From a virus, in the IMG/VR virus record IMGVR_UViG_3300017734_000018, positions 1 to 43,597 of that record: a DNA stretch of 43,597 bases. The stretch is one strand, 5' to 3'. How positions within the stretch are numbered: position 1 is the stretch's first letter; each line of letters starts with the position of its first letter. Both the position numbers and the translations under genes were made by a program. Below, in pieces: positions 1-43,597 of this stretch. The notes beneath the pieces were generated by a model. That model worked only from the letters and a program-made list of their open reading frames with translations. It had not been told where the DNA came from and made no database searches.

Positions 1-359
1 GCATATACTACAAAGAACTGGAAAGAACCTGCTGATGGAGCATTTGAACCTGCAAGCAATGCAGTAATGGTCGTGTCAGCAGTTGTGACATTTGTGATGC
101 CGTTTACTGTGGTAGTAGTGGCACCTAATGTTTTAGCGCCATTAATATCAGCAGTACCAAGCATGTCAACGTCACCACCTGTTACACCGTAGCTTACTGC
201 GTTAGCACCACCGACAGTGGCTGCAGCAGTACACTCAGAGCCAGCAGCAAGAACCACACAATTGTTTGGAACTACACCGATTTCGTGAGTTGAGCTAGTT
301 GTAAGACTACCGTGAGCAATCACGGCAGTCTCAATACGAACTGGAGCTTGTAAAGCCAT
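1..359 (-). CDS. Partial virion-associated protein downstream of capsid (cut by left edge)
   Basis: This frame starts at ATG 359 behind a GGGAG ribosome site and stays open to base 1, so at least 119 residues are visible and the C-terminus is missing. The visible part is rich in Ala, Gly, Thr and Val and has short beta-prone stretches, an N-terminus MALQAPVRIETAV, and no membrane segment. It lies 14 nt downstream of the major capsid gene on the same strand. A gene in this position often encodes a head decoration or fibre protein, but I do not recognise a specific family, so that role is inferred from position only. Confidence 0.75.
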   Translation of the reverse strand, partial: MALQAPVRIETAVIAHGSLTTSSTHEIGVVPNNCVVLAAGSECTAAATVGGANAVSYGVTGGDVDMLGTADINGAKTLGATTTTVNGITNVTTADTTITALLAGSNAPSAGSFQFFVVY

Positions 360-373
360 TGGTTAATACTCCC

Positions 374-1447
374 TTATGCCAAGTTGTATTTAGCAGTAAC
401 AAGAGCTTCTGGGCGAAGTATCTTCCTACCGTAAAGGTGCATACCACGAACAATGTCAGCGAAGCTGTCAGGGTCACGGTAAGTTTCAGTCTTGTTGATT
501 TGCTCAGCAGTTGCTACAGCAGAATCATGACCAGCTACAATCGCCCCATAGTTAGCGTTTTGGTTTGCTGTACCTGTGGTTGCAGAACCAGTACCAACTG
601 AAGGCAGGTTGCTTGAAGTGTATACACGGAAACCGTGGAAGTTATTCAAGACCAGACCATTACGTAGTCCACCTGCTTCACCGAAGTCTGAATTAAAGAG
701 GCGTGAATCCTCGTCACGAAGTACTTCCATGAACACTGGGTCAACTACCAGCCACCTTCCTTGAGTATCAACTTGCTGTTGATCCAAGAGGCGAGCCATA
801 CGAGCAACAACCATTGCTGGTGAAGCGTATGCTGTTGGAAGGGCTGTGGCACCAGGCAAACGTGCTGCAACTGGAATCGAGTGATCACCAGCAGAGCCTG
901 TTGTAATGTTACCAAAGTCACCTTTTTTCAGTTTCATGCTTGAAAGCAATTCATCTGAACCGGCAGTAGTTACTGCTTTAGTGCCGTTTACTTGGTCATT
1001 GACAGTATCGGCATCTGTGTGCAAAGCTGATTGCTTGTAGCCAGCCAAGTAACCAAGAACTTCTTGGTCGTGCTGGTCAGCCAAACGATAAGCTGCACGG
1101 TTGGTTGCAAGATCCATGAAATTGACATGGGAATGGGCTTCCTCGATATCGTCGATTTTAAAGGCAAAATAGTTAGCTTTATCAACGACTAATGAGAAAT
1201 CCTCATCATCAAGATCTTGTGCTGAGATGTTAGTACCACGAGCGTATGAGCTTACGGAAATCTCAGGTTCTTTAATAATTTTGACCGTATCCCCTTGGGC
1301 TGCGATCTCTCCGAAATAATCAGAGTTGGTGATGTCACCACATACAGTACTCTTGCGGAAAGCAAGCTGTACTTTTTTAGAGTAGATTACGGAACTAAAG
1401 TTGCCGTTTGGCAAGTTACCGTATCCCCCTGCTGTTGTAAAAGCCAT
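374..1447 (-). CDS. Major capsid protein
   Basis: The 357-residue protein begins MAFTTAGGYGNLPNG and has the size and composition of an HK97-fold major capsid protein of marine podoviruses. It has an N-terminal arm, a region around residues 40-110 (GDITNSDYFGEIAAQGDTV) typical of the coat E-loop and P-domain, and a long alpha/beta remainder with no membrane segment. ATG 1447 follows a strong GGAGG site 9 nt upstream. The gene sits directly after the scaffold gene, as in T7-like head modules. It has its own upstream promoter (see 1732-1759), which fits a need for very high expression. The role is assigned from family resemblance and gene order. Confidence 0.88.
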   Translation of the reverse strand: MAFTTAGGYGNLPNGNFSSVIYSKKVQLAFRKSTVCGDITNSDYFGEIAAQGDTVKIIKEPEISVSSYARGTNISAQDLDDEDFSLVVDKANYFAFKIDDIEEAHSHVNFMDLATNRAAYRLADQHDQEVLGYLAGYKQSALHTDADTVNDQVNGTKAVTTAGSDELLSSMKLKKGDFGNITTGSAGDHSIPVAARLPGATALPTAYASPAMVVARMARLLDQQQVDTQGRWLVVDPVFMEVLRDEDSRLFNSDFGEAGGLRNGLVLNNFHGFRVYTSSNLPSVGTGSATTGTANQNANYGAIVAGHDSAVATAEQINKTETYRDPDSFADIVRGMHLYGRKILRPEALVTAKYNLA

Positions 1448-1762
1448 AGTAAATCCTCCATGATATTTGGCTTAATAAATAAAACCCACACAAGGTGCTT
1501 AAGGTTAATCGAGTTATGTGTGAGTTTCGGGATACAAAGCTTAAACACCTATAAAGAGGCTGATTGTTTTTTAGGGTGCGTATTGTATCCAGTCGGCCAA
1601 CCAGATATTTAACGGGCCTATACTTAATCAGGTAGTTCTTATTTTGTTTAGACTTTATGTAGTAAGGTTTGGGAAAGGTTTATAGTATAAGAGGTAGTCT
1701 AAAAAGAGGCTCTTAAAACTATACGTACTTAGTTATATGTACAAGAAAGGATTTGTCAACAC
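1448..1762 (-). promoter_or_regulatory. Non-coding leader between scaffold and capsid genes
   Basis: I see no convincing gene in this 315-base gap. It holds a minus-strand promoter next to the scaffold stop codon and then a leader of roughly 270 nt before the capsid ATG. Inside the leader is a perfect 8-bp inverted repeat, TTTAGACT at 1647-1654 and AGTCTAAA at 1696-1703, separated by 41 nt. A looser GGTG...CACC pairing lies around 1495-1550. No clear T-tract terminator is visible. The leader may stabilise or regulate the capsid mRNA. Confidence 0.55.
1732..1759 (-). promoter_or_regulatory. Sigma70-like promoter for the capsid gene
   Basis: Read on the minus strand, TTGACA (1754-1759) is followed after 16 nt by TATAAC (1732-1737) and then TA. 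The -35 box lies a few bases beyond the scaffold stop codon, and the predicted start is near 1725. The same -10 pattern, TATAACTA or TACAACTA, recurs at 12212, 16656 and, on the plus strand, at 31135. This suggests a shared promoter class read by host RNA polymerase. Confidence 0.7.
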
Positions 1763-2704
1763 CTATCGTGCACTACCACTAAGATCATACACGAATTTCC
1801 CTGTTCGCATAGCCTTAGTAATTTCTGCTTCACGAGATTCAAACTCTCTGGCTGACATCTTAGCAACCTCTGACTCTCTAATCATGGAGCCAGCTTCAGT
1901 AGGATCAACTTTAGTTCTTGAACCTTTGCCAATAGTTTTGGCTGCTGCCTTAGTCTTAGCCTTTTTAGCTTGAGGAGTTTCTCCGCTGTCAATCTTATAG
2001 AGATCAATCACTCTAACCACTGAGTCAGGATCGTCCATGTTTTCGTATAAGGCATCACGTACCCATTTCGGTTGTGCTTCTGCCCAAGAGTGAAACTCGT
2101 CTGATTCTCTTAGCTTATCAAAGTCAGGATGAGATTCTCTAATCTTACTCTCAGCTGTCTTACGCTCTGCCTCATACTGTATTTCATCTAACTGAGACAA
2201 CCTATCTTCAGCTTTCTTAAACATCTCTTGAGCTTTTTTAGCAGCGATAGTCTCAACGATACCAGCTACGTCAGGATATTCTTTAGCCCAATTCTCAATG
2301 TCTTCATCTGACTTTGGTGGAACGATAGACTCTTTACGCATTCTATCTTCAAAGCTGCTAAACTTTTCTTCCCACTCTTTTTCTTTTTGCTGCATATGAC
2401 GGCGTAGGTCACCATAGCGTTTCTTAAAAGACTTTTCCTCAGAGCTTAGGTCTGAGTCATCTTCTTGTGCTTCAACTTCAATGTTGGCTTCTTCTTGTTG
2501 GGTATCACCCGTGGTCTGTACTTCGGTTGCCTCAAGTCCCTCGCCATCGGATTCCTCTTCGACGGTTTCACCTCTGGCCTCCGCTTCTAGTTTAGCAATC
2601 TCTTTTTCTTCATCTTGTATACGTTTACGTTTAAGTTCGTAGTTATAACCTCGATCAACAAAACCTGCTGTCTTTGGGCTTTCTACTTGTGTTAGTTCAG
2701 GCAT
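1763..2704 (-). CDS. Scaffolding protein
   Basis: The 313-residue protein is highly charged, with a strongly acidic stretch (about residues 30-90) and long predicted coiled-coil segments rich in Glu, Lys and Gln (about residues 85-190). The C-terminal part is Lys-rich (AKKAKTKAAAKTIGKGSR). These are the hallmarks of phage scaffold or capsid assembly proteins, which template procapsid assembly and then leave. Its place immediately upstream of the capsid gene, in transcription order, supports this. The ATG at 2704 has an AAGGAGA site 6 nt upstream. The family is assigned from composition and synteny, since scaffold sequences diverge fast. Confidence 0.85.
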   Translation of the reverse strand: MPELTQVESPKTAGFVDRGYNYELKRKRIQDEEKEIAKLEAEARGETVEEESDGEGLEATEVQTTGDTQQEEANIEVEAQEDDSDLSSEEKSFKKRYGDLRRHMQQKEKEWEEKFSSFEDRMRKESIVPPKSDEDIENWAKEYPDVAGIVETIAAKKAQEMFKKAEDRLSQLDEIQYEAERKTAESKIRESHPDFDKLRESDEFHSWAEAQPKWVRDALYENMDDPDSVVRVIDLYKIDSGETPQAKKAKTKAAAKTIGKGSRTKVDPTEAGSMIRESEVAKMSAREFESREAEITKAMRTGKFVYDLSGSAR

Positions 2705-2773
2705 ATCTTTCTCCTTATGTTGGGGCCAGCGGAATGCTGGGTAGCCTTATCTTTCTTTGGAATGCCTAGGGGT

Positions 2774-3010
2774 TTAACGTGATCCTAAGCCAGCACGTTT
2801 CATTTGGGGTTGTTCTGTATCTGGTTGTTGTACTGGGGCTGCTTCTACTGGAACATCCCTAGGAAAAAGACCTTGCATCTCAGGGAAGAGTTTACCTAAA
2901 GCATCTCCTATAGGTGTCTCAGGTACTCTTCTAAGAACTGATTTATCTTCCTCAGGTAAATTTAAAAACCTATTCAGAACTACTTCTTTGTATTCTTCAA
3001 TACCTTCCAT
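2774..3010 (-). CDS. Conserved small head-module protein
   Basis: This is a 78-residue acidic protein starting MEGIEEYKEVVLNRFL. The ATG at 3010 overlaps the stop of the preceding large gene as TAATG, so translation is probably coupled. An upstream in-frame TTG at 3022 also exists but is less likely. The N-terminal half is helical with the pattern LNLPEEDKSVLRRVPETPIG, and the C-terminal half is Pro/Gln-rich and probably disordered. Similar short proteins occur next to scaffold genes in marine phages. I do not know a function. Confidence 0.7.
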   Translation of the reverse strand: MEGIEEYKEVVLNRFLNLPEEDKSVLRRVPETPIGDALGKLFPEMQGLFPRDVPVEAAPVQQPDTEQPQMKRAGLGSR

Positions 3011-6000
3011 TACTTGATCCAATCTTTTTCTAGTCTATTAACCATTGCCTTGTAGGTAGTATAAGCGTTATCAAGCATATCCTTTTTGATATACTCAACA
3101 GACTTATCAACCTGAGATCCAATCCAGTCCCAGTCTTTATGATCAGATGGAATAGATGCAACAATCTGAGGAGCTACTCTGTAATACTTTTCTACCTCTT
3201 CTGGTATACCCACTAAGTAAGTATCTCTAAAGTTTCTTAGGGTAGTCAATGTCGGTCCATTATCCGCTTCACCTCTACGTTCAACAATAGCTGTAGTCAG
3301 GAAGCAACCACCGCTATCTGAAGCCTCATTAGCATTGTCTGTATTAGAACTATCTCCAGCAGCCGACTCATTAGCCCGTCTGTTAGCTGTAGCTACGTAG
3401 TGATCTGTTAAGGCAGGGTTAGCCGCCAGAGATTCTTTCTCTCTATCTGACAAGTGATTAGTTACGTTAGCACTTGTGTTAGGATTAGTCTTATCTAGTC
3501 GAGTAGACTTGTTATTACTTGTAGAAGGTTTTGCAGCAGGCTTTGCTGCGGGTTTTGCTGTAGGCCTTGCCTTAGGTCTAACTGTTGTTGCCCCTGGTTT
3601 AAATACGTTTACTGTCTCACCCTTATCACTGGTTGAAGTTCCCACAAAAGTACCGCCTAAGTCTTCACCTCTGATTGGACCTTTTCTTACAATAGAACCG
3701 TCATCGTCAACAGTGGCACCCTTATACCCTGGGCTTTCTGCTATAATGTACTCGTTGACGTTTTCTTTACCTTTATCACTTAAGTCTTTGAAGTCAATAA
3801 CAGCATCCTCAGGTGCATCTATACTTGTAGCAGCTTCAATAGCGTTGTTAAATCTTCTAGTACCTTTAGCTACGTACTCGTCAAGTGTGTCAACAACCCC
3901 CGGGGCATTTTTAATAAAGTTGTCTATTTCAGTTTGGATAGCTGTAGCATCCTCGTCTTTACCTAAGAACTCAGCCATCTGTAGGTTTGCTTGGGCCTTA
4001 GAAACAGCAGTAAGTTGTCCTGCAGCATTAGCCATACCAAGACCAAGACCTAAGAATGGATTAATAGCAGTAGCTACAATTCCAGCGCCTTGAGGTATTT
4101 TAGTGGCCCCTTCTAGTGCATCCTTAGCCCCTTGAAGAGGATCTTTTAGATTGACACCACTGTCCTCGTATAGAGCTTGAACACCTTCAGGAGTATTGGG
4201 ATCTACCTTTGTTCTAATGTCTATGTCATCAGTTTGATCTTTGTCATCACTTGTTGCAACACCCTCAGTAGTTACCTCTGGTGCTGCCTCTTCTACACCA
4301 AAGTTAAGTTTAGTTCTGTTATCTGGGGTATCTTCAAGGAACTCACCAAAGTCAGCTGGAACAGTGCTAATCGGTCTACCATTCAAGATAAGGACGGATA
4401 TTCTTCTGCCATCCTTGTGGATGTAAAAGGTTGTCTTCATACCACTTTCACCAGTAGGTGTCGCATCTGGTGTAGTAGTTGTCGTTGTTGAAACAGGAAT
4501 AGCTGTTGTTGGAGCTTGTTCCATAGTTGTGTCTAATCCATAGATCTTATTTGGATCTGTAACAGTCGGTGTGCTTACCTGTGGTACTTGAGGTGTAGTA
4601 GGTGGCGTTGGGGCTGCTGAGACAGGATTTCCGAATGGATCTAACTGCTGGCCTTTGTAAGTTGTTCCTACAGAAACACCTTCAGCTGCTTTAAGAGGTT
4701 CTTTGTACATCATAGCTTGCTGCTGGTACGGATCAGTAGGAGCCATCTGTTGACCTACCATACCACCCATAGCCATACCAGTCGGTTCTTCTGCTGACAT
4801 AACTTCTTGAAGTAAAGCCATCTCATCATCTGTTAGTTCATCATCATCTGGAATTGTCTCACCACCTATACGACCATTGACTTCCATCTGAGCAAGGTCA
4901 GTCTTAGCCTGAGAACGTAAGTCTTCGAAGAACTTAACACCATAGTATCGAGTAACGTCAGCAGGAACTACATACTCACCTTCGGACAGCATAGCTGGGA
5001 TATCATCTCGTACTTCTTTAGGTGTTGATCCTGGTGGTACTTCATTCCCTGATACTGGATCAATTTCGTCTACATCACCACCAAGAGCATAACCAGCACG
5101 GCTAGACTTAAACACTACATCCATTTGATCTTTCATTGCCATACCGCCTTCGTTAAATTTTTGCGCAGAACCCATGCCCTCTGGTGCTGATGCTGTAGCA
5201 TCTACCTCAATATAGTCGTACAGTGGGTGTTCTTTCTTACCTACTCTAATAGTTCCTATTTGATCACCAAGTGTAACGTCACCTACTGTAGCAGGACGTA
5301 GATTTGGCTGAGGTACTTCTTCTTTAATTTTTCCCGTATCTTTATTTTTACGTTTTACTTTCTTGGTAAGTCTGTCCATGCGAACAGGGCCAACAAACTG
5401 TGTATCTAAAGTATAGAAGTGACCTTTCTTACCACTCATACTTTGAACAGCAACAATAGGATGGTCTAAAGATCTTTTTCCTTCATCTGTTACCATACTA
5501 AATCTTTCAGGTTGAAGCAGGTTAGTACGAACTTCTGGTCCTGTATTACCAGTAGCAGCCTTATAGTTTGCCTTCATGTCAGCTATAGTTAAGGAAGGAC
5601 CATCATAAAGGTTGGCACGGGCTACAGACTTATTGCTCTGCCCAAATGTTGTTTTCTTTTGAGAGGGGCGAGCAGATACAAATAAGTTTTCAAAGGTTTC
5701 ATTGCTTACATCTTTAGGAGCACCCTTACCCATCATAATGTAATTACCGAACTCAAGGTCTAACTCGATGTCAGCATCTTGAAGCATACCAACAAACCTA
5801 TCCCCTTTGTAACCTTTCTTAGAGGGGTCAAAGAACTTACCAGGTCCAGGCATAATACTTCCAGCTGTTTCAGCAGACATAGCTCTCCCTAACCTAGGGT
5901 CTAAGTCAGCAGCCAAATCCTCTGAGGGACGAAGAATAGCTTCACCTGTTTTTTTAACTTCTTTGCTAGTAGACTTAACTGGAGTCATTACCTCTTCAAA

Positions 6001-7407
6001 GGTATCTTTCTTTCGGATAGAACCTACACCAAATGCAGAAGTAGTGCTTGTATCGATCTCATACTGAGAAGCTTTATTCTTTAGAGCCTTTAGTCCTTTA
6101 GATCCGAACTTAATCGCTAAACCACCAAGAGCTATCATAGCAGCCTCAGTTGCAGCGGACTTCCCAGCCTTATTTAATTCCTCTCGAATGTAGTTATAGT
6201 TGCGTTCTTCTTCAGGTTTAGTATATTCATCTATAACATTAACTATGTTACCCCCAGCCTCATAGAAAGGAACTAGAGTTTCACCTGCTTTATCTAGGCC
6301 TGCCATAAGTTCTTCTTCAGAAACATTTTCCTTTAGGAAGGAACCAAAGCCACTAAAATCAAACGCACCTTCTCCTCTAAAACCAGGTCTACGAGAAAAG
6401 GGGCTAGTCTTCTTTAAGGGTGGCGTAGCTAGAGTAGTATCTTTCTTTTCAGTTTCAGTAGGGTTAGTCGATGGAGCCGAAAAGTTTAAGTCACCCATCT
6501 GATTTGATAAACCAAAAGTATCTTCTGACACCATACCCCCTTCGTTGAAACCTAACTTAATTTTAATCTTATCTAAAAAGGACTCTTTATAAGAAGGTGC
6601 TTGAGGTGGCTCTCCTGACTCAGTAAGTATATCTTGAGCAGCTTCCATTAACTTTATATAAGGCTCATACTTTTTAACTAAAAATTTTGACCTGTCTTCG
6701 GGTTTCTTTTTTATTAATTTTTGAAACTCTTTTATTCTATTTAAATCTACTTTGTCTAAGTCAGAAGCAGGATCTTCCCCTCTAAGAATAGAATTAGCTA
6801 CATCATCAAACATCTCTGTAGTGCCTTCATGTGATTCTCCAGAAGCACCTATCAAAGCATTGAAAGCTCTCTTTCCGTATTTTTCTTGAAACTTTCTTTG
6901 ACCAGCTAATGGCCCACCTGGGTCATTGTTTATTTCCTCAATAATTCTATCAAATCCTCTATGAGACATTTCATGTGACCAAGTACGGGGGTTAGCTGTA
7001 TCAACGTCTGTTACAATAGAGTCAGGGGTTGTTGCTGAGGCAACCTCACTGGGAACACCCTCTGCTTTTAGCAATGAGGTAGCTTTTTTTTGGGATATAT
7101 TAGACGGAACATAAAAGGCGTTATCCTTTATATCCAGACCAACTATTTTTTCTGAAAAACCTTCGGGTACTGTAAGGTTAGTTACTTTATCTCTTTCGTA
7201 CCCCTTAAAACCTAAGCGAGCAATAGGATTCCAAGACATGGATGGATCAAACTCTGCCCTAGATTCTACGGTAGCTAGGCTGTATTGTCTTTCTGGATCA
7301 CTGATTCTACGTCTAGGTGTTATAGACGTTTCAGGAGCAGAAGATTTCTTTTCCCCTAATCCCTTTGGTCTAGGTTTTGGTCTTAAGGATTTTTTAGGAG
7401 CCGCCAT
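3010..7407 (-). CDS. Large multidomain virion-module protein with HExxH motif and C-terminal CFI-box
   Basis: This 1465-residue protein is the largest in the window. Residues 1-40 are basic. Residues 145-149 read HEMSH, a zincin-type HExxH motif in the context RTWSHEMSHRGFD, with further acidic and His residues around 192-202 (ESHEGTTEMFDD) that could supply a third ligand. The middle has the marine-phage motifs NEGGM (twice) and DDIPAMLSEGEYVVPADV followed by TRYYGVKFFEDLR. A Thr/Pro-rich and then a Lys/Pro/Ala linker precede the last 100 residues, which begin GGCFLTTAI (Cys 1368) and contain LRNFRD, matching what I know as a CFI-box C-terminal domain. It lies between the portal-linked small gene and the scaffold gene. 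It could be a head or ejection component or a processing factor, and peptidase activity is unproven. Confidence 0.75.
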   Translation of the reverse strand: MAAPKKSLRPKPRPKGLGEKKSSAPETSITPRRRISDPERQYSLATVESRAEFDPSMSWNPIARLGFKGYERDKVTNLTVPEGFSEKIVGLDIKDNAFYVPSNISQKKATSLLKAEGVPSEVASATTPDSIVTDVDTANPRTWSHEMSHRGFDRIIEEINNDPGGPLAGQRKFQEKYGKRAFNALIGASGESHEGTTEMFDDVANSILRGEDPASDLDKVDLNRIKEFQKLIKKKPEDRSKFLVKKYEPYIKLMEAAQDILTESGEPPQAPSYKESFLDKIKIKLGFNEGGMVSEDTFGLSNQMGDLNFSAPSTNPTETEKKDTTLATPPLKKTSPFSRRPGFRGEGAFDFSGFGSFLKENVSEEELMAGLDKAGETLVPFYEAGGNIVNVIDEYTKPEEERNYNYIREELNKAGKSAATEAAMIALGGLAIKFGSKGLKALKNKASQYEIDTSTTSAFGVGSIRKKDTFEEVMTPVKSTSKEVKKTGEAILRPSEDLAADLDPRLGRAMSAETAGSIMPGPGKFFDPSKKGYKGDRFVGMLQDADIELDLEFGNYIMMGKGAPKDVSNETFENLFVSARPSQKKTTFGQSNKSVARANLYDGPSLTIADMKANYKAATGNTGPEVRTNLLQPERFSMVTDEGKRSLDHPIVAVQSMSGKKGHFYTLDTQFVGPVRMDRLTKKVKRKNKDTGKIKEEVPQPNLRPATVGDVTLGDQIGTIRVGKKEHPLYDYIEVDATASAPEGMGSAQKFNEGGMAMKDQMDVVFKSSRAGYALGGDVDEIDPVSGNEVPPGSTPKEVRDDIPAMLSEGEYVVPADVTRYYGVKFFEDLRSQAKTDLAQMEVNGRIGGETIPDDDELTDDEMALLQEVMSAEEPTGMAMGGMVGQQMAPTDPYQQQAMMYKEPLKAAEGVSVGTTYKGQQLDPFGNPVSAAPTPPTTPQVPQVSTPTVTDPNKIYGLDTTMEQAPTTAIPVSTTTTTTPDATPTGESGMKTTFYIHKDGRRISVLILNGRPISTVPADFGEFLEDTPDNRTKLNFGVEEAAPEVTTEGVATSDDKDQTDDIDIRTKVDPNTPEGVQALYEDSGVNLKDPLQGAKDALEGATKIPQGAGIVATAINPFLGLGLGMANAAGQLTAVSKAQANLQMAEFLGKDEDATAIQTEIDNFIKNAPGVVDTLDEYVAKGTRRFNNAIEAATSIDAPEDAVIDFKDLSDKGKENVNEYIIAESPGYKGATVDDDGSIVRKGPIRGEDLGGTFVGTSTSDKGETVNVFKPGATTVRPKARPTAKPAAKPAAKPSTSNNKSTRLDKTNPNTSANVTNHLSDREKESLAANPALTDHYVATANRRANESAAGDSSNTDNANEASDSGGCFLTTAIVERRGEADNGPTLTTLRNFRDTYLVGIPEEVEKYYRVAPQIVASIPSDHKDWDWIGSQVDKSVEYIKKDMLDNAYTTYKAMVNRLEKDWIK

Positions 7408-7588
7408 TTACTTTATCCCTCAAGCGAGTCAAAGATCGTAGAGCACGTACTTCACCTTGAAGTCTGTATAGTTCCTCTACTTCTGTTCGTTGTTCTAGCT
7501 GTTTGTAAGCAAACTGGATGCGAACCTCTAACTCTTCTAGCATCGCATCCCAAGAGTCTTTGTTATTAACTACTAACTTTAAGTTCAT
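7394..7588 (-). CDS. Small coiled-coil protein after portal
   Basis: This is a 64-residue, mostly helical protein (MNLKLVVNNKDSWDAML...). Its ATG overlaps the portal stop as ATGA at 7585-7588, and its 3' end overlaps the next gene by 14 nt, so it is locked into a coupled translation chain. Heptad-like Glu/Leu/Arg spacing suggests a coiled coil. Comparable short proteins follow the portal gene in marine T7-like phages. The function is unknown. Confidence 0.75.
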   Translation of the reverse strand: MNLKLVVNNKDSWDAMLEELEVRIQFAYKQLEQRTEVEELYRLQGEVRALRSLTRLRDKVNGGS

Positions 7589-9717
7589 GCAGCACCTTGC
7601 TGCCCTGTATTACCTGAGAAGCCCTGTTCTCCTGGCTGAGGCGCTGTACCAGTTCCTATGTTACCACCCCCTGCTCCAGAAGTATCCTGTACTCTAGGGG
7701 CTGCTCCCGCTCCCTGAGGGCCACCCTGAGGTGAGGGTACACCTTGCTGAGGTTTTGCTTCAGGATTTTGAGCTTGGAACTCTTTTAGAAGTTCTGCTTG
7801 TAGTCTAGCATCAGCCATCGAGTTGACTACCTTATCGGGATCAAGATCCATAGACTTAGCAATCTCTCTGATAATGTAATCCATCTTAGAGAACGGAGCT
7901 AAAGTTGGATTCTGGGTAATCTGTAAGAACTGAAGTAAACGCTGGCTGCGAACTTCATTAGCCATTAAGCTTTCAGTACCTTGTGCTTTAACTTCTAAAT
8001 CACCTTTAATCTCTTGATCAAAATCAAACTGCATATTAAAGTTAAAGAAAGCTTTACCTAATGGAGAAAGTAAGTAATCGTCTACGTTCTTAACCACATT
8101 ACGAATAGAACCATTAGCAGCAGACATAAGCATACTAATACCGCTTGCAGTCCTACCAACACCGCTAACCCCTGTTTGACCATGTGCAAAAGACGGGAAC
8201 CCTGTTGATTCATCTGCTAATACCCTCGCCTTATCGAAGAGTTGCATGTTCTCATTAGATACATTGGGAAACTTGGTCCCAAAGATTCCTTGACCAGGCG
8301 CCCCTCCCTGTCTCCTAAACACCTTGCCAGGGTACACGGAGAGGTCTTGCCCTGGGACGAGATTTGTCTCGTCAACCTCGATGATAAGATTGCCAGATAA
8401 GGCGGCATTGTCAACTGCCATTCTCATAAAGCCATTCATCAAAGTCTGCGTATCGTCCATATTCTCAGCAATACCTACACCAAAGAAGCTGTAAGGATTA
8501 ACTTCGTAAGGTACAGCGTAGTAAGGAATGTAAGAAGGTGTAAATGGATTAAGAACTAAACGGAGAACCTGCCCATTGCAGATCCATACGTTTACAGAGA
8601 CTTGGTCCACATCTTCCATATCTTCTGGGATGTCTACGTTTTGATCCTTTAGAATCTCAGTATCCATGTAACCCCAGAACTCTAAGACTTCAAAGCGTTC
8701 ACTGCGTGACTCCTGCTCATCATCATCCATAGCTTGTTCCCACCACTCTTTAGTGTAGGATTCACCCATAGAGATTGCTGTATCAATAGAGTTTGTGCGG
8801 AAGAAAGGTCTGTTCTTAAGTGCTCTGAGTTGAGTACGAGACATCTTGTGACGCTCGATGATATACTCTGCGTCATCCATGTTAGATGCATCAGGATCTG
8901 GGTAGAAGTTCCATATAGAAACAGAGGAGCACTTAGGTACAGTCTTAATAAGAGGTGAGTAGTCTCCTTCTTCAGACCAGTTGGGGTACTCCTTGTCTAC
9001 AGCAAACGGACCTTTCATAATGCCTGTACCAAACAGTGCACACTCAAAGGCTGCTGTACGTAGTTCTTTTCTAGCGTTTGATTCCTCTAGTTGATCATGG
9101 ATCTTCTTCTCCATTTTCTTAGCGGAAATCATAGCTGGATGAAAAGTAATTTGAGTAGGTGACTCAGCTTCACCTTCCATAAGGTTTTCTTCTACGGGTG
9201 CTAGTTTTTCTTTTAGTCCAGCTAGTCTTTCTCTAAAATCTACAAGAGTTTCACCTGGCTCTAAGGTTGGAACGCCTTGATCCTCAGGGGCTTGTTGCTC
9301 ATTCATTTTCTTAACAGAGTCTTCTGTCTCAAGACGAACAGCTTCTGTTACACCATCGGGTAAGATAGTGGGGTCAATACTAATAGGAAACTTGTTAGCT
9401 CCAAAAAGAACTTCTACAATCTGACCGTAAGCAGCTAGAACTTTAGTCTTTGTGACTTTAACAAACACTCTAGACTTTTCAGTAGAGGTAAACTGGACAT
9501 CTGGTCCATACAGACCCCTGTAGTTTCTATAAGCTCTAATCCAGCGTTGCTCTTCTCCATTTCGAGCAGTCTCAGCTTTACTAAAACGTTGTTGGATATA
9601 ACCTACAATAGTACCTACTAGAGGATCACTAGTATCATTCTCTTCGGTATCCTCAATGTAAGATACTTCAGCATCTTCCATATAGACTTCTTCAGCTAAG
9701 ATGTCATCTTCTTCCAT
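7585..9717 (-). CDS. Portal protein (head-tail connector)
   Basis: The 710-residue protein has an acidic N-terminus. A region around residues 75-110 (FTSTEKSRVFVKVTKTKVLAAYGQIVEVL, quoted only in part here) is typical of large marine podovirus portals of about 700 residues. It has an alpha/beta body and a Gly/Pro/Gln-rich disordered C-terminus. The portal forms the dodecameric ring at one capsid vertex through which DNA is packaged and ejected. It lies directly downstream of the large terminase with a 9-nt gap. ATG 9717 has an AAGGA site. Assignment rests on size, order and characteristic sequence. Confidence 0.88.
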   Translation of the reverse strand: MEEDDILAEEVYMEDAEVSYIEDTEENDTSDPLVGTIVGYIQQRFSKAETARNGEEQRWIRAYRNYRGLYGPDVQFTSTEKSRVFVKVTKTKVLAAYGQIVEVLFGANKFPISIDPTILPDGVTEAVRLETEDSVKKMNEQQAPEDQGVPTLEPGETLVDFRERLAGLKEKLAPVEENLMEGEAESPTQITFHPAMISAKKMEKKIHDQLEESNARKELRTAAFECALFGTGIMKGPFAVDKEYPNWSEEGDYSPLIKTVPKCSSVSIWNFYPDPDASNMDDAEYIIERHKMSRTQLRALKNRPFFRTNSIDTAISMGESYTKEWWEQAMDDDEQESRSERFEVLEFWGYMDTEILKDQNVDIPEDMEDVDQVSVNVWICNGQVLRLVLNPFTPSYIPYYAVPYEVNPYSFFGVGIAENMDDTQTLMNGFMRMAVDNAALSGNLIIEVDETNLVPGQDLSVYPGKVFRRQGGAPGQGIFGTKFPNVSNENMQLFDKARVLADESTGFPSFAHGQTGVSGVGRTASGISMLMSAANGSIRNVVKNVDDYLLSPLGKAFFNFNMQFDFDQEIKGDLEVKAQGTESLMANEVRSQRLLQFLQITQNPTLAPFSKMDYIIREIAKSMDLDPDKVVNSMADARLQAELLKEFQAQNPEAKPQQGVPSPQGGPQGAGAAPRVQDTSGAGGGNIGTGTAPQPGEQGFSGNTGQQGAA

Positions 9718-9726
9718 AAGTATTCC

Positions 9727-11316
9727 TTAATATCCAAACGTTGAGTCTGCTGCCTGAAAGCCTGTACGTTGTGAGCTAGAGTCAAAGTCAAACAAGTTAC
9801 TTCTAGGTCTTGTCATAATCCCATACCGTAATGCATCGTATACGTGATCTTCTGCTTTTGTGTCTACATCTTCAGGGTTGTTTTTATCTATAGGCAAGGC
9901 GGGTAGTTGAGCTATCGTATTGTAGCAAGTACTAAAGAAAACTAATCGAGGCTCTTCAGTAAACTCATCTACCTGCAGTCTTCTGTGTAATTCGTTTTTA
10001 CCTGCTATACGAGAACCTTTAGATCTATCTGCTGGTCTCCACCTACAACCTTTAACTATCATTTGTTCAGCCAGTGATGGCCCAGTGTCACCACGCTTAT
10101 GCCATAAAGAACTATCCAGAACACCATATCTTATTTTCTCATCTGATTCAAGTTCTAAAACCATATCAGCTAAATCAGTTGCTAGTACTTTAGATACGTA
10201 AAGTTCCCGATAGACTATAAGCTGTTCATCTGGGGCAACAGCAAACCAAACAACAGCACTGTAAGATCCGTATCCGTAGTCAGCTGCTCTAAACCTAGGC
10301 CAGCTTTGAGGTATCTCATAAGGTTCTACCACATGTACTTTACGAGTAAATTCAGGAAAAGCGGCCCCTTCATTAATGTCCCAGTCTCCCTCAAGCAACT
10401 GCCTTCTTTGGTGCTCAGGCAGAGAGAGTAGGTTGGCTTCGTACATCCCGTCATCAGACAGGTAAGGATTATCAAACAAAGTCGCAGGAATAAACTTTCT
10501 CTTAAATAGAGGATCACCTTCCCTGCTATGTCCTTTAGGCCAACAGATAGTTTCTCCATCTTGATCTGTAGCCCAAAATGCACGATTAGGAGTACCTGGA
10601 TCAATGAAGGTTCTTTTAACCCATTGATGACCTGGACCCCCTGGGTTACTCGTAGCCCTCATGTATAAGGGTAACCCCGAAGCTTTTGTAGTACGTAGCC
10701 TTGAACGCATGTAGTTCCAGGAATAGTCTGAAGGCCACTGTGTAAGTTCGTCAAAGCCAATCCAGTTAAAGGCCTGACCTTGGTATCTCATAACGTCATC
10801 GTCACGGTCTAGGTAAGACATCCAGAGAGTTGCACCACTAGGAGCTACCCAAGTCTTATCTCGTTCCATAAACTTAATACCTGGTATAGCCCTTGGGTAT
10901 AGCTGCTTAGACACTGATATAAGTTCTCTTAACTCTTCTGTGCTTCTCCGTACAATTAACATCCTAGCGTTAGGGTTGTTTAAGTATCGCACTGGATCAG
11001 CTACTAGACTATACGACTTACCACCACCAGCGGCACCACCGTAAAGTACTTCTTGTTCTGTAGCGGCTAAGAAGTTTGTTTGAGGACCAGGGTTAGGCTC
11101 AAAGATAATATCTTGCTTAACTTGCTCTAAGTCTGCATCAGCTGGCTTCGGAACTGCTGGGGTCTGACTCACTGTCTCCAAAGATTCTTTTGGCAGCTCT
11201 ACCACCAATTCTTTCTTTTTCGATTTTCTCCGCTTTCCTTGCCGCTTCTTTATACTTTTTGGCATACTTCCTATAGCTAGAGGAAGCTCGTCTGCGCTTT
11301 TCTTCGATCCTGACAC
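9727..11316 (-). CDS. terL: Terminase large subunit
   Basis: The 529-residue DNA-packaging ATPase/nuclease has Walker A GGAAGGGKS at residues 93-101 and Walker B FNWIGFDE at 183-190. A C-terminal nuclease-type region contains RFRAADYGYGSYSAVVW and a conserved EDHVYDALRYG near the end. It powers DNA translocation into the procapsid through the portal. The start is uncertain: GTG 11316 gives 529 residues and ATG 11265 gives 512, and no ATG lies further in before the ATPase core. Either start makes the Lys-rich N-terminal extension overlap the upstream HTH gene out of frame by about 130-180 nt. Confidence 0.93.
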   Translation of the reverse strand: MSGSKKSADELPLAIGSMPKSIKKRQGKRRKSKKKELVVELPKESLETVSQTPAVPKPADADLEQVKQDIIFEPNPGPQTNFLAATEQEVLYGGAAGGGKSYSLVADPVRYLNNPNARMLIVRRSTEELRELISVSKQLYPRAIPGIKFMERDKTWVAPSGATLWMSYLDRDDDVMRYQGQAFNWIGFDELTQWPSDYSWNYMRSRLRTTKASGLPLYMRATSNPGGPGHQWVKRTFIDPGTPNRAFWATDQDGETICWPKGHSREGDPLFKRKFIPATLFDNPYLSDDGMYEANLLSLPEHQRRQLLEGDWDINEGAAFPEFTRKVHVVEPYEIPQSWPRFRAADYGYGSYSAVVWFAVAPDEQLIVYRELYVSKVLATDLADMVLELESDEKIRYGVLDSSLWHKRGDTGPSLAEQMIVKGCRWRPADRSKGSRIAGKNELHRRLQVDEFTEEPRLVFFSTCYNTIAQLPALPIDKNNPEDVDTKAEDHVYDALRYGIMTRPRSNLFDFDSSSQRTGFQAADSTFGY

Positions 11317-11614
11317 GTTTGTCTAACCCTACATGTGATATATACCTACCTGACTGTTGAGATAACCACTTAGCTACTTGCCTTAGGCTGTACTCTCGTA
11401 GGAATAGTTTTGCTTTTTCTAAAAGTTCTAATTCTTCTGGTAAGGGTATTAATAAATCAGGATCTTCTTCATCCTGTTTGTATCCAAAGGGTACATGTCT
11501 TCCAACTCGTATAATCGGATACCACTCTCCGCTTTCTCCTCGTAGTGGTATCTGCCAGTCTATCTTAGCTGGATACTTTGCTTCAGACGCTCTAGCAGTT
11601 TTAATCTTCGGCAT
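11138..11614 (-). CDS. HTH-containing protein between terminase genes
   Basis: This is a 158-residue basic protein from ATG 11614 (an adjacent GTG at 11617 is an alternative). Around residues 75-105 the sequence YSLRQVAKWLSQQSGRYISH looks like a helix-turn-helix, and it is followed by a long Lys/Arg/Glu helical tail and a Ser/Asp-rich end. It overlaps the end of the small terminase gene by 14 nt and the start of the large terminase gene by well over 100 nt. A DNA-binding role in packaging initiation is plausible from context but not shown. Confidence 0.75.
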   Translation of the reverse strand: MPKIKTARASEAKYPAKIDWQIPLRGESGEWYPIIRVGRHVPFGYKQDEEDPDLLIPLPEELELLEKAKLFLREYSLRQVAKWLSQQSGRYISHVGLDKRVRIEEKRRRASSSYRKYAKKYKEAARKAEKIEKERIGGRAAKRIFGDSESDPSSSEAS

Positions 11615-11972
11615 CACTATCTTTTGATGGTAAAATAAATAGAGGCTCTGATGCTTTAACCTCTATCTTGTCTGTCTTAGTAAAACCTGCTCGATCTAAA
11701 ATGTCCTTAGCTGCTGTCATCTTTTCTTTGACACCTAGATCTGTTGGATCAGCCATTACACTAAACATAGTATACGCAGCCTTGGTGGATGACTGAGCAA
11801 TAAATTTTTTAGTTCTCTCAACAATCTCATCTTCAATAGCTCCTACAACCTGTGCTGTAGCTACACCTTCGGCGTATCCTGCAAGCTTTTTAGCTTTAAC
11901 AGGATCACCTCTGGCTTCATCAAACAGAACATCTAAGAACTTCTGTTGTTTTTCAGTTAGCTGTCTTGCCAT
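11601..11972 (-). CDS. terS: Probable terminase small subunit
   Basis: From ATG 11972 (AAAGGA site 7 nt upstream) the gene gives 123 residues starting MARQLTEKQQKFLDVLF. A longer frame reaches 12032, but it overlaps the DUF1127 gene and lacks a ribosome site. The opening (LTEKQQKFLDVLFDEARGD..AKKLAGYAEG) resembles the HTH start of small terminase proteins, followed by a helical oligomerisation region. It would recognise phage DNA and recruit the large subunit. It sits two genes upstream of terL, with the HTH gene between. Confidence 0.75.
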   Translation of the reverse strand: MARQLTEKQQKFLDVLFDEARGDPVKAKKLAGYAEGVATAQVVGAIEDEIVERTKKFIAQSSTKAAYTMFSVMADPTDLGVKEKMTAAKDILDRAGFTKTDKIEVKASEPLFILPSKDSDAED

Positions 11973-11991
11973 AAACAAGTCCTTTGTAGTC

Positions 11992-12141
11992 TTACTGGTT
12001 TTGACCAAAGACCTTATTGTAAATCTCACCACGGGAAATACCCATATCGTGAAGGTCTTTGTCTTTGAGGTTCATAAGAACCCAGTAGTCTGCTCTACGT
12101 TGTTGATGCTCTTGAAAGCGTGTTAGTAAGTTTCTAAACAT
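11992..12141 (-). CDS. DUF1127 (YjiS-like) small protein
   Basis: This is a 49-residue protein from ATG 12141 with a GGAG site about 10 nt upstream. Its second half reads LMNLKDKDLHDMGISRGEI, a clear match to the DUF1127 pattern L..L.D.eL.DiGi.R.ei. The N-terminus is Arg/Gln-rich (RFQEHQQRRADYW). DUF1127 proteins are short, abundant in Alphaproteobacteria and in some cases bind RNA or affect RNA turnover and stress or phosphate physiology. It is the first gene behind the promoter at 12212-12240, in front of the packaging genes. A phage copy could reprogram host RNA metabolism, which is an inference. Confidence 0.85.
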   Translation of the reverse strand: MFRNLLTRFQEHQQRRADYWVLMNLKDKDLHDMGISRGEIYNKVFGQNQ

Positions 12142-12197
12142 ATTTCTAAATCTCCAGTTAATTTGTGCGTGTTGGCTAGGATACCAACTGGAGACTA

Positions 12198-12240
12198 GTT
12201 ATATACGAATAGTTATATCATACTATAGATAAGATTGCAA
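12198..12240 (-). promoter_or_regulatory. Sigma70-like promoter for DUF1127 and packaging genes
   Basis: On the minus strand TTGCAA (12235-12240) is followed after 17 nt by TATAAC (12212-12217). A TG precedes the -10 by one base, making an extended -10. A second TATAACTAG lies 14 nt further down (12198-12203) but has no good -35. The predicted start is near 12205, leaving a leader of about 65 nt to the DUF1127 ATG. The -10 context TATAACTA matches the promoters at 1732 and 31135. Confidence 0.7.
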
Positions 12241-12252
12241 CCCCGTTATGCA

Positions 12253-12621
12253 TTATCTACGATTCGGATCAAAGTACTCTTCTACTGAAACAAGCACTTC
12301 CATAGTATTAGTAGTTTCACCATATACCATAATCTTATCACCTGAGTGTAAGTTAAAGTATCCACCATCAACTAGATTAACTACAGAGTGTCCTGCCATA
12401 CTAAGTCCATTAGCTATGTAATGATACTCGTTATCGTCGGCATGATAGAACTGTACAAACACTTTCTTAGTAGAAGTAGAACTATTACTAATGTGTAGAT
12501 ACCTAGTAATGGCACTAAAGTTAGCAGGGCAAGTATACACAGCGGTAGCACTAGCATCTGCCGAAGTAGATGCAATAGTGTACCCTTGTGTGTGAAACTT
12601 TGACTTACTTAGATCAGGCAT
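12253..12621 (-). CDS. Probable beta-rich virion structural protein
   Basis: This 122-residue protein has alternating hydrophobic beta-strand pattern (AITRYLHISNSS, KKVFVQFYHADDN, YHYIANGLSMAGHSVVNL), ending in FDPNRR. Similar short beta-sandwich proteins are annotated as head decoration or structural proteins in marine phages. The ATG at 12621 follows the stop of the upstream basic protein by 4 nt, so it is the last gene of the upstream lysis/basic-protein operon before the 111-nt gap with the packaging promoter. The function is inferred from its fold-like pattern only. Confidence 0.7.
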   Translation of the reverse strand: MPDLSKSKFHTQGYTIASTSADASATAVYTCPANFSAITRYLHISNSSTSTKKVFVQFYHADDNEYHYIANGLSMAGHSVVNLVDGGYFNLHSGDKIMVYGETTNTMEVLVSVEEYFDPNRR

Positions 12622-12625
12622 TCAC

Positions 12626-13450
12626 TTAATACTTACCTTCTACACCAAACTTTTTCTTATGTTGTTTAATGGTTTCTTCTTTGTACCTTGTCGTGTACTT
12701 CTTATTATTCCAAGTAAACGTAGGATTACCAGCTTTTCTGTTTCTAGCAAACGCTTTACCAAAAGACTCATTGGTTGTTGGACCAGCTGCTGGACGCTTC
12801 TTTGGTCTAACTGGCGTATTCTTTTTAGTATCTTCCCTGCGAGTAGGTGTGTTACTAGGATCTCTTGCAGGTGCTGTCTTCTTAACAGGTGCTGTAGTTT
12901 TAGGCTTTGCCCTAGTTTTCTTAGGTGGAGTAGCTGATACTGTATCTACTTCTGGTCCACCTTCAAGAGTTGATGCTCGAAGTCCAGCAGCCGCTGGGGA
13001 TTTTTTAGGAAGAGTAGGACGCTTAGGATAGGTTACACCACCTGGTCCTTTAGGCATCAAAGGAGGCTTCTTTCTTGTCGGTGCCTTAGTAGAAGTTGAA
13101 GGCTTAGGGCTTGGCTTAGCTGGTACACTTGGCTTTTTAGGAGAAGCAGCAGATACCGAAGTACCTGATCCACTTGGTTTAGCTGGTGCTGTACGAGTAT
13201 TAGAAGAAACCTTCGGGTCTGTCTTTGGTCTATAAGCTGGTGGTTGGTTCTTTCTGAACTGACCTGTACTAGAAGACCTTGGGTTTGGTAAAGTAGGAGC
13301 CTTAGTAATCTTAGCATCTGCTGGTACTTTACTTTTAGGAACTCTCTTACCACCTTGTCTTACTAAGTCATCCGCAACCTTCTTACTGTTGGTTCCAAGA
13401 ATCTTTTTACCGATTTGAATTAGAATTTTAAATGCACTTGATGTTGCCAT
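12626..13450 (-). CDS. Basic Pro/Lys-rich protein with conserved C-terminal motif
   Basis: The 274-residue protein from ATG 13450 has an AGGG site 8 nt upstream. A longer in-frame start at 13495 would overlap the preceding gene and is not preferred. Residues of about 50-215 are a Pro/Lys/Thr/Ser low-complexity linker, and the last 45 residues contain FGKAFARNRKAG, FTWNNKKYTTRYKEE, a motif that recurs at the C-termini of marine phage proteins. The first 20 residues form a hydrophobic/basic helix. It may be a DNA-binding or virion-core protein. I do not know its role. Confidence 0.7.
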   Translation of the reverse strand: MATSSAFKILIQIGKKILGTNSKKVADDLVRQGGKRVPKSKVPADAKITKAPTLPNPRSSSTGQFRKNQPPAYRPKTDPKVSSNTRTAPAKPSGSGTSVSAASPKKPSVPAKPSPKPSTSTKAPTRKKPPLMPKGPGGVTYPKRPTLPKKSPAAAGLRASTLEGGPEVDTVSATPPKKTRAKPKTTAPVKKTAPARDPSNTPTRREDTKKNTPVRPKKRPAAGPTTNESFGKAFARNRKAGNPTFTWNNKKYTTRYKEETIKQHKKKFGVEGKY

Positions 13451-13454
13451 TGTC

Positions 13455-13907
13455 TTAGCCCTTATATGATGCGCCGCATTTGGCTTGGATAACACCGCCT
13501 GCTTTATAGCCTGATTTCTTTTTAGTCATGCCACCACCCATGTAGCCTGACTTCTTGGACATACCGCCCTTAGACATGTATCCCATTTTATTTCTTACTG
13601 AAGTAGGAAGTTTTTTAAGACCCTTCTGGTCTGCCGTAGGAGTTCTCATTGCTAGTGTACCTTTGTTTGCTCTGAATGGTTTTACTTTTTTTGCGATCTT
13701 TTTAGGTTGAGCCACAAACTGCTTACCTGCCTTAGTGCCTTGTCGTTTTGCTTTAGTAGTGGCTGCGTACTCACTATCACTAAGAGCATCAATAGCCTTA
13801 GAAGGTAAATACCTTTCACCAGTTTTAGCACTAGGCTTGCCACTTTTAGTGCGCCACTTTTGTTTGGTCCAGTTAGTTAGGCTTTGTTGAGACTTTGCTT
13901 TACTCAT
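13455..13907 (-). CDS. Basic protein resembling DUF5872
   Basis: In this 150-residue protein the N-terminal 75 residues (LTNWTKQKWRTKSGKPS, GERYLPSKAIDALS, AATTKAKRQGTKAGKQFV) match a small basic domain I recall as DUF5872, found in phages and large viruses. The C-terminus is a Lys/Gly/Met repeat tract with four related units of the SGYMGGG/SGYKAGG type. It is strongly basic and could bind nucleic acid. It sits in a run of basic small proteins between endolysin and packaging genes. The domain name is from memory and the function is unknown. Confidence 0.75.
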   Translation of the reverse strand: MSKAKSQQSLTNWTKQKWRTKSGKPSAKTGERYLPSKAIDALSDSEYAATTKAKRQGTKAGKQFVAQPKKIAKKVKPFRANKGTLAMRTPTADQKGLKKLPTSVRNKMGYMSKGGMSKKSGYMGGGMTKKKSGYKAGGVIQAKCGASYKG

Positions 13908-13924
13908 TTAATCTTGGAAGGACT

Positions 13925-14215
13925 TCAACTTTTATATCCTCCCCCTTTCGCTTTATATTGTTTTGCGACCATCTGGGCTTTTCTAGCTGACCACTGCCCT
14001 GGCTTTCCACCTTTGCCGCCAGCTTTGATAGAGCTAACAAGACGCCTACGCATACCAGGCTTAGTATAATTACCCGCTGCATTAACTGTATCACCACCCT
14101 TAGAATAACCAGAAGCTTTTATAGCTCTTCCTTGGCGCTCTGCCCAACCTCTAGTTTTATAAACCTTACCAGTTGTTCCCCACTGAAATCCACCTGGTAC
14201 TTTTCTTACTGGCAT
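13925..14215 (-). CDS. Small basic conserved protein (Gly/Lys-rich)
   Basis: This is a 96-residue, very basic protein beginning MPVRKVPGGFQWGTTGKVY. It contains the block YTKPGMRRRL and then KAGGKGGKPGQWSARKAQ near the C-terminus, both conserved in small proteins of marine phages as far as I recall. There is no signal peptide or membrane segment. It is co-directional with and 17 nt upstream of the DUF5872-like gene. A nucleic-acid-binding or virion-packaged role is plausible but not shown. Confidence 0.75.
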   Translation of the reverse strand: MPVRKVPGGFQWGTTGKVYKTRGWAERQGRAIKASGYSKGGDTVNAAGNYTKPGMRRRLVSSIKAGGKGGKPGQWSARKAQMVAKQYKAKGGGYKS

Positions 14216-14225
14216 TGGTACTCTC

Positions 14226-14477
14226 TCACGCTATTATAAAATCTACGATCTGTCCATCAGGTGTACGTAGTTTGTTTGGGTTAGGATTATAAGCATACAT
14301 CTGATTAACCACCTTTAGATCTTCTACGGGTGTATCAGGAGTAATCCTGTTAGGTTCTTCTACCTTATACTCTTCGTTATTTCGACTAGATCTATCCTTA
14401 TCTGCTTTCTCGAAGATTATGTTCTCATGAGTTTGAAAGGGCATACTGGGTAAAGGAAAATGCGAGATAAGAGTCAT
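14226..14477 (-). CDS. Hypothetical protein
   Basis: This is an 83-residue protein whose ATG overlaps the preceding stop as TAATG at 14475-14479. It is polar, with an acidic centre (NNEEYKVEEPNRITPDTPVEDL) and a C-terminal pattern NPNPNKLRTPDGQIVDFIIA. I do not recognise a family. The tight overlap on both sides supports it as a true gene. Confidence 0.6.
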   Translation of the reverse strand: MTLISHFPLPSMPFQTHENIIFEKADKDRSSRNNEEYKVEEPNRITPDTPVEDLKVVNQMYAYNPNPNKLRTPDGQIVDFIIA

Positions 14478-14671
14478 TAAACTTTAGAACCTATATTTAA
14501 CTTGTAGCACTCGCCCCGTATGTACAAACCGTTCTTAGTTAACTCAGAACCTACAGCTGCTACTTCTTTTCTGCATTCTTCCTGAGAATTAAACATACCA
14601 CCTGTTCTTACTAGAATATCACAGGTAGTAGCTATTGGCCCTGAACAAGCTAGGAGAACAGCTAACCACAT
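14477..14671 (-). CDS. Small exported Cys-containing protein
   Basis: This is a 64-residue protein with a short hydrophobic N-terminus, MWLAVLLACSGPIATTC, followed by a polar body with four Cys in total (residues 9, 17, 33 and 56). The N-terminus could be a signal or anchor, and LLAC resembles a weak lipobox. Its ATG overlaps the upstream stop (TGATG). It lies in the lysis-side cluster, so a spanin-like or periplasmic role is possible, but the family is unknown to me. Confidence 0.6.
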   Translation of the reverse strand: MWLAVLLACSGPIATTCDILVRTGGMFNSQEECRKEVAAVGSELTKNGLYIRGECYKLNIGSKV

Positions 14672-14985
14672 CAGACCATTGCTTCTTCTAAGCCCATGTC
14701 TTTACACTCCCAAGCTTGGCAAGAAGCTTCCTGAGAACACATAAACTTGAACTTAATGCAAGCACCCAACCCTGACTCACCATTCAGAGCCTTTAGAGTT
14801 CTAGCTCTGTTATCAAAGTAATCGCAGTTACCACACTTTTTGAGTTTAGCGTACTCGATGTCCTTATCCCAAGCCTTTGCTAACTCTTCTTCAGATGCTC
14901 CATACATCCAATACTCTTCAGCACGATCTTTGTTCTTGGGGTCTACCTCTGGTACACTACCCCCAAGCATTAATCCTAACTTCAT
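14671..14985 (-). CDS. Cys-rich putative metal-binding protein
   Basis: The 104-residue protein from ATG 14985 has an AAAGGGG site 5-6 nt upstream and TAATG overlap with the preceding gene. A longer start at 15003 is less supported. The C-terminal half carries CGNCDYFDNRA, then ACIKFKFMC, SCQAWEC, giving six or more Cys that could bind zinc or an iron-sulfur cluster. The pattern is familiar from small proteins of marine phages, but I know no function. Confidence 0.7.
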   Translation of the reverse strand: MKLGLMLGGSVPEVDPKNKDRAEEYWMYGASEEELAKAWDKDIEYAKLKKCGNCDYFDNRARTLKALNGESGLGACIKFKFMCSQEASCQAWECKDMGLEEAMV

Positions 14986-15302
14986 TATGACCCCTTTACC
15001 CATTTCTTTGAGGGTGATTTAGTTTTAGAAGAACTCCATTTAACCTTATCAGCCCAGTAAGCAGCTGACAGTTTTCCTCTCTTGATATTCTTGGCGTGTC
15101 TAGACTTAAAGGCTTCTCTTTGACCTGCCGTCTGATTTGTCTTTACACCCTGTTGACCAAACCTAATGAGCTTATACTTACCACCCTCAGAAGCCATAAC
15201 AACATGGGACTTAGTAGGATGCTTAGGAGTTCTCTTAGGTTTATTAACACCTGAGAGTCCCTCTCTTTCCATAGCAGATTTAACTCGTTCAGGTATAGCC
15301 AT
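14985..15302 (-). CDS. Small basic protein resembling DUF6321
   Basis: This is a 105-residue basic protein with the blocks RTPKHPTKSHVVMASEGG, KLIRFGQQGVKT, FKSRHAKNIKRGKLSAAYW and ADKVKW. From memory this is the DUF6321 family, found in phages and some bacteria, with unknown function. ATG 15302 lies 4 nt after the endolysin stop. There is no strong ribosome site, so translation may depend on coupling. Confidence 0.75.
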   Translation of the reverse strand: MAIPERVKSAMEREGLSGVNKPKRTPKHPTKSHVVMASEGGKYKLIRFGQQGVKTNQTAGQREAFKSRHAKNIKRGKLSAAYWADKVKWSSSKTKSPSKKWVKGS

Positions 15303-15306
15303 ACTG

Positions 15307-15816
15307 CTACACCATGCTCAGAGCTTGATCTAAGGTTTCTTTATTTCTTCTAGTCCAGCCCCTTCCAAAAGTCTCAAAGGTACGAAGAGACTCATAGAAC
15401 TTCTGGCGTTGGGCATAGACACTTTCAATAATCATTTTAGGATCTTTATTCATAATAGCTTGCAGGGTCATAGGACCGATAGCTCCATCGGCTGCAGCCC
15501 CTACAGCACGTTGAATAGCCTTAGCAGGTCTGCCACTACCAGAATTAACAGCCCAATCAAATGCGCACCAATCTACACCACTGGGAAGATCATCTCCTCT
15601 TACTCTATCCCAATAATTCTTCTTGTAAATAGGAGCTACATCGTCAGGCTTTAGGTCCATCATCTCAGTCTTGGTAGACTCACGCCCAATCCACTTATCA
15701 TACACAGCCTTAGTCACCCCAAGGTTAGTCATACCACCTGGATCTTGAGGATGATTCACAAAGCCACCTTCGTGGTGTAGCAACATCTCCAAACAATTCT
15801 CAAAGTTCTTATGCAT
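15307..15816 (-). CDS. Endolysin, GH108 N-acetylmuramidase type
   Basis: The 169-residue enzyme hydrolyses the glycan strands of peptidoglycan for host lysis. The N-terminal EGGFVNHPQDPGGMTNLGVT (with catalytic-type Glu16) and the later NSGSGRPAKAIQRAVG and DGAIGPMTLQAI are typical of the GH108 family joined to its PG-binding-3 region, at the usual length. There is no signal peptide, so export should depend on the holin encoded just upstream. ATG 15816 lies 3 nt beyond the holin stop. Confidence 0.92.
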   Translation of the reverse strand: MHKNFENCLEMLLHHEGGFVNHPQDPGGMTNLGVTKAVYDKWIGRESTKTEMMDLKPDDVAPIYKKNYWDRVRGDDLPSGVDWCAFDWAVNSGSGRPAKAIQRAVGAAADGAIGPMTLQAIMNKDPKMIIESVYAQRQKFYESLRTFETFGRGWTRRNKETLDQALSMV

Positions 15817-15818
15817 TA

Positions 15819-16169
15819 TTATTTCCCGAAAAATTTACTTACTGATCTAATTCCTATTGAGGCACTTACAATCCCACCAAGGGAATACTGATACCAAATA
15901 GGCATAGTCTCAAGTGCTGCAAAACCAGCCTGTACTATAGCATTACCCCAATCACCACAAAAGGCTAGTATCAGGGGAATACTGAACAGTAGGGTTATCC
16001 ACTCATCCTTCCAGCTATTCTGTGTAGCCTGTATAGCAGCTAAGTCCCAATCGATCTCACCGGTAGCTTGCTTAAGTTTAATCTCAGCATTAGCTTTCTG
16101 TATTGCTACCTTACCATCTAAGTAAGTAGAAGCTAACCCACCTACTGCCCCTAAGATTTGTCCAATCAT
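15819..16169 (-). CDS. Holin, three-transmembrane (GTA/phage type)
   Basis: This 116-residue membrane protein has an N-terminal Gly/Ala-rich helix, a polar segment ending in NSWKDEWITLLFSIPLILAF and two further hydrophobic stretches. The pattern W.dEw..l.fsiPl followed by P.WY matches the holin family with three TMs found in phages and the Rhodobacter gene transfer agent. It would form the membrane lesion that releases the endolysin encoded next door. It starts at ATG 16169, with only 1 nt between the upstream stop codon and the ATG. Confidence 0.82.
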   Translation of the reverse strand: MIGQILGAVGGLASTYLDGKVAIQKANAEIKLKQATGEIDWDLAAIQATQNSWKDEWITLLFSIPLILAFCGDWGNAIVQAGFAALETMPIWYQYSLGGIVSASIGIRSVSKFFGK

Positions 16170-16170
16170 G

Positions 16171-16377
16171 TTACTTCTCGTTTCCTAACCAAACAGCAAA
16201 GGCTCCTGTTAATGCTCCTGTGACAGTGGCAGTGAGTGCAGTTGCCTGAGAAGTCATAGCCTCTGGTGGTAAAGACATAAACCACTCGATGACCCTGATG
16301 TACATAAGAGTCATAACTAGCATCATCAGTCTTGGTAAAAGCTTCCAAGCTAAAATGCGTTCCATTGCTACCGTCAT
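16171..16377 (-). CDS. Small membrane protein, possible second holin
   Basis: This is a 68-residue protein from ATG 16377, which overlaps the upstream stop as TAATG and has a GAGGGAG site. A longer GTG start at 16386 is less likely. It contains two hydrophobic segments, around residues 10-32 (LAWKLLPRLMMLVMTLMYI) and 45-63 (ATALTATVTGALTGAFAVW), ending in GNEK. Its position just before the holin gene suggests a role in lysis, such as holin, antiholin or spanin partner. This is inferred. Confidence 0.7.
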   Translation of the reverse strand: MTVAMERILAWKLLPRLMMLVMTLMYIRVIEWFMSLPPEAMTSQATALTATVTGALTGAFAVWLGNEK

Positions 16378-16631
16378 TATTCCCACTCCCTCTTTCTGTC
16401 AGGATCTAGAACATTAAACCTATCGAGCATTCCCTCTAAGTACATAGATCTTTCCATTCTGTCCAAAGATACCCACTTACCAGAATACTGAAGGTAGGCC
16501 TCTCTAGCATAGAAGACTGAACTATGAGGTATGTGTACTCTTTTAAGGATTCTTTCGTTACCATCAGCTAAAGCCTTGTAGAACTCTTCTAGTACTTTGT
16601 CTGACTGGTAGTACTTTACTCTTTTAGACAT
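16377..16631 (-). CDS. Hypothetical protein, first gene of leftward operon
   Basis: This is an 84-residue soluble protein rich in Tyr, Arg and Glu (MSKRVKYYQSDKVLEEFYK...). ATG 16631 has no good ribosome site. It begins about 25 nt after the -10 box of the promoter at 16656-16683, so its leader is very short. I do not recognise the family. Confidence 0.7.
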   Translation of the reverse strand: MSKRVKYYQSDKVLEEFYKALADGNERILKRVHIPHSSVFYAREAYLQYSGKWVSLDRMERSMYLEGMLDRFNVLDPDRKREWE

Positions 16632-16655
16632 GATATGAAAACCAATGCACCACTA

Positions 16656-16683
16656 GTTGTATCCAATAGTCTGCATCTGTCAA
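16656..16683 (-). promoter_or_regulatory. Leftward promoter PL1
   Basis: On the minus strand TTGACA (16678-16683) is followed after 16 nt by TACAAC (16656-16661) and then TAG. The predicted start is near 16649, about 18 nt before the first leftward ATG. The -35 is perfect and the -10 context (TACAACTA) resembles the other late-type promoters in this window. Confidence 0.7.
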
Positions 16684-16743
16684 CATCTAAATGCAGATCT
16701 AAAATTATATTTTACTTTTTATAGAATAGATAGAAGAATAACA

Positions 16744-16834
16744 GTAGGTACTGTTGGTAGATACTAGTAGTATTATAAGTATTATAAGTATAAGAAGTAT
16801 AAGACTACTAGTAGTAACCAACAGTACTACCTAC
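16744..16834 (-). promoter_or_regulatory. Long imperfect hairpin A in leader of leftward operon
   Basis: The arms at 16744-16771 and 16804-16834 can pair at about 25 of 28 positions, with one 3-nt bulge. The 32-nt loop is a tandem of a 9-nt unit (ATTATAAGT, ATTATAAGT, ATAAGAAGT). It lies between the consensus promoter at 16892-16919 and PL1, so it would be transcribed leftward. There is no T-tract after it. It could be an attenuator, an RNA-stability element, a protein-binding cruciform or part of an origin. Confidence 0.65.
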
Positions 16835-16891
16835 AAGTATCTACTAATAGTACATACCGTTACTTACTGTAGGTATATACTAACAGTATTA

Positions 16892-16919
16892 ATTATATAG
16901 ATACCCGCCCTTTTGTCAA
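16892..16919 (-). promoter_or_regulatory. Consensus leftward promoter PL2
   Basis: On the minus strand TTGACA (16914-16919) is followed after 16 nt by TATAAT (16892-16897). Both boxes match the sigma70 consensus perfectly. The predicted start near 16885 would give a roughly 250-nt leader, containing hairpin A and passing through PL1, before the first gene. This is the strongest promoter by sequence in the window. Confidence 0.8.
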
Positions 16920-16926
16920 CCCCTAA

Positions 16927-17016
16927 GTTACACAAAAGTTGATCACGAATTGTTTCAATTGTTACAAGTATGTTACCTCTGCCTCTGTATCTCACCAAAT
17001 GTTACAGAATGTTACA
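16927..17016. repeat. GTTAC iteron-like direct repeats
   Basis: The pentamer GTTAC occurs five times on the plus strand, at 16927, 16961, 16972, 17001 and 17011. Four of these are GTTACA, and the last two form a 10-nt-spaced pair (ATGTTACAG, then ATGTTACAG). The segment has no gene. Short spaced direct repeats next to C-rich and AT-rich patches are typical of replication origins or regulator arrays. Origin function is an inference. Confidence 0.5.
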
Positions 17017-17061
17017 GTTGTAAACCATCAAAAATACAATGTGGTTAACAGTTGTATACAA

Positions 17062-17125
17062 CCCCCCGCTGTCAAAGGTCATGTACATATAGCGTACACC
17101 CCCGCCCTGGCCCACGCCCCCCGCT
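17062..17125. repeat. C-rich patch with repeated CCCCCCGCT
   Basis: This is an unusually C-rich stretch on the plus strand in an otherwise AT-leaning region. CCCCCCGCT occurs at 17062-17070 and again at 17117-17125, with ACCCCCGCCC and GGCCCACGCC between. No gene or obvious hairpin is present. It could be a melting-boundary or protein-binding element of an origin, or a remnant. Confidence 0.5.
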
Positions 17126-17185
17126 CGATGTAAGACACACGGTACATATTCAATTATCTTTATATATCAATATGTTAATACGTAT

Positions 17186-17285
17186 AGTTCAACCTTAAAC
17201 AAAAAGTAGTTTAACATTAAACTATTTACTTATCGAGGTAGTTTAGTATTAAACCATTATTTAAAAACTAGTTTAACGTTAAACC
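17186..17285. repeat. Four-copy palindromic operator-like array
   Basis: Four 16-nt copies of a palindromic consensus AGTTTAACNTTAAACY lie at 17186-17201, 17208-17223, 17240-17255 and 17270-17285. Copies 2 and 4 are near-perfect palindromes around a central dinucleotide, and copy 1 is the most degenerate. Centre-to-centre distances are about 22, 32 and 30 nt, close to whole helical turns, which would place bound dimers on one DNA face. The array lies upstream of the rightward promoters. I see no candidate regulator gene beside it, so the binding protein may be host-encoded or encoded outside the window. Confidence 0.75.
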
Positions 17286-17313
17286 TTTTGTTTACTTCCA
17301 GAAATTTTTAGCT

Positions 17314-17344
17314 TGTGATCACAAAAGAATAAAGCATCTATAAG
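17314..17344 (+). promoter_or_regulatory. Rightward promoter-like unit 1 (TGTGATCACA + TATAAG)
   Basis: The perfect palindrome TGTGATCACA (17314-17323; TTGTGATCACAA when extended) is followed after 15 nt by TATAAG (17339-17344). The palindrome occupies the place of a -35 box. The same arrangement recurs about 64 nt downstream (17378-17407), which suggests a deliberate regulated promoter pair. Confidence 0.55.
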
Positions 17345-17377
17345 AACCCTAACACATTCCAAAAGATGAATACGATA

Positions 17378-17407
17378 TGTGATCACAAAAAGCTTACTCT
17401 TTATAAT
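17378..17407 (+). promoter_or_regulatory. Rightward promoter-like unit 2 (TGTGATCACA + TATAAT)
   Basis: TGTGATCACA (17378-17387) is followed after 14 nt by a perfect TATAAT (17402-17407). There is no conventional -35 hexamer at 16-18 nt other than the palindrome itself, so this may be an activator-dependent or repressible promoter for the rightward early genes. The predicted start is near 17414, leaving about 140 nt of leader before the GP88-family gene. Confidence 0.6.
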
Positions 17408-17554
17408 ATACAAATCCAGGTCAACCTTAAGATGATCTTGATACAACCAGGACGGTCATCACGAAATGTTTCAAATCGGCTGCTCGTCTTGCATCTTTCT
17501 TTTTTGTTTCTAAGTATGGTTTCAGAACACAACAAAACAAAAGGTTTTAAACAG

Positions 17555-18295
17555 ATGGAAAAGCTAACACTTAAAAAAGCAATTGAAGAAAGCGGCAAGG
17601 TTTCTTTGGGCAATACTAAAATGCCAAGCACAACCTTTGCTATAAGCGCAAAGCATTGCAATGTAGGCGGCAAGCTTGTCAACGTTGAAAACTCTACATG
17701 TTCTCGTTGTTATGCTCTTAAGCTTCAAAAGCTTCGCCCGTCTGTTGATACTGGTTGGACAAACAATTTATTCAAAGCGGTTAAAATGATTGAAGAGAAC
17801 CCAAAGCTTTGGGCTAAAATGCAAGCTTTTCAAATAGAAAGAGGGTGCAAAAAACTAGGTGTAAATTATCACCGCTGGTTTGATAGTGGCGATTTACAGT
17901 CTGTTGCAATGTTGCGTGCAATTGTTTTGACAGCAGAAAGAACGCCAGAAATAAAGCATTGGCTTCCTACTCGTGAAGCAAAGCTTGTGAAGTTATATCG
18001 CAAAGAATATGGTCAAGAGCCTAGCAATCTAGTCATCCGTGTCAGCGCAACAATGATAGGGGACAAGCCGATTGCTGGTCATGCTAACACGTCCACAGTA
18101 CACAGAAAAGGTGAAACCATACACGGCAAAGCTTGCTTAGCTTATAGAACCAACAAGAATTCAGAAGTGATTGAAGCACAAGCTTTTAAAGATATGACAA
18201 GAGAACAAAAGAAAGAGCAAGATTTTGGTCATTGTGGTGACTGTCGTGCTTGCTGGTCTAAGACTGTTGATAATATTTCTTATCCCTTGCATTAG
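17555..18295 (+). CDS. GP88-family protein (Cys-rich, possible Fe-S protein)
   Basis: The 246-residue protein from ATG 17555 has an AAGG site 10 nt upstream. An in-frame extension to 17366 is dropped because it covers promoter sequence and looks unrelated. Conserved-looking blocks are NSTCSRCYALK (CxxC at 49-52), HRWFDSGD (106-113), HWLPTREAKL (135-144) and CGDCRACW (CxxCxxC at 227-233). I recall these as the phage 'gene product 88' family. The Cys clusters suggest an iron-sulfur or zinc centre. It is the first rightward gene and may be early. The function is not known to me. Confidence 0.8.
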   Translation: MEKLTLKKAIEESGKVSLGNTKMPSTTFAISAKHCNVGGKLVNVENSTCSRCYALKLQKLRPSVDTGWTNNLFKAVKMIEENPKLWAKMQAFQIERGCKKLGVNYHRWFDSGDLQSVAMLRAIVLTAERTPEIKHWLPTREAKLVKLYRKEYGQEPSNLVIRVSATMIGDKPIAGHANTSTVHRKGETIHGKACLAYRTNKNSEVIEAQAFKDMTREQKKEQDFGHCGDCRACWSKTVDNISYPLH

Positions 18296-18340
18296 GGGTA
18301 GGAAACAATGGGAAACACAAACACAAGAGGAGCAAAGATC

Positions 18341-18556
18341 ATGAACAATTTAACCATATATCTATACCGACAGCATGAGCACGGCAAAGCGCTTGCAATA
18401 TTGGGAAGCAATGTCAGCTCTTACAATAAACTCAAAGAGGCTAAACAATTAGCCCGCAAGCTTGATTGTGTGATTGTTGGTCGTGATTGTTTAGGTGGTC
18501 TCCGTTTTGAGATAAACTTAAACGCACCAAGCCAACACCAAGTAAAAACAACATAA
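18341..18556 (+). CDS. Hypothetical small protein
   Basis: This is a 71-residue protein from ATG 18341, chosen because GAGGAG lies 8 nt upstream. An earlier in-frame ATG at 18308 also has an AGGA site. It has a beta-alpha pattern (NNLTIYLYRQHEHGKALAIL, LKEAKQLARKLDCVIVG) and ends in a polar tail. No family is recognised. It is transcribed with the GP88-type gene. Confidence 0.65.
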   Translation: MNNLTIYLYRQHEHGKALAILGSNVSSYNKLKEAKQLARKLDCVIVGRDCLGGLRFEINLNAPSQHQVKTT

Positions 18557-18573
18557 AAGAAAGGTTTAAGGTT

Positions 18574-18762
18574 ATGCATTGCTCATGCTGTGGAAAGATA
18601 ACAGATGAAAGATCCCTTGATTTTGTTCTAAACTTAGATGGTTCTGATTGGCCTATATGCTTAGGCTGCGGGCACGAATACAGCGACGAAGAGCTATACG
18701 AAAAGATGTGTAAGCTTGAAGCAAGATATGGTTTTGATTGGACCAGAAAGGTAGGTGCGTAA
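18574..18762 (+). CDS. Small zinc-ribbon-like protein
   Basis: This is a 62-residue protein with CSCCGK at the N-terminus (Cys 3, 5 and 6) and ICLGCGH (Cys 29 and 32), a likely two-CxxC zinc ribbon, followed by an acidic helix. The ribosome region AAAGGTTTAAG is shared with neighbouring genes. It overlaps the next gene as TAATG. The function is unknown. Confidence 0.7.
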   Translation: MHCSCCGKITDERSLDFVLNLDGSDWPICLGCGHEYSDEELYEKMCKLEARYGFDWTRKVGA

Positions 18763-18920
18763 TGTGGTATGCTCAATATAAACTATACGGCCAGATGTGG
18801 TATCATACACACGAAGACAAAGAGACAGCATTGCAGACAGCAAGAGCAAGGTGCCCATCATACTGTTGGAATCTTATAAGCTTGTTTTATTATGAACCAG
18901 ACAAACCAGAGAAAGGTTAA
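18762..18920 (+). CDS. Hypothetical Trp/Tyr-rich small protein
   Basis: This is a 52-residue protein from ATG 18762, coupled to the previous stop (TAATG). Aromatic residues dominate the start (MWYAQYKLYGQMWYHTH), followed by an Ala/Arg helix and a C-terminus PDKPEKG. The terminal Lys-Gly-stop is encoded by AAAGGTTAA, which doubles as ribosome-site sequence for the next gene. No family is recognised. Confidence 0.6.
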   Translation: MWYAQYKLYGQMWYHTHEDKETALQTARARCPSYCWNLISLFYYEPDKPEKG

Positions 18921-18924
18921 GACC

Positions 18925-19254
18925 ATGCAACACAAAGAACCATATGCTGCAAATTTTCCAGACTATGACAACCATGCCATGTTTAAGCTTATGCAAGCGG
19001 CATTAGGTCCACAGTTTATAGATAGCTCTTATTGTAATGATGAAGCGCCCAGTCTTTTCTGTGAAGGCCTGAGAGATGATAAGCAGGTTGCTGTTTATGT
19101 ATGCTATCAAGACAAGCATAGGCAGACAGGACAAATCTCAGTCTTTAATAACATGCACCCCAGCGGTGAAGACTGGCAAATATTCCCAGCTGATAAAGCA
19201 AGTGACGCAATTAGACTAGCAAACAAACTAACAAACCAAGCGAAGAAAGGTTAA
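18925..19254 (+). CDS. Hypothetical protein
   Basis: This is a 109-residue protein from ATG 18925 (AAAGGTTAAGACC just upstream). An in-frame start at 18892 would overlap the previous gene. The sequence is soluble, with a centre reading QVAVYVCYQDKHRQTGQISVFNN and a C-terminal helix ending AKKG. The last codons again form AAAGGTTAAG before the next ATG. I do not recognise the family. Confidence 0.65.
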   Translation: MQHKEPYAANFPDYDNHAMFKLMQAALGPQFIDSSYCNDEAPSLFCEGLRDDKQVAVYVCYQDKHRQTGQISVFNNMHPSGEDWQIFPADKASDAIRLANKLTNQAKKG

Positions 19255-19258
19255 GAAA

Positions 19259-19720
19259 ATGAAATTAGAATTAAAAGCAGTAAAGCACAGCGAATGGGCA
19301 TCACAGGAAACCAATTGCTATCAAGCAACCATATACCTAGAGGGCAAACCTTTTGCATCTGTACAGAACGAAGGGTTTGGTGGTCCAACCAGCATATACC
19401 GTGACCATAGGTTCAAAGGTGATATGAAAGCTTGGAATTATAAGAAAGAGAGAGTGAACAAATACCTGCAGATGAACTTTGAAGATGTCTGGGATTTTGA
19501 AGAAGCTATTGTCTCATGGTCTGACAAGGCATTAGTTGATTGGTTGATCATGAAAGACCTACGCAATGCCATGAAGAGAAAGATCTTATTTAAGAAAGCA
19601 GATGGTAAACTTTATGAAGCAAAGGCAACCATCGAGGCTATCCGCAGCCAATATCCTGACGCCCAGATCTTGAATGATATGCAGACACAAGAAGCTTTCC
19701 GCATCTTTTCAATGGCTTAG
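19259..19720 (+). CDS. Hypothetical protein
   Basis: This is a 153-residue soluble protein. The N-terminal half has beta strands around NCYQATIYLEGKPFASVQNE and a GFGGPTSIY turn, and the C-terminal half is helical and basic (KDLRNAMKRKILFKKADGK). It is preceded by GAAAGGTTAAGAAA. An N-terminal layout of this kind occurs in plasmid and phage accessory proteins, but I cannot name it. Confidence 0.65.
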   Translation: MKLELKAVKHSEWASQETNCYQATIYLEGKPFASVQNEGFGGPTSIYRDHRFKGDMKAWNYKKERVNKYLQMNFEDVWDFEEAIVSWSDKALVDWLIMKDLRNAMKRKILFKKADGKLYEAKATIEAIRSQYPDAQILNDMQTQEAFRIFSMA

Positions 19721-19801
19721 AAAAAAGTTTAGGTTGGGGGTTGTAATCCTGGATTTTATCCCCAGCTGTATCACACAGTATAACACAACAAGGAAAATAA
19801 C

Positions 19802-20041
19802 ATGCGTAATATTTGGAAATTACAGGTCTCTATGTGGTCTGACAAGAAAGGATCTTTTGAAGATCAATACGATGCTTACTATTCATCTAAGAAGAAAGCT
19901 ATTGAGGCCTCCAAAGGTATCATCAAGGTAGTAGATGGTGACACCCCTAAGGTTTCGGATAATGGACCAAGCTTTGTTGCTGTTGTTCCTGAAGTAGGGT
20001 TGAAGCGGCATTGTTTTATTTCACGGCAAACATTGGCTTAA
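19802..20041 (+). CDS. Hypothetical small protein
   Basis: This is a 79-residue protein from ATG 19802 with AAGGA 7 nt upstream. It follows an 81-nt gap containing a GGGG...CCCC pairing (19734-19764) that might be a weak hairpin. The sequence begins MRNIWKLQVSMWSDKKGSFE and has a KKAIEASKGIIKVV helix. The family is unknown. Confidence 0.6.
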   Translation: MRNIWKLQVSMWSDKKGSFEDQYDAYYSSKKKAIEASKGIIKVVDGDTPKVSDNGPSFVAVVPEVGLKRHCFISRQTLA

Positions 20042-20058
20042 GAAGAGGAGACAAACCA

Positions 20059-20394
20059 ATGAAAACTATAAGAGCAATTCACGAAGCGGCACTGACAGCG
20101 GCAGAACATGCGGCACAGCAAGCCTACGATTTACACGGTGACACAGGTGCCTGTGGTTTTGGATGGGTTGAGGTTGAAATAGATGGCCGCAGCCCAAGGT
20201 CTAAAGAATTACAAAGTATTGGTTGGGATAAGGCCTACAGGTCTAAGACCCTTATGTTCTGGCGTCCATCTAATGCAATGGTGCAGAGTGTGTATATACA
20301 AGAGGTTGGTGCGTCTGCCTACGCTAAGACATTCAATGATCTTGTGCCTGATTCCTTTGGCATTCAAGTAATTCCCTGCTCACGTTTAGATTAG
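20059..20394 (+). CDS. Hypothetical protein
   Basis: This is a 111-residue protein from ATG 20059 with an AGAGGAG site. It starts with an Ala-rich helix (AIHEAALTAAEHAAQQAYDLH), then CGFGWVEVEIDGRS. An N-terminal AHxAA-type helix followed by a G-D-x-G-A-C-G-F-G-W pattern also occurs in phage and plasmid hypothetical proteins. No function is known. Confidence 0.65.
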   Translation: MKTIRAIHEAALTAAEHAAQQAYDLHGDTGACGFGWVEVEIDGRSPRSKELQSIGWDKAYRSKTLMFWRPSNAMVQSVYIQEVGASAYAKTFNDLVPDSFGIQVIPCSRLD

Positions 20395-20411
20395 AAAAAG
20401 GATAAGATCCA

Positions 20412-20588
20412 ATGGAAGATAATAGGATATGTATGTTCTATGTTACTGAAAGGCTGAAGCTTATAGCTAAGTCTAATAATCCAGAAGGATTGGCTGAGGA
20501 TTTTCTATCAGAGATGTACCACAACCTAGGTGTAAATGCCTATAACAACAGAGCGTTTAAAGACGCACCATATGAAGGAGAAAAGTAA
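20412..20588 (+). CDS. Hypothetical short protein
   Basis: This is a 58-residue protein (MEDNRICMFYVTERLKLIAK...) with an AAGGAT site about 8 nt upstream. Its stop overlaps the next start as TAATG (20586-20590). It is helical and soluble. I do not recognise the family. Confidence 0.6.
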   Translation: MEDNRICMFYVTERLKLIAKSNNPEGLAEDFLSEMYHNLGVNAYNNRAFKDAPYEGEK

Positions 20589-20902
20589 TGAAGATTGAGA
20601 CACAAACAGTAGAAGTAAAAGTATGGGATCACCATGATGCAGTAGTGTTTATAACTCAACAGCGCTACGAAAAGACAGGTGAGAAGACTGAATCAGGTAC
20701 TGATATATACAGTCACTGGAAGGAAGTACTGACAGCTATCCCTGTAGACTTTGGGTACAACCATGAGCTAGAAGATGAAGACAAGTACAAGCTAGTCAAG
20801 AATGTTGCTGACTCTTTGGTTGCACTATACCAGTACGATCATGACAATTATGAGATTGGTGTGTCTTACTACATAAACCACGACCAGTTTGTAAATGGGT
20901 AA
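20588..20902 (+). CDS. Hypothetical protein
   Basis: This is a 104-residue acidic protein translated in a coupled fashion from TAATG. It has beta-strand segments at the start (IETQTVEVKVWDHHDAVVFI) and an acidic helical centre (HELEDEDKYKLVKNVADSLVALY). It lies 8 nt upstream of the methyltransferase gene. No family is recognised. Confidence 0.65.
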   Translation: MKIETQTVEVKVWDHHDAVVFITQQRYEKTGEKTESGTDIYSHWKEVLTAIPVDFGYNHELEDEDKYKLVKNVADSLVALYQYDHDNYEIGVSYYINHDQFVNG

Positions 20903-20910
20903 GGTATATC

Positions 20911-21816
20911 ATGAGACACGTTGACCTATGCTCAGGTATTGGTGGTTTTGCCCTTGGTTTCCAATGGGCAGGACTATCCCCGCAGCCACATCTCTTTTGC
21001 GACATCGAGCCTTGGTGCCGCAGTATTCTCCAACAGCACTGGCCGAATGTACCAGTAGCTTCAGACGTAAAGGAATTAGCTAATGACCCAGACAGAAATG
21101 TTCCCGACTGTGACATCATCACCGCAGGTTACCCGTGCCAACCATTCAGTGCAGCGGGAAAGAGAAAAGGCACAGAAGATGACCGCCACATCTGGCCGTA
21201 CATCCTCAAAATTGTTGCATCCAAAAGACCCACTTGGTGCGTTTTCGAAAACGTTTATGGGCACATCTCACTGGGACTCGACGAGGTGCTCACTGACTTG
21301 GAACACGAAGGCTACACCACAAGGACGTTTGTTGTTCCAGCTTGCGGCGTCAACGCTCCCCACAAAAGAAACAGAGTCTGGATTATTGCCCACACCAACA
21401 ACCCAAGACAACCCACAGATGAAGGGGAATCCAGAACATCCAAAGAGGGGAACAACACTGGGCGGTTATGCGAGAATGTTTCCAACACCAGCAGCAGCCG
21501 ACAGCAAGGGCACCACTGGGGGCGGTCAGAACAGTTCACTCAGGACACATGTAAGGATGTTCCCGACACCCAGAGCATCGGAGTACAAGGATTGTGGGCC
21601 AGTGGGAAGCAAGAGTCACACTCATATGAAGGACAGAAAATATCTATGTGCGACAGTAAAGGAAGAAGACAAACCGACTGGGATGTTGAACCCAACGTGG
21701 GTAGAGTGGCTAATGGGATACCCAAAAGAGTGGACAGAATTAAAGGACTAGGTAATGCTATCGTACCACAGATAGCTGAACGCATAGCCTGGACGATCTT
21801 GGAGATTTCTAAATGA
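20911..21816 (+). CDS. DNA cytosine-5 methyltransferase
   Basis: This 301-residue enzyme transfers a methyl group from SAM to cytosine C5. It shows motif I DLCSGIGGF (5-13), motif IV GYPCQPFSAAGK with catalytic Cys76, motif VI ENV (113-115), motif VIII-like HKRNRVW (151-157) and the C-terminal GLGNAIVPQIAE. The variable region (about 165-260) should set the target sequence, which cannot be read from sequence alone. No restriction enzyme gene is nearby, so it probably protects phage DNA from host restriction. A second, out-of-frame reading frame with its own ribosome site lies entirely inside it. Confidence 0.93.
   Translation: MRHVDLCSGIGGFALGFQWAGLSPQPHLFCDIEPWCRSILQQHWPNVPVASDVKELANDPDRNVPDCDIITAGYPCQPFSAAGKRKGTEDDRHIWPYILKIVASKRPTWCVFENVYGHISLGLDEVLTDLEHEGYTTRTFVVPACGVNAPHKRNRVWIIAHTNNPRQPTDEGESRTSKEGNNTGRLCENVSNTSSSRQQGHHWGRSEQFTQDTCKDVPDTQSIGVQGLWASGKQESHSYEGQKISMCDSKGRRQTDWDVEPNVGRVANGIPKRVDRIKGLGNAIVPQIAERIAWTILEISK
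21083..21751 (+). CDS. Nested out-of-frame protein inside methyltransferase gene
   Basis: This 222-residue frame is shifted +1 relative to the methyltransferase and lies wholly within it. ATG 21083 has AAAGGA 8 nt upstream. The product has recognisable blocks: KMTATSGR, SLTWNTKATPQGRLLFQL, ESGLLPTPTTQD, FPTPAAADSKG, FPTPRASEYKD and LNPTWVEWLMGYPKEWTEL. I have seen such blocks in separately annotated phage proteins linked to cytosine methyltransferases. This suggests conserved dual coding rather than a chance open frame. Expression is not shown, and the database family could itself derive from alternate-frame annotation. Confidence 0.55.
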   Translation: MTQTEMFPTVTSSPQVTRANHSVQREREKAQKMTATSGRTSSKLLHPKDPLGAFSKTFMGTSHWDSTRCSLTWNTKATPQGRLLFQLAASTLPTKETESGLLPTPTTQDNPQMKGNPEHPKRGTTLGGYARMFPTPAAADSKGTTGGGQNSSLRTHVRMFPTPRASEYKDCGPVGSKSHTHMKDRKYLCATVKEEDKPTGMLNPTWVEWLMGYPKEWTELKD

Positions 21817-21959
21817 AATTATATGTGGCAATATATGACGAAGAATTTGGTGGTAAGATCTGTTGGAAAAGCTTCAAGAGAAAGGAAGAGGCTGAGCAGT
21901 ATATGAAAGATGCCAATGAACTCAATGGTATAAGGGCAGAACTTAAGGTAAAGGTTTAG
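21813..21959 (+). CDS. Hypothetical 48-residue protein
   Basis: This short frame (MKLYVAIYDEEFGGKICWKS...) overlaps the methyltransferase stop as ATGA, so translation is probably coupled. It is charged, with a Lys/Glu helix in the middle and a beta-like end (RAELKVKV). No family is recognised. Confidence 0.6.
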   Translation: MKLYVAIYDEEFGGKICWKSFKRKEEAEQYMKDANELNGIRAELKVKV

Positions 21960-21965
21960 CTGCTG

Positions 21966-22046
21966 ATGGAAACATATGAGCTAATATCTATTGGTACAAC
22001 AGTAGCCTTTTGGTTTGTTGTCTACCTAGTCTACAAAAAGTTTTAA
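21966..22046 (+). CDS. Possible 26-residue single-span membrane peptide
   Basis: This very short frame begins METYELISIG and continues with a hydrophobic span (TTVAFWFVVYLVY) and a KKF tail. An AAAGG lies about 11 nt upstream. The topology looks like a real membrane peptide, but the length makes chance possible. Confidence 0.35.
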   Translation: METYELISIGTTVAFWFVVYLVYKKF

Positions 22047-22060
22047 TAGAGGTACTTGAA

Positions 22061-22093
22061 ATGCAGAAAAGATCCCTACGTAAATACTGTTAG
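22061..22093 (+). promoter_or_regulatory. 10-codon leader-peptide-like frame
   Basis: ATG 22061 has GAGGT 7 nt upstream and encodes MQKRSLRKYC before a TAG. The stop lies in the left arm of the long hairpin that follows (22084-22164). A short, basic, well-initiated frame running into a hairpin resembles a leader-peptide or attenuation design. Half of the ten residues are Lys or Arg, or rare Cys or Trp-type signals are absent apart from one Cys. The role is inferred from layout only. Confidence 0.4.
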
Positions 22094-22164
22094 TACTACT
22101 GTTAGTATTACTCTTAGTTTTTATTTCTTATATAGAAAATAATACTAATAGGTACTAGAAGTAT
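22084..22164 (+). promoter_or_regulatory. Long imperfect hairpin B
   Basis: The arms at 22084-22110 and 22140-22164 pair imperfectly over about 25 bp. The inner core TTAGTATTA (22102-22110) and TAATACTAA (22140-22148) is a perfect 9-bp match, and the T-rich loop has a smaller internal stem. It uses the same ACTGTTAGTA-type words as hairpin A at 16744, sharing AATACTGTTAGTA in inverted orientation with 16878-16890. It lies in a 175-nt gap between small genes and precedes TATAACTAGGGAT at 22178. Confidence 0.6.
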
Positions 22165-22177
22165 ATACCAATAGAAG

Positions 22178-22183
22178 TATAAC
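22178..22183 (+). promoter_or_regulatory. Possible -10 element (TATAACTAGGGAT)
   Basis: TATAAC here is followed by TAGGGAT, the same 11 or more bases found at the better-supported promoter at 31135. No acceptable -35 box lies 16-18 nt upstream, so this is either an activator-dependent promoter or a shared non-promoter element. Confidence 0.35.
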
Positions 22184-22221
22184 TAGGGATCTGTTGCATT
22201 TAACTTAGAAAGGAAGAAGCA

Positions 22222-22434
22222 ATGGCAGACTACGAAGATGTTGAGCTAGAAGATATCCAAACAATAGATGAATACTTTGAAGAGTTTGGTAACGATAAGA
22301 ATGCCCTTAAATATCTGATAGGTTTATTCCTTGACCAAGTGTTTGATCTTCAGGAATTTATACAAGAAAACGGACACACAGCTGAGGAGTTTTTTGAATG
22401 GCAGAAAGCGAAAGAGAAAAAGAATTACCACTGA
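22222..22434 (+). CDS. Acidic hypothetical protein
   Basis: This is a 70-residue, strongly acidic helical protein (MADYEDVELEDIQTIDEYFEEF...) with an AAGGAAG site. It begins the gene run behind hairpin B. Small acidic early proteins in phages are often DNA mimics or inhibitors, but nothing specific is seen here. Confidence 0.65.
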   Translation: MADYEDVELEDIQTIDEYFEEFGNDKNALKYLIGLFLDQVFDLQEFIQENGHTAEEFFEWQKAKEKKNYH

Positions 22435-22544
22435 CAGAACATGATGATGTCACACACTGGATAGGGGAGATGGAGAAGACTGATGGAAAAAAGAGTGATA
22501 CCAATAGACCAACACCTAAGGGATCTACAAAGGGAAAGGGATGA
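22398..22544 (+). CDS. Possible 48-residue overlapping protein
   Basis: This frame (MAESEREKELPLTEHDDV...) starts inside the previous gene and ends inside the next one. It is hydrophilic, with a Lys/Gly-rich end. Gene overlaps on both sides are common in this phage, but support is weak and one of the two overlapping frames may be spurious. Confidence 0.3.
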   Translation: MAESEREKELPLTEHDDVTHWIGEMEKTDGKKSDTNRPTPKGSTKGKG

Positions 22545-22650
22545 CCTAGAGTGGGCTGGCGATTTCAATAGGTCTGACTTCCTGCATAAAATGATTGACG
22601 CAGCCAGACAGATGCGAGATAACGGAGAGGTATACTATCCACTATTCTGA
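22483..22650 (+). CDS. Hypothetical 55-residue protein
   Basis: The short frame (MEKRVIPIDQHLRDLQRERDD...) has GGAGA about 8 nt upstream. It has a coiled-coil-like N-terminal half and ends YYPLF just 8 nt before the tRNA gene. It looks like a genuine short helical protein. No family is known to me. Confidence 0.55.
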   Translation: MEKRVIPIDQHLRDLQRERDDLEWAGDFNRSDFLHKMIDAARQMRDNGEVYYPLF

Positions 22651-22658
22651 GAGATACA

Positions 22659-22735
22659 CCACCCTTAGCTCAACTGGATAGAGCAACTGCCTTCTAAGCA
22701 GTAGGTTGCAGGTTCGAGTCCTGCAGGGTGGGCCA
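22659..22735 (+). tRNA. tRNA-Arg (anticodon TCT)
   Basis: A full cloverleaf can be folded. The acceptor stem is CCACCCT with AGGGTGG, the D-arm is GCTC/GAGC, the anticodon stem is ACTGC/GCAGT around loop CTTCTAA (TCT at 22693-22695), and the T-arm is GCAGG/CCTGC with TTCGAGT. The discriminator is G and CCA is encoded. It reads AGA Arg codons, which phages with AT-leaning genes use more than many alphaproteobacterial hosts. It sits between coding blocks on the plus strand and is probably co-transcribed with them. Confidence 0.96.
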
Positions 22736-22764
22736 AGATAACTAATTACATAAAGGAAATAATA

Positions 22765-22953
22765 ATGGGAAACATGTTTAGCATTATGCCTAAGGAAGAC
22801 ATAGGTGCAAGAAGTTCTACTACAATAAAAGGTAGTAAGGTTTCTTTTACTATGATAACTGGCAGGGAAGTTACCAAAGCTTACATACCTGTGAAGAAGA
22901 CTTCACTAAGGACAACCCCAAAGAAACCAAAAGCATTGAGAGGTAGACCCTGA
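22765..22953 (+). CDS. Small basic hypothetical protein
   Basis: This is a 62-residue protein rich in Lys, Thr and Arg, with AAAGGA upstream and a TGATG overlap with thyX. It ends KKPKALRGRP, a basic tail that could bind nucleic acid. The family is unknown. Confidence 0.6.
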   Translation: MGNMFSIMPKEDIGARSSTTIKGSKVSFTMITGREVTKAYIPVKKTSLRTTPKKPKALRGRP

Positions 22954-23612
22954 TGGGAATTGAAGTAACATATGTAGATCACATGGGTACAGACTTAACT
23001 GTAGCCAATGCAGCACGAGTAAGCTTTGGCAAGAAGAGTGAGATGGATAGCAGTGATCCTTGGGGTCCACCTTTCCTGAAGGTTAAGGACGCTAAGCTGA
23101 TACGCTACCTTGCTGAGCACAAGCACATCAGCCCATTCGGTCATTGTTTTGCAAGCTTCCACATCAAGGCACCGTTGTTTGTAGCTAGACAGCTAGTCAA
23201 GCATAAGTTCCTACGTTGGAATGAAGTATCAAGACGATACGTAGACAATGAGCCTGAGTTTTACAACCCTGCGGAGTGGCGTGGGCGTAGTGATGATAAG
23301 AAGCAAGGCAGTGAAGGCGTTGTACTAGGTCTGGACATAGGTGATATAAACACGATGTGTAAAGAAACTTATAACAGGTTGCTATCTAAAGGTGTATGCC
23401 CAGAGCAAGCACGTATGGTACTGCCACAGTCTATGATGACTGAGTGGTACTGGTCAGGCAGCCTGGATGCATTTGCTGACATGTGTAAGCTACGGTACGC
23501 TGATGATACACAGGCTGAGACACGAGAGGTAGCAGAGTATATAGCAGGTGAGATGTATGAGTTGTTTCCTGTATCTTGGGAAGCATTGGTGGAGATCGAG
23601 CATGAGAGGTAA
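22953..23612 (+). CDS. thyX: FAD-dependent thymidylate synthase ThyX
   Basis: This 219-residue protein makes dTMP from dUMP using NADPH, FAD and methylene-tetrahydrofolate. The ThyX signature RHRx7S appears as KHKFLRWNEVS (residues 83-93), followed by RRY, with both Arg positions of RHR changed to Lys. The N-terminal DHMG...ANAARVSF and the central HISPFGHCFASFHIKAP also fit the family. It supplies dTMP for phage replication together with the ribonucleotide reductase encoded downstream. Its start is coupled to the upstream gene (TGATG). Confidence 0.92.
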   Translation: MGIEVTYVDHMGTDLTVANAARVSFGKKSEMDSSDPWGPPFLKVKDAKLIRYLAEHKHISPFGHCFASFHIKAPLFVARQLVKHKFLRWNEVSRRYVDNEPEFYNPAEWRGRSDDKKQGSEGVVLGLDIGDINTMCKETYNRLLSKGVCPEQARMVLPQSMMTEWYWSGSLDAFADMCKLRYADDTQAETREVAEYIAGEMYELFPVSWEALVEIEHER

Positions 23613-23757
23613 TATTAACGGTGCAATCAAGGCATCAGCTATAGTAGCTTTACTTATAGCTGCACCACCAGTTCTGATAGCTATGACGTATGACGAGTAC
23701 CCTAAGTACTGCAAGCTATCAATCTTGCTACCATGTATAGGAGTGAGTGATGAGTGA
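23602..23757 (+). CDS. Small membrane or exported peptide
   Basis: This 51-residue frame from ATG 23602 overlaps the thyX 3' end. It has a basic start (MRGNINGAIKAS) and a hydrophobic span (AIVALLIAAPPVLIAM), followed by DEYPKYCKLSILLPCIGVSDE with two Cys. It could be a membrane peptide or exported peptide. The family is unknown. Confidence 0.55.
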   Translation: MRGNINGAIKASAIVALLIAAPPVLIAMTYDEYPKYCKLSILLPCIGVSDE

Positions 23758-23965
23758 AATAAAAGTAACTGATATAGAAGAACACGAGGATGGCAGTGCT
23801 ACACTACAAGTAGAGTGTGACCCTGAAACATTCATGGCTATCTTTGACGTTGGCTTTGTAACTCTAGTAAAGAGAGGTCTAGAGGATGAGAAGTGGCAGA
23901 CCTGTGTAAGCTGTGGTGGCCCAGCGCAGAATGATATGTGTGGGTTTTGTTTAGAGGAAGAGTAG
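23750..23965 (+). CDS. Small protein with C-terminal zinc ribbon
   Basis: This is a 71-residue protein from ATG 23750 with TAGGAG 6 nt upstream (an adjacent GTG at 23747 is possible). The N-terminal region is beta-rich (SEIKVTDIEEHEDGSATLQV), and the C-terminus has CVSCGGPAQNDMCGFC, two CxxC pairs that probably bind zinc. The function is unknown. Confidence 0.65.
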   Translation: MSEIKVTDIEEHEDGSATLQVECDPETFMAIFDVGFVTLVKRGLEDEKWQTCVSCGGPAQNDMCGFCLEEE

Positions 23966-23967
23966 CA

Positions 23968-24129
23968 ATGGCTGAGGATAAAGATGGAAACCTTAATAGT
24001 ATTTCTGAGTATACTTCTCTTTCTATAAGGGAGGATAGGATCAAACACTCTAGAAGAATAAGAGAGATGGATGATGTAGAAAGGCAAAGGGCTAAGGAAC
24101 GAGAGGAGATGAATAGATGTTCACAGTAG
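23968..24129 (+). CDS. Hypothetical charged protein
   Basis: This 53-residue, Arg/Glu-rich helical protein (MAEDKDGNLNSISEYTSLS...) has a GGAAG site upstream of ATG 23968. It overlaps the next gene by 13 nt. It is probably a short coiled coil. No family is recognised. Confidence 0.55.
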   Translation: MAEDKDGNLNSISEYTSLSIREDRIKHSRRIREMDDVERQRAKEREEMNRCSQ

Positions 24130-24350
24130 AGTTTGAATCGGACGCTTCTATCATCCGCAGCCTAGACGAAACTGGTCAGGTAAATGATGTTGAAATGATA
24201 GTAGCTGATGATGGTGCTGTCTTCATTAGACAATGGGATGAGCACTTAGAAAAGTATGAGATGCTTGTCATGACTTACCAACAATTACTTGACATAGTTC
24301 TTTCTTTGAAGCAGACAGAAGGTATGTTTCAAACGATAATGAAAGGATAA
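24117..24350 (+). CDS. Hypothetical protein
   Basis: This is a 77-residue acidic protein (MFTVEFESDASIIRSLDE...) with GAGGAG upstream. It has alternating strands and a C-terminal helix (YQQLLDIVLSLKQTEGMF). Its neighbours are replication genes. The function is unknown. Confidence 0.65.
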   Translation: MFTVEFESDASIIRSLDETGQVNDVEMIVADDGAVFIRQWDEHLEKYEMLVMTYQQLLDIVLSLKQTEGMFQTIMKG

Positions 24351-24354
24351 GATA

Positions 24355-24537
24355 ATGGACAGAGACACAATACACACCATACCTATCACCCAGTTCATGA
24401 GAGATAACAACCTGTCATCTGAGGATGTTATGCTGATTCTTAAACGTCACGTAAACGATCTTCAATTCGAAAAAGAAATCAGTGAACTCTACAAAGAGGA
24501 CAACTGGGATGACTGGTCAGAGGGAGATATACTATGA
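24355..24537 (+). CDS. Hypothetical protein upstream of primase
   Basis: This is a 60-residue acidic protein whose stop overlaps the primase-helicase ATG as ATGA (24534-24537), so the two are translationally coupled. The sequence ITQFMRDNNLSSEDVMLIL resembles a short helical domain, and the C-terminus is acidic (NWDDWSEGDIL). No family is recognised. Confidence 0.65.
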   Translation: MDRDTIHTIPITQFMRDNNLSSEDVMLILKRHVNDLQFEKEISELYKEDNWDDWSEGDIL

Positions 24538-26156
24538 GCGCAGCCGAAGATAAAAAGTTCGACATCGAGCGAGTAGCTTGTCCCTATCAGGACTGTGGTA
24601 GTTCAGATGGTTTCTACTACAACACGATAACCAAGTCAGGGTTCTGCCATGTGTGCGAAAGTAAGACAGGTAAACCAGGCAAGTATCCACGGCCTAACTT
24701 CAGGAATGAGATATCGGACTGGGCAGAAGAAACATACCCAGTAAACACAATGAAACCACCCGTGCATACAAGACAGATTGCGTCAGCAACCTTCAAGGAT
24801 ATCCGTGGGATAGACTCTGACGTATGTAAACTCTTTGGTATTCAACTACAGATGGATGCTGAGGGTGATGCTGTACGTTATGCATTCAAGTATCCATCCA
24901 ATGTAAAGTACAGAGGCTTTGAAGAGAAGAAGTTTTGGACTGAAGAGAAGGGTGCCTTGCAGGATTTGTTCGGTCCAGACTTTAATGCTGGCTCAAGTAA
25001 GCGGATCTACCTTACTGAAGGTGAGTTTGATGCTGCATCTCTCTATCAAGCCTTAGGTAAAAGCTTCCCTGTAAAATCTCTACCTTCAGCATCTCTGTCT
25101 GATAAGTTCATCAAGAGAAACTTTGACTACCTTAATTCATTCCAAGAGATAGTCTACGCAGGTGAACAGGACGAGGCTGGTAAGGGTGCAGCCACACGCT
25201 TATACGAATTATTCCCTGAGAAATTCTACTATGTTCCTTTGACTAAACACAAAGACGCTAACGACTTTATTCAGGCGGGTGATCAAGATGACTTAAAGTG
25301 GGCCGCTGTTAAGCCTCAACGCTTTGCACCAGATAACTTCTTTGTTGGAGACATCGAGGTAGAAAAGGCAATCAAGACAGAGAATCCTTATGAGTATGTG
25401 CCGACTGGTCATACTGCCCTAGACGATAAGATTAGGGGGCTAGTGAAGGGTGGTCTAACTTTCATTAAAGCTTTACGTGGTCAAGGTAAGACAGAACTGA
25501 TCAGGTACTTTGAGGTTGGTCTTCTTAAGTCAGACGCTAAGATAGCTTTACTACACATGGAAGAGATGAAGTCTACAACCTACCGTGCTATGGCAACTTA
25601 TGAACTAGGCTGTAATGTTCGTACCAAAGAAGATGCTGCAGAGAATGGGTGTGATGAGGACACTGTAATACTCGCCGCTAAGATGGCAGCACAGGATGAC
25701 AAAACAATTATCTTTGAGATGCAAGCACACGATGATCCAATGAAACTTCTGGACTATGTACGTCTAGCTGCGACAGTATACGGTGCGAGTTATATCTTTA
25801 TTGATCACGTTCAGAGATTAGCTTACCTGTCTAATGCAGGGGTTGAGGGTGCCACCAGTACTTTGACTACCCTTGGGGCACGTATGGCACAGCTTGCCAA
25901 GGAACTAAACATAGGTGTTATCTTTATATCCCAAGTGAATGACGATGGTCGTACTAAGTACGCTGCTTCACTAGAGGAAGAGGCTATCGTTTGTATTAAA
26001 CTTAATCGTGATACTGAAGCAGAAGAAGAATCGGAAAGGAACACAACTTACTTTATCGTTGACAAGAATAGACCCTTCGCTAAGTTAGGTAACGCTGGCT
26101 CAGTCTACTATGATCCAGAGACAACAATCCTAGAAGAGGTTTCATTTAAGGTATGA
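24534..26156 (+). CDS. T7 gp4-like primase-helicase
   Basis: The 540-residue bifunctional protein unwinds the fork and primes the lagging strand. The N-terminal zinc finger has Cys16, Cys21, Cys38 and Cys41. The Toprim region includes RIYLTEGEFDAASLYQAL and AGEQDEAGKGAA. The SF4 (DnaB-type) helicase has Walker A ALRGQGKT with Lys319, then ALLHMEEMK and YIFIDHVQRLA as Walker B and following motif. It overlaps the polymerase gene by 4 nt (ATGA), and the two probably act together at the fork as in T7. Confidence 0.95.
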   Translation: MSAAEDKKFDIERVACPYQDCGSSDGFYYNTITKSGFCHVCESKTGKPGKYPRPNFRNEISDWAEETYPVNTMKPPVHTRQIASATFKDIRGIDSDVCKLFGIQLQMDAEGDAVRYAFKYPSNVKYRGFEEKKFWTEEKGALQDLFGPDFNAGSSKRIYLTEGEFDAASLYQALGKSFPVKSLPSASLSDKFIKRNFDYLNSFQEIVYAGEQDEAGKGAATRLYELFPEKFYYVPLTKHKDANDFIQAGDQDDLKWAAVKPQRFAPDNFFVGDIEVEKAIKTENPYEYVPTGHTALDDKIRGLVKGGLTFIKALRGQGKTELIRYFEVGLLKSDAKIALLHMEEMKSTTYRAMATYELGCNVRTKEDAAENGCDEDTVILAAKMAAQDDKTIIFEMQAHDDPMKLLDYVRLAATVYGASYIFIDHVQRLAYLSNAGVEGATSTLTTLGARMAQLAKELNIGVIFISQVNDDGRTKYAASLEEEAIVCIKLNRDTEAEEESERNTTYFIVDKNRPFAKLGNAGSVYYDPETTILEEVSFKV

Positions 26157-28114
26157 AGATAGCGGTCAGTGACATTGAGACAAACACTCTTGTTGGTAGT
26201 GACAAGCTGTGGCTTTGTGGTGGAAAGGACTTGAAGACAGGTGAAGTCTACAAGTTTGAGAAGTGCCATGAAGATCCCGTAGCTAAAGCTGCAGCCATAG
26301 AGTGGTACAAGTCCCTTGACTATATTGTTGGACATAACTTCGTACAGTTTGATGGGCCTGAACTTAATCGTTTACTTGAACCTAAGTTGATTGATCCAAA
26401 GAAGATTATAGACACCTTGCTTGTATCTCGAATGATTAACTATGACATCCCAATACCTAAAGGTGCTAAGTTTCCACACAGTCTACAGGCTTGGGGTATT
26501 CGGTTGGGTGTATACAAAGGTGACTTCCACGACTTTGCTAACTTCTCTGACGAGATGGTTGAGTACTGGCTTGGAGACTTAGATACAACTGAGGCACTCC
26601 ACGATCACTTCTCTAAGTACATCTATGATCCTGACTGGCGTAAATCTATGAGGGCAGAGCACGACCTACAAGTTGAGTTGGTTCGTACCAAGTACTACGG
26701 GTTTTCATTTGATTCTAACAAAGCTCAGTTCTTACTGAATGCTGTTCAGGTTCAGATGAAACAGCTTGAGGAACAGTTTCAAATAGACTTTCCACCTAAG
26801 CTTACTCTTGTAAACACAATCAAGTATCGCCTTAAACAAGACGGTGAGGAGATGGCTTCAGTTAAGAAAGCAAAGGAACGCTATGCTCTTACCCAGAAGG
26901 ATGGGGATGACTTGCTATGCTTAGATTGGATAGACTTTAAACCTGGATCTCCAAAGGATCGTATTGATGCCCTGTGGGATGCTGGTTGGAAACCCGTAGA
27001 TAAGACTAAGACATTCCAAAAGTTTGATAGGTTATCTGTCGGTGACCCTTACGGTACATCCATTAAGTCTATGAGTAAGGAGTTCTATTCTGAAAAGAAA
27101 AATCATCTTCAACACTACGGCTGGACAGTCTCTGAGGACAACCTCTCTACACTGCCTGACGATGCACCTGAGGGGGCAAAGGCACTAGCTAAATGGTTGA
27201 CCCTAGAAGGACGTAGAAGCTCACTGGTGGAGTGGATAAATCAGGTTGGATCTGATGAAAGAATACATGGTACTATAAATAATATAGGGGCTTGGACTGG
27301 TAGGTGTGCACACAAGGCACCTAACACAGCTAACATACCGTCAGCTTTCCACGGTGAACCTAAGACAGCGGTCGAGGAAGTAAAGAAACAGTATGACTCA
27401 CACCTCAGAGCCTGTTGGACTGTACCCAGTGGTTCTTTCTTAGTTGGTACAGACGCTGATGGTATTCAGCTGCGGGTACTAGCAGACTATTTATGGAGAT
27501 ACTTTGATGCTGATCAGTATGCACAAGCTATTATGGAAGGTAAGAAGGAGAACGAAACAGACATTCATAACGTTAACAAACGTGCACTGGGACTTAACCA
27601 TGCTACACGGGATATGGCTAAGACTTTTATCTATGCTTGGCTACTAGGTGCGGGTGTTGCTAAGACTGCCCAGATCCTAAGGGTCAATCAACGACAAGCC
27701 ACAGAAGCTAGAGACAACTTTGTTAAGTCTATTGATGGTCTAGCTCAACTGAAGAATAAACTAATACCAACTGTGGGTGACCAAGGATACTTTACTGGGT
27801 ACGATGGGCGTAAGGTTATTGTTCCATCAACACACAAGGCCTTGGCTGGTATGCTGCAGTCAGCTGAGAGTATACTGATGAAGCATACACTACTGCGCTG
27901 GACATCAGAAGCTAGGAAGTTAGGCATTAACTTTAAGCTTGTTGGTTTTATTCATGACGAGTATCAAACAGAGGTGATAGGAACGAGAGAAGAAGCAGAA
28001 GAACTAGGAAAGATTCAAGCAGACTGTATGCTTGAAGTAGGAAAAGAACTAGGGTTTAAGATACCTACCCCAGGTTCTTACGATGTAGGTAATAATTGGC
28101 TTGACACCCATTAA
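26153..28114 (+). CDS. Family A DNA polymerase with 3'-5' exonuclease
   Basis: This 653-residue T7 gp5-like replicase has Exo I VSDIET (Asp7, Glu9), Exo II IVGHNFVQFD (59-67) and an Exo III-like YWLGDLDTT. Polymerase motif A is TDADGIQLR (Asp434), motif B RDMAKTFIYAWLLGAG (Arg486, Lys490, Tyr494) and motif C HDE (601-603). Tyr494 aligns with E. coli PolI 762, as in T7. Two residues differ from the usual pattern: the steric-gate Glu (PolI 710) is Gln439, and its partner Tyr (PolI 766) is Leu498. The gene is coupled to the primase-helicase. Confidence 0.96.
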   Translation: MKIAVSDIETNTLVGSDKLWLCGGKDLKTGEVYKFEKCHEDPVAKAAAIEWYKSLDYIVGHNFVQFDGPELNRLLEPKLIDPKKIIDTLLVSRMINYDIPIPKGAKFPHSLQAWGIRLGVYKGDFHDFANFSDEMVEYWLGDLDTTEALHDHFSKYIYDPDWRKSMRAEHDLQVELVRTKYYGFSFDSNKAQFLLNAVQVQMKQLEEQFQIDFPPKLTLVNTIKYRLKQDGEEMASVKKAKERYALTQKDGDDLLCLDWIDFKPGSPKDRIDALWDAGWKPVDKTKTFQKFDRLSVGDPYGTSIKSMSKEFYSEKKNHLQHYGWTVSEDNLSTLPDDAPEGAKALAKWLTLEGRRSSLVEWINQVGSDERIHGTINNIGAWTGRCAHKAPNTANIPSAFHGEPKTAVEEVKKQYDSHLRACWTVPSGSFLVGTDADGIQLRVLADYLWRYFDADQYAQAIMEGKKENETDIHNVNKRALGLNHATRDMAKTFIYAWLLGAGVAKTAQILRVNQRQATEARDNFVKSIDGLAQLKNKLIPTVGDQGYFTGYDGRKVIVPSTHKALAGMLQSAESILMKHTLLRWTSEARKLGINFKLVGFIHDEYQTEVIGTREEAEELGKIQADCMLEVGKELGFKIPTPGSYDVGNNWLDTH

Positions 28115-28162
28115 AACCTTATGATAAGAAACGAATCAGTTAACAAACCTTAAGAGGATAAC

Positions 28163-28723
28163 ATGACTAAAGAATCAAAAACTCAAATCGTAGAGATCTT
28201 CGGCACTCTAGAGTGGGCAAAAGTATTTGAACACAATCGGGATCGTGCTGCGTGGAATGAAGAGAAAGAGGGTGAGTATAAAGTCACTATCATTATGGAT
28301 GATGACAATGCTAAGAAGCTAAAAGACTCTGGCTGCGCCAAGGCAATGCATGAGGTTGAGGGTGGTACTAAGGTAACCCTTGCTCGCCCACATAAAGGAA
28401 AGTTTGAATGGCAAGGTGGTGCACCCGCTGTTGCAAATGTTAAAGGACAACCTTGGGACTTTGAGATGGACGGTTACATCGGTAATGGTTCCACTGGTCT
28501 TGTTCGTGTAGCGGTTTACCCCGCTGGTAATTCTGGGCGTACTGGCTCACGCCTAGAGTCTGTACAAGTTGTAGATCACATCGAGTTTGAATCAGAGGGT
28601 GGTGGTTCAGCTAGTGGTTTCAAAGACTTGTCCAGCTTCTCCTCAAAAGAAGCCAAACCTGAAGCTAAGCCTAAGAAGGCAGCGCCTAGTAAAGCTGTTG
28701 AGGATGATGCTATCCCCTTCTAG
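28163..28723 (+). CDS. T7 gp2.5-like single-stranded DNA-binding protein
   Basis: This 186-residue protein has an OB-fold-like body (VEIFGTLEWAKVFEHN, EGEYKVTIIMDDDN) and a Lys/Ala/Pro linker. Its acidic C-terminal tail ends DDAIPF, the classical feature that lets gp2.5-type SSBs contact polymerase and helicase. It would coat ssDNA during replication and recombination. It sits directly after the polymerase gene, with an AAGAGGA site before ATG 28163. Confidence 0.87.
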   Translation: MTKESKTQIVEIFGTLEWAKVFEHNRDRAAWNEEKEGEYKVTIIMDDDNAKKLKDSGCAKAMHEVEGGTKVTLARPHKGKFEWQGGAPAVANVKGQPWDFEMDGYIGNGSTGLVRVAVYPAGNSGRTGSRLESVQVVDHIEFESEGGGSASGFKDLSSFSSKEAKPEAKPKKAAPSKAVEDDAIPF

Positions 28724-28762
28724 GTTTAGTTTCTTTTCTGTTGTGTAAGTGTGTTCAAGAAA

Positions 28763-28795
28763 GCCCCTTCCCTTAGTTGGGTGGGGGCATCCAAC
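28763..28795 (+). terminator. Hairpin after SSB gene, with a competing fold
   Basis: GCCCCTTCCC (28763-28772) pairs with GGGTGGGGGC (28779-28788) around a 6-nt loop, with one G-U pair and one mismatch. No T-run follows, so it is not a typical intrinsic terminator. GTTGG (28776-28780) can instead pair with CCAAC (28791-28795), which would break the first stem. The fold ends 14 nt before the next ATG, so it may adjust expression of the exonuclease gene. Confidence 0.5.
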
Positions 28796-28809
28796 CCAAA
28801 GAGGAAACA

Positions 28810-29694
28810 ATGAAAACAATAGACACCCTAGTCCATGACATCGAGCAAACCATCCTTGGTAATAAAGGTTGGGACAAAGCTCTTGGTGATTTCATGGCTA
28901 CCAATATTTCCCGTATGGCAGAGCAACGATTCTCTAAACCACAGGAACCAAGGGGGTATCTATCATTGTCTGCCCTTGGTACTCAGTGTGAGAGAAAGCT
29001 CTGGTATAAAATCAATAAGACTTCTGAGGCTGAGTCTTTACCACCATCAGCCTTACTTAAATTCTTCTATGGAGATATCATTGAAGATCTAGTTCTTACT
29101 ATAGCAGCCGTGTCAGGACACAGTGTTGTAGGTATGCAAGACCGTATGAATGTACATGGTATCAAAGGACATAGGGATGCAGTGATTGATGGTATGACTG
29201 TGGATGTTAAGTCTGCTTCACCTTATGCCTTCAAGAAGTTTAAAGAAGGTAACTTACGTGAAGACGATCCCTTTGGATATATCTCTCAGCTATCTTCCTA
29301 TGTGTACGCAGCCAAGGATGATCCCCTTGTAACTAACAAGACTGAGGGTGCATTTCTAGTTATTGATAAAGTCAACGGGCATGTCTGCTTAGATGTGTAT
29401 GACTTCTCAGAGGAAATGAAAACTAAAGAGCAGGACGTAGCTCACTTAAAGAAGATGGTTGTCAGTGAAGAACCGCCTGATCGAGCCTTTGATCCTGTAC
29501 CTCAGTCTAACAAAAATCCTAAAGGAAATCAGAAACTAAGTACTGCCTGTTCTTACTGTGACTTTAAACAAGAGTGTTACCCTGAAGCTAGAAAGTTTAT
29601 ATACAGCGACAAGCCTGTCTTTCTTACTAAGGTAGTGAAGAAGCCAATGGTTCCTGAAGACTTGGAGTTTAGTGGTGCCTTACAACAAGAATAG
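28810..29694 (+). CDS. PD-(D/E)XK exonuclease, Cas4/AddB-like
   Basis: The 294-residue protein from ATG 28810 has an AGAGGA site. It has the early motif SLSALGTQCERKLWYKIN with one Cys, then GHRDAVIDGMTVDVKSAS, which carries the PD-(D/E)XK-type Asp and D-x-K residues, then a QLSSYVYA motif. Near the C-terminus, CSYCDFKQECYPEAR supplies three Cys. One early plus three late Cys is the 4Fe-4S pattern of Cas4 and AddB nucleases. It probably fills the role of T7 gp6, making single-stranded ends and degrading host DNA. This role is inferred. Confidence 0.87.
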   Translation: MKTIDTLVHDIEQTILGNKGWDKALGDFMATNISRMAEQRFSKPQEPRGYLSLSALGTQCERKLWYKINKTSEAESLPPSALLKFFYGDIIEDLVLTIAAVSGHSVVGMQDRMNVHGIKGHRDAVIDGMTVDVKSASPYAFKKFKEGNLREDDPFGYISQLSSYVYAAKDDPLVTNKTEGAFLVIDKVNGHVCLDVYDFSEEMKTKEQDVAHLKKMVVSEEPPDRAFDPVPQSNKNPKGNQKLSTACSYCDFKQECYPEARKFIYSDKPVFLTKVVKKPMVPEDLEFSGALQQE

Positions 29695-30082
29695 ACTAAG
29701 GGGTATCCAGGCTGGTTATCGATCAGGTCTTGAAGAAGACACAGCTAAGTTCTTACGTAAACACAAAGTAAAGTTTACCTACGAGAAAGAAAAGATAACC
29801 TGGTTGGACATGAGGTATAGGACTTACACCCCTGACTTTGTACTTGGAAATGGAATCATTATAGAAACTAAAGGCCGTTTCGTATCCACTGATAGACGCA
29901 AGCATAAAGAAATTAAAGATCAACACCCAGAGTTAGACATTAGATTTGTGTTTAATAATAGTAGAGCCAAACTTTACAAGGGTGCTAAGAGTTCTTATGG
30001 TGACTGGTGTAAGAAGTATGGCTTTAAGTACGCAGACAAAGTAATACCAAAGGAATGGTTAGAGGAGACTGAAGATGAGTGA
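29672..30082 (+). CDS. T7 endonuclease I-like Holliday junction resolvase
   Basis: The 136-residue protein resolves branched DNA before packaging and can contribute to host DNA breakdown. The catalytic residues line up with T7 gp3: Glu21 in SGLEE, Asp55 in YTPDF, Glu65 and Lys67 in IIETKG. RKHKEIKDQHPELDIRFVF and SYGDWCKKYG also match that family. The start is GTG 29672 or GTG 29675, with GGAG upstream. It overlaps the exonuclease gene by 23 nt. Confidence 0.95.
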   Translation: MVPYNKNRLRGIQAGYRSGLEEDTAKFLRKHKVKFTYEKEKITWLDMRYRTYTPDFVLGNGIIIETKGRFVSTDRRKHKEIKDQHPELDIRFVFNNSRAKLYKGAKSSYGDWCKKYGFKYADKVIPKEWLEETEDE

Positions 30083-30347
30083 GATATTTAAACCAGCTGT
30101 AGAAATAATGCAGGTAATACGTGGTCCTTTCGACGATGAGTACGGTCGTATCTGGAACCTGTGTCTAGCTAGAGAATATTCTACGGGTAACCAGTTCGAG
30201 GAAGAGTACTTTTATAGCTCCATGAAAGATGCAATGGATGATGTAGAAAGGTTATACAGGACAGGCCCATTTGTTATAGATGAGATGGGAAACACTGAAC
30301 AAGATCATACTGAAAAGAAGATCAGAAAGGTTCTAGAAGATGTCTAA
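30075..30347 (+). CDS. Hypothetical protein
   Basis: This is a 90-residue acidic protein (MSEIFKPAVEIMQVIRGP...) overlapping both neighbours by 8 nt. The middle is aromatic and acidic (FEEEYFYSSMKDAMDDVERLY). It is locked between the resolvase and phosphoesterase genes. No family is recognised. Confidence 0.65.
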   Translation: MSEIFKPAVEIMQVIRGPFDDEYGRIWNLCLAREYSTGNQFEEEYFYSSMKDAMDDVERLYRTGPFVIDEMGNTEQDHTEKKIRKVLEDV

Positions 30348-31116
30348 TAAAACAGCAATAGTATTCAGCTGCGCCCATGTAGACCCAAGTATAGATAATG
30401 ATAGGTTTGATCTTCTTGGTGAACTAATCTATGACATTAACCCTAGTTACGTAGTAGACCTAGGGGATGGTGCTGATATGAAATCACTCAATAGCTTTGA
30501 CACTCGATACCCTGAGGCTATTGTTTCACAGAGTTATGAAAAAGACATTGAGCATTACAATGAAGCAATGGATAGACTACGCAAGAAGCCTAGTATCAGG
30601 AAATACAAGAAGCCTTTCTGGATTGGATTTGAAGGAAACCACGAGAATAGAATTAAGAAGGCTATCGCACATGATCCCAGATTGCAGGGAGACAAATACG
30701 GGATATCCTTCGGGCATCTTCAAACAGACCACTGGTTCGACGAGTACCACGAGTATCGGAACTCAGCCCCCGCCATCGCTGACTATGATGGTGTATCGTA
30801 TGCTCATTTCTTTTCTAGTGGTAACTATGGGACAGCTATGTCTGGCGTTCATCATGGTTACACCTTACTACAGAATAGAAACCATTCTTCTACTTGTGGT
30901 CATAGTCACAAGCGGTCTATCTACTTTAAGGATTCTGCTCATCCTAATTCGATTATCGGTTTGGTCGCAGGCTGCTTCAAGGGCGGCGAGGAAGGATGGG
31001 CTGGACAGTCTAATCTAGAATGGTGGAAAGGATGCGTCATCAAGAGAGAGGTAAGGGATGGTGTATATGAGCCAGAGTTTGTATCTCTTGATAGACTAAG
31101 AAAAGAATATGGTTGA
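30340..31116 (+). CDS. Calcineurin-like metallophosphoesterase
   Basis: This 258-residue protein has the family motifs in order: SCAHVD near the start (standing for the usual DxH), LGDGAD (GDx2D-like), GNHENR, and late GHSHKR. The Asp of the first motif is replaced by Cys, which may weaken one metal site. Members hydrolyse phosphodiesters or phosphomonoesters on nucleotides or nucleic acids. The substrate here is unknown. Such genes are frequent in marine phages. Confidence 0.82.
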   Translation: MSNKTAIVFSCAHVDPSIDNDRFDLLGELIYDINPSYVVDLGDGADMKSLNSFDTRYPEAIVSQSYEKDIEHYNEAMDRLRKKPSIRKYKKPFWIGFEGNHENRIKKAIAHDPRLQGDKYGISFGHLQTDHWFDEYHEYRNSAPAIADYDGVSYAHFFSSGNYGTAMSGVHHGYTLLQNRNHSSTCGHSHKRSIYFKDSAHPNSIIGLVAGCFKGGEEGWAGQSNLEWWKGCVIKREVRDGVYEPEFVSLDRLRKEYG

Positions 31117-31140
31117 CCTGAGACACAATAACAATATAAC
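31113..31140 (+). promoter_or_regulatory. Rightward promoter inside the metabolism block
   Basis: TTGACC (31113-31118) is followed after 16 nt by TATAAC (31135-31140), then TAGGGAT. It overlaps the end of the phosphoesterase gene. The predicted start near 31147 would leave a very short leader before the TTG-started gene at 31155. It would feed MazG, ribonucleotide reductase, glutaredoxin and PhoH. Confidence 0.6.
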
Positions 31141-31154
31141 TAGGGATTCTGACT

Positions 31155-31319
31155 TTGAGATTTGAAGGTAGATTAGTTCTTACGGTTGACCCAGAAGCTA
31201 ACTTCATTGAGGTTGATTTGTCAGAAATGGAAAGGGTTCTTGAAGAGCTTATCTCAGCAGCCCTTTATGATATAGACGATGTAATAATAGAAGAATGTGA
31301 GGTACATAGAAATGACTAA
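31155..31319 (+). CDS. Hypothetical 54-residue protein with TTG start
   Basis: This frame has no ATG upstream of residue 25. With TTG 31155 and AGGGA about 8-9 nt upstream, it gives RFEGRLVLTVDPEANFIEV after the initiator. It is acidic and alternates beta and helical segments (LSEMERVLEELISAALYDID). It overlaps the next gene by 8 nt. I consider it a probable gene because it fills an otherwise empty coding-like gap. Confidence 0.5.
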   Translation: MRFEGRLVLTVDPEANFIEVDLSEMERVLEELISAALYDIDDVIIEECEVHRND

Positions 31320-31518
31320 GCTAACACTTGACGATAAAGAATATGAAATCGAAGACATGAATGATGAGCAGAAAGAGATTCTAAACATACTGAATCTAGG
31401 TTCTAACTCTTCAAACCTTTTGAACCACATGATCCAATGCGTGAATGCTATTCAACAGATGAAAACAAATGAATTGAAACAGTCATTGGAAGGTGCTGAG
31501 GATGATCAATCAGAGTGA
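31312..31518 (+). CDS. Hypothetical protein
   Basis: This is a 68-residue protein from ATG 31312 with GAGGT upstream. It starts MTKLTLDDKEYEIEDMNDEQKEIL and is helical after residue 20. N-terminal layouts like this (L.LdgkeY.iedls.e.k..l) occur in small phage proteins of unknown role. It overlaps the MazG-like gene by 17 nt. Confidence 0.65.
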   Translation: MTKLTLDDKEYEIEDMNDEQKEILNILNLGSNSSNLLNHMIQCVNAIQQMKTNELKQSLEGAEDDQSE

Positions 31519-31888
31519 CCTAGAAGCGTTTGGATACTTTGATATGTTTCAAAACAGCCCAGACTACGAGCAAGATCCAGTAAGATTTTACAGTCAGTTT
31601 GTAGAAGACAAGGTATTCACGAAAGGGCGGGAACGCCTGGTAGAAAATACCTTGGGTCTTGTTGGAGAAGCTGGTGAGGTATCTGAAAAGGTAAAGAAAC
31701 TCTTCCGTGATAAGAGCAAGTTTACAGACGAAGAGGTTCTTAAAGAACTTGGTGATGTGTTGTTCTACACTACAGCTTTGGCTAACATCTTTGGGGGTAG
31801 CCTACGTAAGGTTATGGAGATGAACATGGCAAAGCTAGATGACAGAGAGCAACGTGGTGTATTAAAAGGAAGCGGTGACAACAGATGA
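31502..31888 (+). CDS. MazG-like nucleotide pyrophosphohydrolase
   Basis: The 128-residue protein from ATG 31502 has the core NTLGLVGEAGEVSEKVKKLF and ELGDVLFYTTALANIF. Together these give the ExxE12-28ExxD metal-binding pattern of the MazG superfamily. It would hydrolyse (d)NTPs, and phage MazG proteins have been proposed to affect ppGpp or nucleotide pools. Its place before the ribonucleotide reductase gene, overlapping by 4 nt, fits a role in nucleotide handling. Confidence 0.87.
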   Translation: MINQSDLEAFGYFDMFQNSPDYEQDPVRFYSQFVEDKVFTKGRERLVENTLGLVGEAGEVSEKVKKLFRDKSKFTDEEVLKELGDVLFYTTALANIFGGSLRKVMEMNMAKLDDREQRGVLKGSGDNR

Positions 31889-33840
31889 ACAACTACTTAC
31901 CAACAGATTATCAGGCATTTATCCATACGTCACGGTATGCACGATGGCTTGAGGACGAAGGACGTAGAGAGAACTGGAGTGAGACAGTTAATCGTTACAT
32001 TGAGGACGTTGTCTGCCCTAAGCTGTACGATGGTCAAGACGATACTAAAGACACCATTAACCAACTAGAACAAGCTATTCTAGATCTATCTGTCATGCCC
32101 TCTATGCGAGCCATGATGACTGCAGGTCCAGCTGCTACTCGTGACAACACTTGTATGTACAACTGTAGCTACCTACCCGTAGATGACCCTAAGTCCTTCG
32201 ATGAGGCTATGTTTATTCTCTTGTGTGGTACTGGTGTCGGCTTCAGTGTCGAGAGGCAGTTCATCAGTAAGCTCCCTGAGATCCCTGAGTTGTTCAACAG
32301 TGATACCACAGTCGTTGTCAAAGACAGTAAGGAAGGTTGGGCTAAAGCTCTTCGTCAAGTTCTTGCTCTCCTCTGGGCTGGTGAAATCCCTCAGTGGGAT
32401 GTTTCTAAGGTACGTCCTGCTGGTGCAAAGCTTAAGACCTTTGGTGGTAGAGCTTCTGGTCCTGCACCCCTTGTTGAACTATTTAATTTTACTGTCACCA
32501 CATTCAAGAATGCACAAGGACGTAAGCTGTCTAGTATCGAGTGCCATGACATTATGTGTAAGATTGGTGAAGTAGTTGTTGTTGGTGGTGTGCGTAGGTC
32601 AGCTATGATTAGTTTGTCTAACTTGTCTGATGATCGTATGCGTCACGCTAAGTCAGGTGAATGGTGGAAGAACGAACCTCAACGAGCTTTAGCTAATAAC
32701 TCTGTGAGCTACACAGAGAAGCCAGACGCTGTATCTTTCCTACGTGAGTGGATGGCACTGGTAGAGTCAGGAAGTGGAGAACGTGGTGTATTCAATCGTC
32801 AAGCAAGTAAGAAGCAAGCTGCAAAGAATGGTCGGCGTGATTCTAACTACGAGTTTGGAACTAACCCGTGTAGTGAGATCATACTTAGACCGAATCAGTT
32901 TTGCAATCTCACTGAAGTTGTGGTACGTGCGACAGACACTATCGAAGATATGGAACGTAAAGTTAAACTGGCTACGATTCTGGGAACCATACAGTCCACC
33001 TACACCAAGTTTCCATACTTGCGTAAGGTGTGGAACAAGAACACAGAAGAAGAGCGTCTGCTGGGTGTGTCACTTACAGGGATAATGGACAACTCTCTGA
33101 TGACTACAAAGAACAAAGGTTTGGAGAAGACTCTTGAACATCTTCGTGGGATCTGTGTTTCTACTAATGCTGAATGGGCTGACCGTCTTGGTATACCTGT
33201 GGCTGCTGCAATTACATGCGTCAAGCCTTCGGGCACGGTATCACAATTGGTGGATAGTGCCAGTGGCATACATGCTCGCCATAGTCCCTATTATATCCGT
33301 ACTGTGCGTGGTGATAATAAAGACCCCCTAACACAGTTTATGTCTGATCAGGGTATCCCCAGTGAGCCTTGTGCTATGAAGCCAGATCAAACGACAGTGT
33401 TTAGTTTTCCACAGAAGTCACCTGAAGGTGCGATAGTTACTGAGGATATGACAGCTATCGAGCAGCTTGAGACTTGGCTGGTATATCAACGACACTGGTG
33501 TGAGCATAAGCCTAGCGTGACGATAAATGTTCGTAGTGCTGAGTGGTTTGAAGTAGGCGCATTTGTATACAAGTACTTTGATGAGATGTCAGGTGTATCC
33601 TTCTTACCTTACAACGAGCACACCTATCAGCAGGCACCTTACCAAGAAGTCGATAGGAATAAACCAACGTATGATGTGGATGGTAACATCTCTTTACATA
33701 GTTACGAGTCACTCCTTGAGAAGATGCCAACAAGTATTGACTGGTCAAAACTCTCAGACTACGAGAAAGAAGACAACACTGTTGCTATGCAGACTATGGC
33801 GTGTACGGGTGATGTCTGTGAGATTGTAGATCTAACATGA
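31885..33840 (+). CDS. nrdJ: Class II (cobalamin-dependent) ribonucleotide reductase
   Basis: This 651-residue monomeric adenosylcobalamin enzyme reduces ribonucleotides to deoxyribonucleotides. NPCSEI (Asn327, Cys329, Glu331) and FCNL (Cys340) match catalytic N406-C408-E410 and redox C419 of the Lactobacillus enzyme, including the 11-residue spacing. NTCMYNCSYLP (Cys90/94) would supply the other redox Cys, and the C-terminal CTGDVC a shuttle pair. PSGTVSQLVDSASGIHARHS is a further family block. It needs no oxygen but needs host-supplied cobalamin. The neighbouring glutaredoxin may supply electrons. Confidence 0.95.
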   Translation: MNNYLPTDYQAFIHTSRYARWLEDEGRRENWSETVNRYIEDVVCPKLYDGQDDTKDTINQLEQAILDLSVMPSMRAMMTAGPAATRDNTCMYNCSYLPVDDPKSFDEAMFILLCGTGVGFSVERQFISKLPEIPELFNSDTTVVVKDSKEGWAKALRQVLALLWAGEIPQWDVSKVRPAGAKLKTFGGRASGPAPLVELFNFTVTTFKNAQGRKLSSIECHDIMCKIGEVVVVGGVRRSAMISLSNLSDDRMRHAKSGEWWKNEPQRALANNSVSYTEKPDAVSFLREWMALVESGSGERGVFNRQASKKQAAKNGRRDSNYEFGTNPCSEIILRPNQFCNLTEVVVRATDTIEDMERKVKLATILGTIQSTYTKFPYLRKVWNKNTEEERLLGVSLTGIMDNSLMTTKNKGLEKTLEHLRGICVSTNAEWADRLGIPVAAAITCVKPSGTVSQLVDSASGIHARHSPYYIRTVRGDNKDPLTQFMSDQGIPSEPCAMKPDQTTVFSFPQKSPEGAIVTEDMTAIEQLETWLVYQRHWCEHKPSVTINVRSAEWFEVGAFVYKYFDEMSGVSFLPYNEHTYQQAPYQEVDRNKPTYDVDGNISLHSYESLLEKMPTSIDWSKLSDYEKEDNTVAMQTMACTGDVCEIVDLT

Positions 33841-34073
33841 GCAAAGGTGTGCACATCTTAGTGGGGCGGGTAGACTGCCCCTTCTGCTCCCAGGCTATGG
33901 GCTTACTAAGAGACAAAGGTATATCAGTTCAGTACTACTCCTTAAATGATTCTAAATGGTTATTGGATTTGTTTAAGAAAGCTGGGCTAAAGACAGTACC
34001 TCAGATCTGGAGTAATGACGGTAAGTACGTAGGCGGTTACACAGAACTAAAGGAACACCTAGAAAATGGATGA
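33837..34073 (+). CDS. Glutaredoxin
   Basis: The 78-residue thiol-disulfide oxidoreductase has active site CPFC (residues 14-17), the cis-proline TVPQIW and the GGY motif of glutathione-binding glutaredoxins. It overlaps the ribonucleotide reductase stop as ATGA, so the two are made together, consistent with its being the reductant for that enzyme. Confidence 0.93.
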   Translation: MSKGVHILVGRVDCPFCSQAMGLLRDKGISVQYYSLNDSKWLLDLFKKAGLKTVPQIWSNDGKYVGGYTELKEHLENG

Positions 34074-34770
34074 CTTCCCAGAGAAGCCTAAAAGAACTAG
34101 AAGAAAAACAAACTACAAGAATGCTGTAAAGAAAAAGACATCTGGTATTCTACCTAAAGGTTCTAATCAAAAGCTTCTCATCAGTGCGCTCAAGGAATAC
34201 ACTCAAGTGTTTATCCTTGGGCCAGCTGGTACAGGTAAAACATACGTAACTGCTACCTACGCAGCCGATAGGTATACTCTAAAAGAAATAGACAAGATAG
34301 TAATCACTAGGCCACACGTAGCTGTCGGTAAAGACTTAGGTTACTTACCTGGTACACTAGAGGAAAAGACTTACCCTTGGGCCTTACCTGTTCTAGATGT
34401 TTTGATTAAGCACTTAGGTAAAGGGGCTGTAGAGACTGGCATTAAGAATGACAACATCGAGATGGCACCCCTTGCTTTAATGAGAGGCAGAAGCTTTGAT
34501 AACTCTTTCATTATTGTAGATGAAGCTCAGAACATAACTATCCACGAGTTGAAAATGTTATTGACTAGAGTGGGCGAAGGGAGTACTATTGTTCTTAATG
34601 GTGACGTTCAACAGTCTGACCTAAAGGAAGCTGATGGTTTGTCTAAGGTAATACATCTAGCTAAAAAGCATATGCTTCCTGTACCAGTGGTTGAGTTTGG
34701 AGTCGATGACATAGTTAGGTCGGACATCTGTGCTCAATGGGTAAAGGTCTTCATGAAGGAAGGTATGTGA
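34066..34770 (+). CDS. phoH: PhoH-like ATPase
   Basis: The 234-residue P-loop ATPase has Walker A GPAGTGKT (52-59) and Walker B FIIVDEAQN, followed by LTRVGEGSTIVLNGD as sensor-like region. The N-terminal 30 residues are basic. PhoH proteins are common in marine phages, and their role is uncertain, with proposed links to phosphate stress or RNA metabolism. It overlaps glutaredoxin by 8 nt. Confidence 0.93.
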   Translation: MDDFPEKPKRTRRKTNYKNAVKKKTSGILPKGSNQKLLISALKEYTQVFILGPAGTGKTYVTATYAADRYTLKEIDKIVITRPHVAVGKDLGYLPGTLEEKTYPWALPVLDVLIKHLGKGAVETGIKNDNIEMAPLALMRGRSFDNSFIIVDEAQNITIHELKMLLTRVGEGSTIVLNGDVQQSDLKEADGLSKVIHLAKKHMLPVPVVEFGVDDIVRSDICAQWVKVFMKEGM

Positions 34771-35111
34771 TGGACAAGACTTGTACTGATTGTGGTTATC
34801 TGTTAGACGATGATGGTCTGTGTTATGAGTGTGACACTAAAGATTGTGTAGGTAATTTAGTACAACTCCTAGGAAGGGATACGATGGCAAAAGAAAAGTA
34901 TGATCCAGTAGAAAAACCTATTCACTATAACACAGGTGGTCTTGAAGCCATTGATGCTATCTTGGCTGCCACTAATGAGTTAAGTGAAGGTTACTTACAG
35001 GGTAACATTCTTAAGTATGTCTGGCGGTACAGGTACAAGAATCGCATAGAAGACCTTAAGAAAGCACGTTGGTATTTAAACAAGTTAATTGAGATCTATG
35101 AGCGTAAGTAA
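34770..35111 (+). CDS. DUF3310 protein with N-terminal Cys cluster
   Basis: The 113-residue protein from ATG 34770 has TGATG coupling to phoH and an AAGGAAGG site. Residues 4-27 hold a zinc-finger-like CTDCG...CYECDTKDC. The remainder matches DUF3310: KPIHYNTGGLEAIDAI, YLQGNILKYVWRYRYKN, DLKKARWYLNKLI. DUF3310 is related to the nucleotide kinase region of T7 gp1.7 in family descriptions I recall, so a nucleotide role is possible. Confidence 0.87.
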   Translation: MDKTCTDCGYLLDDDGLCYECDTKDCVGNLVQLLGRDTMAKEKYDPVEKPIHYNTGGLEAIDAILAATNELSEGYLQGNILKYVWRYRYKNRIEDLKKARWYLNKLIEIYERK

Positions 35112-35337
35112 TTCTAAGAAGTCACAAAAAAAGAAAACCCTTGAGCAAGAAGCCCAAGAGTTCCTAAAGAAAGAGCAAGAAGTATTTCCCCCTGGATCTG
35201 TCCAGATTGGGGATTACTTTGCTGGATGTGCACTGTCTGGTTTGTTAGCATCTGGCAAGTACCTTCGGTCTGACGAGATCGTAGACGAAGCTTTTAAGTA
35301 TCGAGACAGAATGCTTGAGGCCAATAAAAATAAATAG
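35098..35337 (+). CDS. Hypothetical protein, last rightward gene
   Basis: This is a 79-residue protein from ATG 35098, overlapping DUF3310 by 14 nt (a TTG at 35089 is an alternative). It has a Lys-rich N-terminus, then GDYFAGCALSGLLASG, a pattern seen in short phage and prophage proteins of unknown role, then a charged helix. It is followed by the bidirectional terminator. Confidence 0.65.
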   Translation: MSVSNSKKSQKKKTLEQEAQEFLKKEQEVFPPGSVQIGDYFAGCALSGLLASGKYLRSDEIVDEAFKYRDRMLEANKNK

Positions 35338-35352
35338 TCTTCTCCCTTAAAC

Positions 35353-35385
35353 TAAACCCCCAGCTGATCACTGGGGTTCTTTCTT
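35353..35385. terminator. Bidirectional terminator between converging blocks
   Basis: CCCCAG (35358-35363) pairs with CTGGGG (35371-35376) around a 7-nt loop, extended by A-T pairs across one C-T mismatch. On the plus strand it is followed by TTCTTTCTTATT. On the minus strand TTTAGTTTAAG follows. It sits exactly between the last plus gene and the end of the minus-strand ejection-protein gene. Confidence 0.78.
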
Positions 35386-38300
35386 ATTGGTATGTCTCAG
35401 CAGATCCTAAGAATTGCTCTGGATAGATACCTTCAGAGAAATCATAGTTCTCTTCTGCGTACTGAATAATTCTTCTTCTTCTGGACAATTCTTCTTCTAC
35501 ACTTGATGAGTCACCTAAGTAATCTCTAGCTGACTTATACTCGATTCCCTCACCCCTTGTCATGATAGACACTAGGTCATCAAAGGTTCTACCCTTACTT
35601 GATTTAAGTTGAGCTTCCTTTAGTACGTACTGATTGCGTAAAAACCCAGCTGCTTGACGCCGACCTGTATTAGATTCAAGCATAGTATTAAAGGCATCGG
35701 TCATTAGGTCTTGTGCATTTGCTATCCTATGATTTACGAAGTCCTCTAAGGCCATTCTCTTAAGTTCTTTGTCATCACCTAGTTCATCGTAGGTTCTACC
35801 AGCGTACTCACTCCTGTTGTTCAATTGCCAAGAACTCTTCCAGGCTTTAAACTCCTCAGCCATAGAGGGAACACCAGACATACCAACAGCAAGCAACTTT
35901 CTAACAGCATAGTCAACAGATGAGTTCTTAGTCTTTGTATTACCGTAGAGTTTGTATTCCTCTAGCTGAAGAATATTCATTTCTTTCTGTAACTCAGTGC
36001 TTGGTGGTTCCTGTGTGTAGCCAAACTGTCTAGTGATAGGGTTGTAGCCACCGACAGGTGTAGGACTAAAGGGTGAGTAAAGCTTTAGGTCTTCACCTTC
36101 TGTACCTCTACGTGTTTGAGTGAGAGATACACCTTTCATATCCATTAAGAAACGCATGGCTTGGTTTCTAAAGATTCCTTGACCAGTTATCTGCTCTAAG
36201 TAGTTTCTTTCACCTGTTAGTTCAGTGCCTCTTACATCTCTGACGTAAGGGTTACCTCTGGCAAAGTCTGACATCTGAGCTGCTACATCCCTAGATATTG
36301 TGGCAGGATAAGTAAATGTAGATACGATATTACCTATACTCTTTAAGGCACCATCAGTAAACTTACCATCAGCTAAGGACCTACCAAACTCTTGAATAAC
36401 TAATCCATTAAAACCAAGGTCACCCATACCAGCGAGAACTTCACTAACATTGCCCGTAAAGGCCTCTTTGTTAATTGGAAGAGGATCATTGCCTAGTATA
36501 CCAGACCTCCAGATAAGATCACCAATCAAAAGGTTAGCAGCCCAAGGACCAGCTGTACGTCCTACGTCTGTTTCAGAACCTGTAGCTGTTACTAGTTTAT
36601 CGTAGTCTACTGTACCATTCTTTTCAGCGGCTATCCAGACACCACCCATTGTTATCATAGCACCAGTCATCTGCCTAGCTACACGATCCCTACCAGTCTT
36701 AAACTGATCACCAACAAGAGTAATTGACTTAGGGTCTTGTTTGTATAAAACCTTTTCTAATTGATCAATACCACCCGTAAGAATACCGATTGGTGTATAG
36801 TCATTCACGTATTCTAAATGGTTGGCTACGTATCTAGGAAAAGGAATACCCATCCCTTCAGAGATAACAAAAGGGAGTTTTCTGTGGGCCTGCTGTACAG
36901 CTTGAGCACCTTGACCAAACAAAGATTTATCGCCTTCGTACCCACGCTGGAAGGTAAAACGTTTGGCATAGTCTGTTGCATAATCTACAACACCAGCGTT
37001 CCTAGCAGCTTCAAGGTCAGTGTGTTTCTGTAAGTACTCTTTAAAGTTCTTACCTAGGGCAGGATCATTTAACTCTCTCAGTCTTCTGTCGAAGGCACCA
37101 TAGAAAGCACCTTGTTTAAACACTGCGTCTGTTGCCATGTTAAGAGTATTAACGAATCGAGCAGACCTATGAAGAAAGTTTTTAGACTGAGTTAAGTCAC
37201 CTACTCTCTGGGTCTCATAGAATAGTTCAGTGAACTTCATAGGAGCATCATCAAGAAGCATAGAGCCTAGGATCTCTGACTCTGTTCTATTTAAAGTAAA
37301 AGCCTTTAGGGTTGAGAGAGTACCACCTGTCCACTTTCTCTGCACTGTACCGTCAGGCATCTTAGTACCCATAGTACTGTTTAGCACATCCTTCCAGAAT
37401 GAGTCAGACATGTCAGCTACTATGTTGTAACCACCAGTGGCAACGTTGGCTGCCGTTGTACCAACCTGTGATGTCATAAATGCAATACGAGTTTGGTCTA
37501 AGTCTTGCAAGAGACTATAAGCCCCGCCTCGTTCTAATCGACCTAAGATTTCATCAGCTTCATTACCTGTAAAGACTGAGGCACCTTTACTTGCTAAGAC
37601 ATCTAACTGCGTAGTCATTGCCTTCTTAATCTTAGAACCTTCAGCAAGAACCTTACCAGCTTTAGAAAGTTCAGCTAACCAAAGATATGACATCTCTTCA
37701 GCCGATAGATTAAACTGCCTACGTATTTCTGTTATCTCGTCAACTTGTATGGCACCTGTAGATATACCCTCTGCAACAGCGGAACTAATACGCTCACCAG
37801 GACGAAGTTTTAACTTTTCTTTTAACTTAATACTAGCGGCTGCGATACCTCTAACAGTGTTCATATCAAGACCAGGGGCAATCAATTCGTTAGCTCTCTC
37901 GTCAAGCATACGATTAAAAAGCATCTGACCTTCTTGAACTGCGTCCTTGTCTAAAGGGTCAAGAGTTTTACCAGCTTCTCTTGCTCGAAACATCTGGGCT
38001 AGATCAGCAACATCACTCATAGTATCATTGATCTGATCGTTAGGTAGCTTACTCTTAGTGATTACATCCAGAGCTAGTTTTGCATTTACCTTCGCTTGGT
38101 CACTGGCTTTCTTAGCTTGATCGACCAGTGCATCAGCGGCTTTGTTTCTAGTAGATTGTGTCCAAGCAGACCCAAACCCACCAACAACAGCGCCAAGAGT
38201 ACCATCAATAGTAGCATCGACAGCTAAATCACCGATAGTATAGTCATAACCTGGTATAACCTCTTCTCTGGTTTCACCTGTAGCATACGCACTAACACCA

Positions 38301-38878
38301 CCTACAGCAGCCTCACCAGCAAAAGATATAGCCGCAGCCTTACCCGCTTCCTTGGTTACACTCTTCTTTACTTTTTCTTTTACAGCTTGCTTAGTTAGGC
38401 CTTCATTTAGTAACTTATTTGCGTAAGCTCTTACAGCCATCTGAGAAGTCTTAGCTGTAGCCTTAGCAGCAATCTTCGAGCCTACACCAAAACCAAAGGT
38501 AGCCGCTGTTACAGCGGTAGAGGGGGCAGCAAAGAAAGCTGATGTGTAGTCCCAAGCACCCTCAGCAAGACCTGTACCACCACCTTCAGAAACATCATAT
38601 GCTTGCATCAGTTTACCAAATGCAACCTTACCATCTCTTGACACTTCTTCATCTGGTTTCTGTACGTACAATAAATCAAAGACAGCAGTTGCTTCGTTGG
38701 TTGACTGCCATCTCATATGCTGTGCAAAGTCATCGGCCAGCTGCTCAGTATCTTCTAGTTGCTCAGGGCTATAGTTATAACGACCACCTGAAAAGAAATC
38801 CTTTAGATCCTGTTGGAACTCTTCTTGCTCAAGCAACTCATCAAAGTATTTGCCTTCAGCTTGTTCTACGTAGCTCAT
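35384..38878 (-). CDS. Large internal virion (ejection) protein
   Basis: This is a 1164-residue protein at the end of the late operon. The N-terminal 100 residues are charged. Residues of roughly 110-260 carry several Ala/Gly-rich amphipathic hydrophobic stretches (AAPSTAVTAATFGFG, AAAISFAGEAAVGGVSAY, GTLGAVVGGFG) that could insert in membranes, and the rest is long and helical. Its size, position and composition fit a gp16-like protein ejected with DNA to form the channel across the cell envelope. ATG 38878 has AAGGTG upstream. The role is inferred. Confidence 0.78.
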   Translation of the reverse strand: MSYVEQAEGKYFDELLEQEEFQQDLKDFFSGGRYNYSPEQLEDTEQLADDFAQHMRWQSTNEATAVFDLLYVQKPDEEVSRDGKVAFGKLMQAYDVSEGGGTGLAEGAWDYTSAFFAAPSTAVTAATFGFGVGSKIAAKATAKTSQMAVRAYANKLLNEGLTKQAVKEKVKKSVTKEAGKAAAISFAGEAAVGGVSAYATGETREEVIPGYDYTIGDLAVDATIDGTLGAVVGGFGSAWTQSTRNKAADALVDQAKKASDQAKVNAKLALDVITKSKLPNDQINDTMSDVADLAQMFRAREAGKTLDPLDKDAVQEGQMLFNRMLDERANELIAPGLDMNTVRGIAAASIKLKEKLKLRPGERISSAVAEGISTGAIQVDEITEIRRQFNLSAEEMSYLWLAELSKAGKVLAEGSKIKKAMTTQLDVLASKGASVFTGNEADEILGRLERGGAYSLLQDLDQTRIAFMTSQVGTTAANVATGGYNIVADMSDSFWKDVLNSTMGTKMPDGTVQRKWTGGTLSTLKAFTLNRTESEILGSMLLDDAPMKFTELFYETQRVGDLTQSKNFLHRSARFVNTLNMATDAVFKQGAFYGAFDRRLRELNDPALGKNFKEYLQKHTDLEAARNAGVVDYATDYAKRFTFQRGYEGDKSLFGQGAQAVQQAHRKLPFVISEGMGIPFPRYVANHLEYVNDYTPIGILTGGIDQLEKVLYKQDPKSITLVGDQFKTGRDRVARQMTGAMITMGGVWIAAEKNGTVDYDKLVTATGSETDVGRTAGPWAANLLIGDLIWRSGILGNDPLPINKEAFTGNVSEVLAGMGDLGFNGLVIQEFGRSLADGKFTDGALKSIGNIVSTFTYPATISRDVAAQMSDFARGNPYVRDVRGTELTGERNYLEQITGQGIFRNQAMRFLMDMKGVSLTQTRRGTEGEDLKLYSPFSPTPVGGYNPITRQFGYTQEPPSTELQKEMNILQLEEYKLYGNTKTKNSSVDYAVRKLLAVGMSGVPSMAEEFKAWKSSWQLNNRSEYAGRTYDELGDDKELKRMALEDFVNHRIANAQDLMTDAFNTMLESNTGRRQAAGFLRNQYVLKEAQLKSSKGRTFDDLVSIMTRGEGIEYKSARDYLGDSSSVEEELSRRRRIIQYAEENYDFSEGIYPEQFLGSAETYQ

Positions 38879-38886
38879 GCATCACC

Positions 38887-39834
38887 TTAAATATCATTAA
38901 TTGGGCTGTTATTATTGTTATTGTTTTGATTACCGTTATTGTTATCTGTTCTTGGATTTGTCCTAAAGGGTTCCCAGTTAAAGCTAGGTGTTGAGATAGC
39001 TTCGTCTAGTTTATCTAAGACAACAGAGGGTGGCACAAGAGAACTATTTTCTATAGAGCTTATCACAGTATTCAAAGCAGATACAGGGCTAAAGGTGTTT
39101 GTTGGATCTTCCGCTAGTCCTACTGTTTTTTCTGTAAGATTATTAAATAAGACTTGCACCTCAGGGTCAGCGTTCTGGTTAAACTGAACATCACCACTTG
39201 GACCAATGGAAAAACTATCTTCGTACATAGTATTTAAGGACGTTGCCAACTGTGCCTGAATAGACTTTCTGTCAGACAATTCAATACGGGCACCCTTGGT
39301 AGGTGTGTACTGAAATGCGGGAAGTCCTGTAGCACCACCTAAGTCTGTAGTCTTTAGGAATTGTTCTTGGAGTTTATTAATGTCATCCATAGCGTTAATA
39401 AGACCTAAAGACATTTCTTCTTCAGTGGCAAAGCTTTCACCTGAAAGACCTTTAGAAACTGCCTTAGCTAAGTCTTCATCATTTTCTACCTGACCTTCAA
39501 GGTATGCGGAAAGAGTTGGGATGTAATTTTCAGATAGTTTGTTTGAACCTATAAGCTTAGTAACCTTTTCCATTTCAAATTCTAGCTGACCAGACATCTC
39601 CAATGCTCTAGCAGCTTTAGTTGAAAAACCAAGTTTCTTAGCGTTTGATATTCTAGCCCTAGCTTCTTTGAGTTGGGTACGTCTTGTCTCGATATTACTT
39701 AAACCAGTCTTAAGTAACCACTCACGCTTTACTGCATTGATCTCAGCTACTTGTGCTTTCTTCTCGTCAACTTCATCGTTGTATGCTTTAGCTAGACCAC
39801 CAGCTATCATTATAGGTGTTAAACTGCCTAACAT
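38887..39834 (-). CDS. Virion-associated helical protein with Asn-rich tail
   Basis: This is a 315-residue protein with a hydrophobic start (MLGSLTPIMIAGGLAKAY) and long coiled-coil-like helices. The last 25 residues are mostly Asn (NNNGNQNNNNNNS). The tail is encoded by an AAT/AAC trinucleotide run at about 38905-38945 that could slip. It lies between two structural genes and is probably part of the internal core or ejection set. GAGGG precedes ATG 39834. Confidence 0.7.
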   Translation of the reverse strand: MLGSLTPIMIAGGLAKAYNDEVDEKKAQVAEINAVKREWLLKTGLSNIETRRTQLKEARARISNAKKLGFSTKAARALEMSGQLEFEMEKVTKLIGSNKLSENYIPTLSAYLEGQVENDEDLAKAVSKGLSGESFATEEEMSLGLINAMDDINKLQEQFLKTTDLGGATGLPAFQYTPTKGARIELSDRKSIQAQLATSLNTMYEDSFSIGPSGDVQFNQNADPEVQVLFNNLTEKTVGLAEDPTNTFSPVSALNTVISSIENSSLVPPSVVLDKLDEAISTPSFNWEPFRTNPRTDNNNGNQNNNNNNSPINDI

Positions 39835-39838
39835 AGTA

Positions 39839-40402
39839 TTACCCTCTTGCCATTAGACCACGTTGCTGTGGCTTTGCTTCTACTTCAGCTGCTACTTCTT
39901 CTACTTCAGGAGCTATCTCACCCTCAGTCTCTTGGGTTACATCTATGTCTGGTGTTGCCTCACTGAACTCACCAAGCATTTCGTATCCTTCATCACGCTC
40001 CTCTACTGGAGTCTCAGCCATAGCCTTGTCTAAGAGAATCTTTACCTTCTCTTTCTCTTCCTGTTCTTTCATCTCAGTATTTTTAAAGTCATCAAGGTAA
40101 GAGATGCCAGCTTCCTTAGCAGTAGATGCAATAAACTTATGAATAACAGGTGCAATAATTAGGCTAACGTCAATGTTATGAACACCCTTGGCTACTGCTA
40201 AAGTAAGAGCAGCCTGAGTTGCATGTTTAACTGGCAATCCATACTCAAGGGTAAACAGTAAGTTATCCAATCTCTCAGGATCAGACAGCTTTCTCATGTG
40301 CCAAATGATGGCATCGTTAGGGTCTGTAATCTCTGGCGCTCTTTCATACAGAGCATTACGTGGTTCTTTAGTTAGGGATTGCCCTGGGATAGGTCCGTCC
40401 AT
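39839..40402 (-). CDS. Virion-associated protein (MDGPIPGQSLT family)
   Basis: The 187-residue protein begins MDGPIPGQSLTKEPRNALYE, an N-terminal signature I recall from structural proteins of cyanophages and other marine phages. The middle is helical (IIWHMRKLSDPERLDNLLF) and the C-terminal 60 residues are acidic (VEEVAAEVEA), ending RGLMARG. Its start overlaps the lytic transglycosylase stop as TAATG. It is probably a virion component, with unknown function. Confidence 0.75.
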   Translation of the reverse strand: MDGPIPGQSLTKEPRNALYERAPEITDPNDAIIWHMRKLSDPERLDNLLFTLEYGLPVKHATQAALTLAVAKGVHNIDVSLIIAPVIHKFIASTAKEAGISYLDDFKNTEMKEQEEKEKVKILLDKAMAETPVEERDEGYEMLGEFSEATPDIDVTQETEGEIAPEVEEVAAEVEAKPQQRGLMARG

Positions 40403-41283
40403 TATCCTTCACCTCTAAATTTTTTAATAGCATCTAAGTACTTGGGTACGAAAGGCATAACATTCTTCTTACCTATTGCAAGACCGCCACTATTTAAGTC
40501 AGGACCATCATGGTGAAGAGCATAGACATATTCATTACCGTATCCCTTTTTCCTAGCAGTCTCAAAGTTATCAACTGTGTGGTCAAGTAAAGCCTGGATC
40601 TGAACGTCTGCATTCCATTGATTCTCCGCAGTAATACCGTATCCTTTTCCTGTATCATTCACAAACTGACCAATACCCCTAGCACTTGAAGATTTAGCAG
40701 AGGCATCAGGGTTAAACCCAGACTCGTGTCTAGCAGTGGCTAAGGCATACGCAATCTCGTAATCTGACATTCCCATCTGACTACCAACATTAATAATTCT
40801 ATTAACGATCTCTTGCTGTACTGCAGGTGCTACATCACCAGCTTTACGTGAGTTACCTCTTAGGCCACCTTCTATAAGTGGCTCGTTGAAGTAAGACTGA
40901 GATGCAACCTTCCCAGCTTCAACACCTTTCTTACCGTATAAGTCTTCTGTAAGCTGCAAGGGGTTGTAGTCTTGTTCTGTTTTATTCTCTTCACTCTCTT
41001 GCTCAATGCTTTGCATCCAAGAAGCTATATTAAGATCAGAGGGTAGAGTATCTTCTCTGGAAGCACTGATGTCTGTCTTACTAAACATTCTTTTAACACC
41101 CTGAGCAGAGGATCTCATAGCTTGTTTAGTTTGCTCTGCTTGAGCTTGACCAAGAGCAAGGTACTGTTTAGTCCTTTGCCTTGAGGTTGCACCAGCACCA
41201 GCTGTAGTAGGATCTAACTGCTGCTTAACAAACCTATCGAGTTGGTCAAACTTTGTCATGTGTCCTTTATTTTTAAAAGCCAT
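40402..41283 (-). CDS. Virion lytic transglycosylase (SLT domain)
   Basis: The 293-residue protein has an SLT-type lytic transglycosylase domain in its C-terminal half. ARHESGFNP holds the catalytic Glu187, followed by SSSARGIGQF and later YVYALHHDG. The N-terminal 150 residues are polar and disordered. As in T7 gp16, such an enzyme opens peptidoglycan locally during DNA ejection. It lies among the internal virion genes, separate from the endolysin at 15.3 kb, which supports entry rather than lysis. AAAGGAT precedes the ATG. Confidence 0.88.
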   Translation of the reverse strand: MAFKNKGHMTKFDQLDRFVKQQLDPTTAGAGATSRQRTKQYLALGQAQAEQTKQAMRSSAQGVKRMFSKTDISASREDTLPSDLNIASWMQSIEQESEENKTEQDYNPLQLTEDLYGKKGVEAGKVASQSYFNEPLIEGGLRGNSRKAGDVAPAVQQEIVNRIINVGSQMGMSDYEIAYALATARHESGFNPDASAKSSSARGIGQFVNDTGKGYGITAENQWNADVQIQALLDHTVDNFETARKKGYGNEYVYALHHDGPDLNSGGLAIGKKNVMPFVPKYLDAIKKFRGEG

Positions 41284-41296
41284 TACGTTTTATCCT

Positions 41297-43117
41297 TTAA
41301 AATAACCAGCCAAAGAGAGCCTTCGTAATCTCTTGGTTAGCTCCAATTTCAGCTTGTAACTTAGCGGCGTCCAACTCAGCATCAGCAGCTAGTTTTGTAG
41401 TTATAATAGCGTTAGCTCTATCTTGATCATTCTGGTAAGCATTAAACACATAGTCCATCTCATCACGCTCACGCTGCCAGATCTCATCTAGTTCTGCCTG
41501 TGTTAAAGCGTTCTGCTCTTTTGCTACGTAGAGTGCTCTCTCATTAGCGGCTTCTTGGTTTGTCAGAGCAGCTGTCTGTCTCCACTTAGCATTAGCCTGT
41601 GCAACAACTAAGTTATTCGATATCATAAACTGTTTAAAGGCATTGTCCTGAGACACATTGAATTGTCTTGTTGCATTTACAGCATTAACATCAAACTGTG
41701 CTACAGCGTTTGTCTGGTCTGCATTGAACTTAGATACGTTAGCTTGAAGGTCAGCGAAGAATTGATTTGTTTGGTTCTCAGATGCAGCATTAAACTGAGA
41801 GGCAGCATTCTCAGCAGCTTGGTCTGTAAAGAGAGCCTGTATGTTTTGCTGTGCTCGAAACATCTCTGTCTGCTGTCTGTTGTTTAAGTTAGTCATATCC
41901 ATATTAAGAAATGATTGAGCGTTCTGTACAGCGGCTTGTTGTCTATTGTTTAGGTTAGCCATGTCTAAGTTAGAAAGTGCAGCAGCCTCAGCCATAACCA
42001 TTGCTTGATCATTTGATAAGTTAGCCAACTCCATAGTATTAGCAGCACGAGCATTCTCTAAGGCTACTTGCTGTTCAGCCGTGAAGTTCATATTAGCTAC
42101 ATCAGAGATCTTGGCAGAGTTAGCTACTCTAGATTGAAAAGCTTGATCGAACTCCATACCCATAAACTGAGCACGTTGTTGTGCTGACAGCATAGCACGT
42201 TGCTGTCTGTTTGACAAGTTCTGTGATTCAAACTGTGCCATAGTAGCAGCATCAGCTTGAGCAATAGGAATAGCTGACTCCATTGCTGCCTGTACGAGGG
42301 CTTGACCAGCTATCGAGGAAGCACCTAGACCTCTCGCAGCCATAGCGGCTGTAGCATTACGTAAAGCACCAGCGGCCCAGCTGGGTGTTTCACCACCCTC
42401 AAAGTCTTTCATCAGACTATCTAGCTGACCTTGAACAGTAGCTTTGTCTGAGGGTGTAGCAGTTGCAGCTTCAATCTGCTCAGTAAACTTAGCGGCCTTC
42501 TCAGCGTCAGCAGCACCAGTAATTAATTCACCTTCCTGTATCTCACGCTGTACAGGGTTGTTCATCATTACAGCAGCACCTTGAGCGGCTTGCATACCTG
42601 ATACAGCTGACTCATTCTGCTGGGCTGCTTTTACTTGTGCTTCTTCGCTTACAATACCTTCCTGTGCTTTAGTAGCTTCAGTCACAGCCTTTACAGCAGG
42701 GGCAGAAGTAGAGGGGGCTACCGTAGCAACACCTGGTTTTGTTGGGGCTGTAGCCTGGGCAGCAGTACCTACTGTATCAACACCAGCTGTAGTAGCTTTC
42801 TCATCAGCAAGAGGTTGAATCTCTTGGTCAGCAGAAGGTGTTATATAAGAATATGTAGGAGCCGCAACAGTAGTAGCTGGTGTGATACCACTTGATCCTG
42901 TCATACCGCCTGTCTGCATACCAATAGTTTTATTCTCAGGGGCAGTAGTAGGAATACCTTTCATTGCCTTAGCCTTACGCTCAAGACGTTGCACTAAAGA
43001 TCGAGCATCGGGCTTAGACTGCATAAATGCTTCCATCTCATCTTCTTGCTCAGACCCAGTGTAGCCTGTCTTAGATAAGATCGTGTATTTTTGTTTATTG
43101 CTGAACGTATTAAGCAT
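41297..43117 (-). CDS. Repetitive coiled-coil internal virion protein
   Basis: In this 606-residue protein residues of about 80-180 are Ala/Thr/Pro-rich and low in complexity. Residues of about 300-530 hold degenerate repeats of about 20 residues, with the recurring words NLNNRQQ, NAQSFLNMDMTNLNNRQQ, SQFNA and KFNADQTNAVAQFDVNAV. The pattern predicts a long alpha-helical rod or bundle. Similar proteins occur in the internal-core cluster of marine phages. It is probably part of the ejection apparatus. AGGAAA precedes ATG 43117. Confidence 0.75.
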   Translation of the reverse strand: MLNTFSNKQKYTILSKTGYTGSEQEDEMEAFMQSKPDARSLVQRLERKAKAMKGIPTTAPENKTIGMQTGGMTGSSGITPATTVAAPTYSYITPSADQEIQPLADEKATTAGVDTVGTAAQATAPTKPGVATVAPSTSAPAVKAVTEATKAQEGIVSEEAQVKAAQQNESAVSGMQAAQGAAVMMNNPVQREIQEGELITGAADAEKAAKFTEQIEAATATPSDKATVQGQLDSLMKDFEGGETPSWAAGALRNATAAMAARGLGASSIAGQALVQAAMESAIPIAQADAATMAQFESQNLSNRQQRAMLSAQQRAQFMGMEFDQAFQSRVANSAKISDVANMNFTAEQQVALENARAANTMELANLSNDQAMVMAEAAALSNLDMANLNNRQQAAVQNAQSFLNMDMTNLNNRQQTEMFRAQQNIQALFTDQAAENAASQFNAASENQTNQFFADLQANVSKFNADQTNAVAQFDVNAVNATRQFNVSQDNAFKQFMISNNLVVAQANAKWRQTAALTNQEAANERALYVAKEQNALTQAELDEIWQRERDEMDYVFNAYQNDQDRANAIITTKLAADAELDAAKLQAEIGANQEITKALFGWLF

Positions 43118-43142
43118 TCTATATTTCCTAAGTTAACGTCTG

Positions 43143-43597
43143 CTATCCATTTACTACTTCGTTAAGACCCCAGATCATTGCACCTGTACCACCTACAAAG
43201 AGTAATACTCCAATAGTCAGTGATATGCCCCAGAATAGTTTGTCTCTTGCTTTAGCTTGTGCCTCTAGTGCTTCTTTTTGTCTGACCCTAGCAGCAGCTT
43301 GTTCTTTAACGACTAAGTCCCACATCCCTGGTGGTCCATACAGTCTACACACTTCACGTAATTCGTTCTGTGCTTCTTTGTGTTTCATCTTAGCTTGGGC
43401 TATAGCAAACCCTTCTTCTTCAGATGAGGTAAGTCTACCTAGTGGTCCTTTGTGTCTACCCTGTTCAGCTAAACCTATGTCAGCTTCTAGTTTAGCTAAC
43501 TTACCAAAGTGAGGCAGTAAGTCTGCTACATCACTACCAGCTTTAACTGCAGAACTAACTGCACCAGCTATCTTAGTAACTGCACCTGCTAAAGCTA
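43143..43597 (-). CDS. Partial virion protein with C-terminal membrane segment (cut by right edge)
   Basis: The frame is open from its stop at 43143 to the last base, about 150 residues, with the N-terminus outside the window. An internal ATG at 43388 would give only 81 residues, but the upstream in-frame sequence (GAVSSAVKAGSDVADLLPH, LGRLTSSEEEGFAIAQ) is clearly coding-like and continuous. After a helical, charged middle (PPGMWDLVVKEQAAARVRQK) it ends with a strong transmembrane helix (LFWGISLTIGVLLFVGG) and a short tail. It leads the visible internal-protein cluster. Confidence 0.75.
   Translation of the reverse strand, partial: ALAGAVTKIAGAVSSAVKAGSDVADLLPHFGKLAKLEADIGLAEQGRHKGPLGRLTSSEEEGFAIAQAKMKHKEAQNELREVCRLYGPPGMWDLVVKEQAAARVRQKEALEAQAKARDKLFWGISLTIGVLLFVGGTGAMIWGLNEVVNG

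Follow-up and report, generated by a model that had tools for sequence, protein, structure and literature searches.

In phage T4, the Shine-Dalgarno (SD) sequence or the start codon of genes e, soc, 49 and I-TevI is described as sequestered in RNA helices (PMC3014915). As an example, the early read-through RNA of gene e is reported to be shut off whereas RNA from the adjacent late promoters upstream is without the 5' strand of the helix and is well translated (PMC3014915). The T4 late promoters are read with the phage sigma factor gp55 (PMC3014915). A second set of related systems is found in bacteria, where the DUF1127 proteins (PF06568) are small and include CcaF1 of R. sphaeroides, the SDPs of A. 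tumefaciens and YjiS of E. coli and Salmonella. The core function of these proteins is described as debated (PMC12501420). Rhizobial DUF1127 genes are reported to be activated by the LysR-type regulator VtlR, for which the motif CAATGCAGCCATGCA has been given (PMC12595884), and VtlR binds upstream of the small-protein gene atu1667 in A. tumefaciens (PMC7486931).

Here, we describe a DUF1127 gene in a virus contig of 43,597 bases, the whole of which is referred to as the window. As in the gene e gate, at least as far as that gate is described in PMC3014915, the SD of its leader is placed in a hairpin with a 5' strand that extends into the promoter region, in this case as predicted from the sequence. 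Unlike the T4 gate, the arrangement is found in unrelated podophages, has a fixed upstream box and would act on a host-type regulator. Since the phages are unrelated and the transcription start used here is a predicted one, the roseophage gate is counted as analogous to the T4 gate and not as a member of that system. Our preferred reading, to which we assign a probability of about 0.6, is a start-site-dependent gate on a long-resident host-type DUF1127 regulator in HMO-2011-type roseophages. The initial annotation of this DNA did not include the conserved box upstream, the second -10 element or the SD hairpin, and the box together with the hairpin interlocked with the -10 is the part worth specialist attention. 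A limited search of the open-licence literature returned no account of the DUF1127 gene or its promoter in these phages, and an SD hairpin interlocked with the -10 was likewise undescribed there.

The DUF1127 gene and its neighbours in roseophages

The gene is located among co-directional genes of the window:

12253 to 12621, minus strand: co-directional gene upstream of the DUF1127 gene (open reading frame with a match to PHROG 1276, of unknown function), from which the read-through RNA of the gate model would come
12141 to 11992, minus strand: DUF1127 gene, 49 amino acids, ATG start (open reading frame and PF06568 match)
11601 to 11972, minus strand: TerS, the next gene, with its ATG at 11972 (PHROG 2538, E 1.7e-08)
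9727 to 11316, minus strand: TerL (PHROG 979, E 7.8e-60; 89.4% identical to that of CRP-13)
7585 to 9717, minus strand: portal / head-tail adaptor protein (PHROG 332 and 1216)

PF06568 was the sole Pfam match of the 49-residue peptide (E 2.7e-05). It scored 24.3 bits, where the curated cut-off is 23.3, and the alignment spans positions 1-37 of the 37 in the model. A six-frame search of the DUF1127 stretch gave 23.2 bits, just under the cut-off, and the margin for the single protein is thin. The family was matched, however, by all 25 aligned viral proteins, the window's among them (E<=0.01), and a family search of whole records placed all 11 HMO-2011-type roseophage isolates above the cut-off, compared with none of seven other TerL relatives. 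The match of the window is therefore not a chance one, and the membership of its gene in DUF1127, as proposed by the initial annotation, is confirmed, both by a significant profile match and by the presence of the frame in relatives. The same annotation had called such a gene unexpected in a phage, a view which does not hold for a group where every isolate has it.

The phage and bacterial DUF1127 proteins have in common a D-(I/M/L)-G core followed by arginine and are predicted to be helical. The phage subgroup of the window differs from the bacterial proteins in a QQRRADYW stretch, in being less arginine-rich and in having its own promoter box. Residues R16, L22, L30, D32, G34 and R37 (window numbering) were observed to be invariant in 15 aligned phage proteins. 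An AlphaFold2 model of the window peptide shows three helices at moderate confidence (pLDDT 77.6, pTM 0.48), and a Foldseek comparison of this model with the PDB gave nothing significant, the best E being 4.2 and the matches mostly helix-turn-helix proteins. Two IcmE/DotG sequences matched over 18 residues were the solved-structure matches with E<0.001 and were taken as spurious.

With tblastn, the peptide was found in eight roseophages and three more with a diverged form were missed. The seven TerL relatives without the gene are HMO-2011 (SAR116), HTVC033P, HTVC115P and HTVC103P (SAR11), one spring-water virus, phiM6 (Sinorhizobium) and RHph_N3_19 (Rhizobium). The 37-aa frame upstream of TerL in HMO-2011, phage1322_57, was considered as a DUF1127 candidate and rejected as it has no likeness to the family. 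In GenBank, the records of CRP-603 and of three out of four Melnitz-type phages name DUF1127; in the CRP-13 record, the frame has no gene annotation of its own.

In comparison with Roseobacter phage CRP-13, the window has 89.4% identity in TerL and 79.8% in DNA polymerase; for TerL, other roseophages and phage HMO-2011 come next among the matches. The features that mark an HMO-2011-type phage, namely homologous TerL, portal and polymerase genes in a similar gene order, were all found in the window; CRP-1 to CRP-3 have been assigned to this group (PMC6918029). Because the CRP relatives infect Roseobacter, a Roseobacter like their hosts is also the most likely host for the window, which fits the earlier suggestion that the gene gives a clue to the host lineage. 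Elsewhere in the window, a tRNA gene (22659-22732, plus strand) was the sole Rfam match above the gathering threshold, a 606-aa protein (41297-43117) had no PHROG match and a 1465-aa protein (3010-7407, minus strand) had weak PHROG matches.

A search of viral contigs gave 192 stretches that code for a relative of the peptide, 80 of which were kept, and 229 related loci were gathered by protein or by DNA among the matches listed. Among these listed matches, 224 of the 229 loci have a co-directional TerS gene downstream, and TerL followed in 154 of the 156 loci having at least 3.5 kb of downstream sequence. The placement directly before TerS in the window could be taken to mean that the peptide is a packaging accessory which works with terminase. 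We consider this scarcely credible, as the TerS start is at least 300 nt away in 175 of 229 loci (median 723 nt, again among the matches listed), the seven phages above have a homologous TerL and no DUF1127 gene, and the family is a bacterial one. The gene had also been described as the head of the packaging operon. This stands for the window, where TerS, a 159-aa frame between TerS and TerL on the same strand, TerL and the portal gene follow, and it does not carry over to relatives in which, often, several genes separate DUF1127 from TerS.

Pairwise dN/dS among 41 distinct coding sequences has a median of 0.11 (334 of 820 pairs usable), and the pooled pN/pS was 0.21; the gene is under purifying selection. 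Given these ratios and the spread across isolates and loci, the DUF1127 gene is a fixed, constrained part of HMO-2011-type roseophages and not a stray acquisition by a single contig.

Phylogeny had been proposed as a way to find the donor lineage, and the comparison shows no recent donor among hosts. The 28 bacterial loci compared are 31-70% identical over 20-49 residues, with the 70% reached over only 20 residues, and the best matches are alphaproteobacterial (Sneathiella, Bradyrhizobium and roseobacters). In a tree of 68 rows and 46 columns, 33 of the 64 inner branches are open. Twenty-two of the 24 phage rows were found near each other and near Sneathiella, with a long Paracoccus row among them. 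Melnitz, a methylophage, and the Sinorhizobium phage Phosso stand apart in the tree and are without the promoter module. A fair statement is that the sequences point to an old acquisition from Alphaproteobacteria, with no donor that can be named. Some bacterial proteins, the Sneathiella loci among them, were observed to have two tandem DUF1127-like motifs.

The promoter module

The following elements were found upstream of the gene:

12235 to 12247, minus strand: upstream box AACGGGGTTGCAA with core CGGGKWT, a putative activator site recognised by sequence comparison
12212 to 12217, minus strand: -10 element 1, TATAAC preceded by TG, 17 nt from TTGCAA
12198 to 12203, minus strand: -10 element 2, TATAAC, kept in all relatives examined
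12189, minus strand: predicted transcription start, a purine right after the anti-SD CTCC, placed by its spacing to -10 element 2

In the window, the module reads AACGGGGTTGCAATC...TATAAC, where the C of CGGG is at 12245 and the -10 is element 2 at 12203-12198. The box AACGGGGTTGCAA also contains the -35-like TTGCAA (12240-12235) of element 1. An extended -10 promoter had been noted earlier and does exist, formed by this TTGCAA, the 17-nt spacing, the TG and the TATAAC at 12217-12212; the conserved -10, however, is the second one.

In all 47 leaders compared, CGGG and TATAAY are separated by 38-41 nt, while the sequence in between varies; the separation is 38 nt in CRP-2 and CRP-603. The pattern CGGGKWT-N35-38-TATAAY occurs once per genome, only before the DUF1127 gene, in the window (12245-12198) and in 10 of the 11 roseophages. 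CRP-235 is the roseophage without the exact pattern, where CGGC replaces CGGG. The pattern was found in none of the seven TerL relatives that are without the gene, and the reversed-pattern control gave no match. When IMG/VR was searched with the DNA motif only, a DUF1127 frame lay within about 140 nt in 150 of 160 among the matches listed (71 of 80 and 79 of 80 for the two motif versions used), and the remaining 10 listed matches resemble unrelated chance matches. One record, IMGVR_UViG_3300046167_000032, has two matches to the module in 80,374 bases (the isolates have 53-56 kb) and may be a chimera, a concatemer or a genome with two copies.

A host-derived promoter was considered and rejected. 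The pattern had one match in 198 Phaeobacter-family genomes against six for the reversed control, so its occurrence in the host genomes is by chance.

The position of the box suggests an activator site because it is placed about 50 bp before the start and element 2 has no clear -35; the box predicts an activator. The VtlR/LsrB-activated DUF1127 genes of Rhizobiales are likewise located behind an activator site, which in the phages is a putative one. Both the VtlR motif CAATGCAGCCATGCA, as given in PMC12595884, and the window stretch TGCATAACGGGGTTGCA have two TGCA half sites. The spacing of these in the window is 9 nt instead of 4, and the likeness, noted by eye, is partial. Because the left half site is missing from some of the phages, activation of the VtlR type is a lead only.

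Predicted leader hairpin over the Shine-Dalgarno sequence

Two arms that can pair across the leader, and a smaller alternative structure, were identified:

12186 to 12194, minus strand: 5' arm of the hairpin, TCTCCAGTT, anti-Shine-Dalgarno, complementary to the 3' arm at 9 of 9 positions
12151 to 12159, minus strand: 3' arm, AACTGGAGA, which contains the SD GGAG at 12155-12152 (complementarity and predicted fold)
12171 to 12188, minus strand: small alternative hairpin in the predicted fold if the RNA starts at 12189

The read-through leader of the window folds with -17.8 kcal/mol (z -3.13), and none of 200 shuffled sequences was as good. By prediction, the SD lies in a helix of the read-through RNA in the window and in most leaders. 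Of 40 distinct leaders, 36 have a mean SD pairing probability above 0.9; among 76 control genes from these phages, the number is 10. All four SD bases were paired in 28 of 32 leaders, with partners always at or before about position +1. Counted from the first base of the -10, these partners are 5 to 13 nt away, which places them in the interval that separates the -10 from the expected start. Two phages, CRP-235 and CRP-738, have the SD partners upstream of the -10, and there the promoter falls in the loop.

We noticed that the sequences of the arms vary among phages while the pairing is kept, with changes on both sides next to the SD. As an example, position +4 beside the SD was found in 32 leaders as U-A (19), A-U (7) and C-G (3), and position +5 as all four Watson-Crick types (A-U, U-A, G-C and C-G) in addition to U-G. 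For 57 distinct arm pairs, own arms pair at a mean of -11.0 kcal/mol against -7.9 (sd 0.3) for swapped arms, a control that ignores the relatedness of the leaders. The complementary arms, which overlap the -10/+1 region, could also be read as a DNA operator, a repressor site across the -10 that overlaps the SD only incidentally. This would leave the very variable spacing of the arms among leaders, unlike that of a fixed operator, to be accounted for, as well as the co-variation of the arm sequences and the location of the SD within or abutting the 3' arm, and we regard it as very unlikely.

The bases that pair with the SD are placed such that RNA begun about 8 nt after the -10 would be without the arm. 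The predicted effect of this was followed in 91 distinct leaders. Mean SD pairing fell from 0.87 in the read-through RNA to 0.38 in the promoter RNA, with a drop of more than 0.3 in 70 of the 91. Pairing above 0.8 in the read-through RNA was found in 66 of the leaders, with 25 below, and pairing under 0.5 in the shortened promoter RNA in 61. When the RNA of the window begins at 12189, its minimum-energy fold contains the small 5' hairpin and leaves GGAG unpaired; SD pairing in the ensemble is still 0.65. Many of the 25 low leaders belong to a second type, in which CACATAG, located just 5' of the SD and running into it, pairs with a CTATGTG that directly follows the -10. The SD is only partly covered in this type and an inner CTAGC stem is present. 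CRP-2 and CRP-603 resemble it in a weaker form, with pairing that is partial or just 5' of the SD.

Read-through RNA is expected at this locus since all 11 isolates have a co-directional gene upstream. A perfect sigma-70 consensus, TTGACA-16-TATAAT (12 of 12), was found at 16919-16892 on the minus strand, inside a 1.2 kb gap between divergent gene blocks, and is likely the main promoter of the leftward block and a source of read-through.

The choice between the two -10 elements bears on what the hairpin might do. The geometry in which the RNA is without the 5' strand fits element 2 and its predicted start. Element 1, however, is present in the window and in roughly half of the promoter stretches, and RNA begun there would carry the complete hairpin. 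It could then be proposed that element 1 is the main start and that the mRNA retains a 5' hairpin as a shield against decay or as a site of autorepression by DUF1127. Such a reading draws on the -35-like TTGCAA at 17 nt and the TG of element 1, on the 53 promoter stretches, out of 116 distinct ones, that have the TTGCA-N-TATAA geometry and on CcaF1 of R. sphaeroides, which is described as an RNA binder that acts with RNase E (PMC10253847). We consider it unlikely, as the geometry is absent from the other 63 stretches while element 2 is kept throughout, the 5' arm of CRP-235 and CRP-738 precedes their sole conserved -10, and the loop and stem sequences are very variable, with no common protein-binding motif seen in them.

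Proposed gate and candidate functions of the protein

The start-site-dependent gate remains our preferred reading, and it is built on the observed family membership, conservation, promoter module and pairing geometry. A dedicated promoter, composed of the CGGG box and the TATAAY -10, would drive the operon that the DUF1127 gene opens, and an anti-SD segment of 7-8 nt would lie directly after the -10. Read-through RNA from the upstream genes would include the anti-SD arm, fold and hide the ribosome site; RNA begun at the promoter of the gene itself would leave the SD free for translation. The protein would thus be made only when its own promoter fires, most likely late in infection, and might then mimic or compete with host DUF1127 proteins through PhoR binding or RNA binding. 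The transcription start, the late timing, the activator and the protein target are the parts of this model that are predicted. Surplus CcaF1 is reported to impede the growth of R. sphaeroides under microaerobic conditions (PMC10253847), and such harm from overproduction offers a reason for a lock on the phage DUF1127 gene.

Two functions were weighed for the protein, and as candidates they are about level. The first, which we put forward tentatively, is a change in the phosphate uptake of the infected cell, brought about by binding of the phage protein to PhoR, a sensor kinase of the host. DUF1127 proteins of S. meliloti, R. sphaeroides and E. coli are reported to have restored an A. tumefaciens triple mutant, and members from A. 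tumefaciens and E. coli to interact with PhoR (PMC12501420). The phage also encodes PhoH, a gene of interest beside a possible PhoR-binding peptide (34066-34770, plus strand; PHROG 170, E 4.9e-81). The Agrobacterium proteins damp phosphate uptake, however, and the benefit of this to a phage is not evident. The second, in line with the RNA-turnover idea of the initial annotation, is that the protein is a CcaF1-like RNA binder which changes the turnover of host or phage RNA. The binder CcaF1 is known from R. sphaeroides, of the same family as the hosts (PMC10253847), whereas the window peptide has 10.2% arginine and a net charge of +2 in 49 residues, compared with an average of 14% arginine given for DUF1127 proteins (PMC12501420), and Salmonella YjiS, in the account of PMC11707872, has no sign of RNA binding. 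This function is a doubtful one as well. The gate model is independent of the choice between PhoR and RNA.

A more far-reaching version of the model may be described as a lock with two keys. An activator, of host or phage origin, would fire the unique promoter, only the RNA from that promoter would free the ribosome site, and DUF1127 made at this single moment would take over PhoR or RNA decay, as a control point conserved in Alphaproteobacteria, in Roseobacter cells. We hold this version, taken as a whole, to be improbable; if true, one of the most abundant groups of ocean phages would have arrived at a T4-like gate by an evolution of its own.

The phage DUF1127 gene, under purifying selection and with a box of its own and a predicted RNA lock, provides a natural minimal version of the family for a search for the host target. 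Furthermore, a fixed host-directed regulator in the Roseobacter-infecting members of the group may matter for the behaviour of infected cells.

Follow-up and report, generated by a model that had tools for sequence, protein, structure and literature searches.

The window, a virus record of 43,597 bp analysed over its whole length, carries two identical copies of the palindrome TGTGATCACA in its divergent control region. They are probably operators for a host AkgR-type regulator of the GntR/FCD family, borrowed for the divergent promoters of the phage, and from the comparison of sequences we put the probability of this reading at about 0.68. The strong evidence for TGTGATCACA is its recurrence across genomes. 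The host sites compared come from RCA-type and related genomes, the RCA group being the source of hosts for the isolates that have TGTGATCACA.

The nearest relative of the window is Roseobacter phage CRP-13 (portal 89% and DNA polymerase 80% identical). Homologous portal and terminase genes and gene order are all present and place the window among the CRP-13-type/HMO-2011-type roseophages, which have the same control region. No terminal repeat was found in the window. The palindromes sit between a leftward arm with endolysin, terminase and portal genes and a rightward arm with early and replication genes (Table 1). Both lie 5' of the likely start of the first rightward gene, the ATG at 17555, which is conserved in relatives; an in-frame ATG upstream of it, at 17366, gives a longer ORF. 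The direct repeat ATCACGAAWTGTTTCAA flanks the control region (16942-16958 and 17458-17474). An AT-rich inverted repeat with 39-nt arms (16748-16827) separates the leftward promoter from the first leftward gene and likely folds into a long 5'-leader hairpin; CRP-13 has an AT-rich tract of a similar kind at the corresponding place. GTTTAAC-N-TTAAAC boxes, found three to four per array and about 31 nt apart (here and, for instance, at 12863-12945 of L002 and 1420-1560 of L271), are kept in CRP-9, a phage without TGTGATCACA, and are probably operators of a phage-specific regulator. A host origin for these boxes was rejected, as the box occurs in just 4 of 41 host-family genomes.

Table 1. Features of the divergent control region of the window and the genes on either side of it.
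Feature	Position	Strand	Basis or remark
First leftward gene, 84 aa, function unassigned	16377..16631	-	opens the endolysin/terminase/portal arm
Sigma-70-type leftward promoter (predicted), perfect TTGACA-16-TATAAT	16892..16919	-	identical sequence in CRP-13
Degenerate operator (putative), TTGATCACGA	16939..16948	.	upstream, at about -58 relative to the predicted start of the leftward promoter
Three GTTTAAC-N-TTAAAC palindromes, at 17206, 17238 and 17268	17206..17288	.	second, probably phage-specific operator family beside the array
Operator palindrome 1 (predicted), TTGTGATCACAA	17313..17324 (core TGTGATCACA, 17314-17323)	.	direct reading and alignment
Conserved block AAAGCATCTATAAG with candidate -10 TATAAG (17339-17344), 15 nt from palindrome 1	17331..17344	+	alignment, motif listing
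Operator palindrome 2 (predicted), TGTGATCACA	17378..17387	.	direct reading; 1 mismatch in the middle copy of CRP-13
Candidate -10 TATAAT, 14 nt from palindrome 2	17402..17407	+	distance varies among relatives
First rightward gene, Gene product 88 family (PF17338)	17555..18295	+	domain match; start conserved in alignment

Read directly from the sequence, the two palindromes start 64 nt apart, as the original prediction had it, and its other readings of the letters hold as well: TATAAG and TATAAT follow at gaps of 15 and 14 nt, the first copy extends to TTGTGATCACAA, and a weaker relative lies at 16939. The 12-mer has no other copy in the whole record. By chance, the expected number of exact TGTGATCACA copies is 0.056 for the window and 0.0009 for the 924-bp intergenic region, and a perfect 10-bp palindrome occurred twice within 100 nt in 1 of 200 Markov-shuffled windows. 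With two mismatches allowed, the window shows no enrichment of TGTGATCACA (23 matches against 22.4 expected), so only the exact copies matter.

A scan of viral sequences located tandem TGTGATCACA pairs in at least 120 viral stretches. When 25 IMG/VR records were scanned whole, 23 held two to four copies, nearly always in one cluster, and a reversed-pattern control gave 0 matches in the same 25. Relatives of the window have two to four exact copies upstream of the GP88 gene, within the divergent control region. The isolates CRP-1, CRP-2, CRP-13, CRP-345 and CRP-603, all from RCA-group hosts, contain one to four exact copies in a single intergenic region each, and none elsewhere in their genomes. 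Exact copies are absent from CRP-9, CRP-207, CRP-3, CRP-212, CRP-738, CRP-125, CRP-4 and HMO-2011, and also from two pelagiphages, one Rhizobium phage, ICBM2 and SIO1; CRP-9 and CRP-207 lack them though they infect the same host group, which speaks against control by a host regulator. Across arrays the left flank is T-rich and the right A-rich (TTTGTGATCACAAA). The array occurs in phages whose terminase and portal families differ, and when array-bearing viral contigs were grouped by gene content, stricter clustering gave five communities and four singletons and low stringency a single component.

Two side observations concern related elements. In the SAR116 phage HMO-2011, the equivalent control region has two palindromes of another sequence, CACTTAAGTG, at 53219 and 53340 (1219 and 1340 of L277), and a third copy lies at 22568; CACTTAAGTG is absent from five relatives tested and is a possible host-specific replacement operator. 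Triplets of TGTGATCACA stand directly before terL in unrelated GC-rich phages (L111, 10440-10483; L091, 4017-4069), which may be an unrelated use of the motif.

Spacing between copies follows the turn of the DNA helix. The spacings in 83 non-redundant arrays are 20-23, 30-34, 39-48, 52-55, 64 and 74-75 nt, with single outliers at 13, 29 and 97. Within 28-58 nt, the range allowed by the viral scan itself, 0 of 105 spacings fall in the troughs at 35-38, 49-51 and 56-58, where 33.9 were expected. At a period of 10.5 bp, Rayleigh R is 0.61, a value that 0 of 20,000 simulations reached, related phages in the set being not fully independent. Flanks differ within the phased set, which also takes in several gene-content communities whose packaging proteins are not the same. 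Such phasing is the behaviour predicted of protein dimers on one helix face.

Literature searches found no bacterial regulator for the 10-mer and, for the 8-mer, AkgR of Rhodobacter sphaeroides, which is of the GntR type. The phage palindrome matches GTGATCAC, which in PMC6365646 (citing Imam et al., 2015) is given among the AkgR binding sites. Those sites were described in a bacterium, whereas the sites here lie in phage genomes. The same palindrome occurs in bacterial genomes as well. Tandem pairs were sought in 84,980 prokaryote species, each represented by a single genome, and 110 stretches came back, many of them from Rhodobacteraceae. TGTGATCACA has 16 copies in IMCC1909 (control, 0) and 15 in a Planktomarina genome (control, 1). 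In Planktomarina-/RCA-type genomes one copy stops 1 bp short of where the gene for a 216-aa GntR/FCD protein is predicted to begin, and two copies, 20-21 bp apart, precede sucC in sucC-sucD-odhAB-lpd; in RCA-type genomes the regulator gene adjoins this cluster (lpd-odhB-odhA-sucD-sucC), the TCA-cycle operon for 2-oxoglutarate dehydrogenase and succinyl-CoA synthetase. We take the genes to be lpd, odhB, odhA, sucD and sucC from recognition of their sequences, and the sucC-type domain was confirmed by analysis. Orthologues of the regulator at 59-74% identity have a site at -11 to -21, and paired sites with 19-23 bp spacing occur in 26 of 41 host-family genomes (control, 0). Elsewhere in the class, just 2 of 189 sampled genomes have an orthologue above 70% identity. 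Phage and host sites have the identical 10-mer, the same A/T flanks and helical phasing in both, with spacings mostly of three to six turns in phages and of two turns in the host pairs.

The RCA regulator is probably of the AkgR type and may be an orthologue of R. sphaeroides AkgR, to judge from its site, its gene neighbourhood and the literature: the site is the same and the neighbourhood fits. Reyranella-type loci have other FCD regulators with the same palindrome, and the exact host protein could therefore differ. Among GntR/FCD proteins of solved structure, McbR of Escherichia coli (PDB 4p9f) is nearest to the host regulator in sequence, though distant and with a different regulon. Sites of two other regulators were rejected: in a CRP-type (cAMP receptor) site the half-sites stand 6 bp apart instead of abutting, and the FNR pattern (TTGAT-N4-ATCAA) does not fit. 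Separately, in Planktomarina-type genomes TGTGATCACA pairs also stand beside a resolvase and a 73-78-aa gene (L186, 5698-5735; L334, 1048-1085; L341), with a spacing of 28 bp in L186 and L334, and these pairs are probably mobile.

A different account, that of the original prediction, makes the palindromes stand-ins for the -35 boxes of a tandem sigma-70 promoter, with a palindrome-to-TATAAT distance that relatives should conserve. In an alignment of the control region (window, L009, L012, L013, L016 and CRP-13), all ten core bases of palindrome 1 are kept in 6 of 6 sequences, forming an invariant island, and AAAGCATCTATAA follows it at a fixed distance, in degenerate form in L009 and L016. The gap from palindrome 1 to TATAA is 15 nt in the window, L012, L013 and CRP-13, the box being degraded to TATGAA in L009 and to TACAAA in L016, and the candidate -10 in the block at 17331-17344 has no good -35 hexamer. 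For this copy, within the clade of the window, the proposed geometry stands. After palindrome 2, however, the gap varies among the aligned relatives (14, ~16, ~21 and 24 nt), and over the 83 arrays -10-like hexamers at gaps of 14-15 show just a mild excess (13 seen, ~6.6 expected), for which reason a general spacing rule was rejected and replacement of the -35 box is not a general design. The palindrome core is also far less variable than the TATAA boxes. What persists of the predicted tandem regulated promoter is a regulatory site in the promoter region, conserved, arrayed, phased and identical to host operators; as a tandem promoter it does not hold generally, and that the palindromes do nothing but replace -35 boxes is very improbable.

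Operators for a phage-encoded regulator that has the same half-site by chance, with the host uninvolved, are unlikely, if less so. The small proteins of the window mostly lack annotation, and a DNA-binding protein could be hidden among them; the GTTTAAC-N-TTAAAC family beside the array, rare in hosts, fits such a regulator too. Yet the 10-mer, flanks and phasing equal those of host GntR operators, the array crosses terminase and portal families, a GntR domain occurs in 0 of 19 array-bearing phage records (the window and 18 others), and no homologue of the host regulator was found in any roseophage record searched. With identical sites and no GntR protein in the phage records, use of the host protein is the simplest reading. 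The array might instead be a decoy, replicating phage DNA titrating the host regulator and altering TCA-cycle expression in the host. Each phage genome has two to four consensus-perfect sites against 15-16 per host genome, and genome amplification would multiply the former, but a decoy would work without helical phasing and without a fixed position in a divergent promoter region; as the sole explanation it is unlikely, though such titration could accompany regulation. The repetition of sites within a large intergenic region that separates divergent modules also recalls iterons of a replication origin. This is hardly credible given that the same sites precede host metabolic genes and that CRP-9 is without them despite a 72%-identical polymerase.

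Under the preferred reading, control by a host AkgR-type regulator, host AkgR dimers would bind the phage DNA on entry at two to four sites on one helix face. Bound AkgR would then control the rightward early promoter at 17339-17407, and early phage expression would follow the carbon/TCA state of the host. The weaker site near 16939 may tune the leftward promoter too. That site reads TGTGATCACG in L012 and L013, and the -35 box lies 21 nt from it in the window, L009, L012 and L013; in CRP-13 the distance is 31 nt, longer by one helical turn. These observations lend the site support, and it plausibly acts on the leftward promoter as a weak operator. As to the direction of control, predicted site centres near -32 in the window favour blocking of RNA polymerase, and sites placed upstream, as at sucC and at 16939, would allow activation.

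Host-regulator sites on phage promoters are already known. Cyanophage genes are under host PhoBR control via Pho boxes, P-SSM2 pstS being cited as a case in a paper that also cautions against false predictions of sites (PMC10976474). The likeness is that phage promoters are read by a host regulator of nutrient status; the Pho boxes, however, serve individual genes under phosphate stress, whereas here an array would bring a central-carbon regulator to the main divergent control region. The literature searched gave no link between AkgR and phages, nor any case of a very abundant marine phage group whose main control region is governed by a central-carbon regulator, and a term search of three roseophage papers (PMC6918029, PMC9038755, PMC8528129) gave no mention of promoters or palindromes.

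The comparisons suggest that many marine phages place their own genes under a metabolic switch of the host. A broader proposal, which we advance tentatively and hold somewhat short of even odds, is of a widespread design in marine roseophages: several unrelated phage groups would have independently taken operator arrays of the host TCA-cycle regulator into their main control region, gating infection by host carbon status, and other operators, such as CACTTAAGTG in HMO-2011, would fill the same slot for other hosts. Cultured RCA host/phage pairs allow a direct test of host control, and TGTGATCACA is usable as a sequence tag for predicting the hosts of uncultured viral contigs. If the reading is true, a very abundant marine phage group would read the central-carbon status of its host via a site of ten letters and a host protein that can be named.
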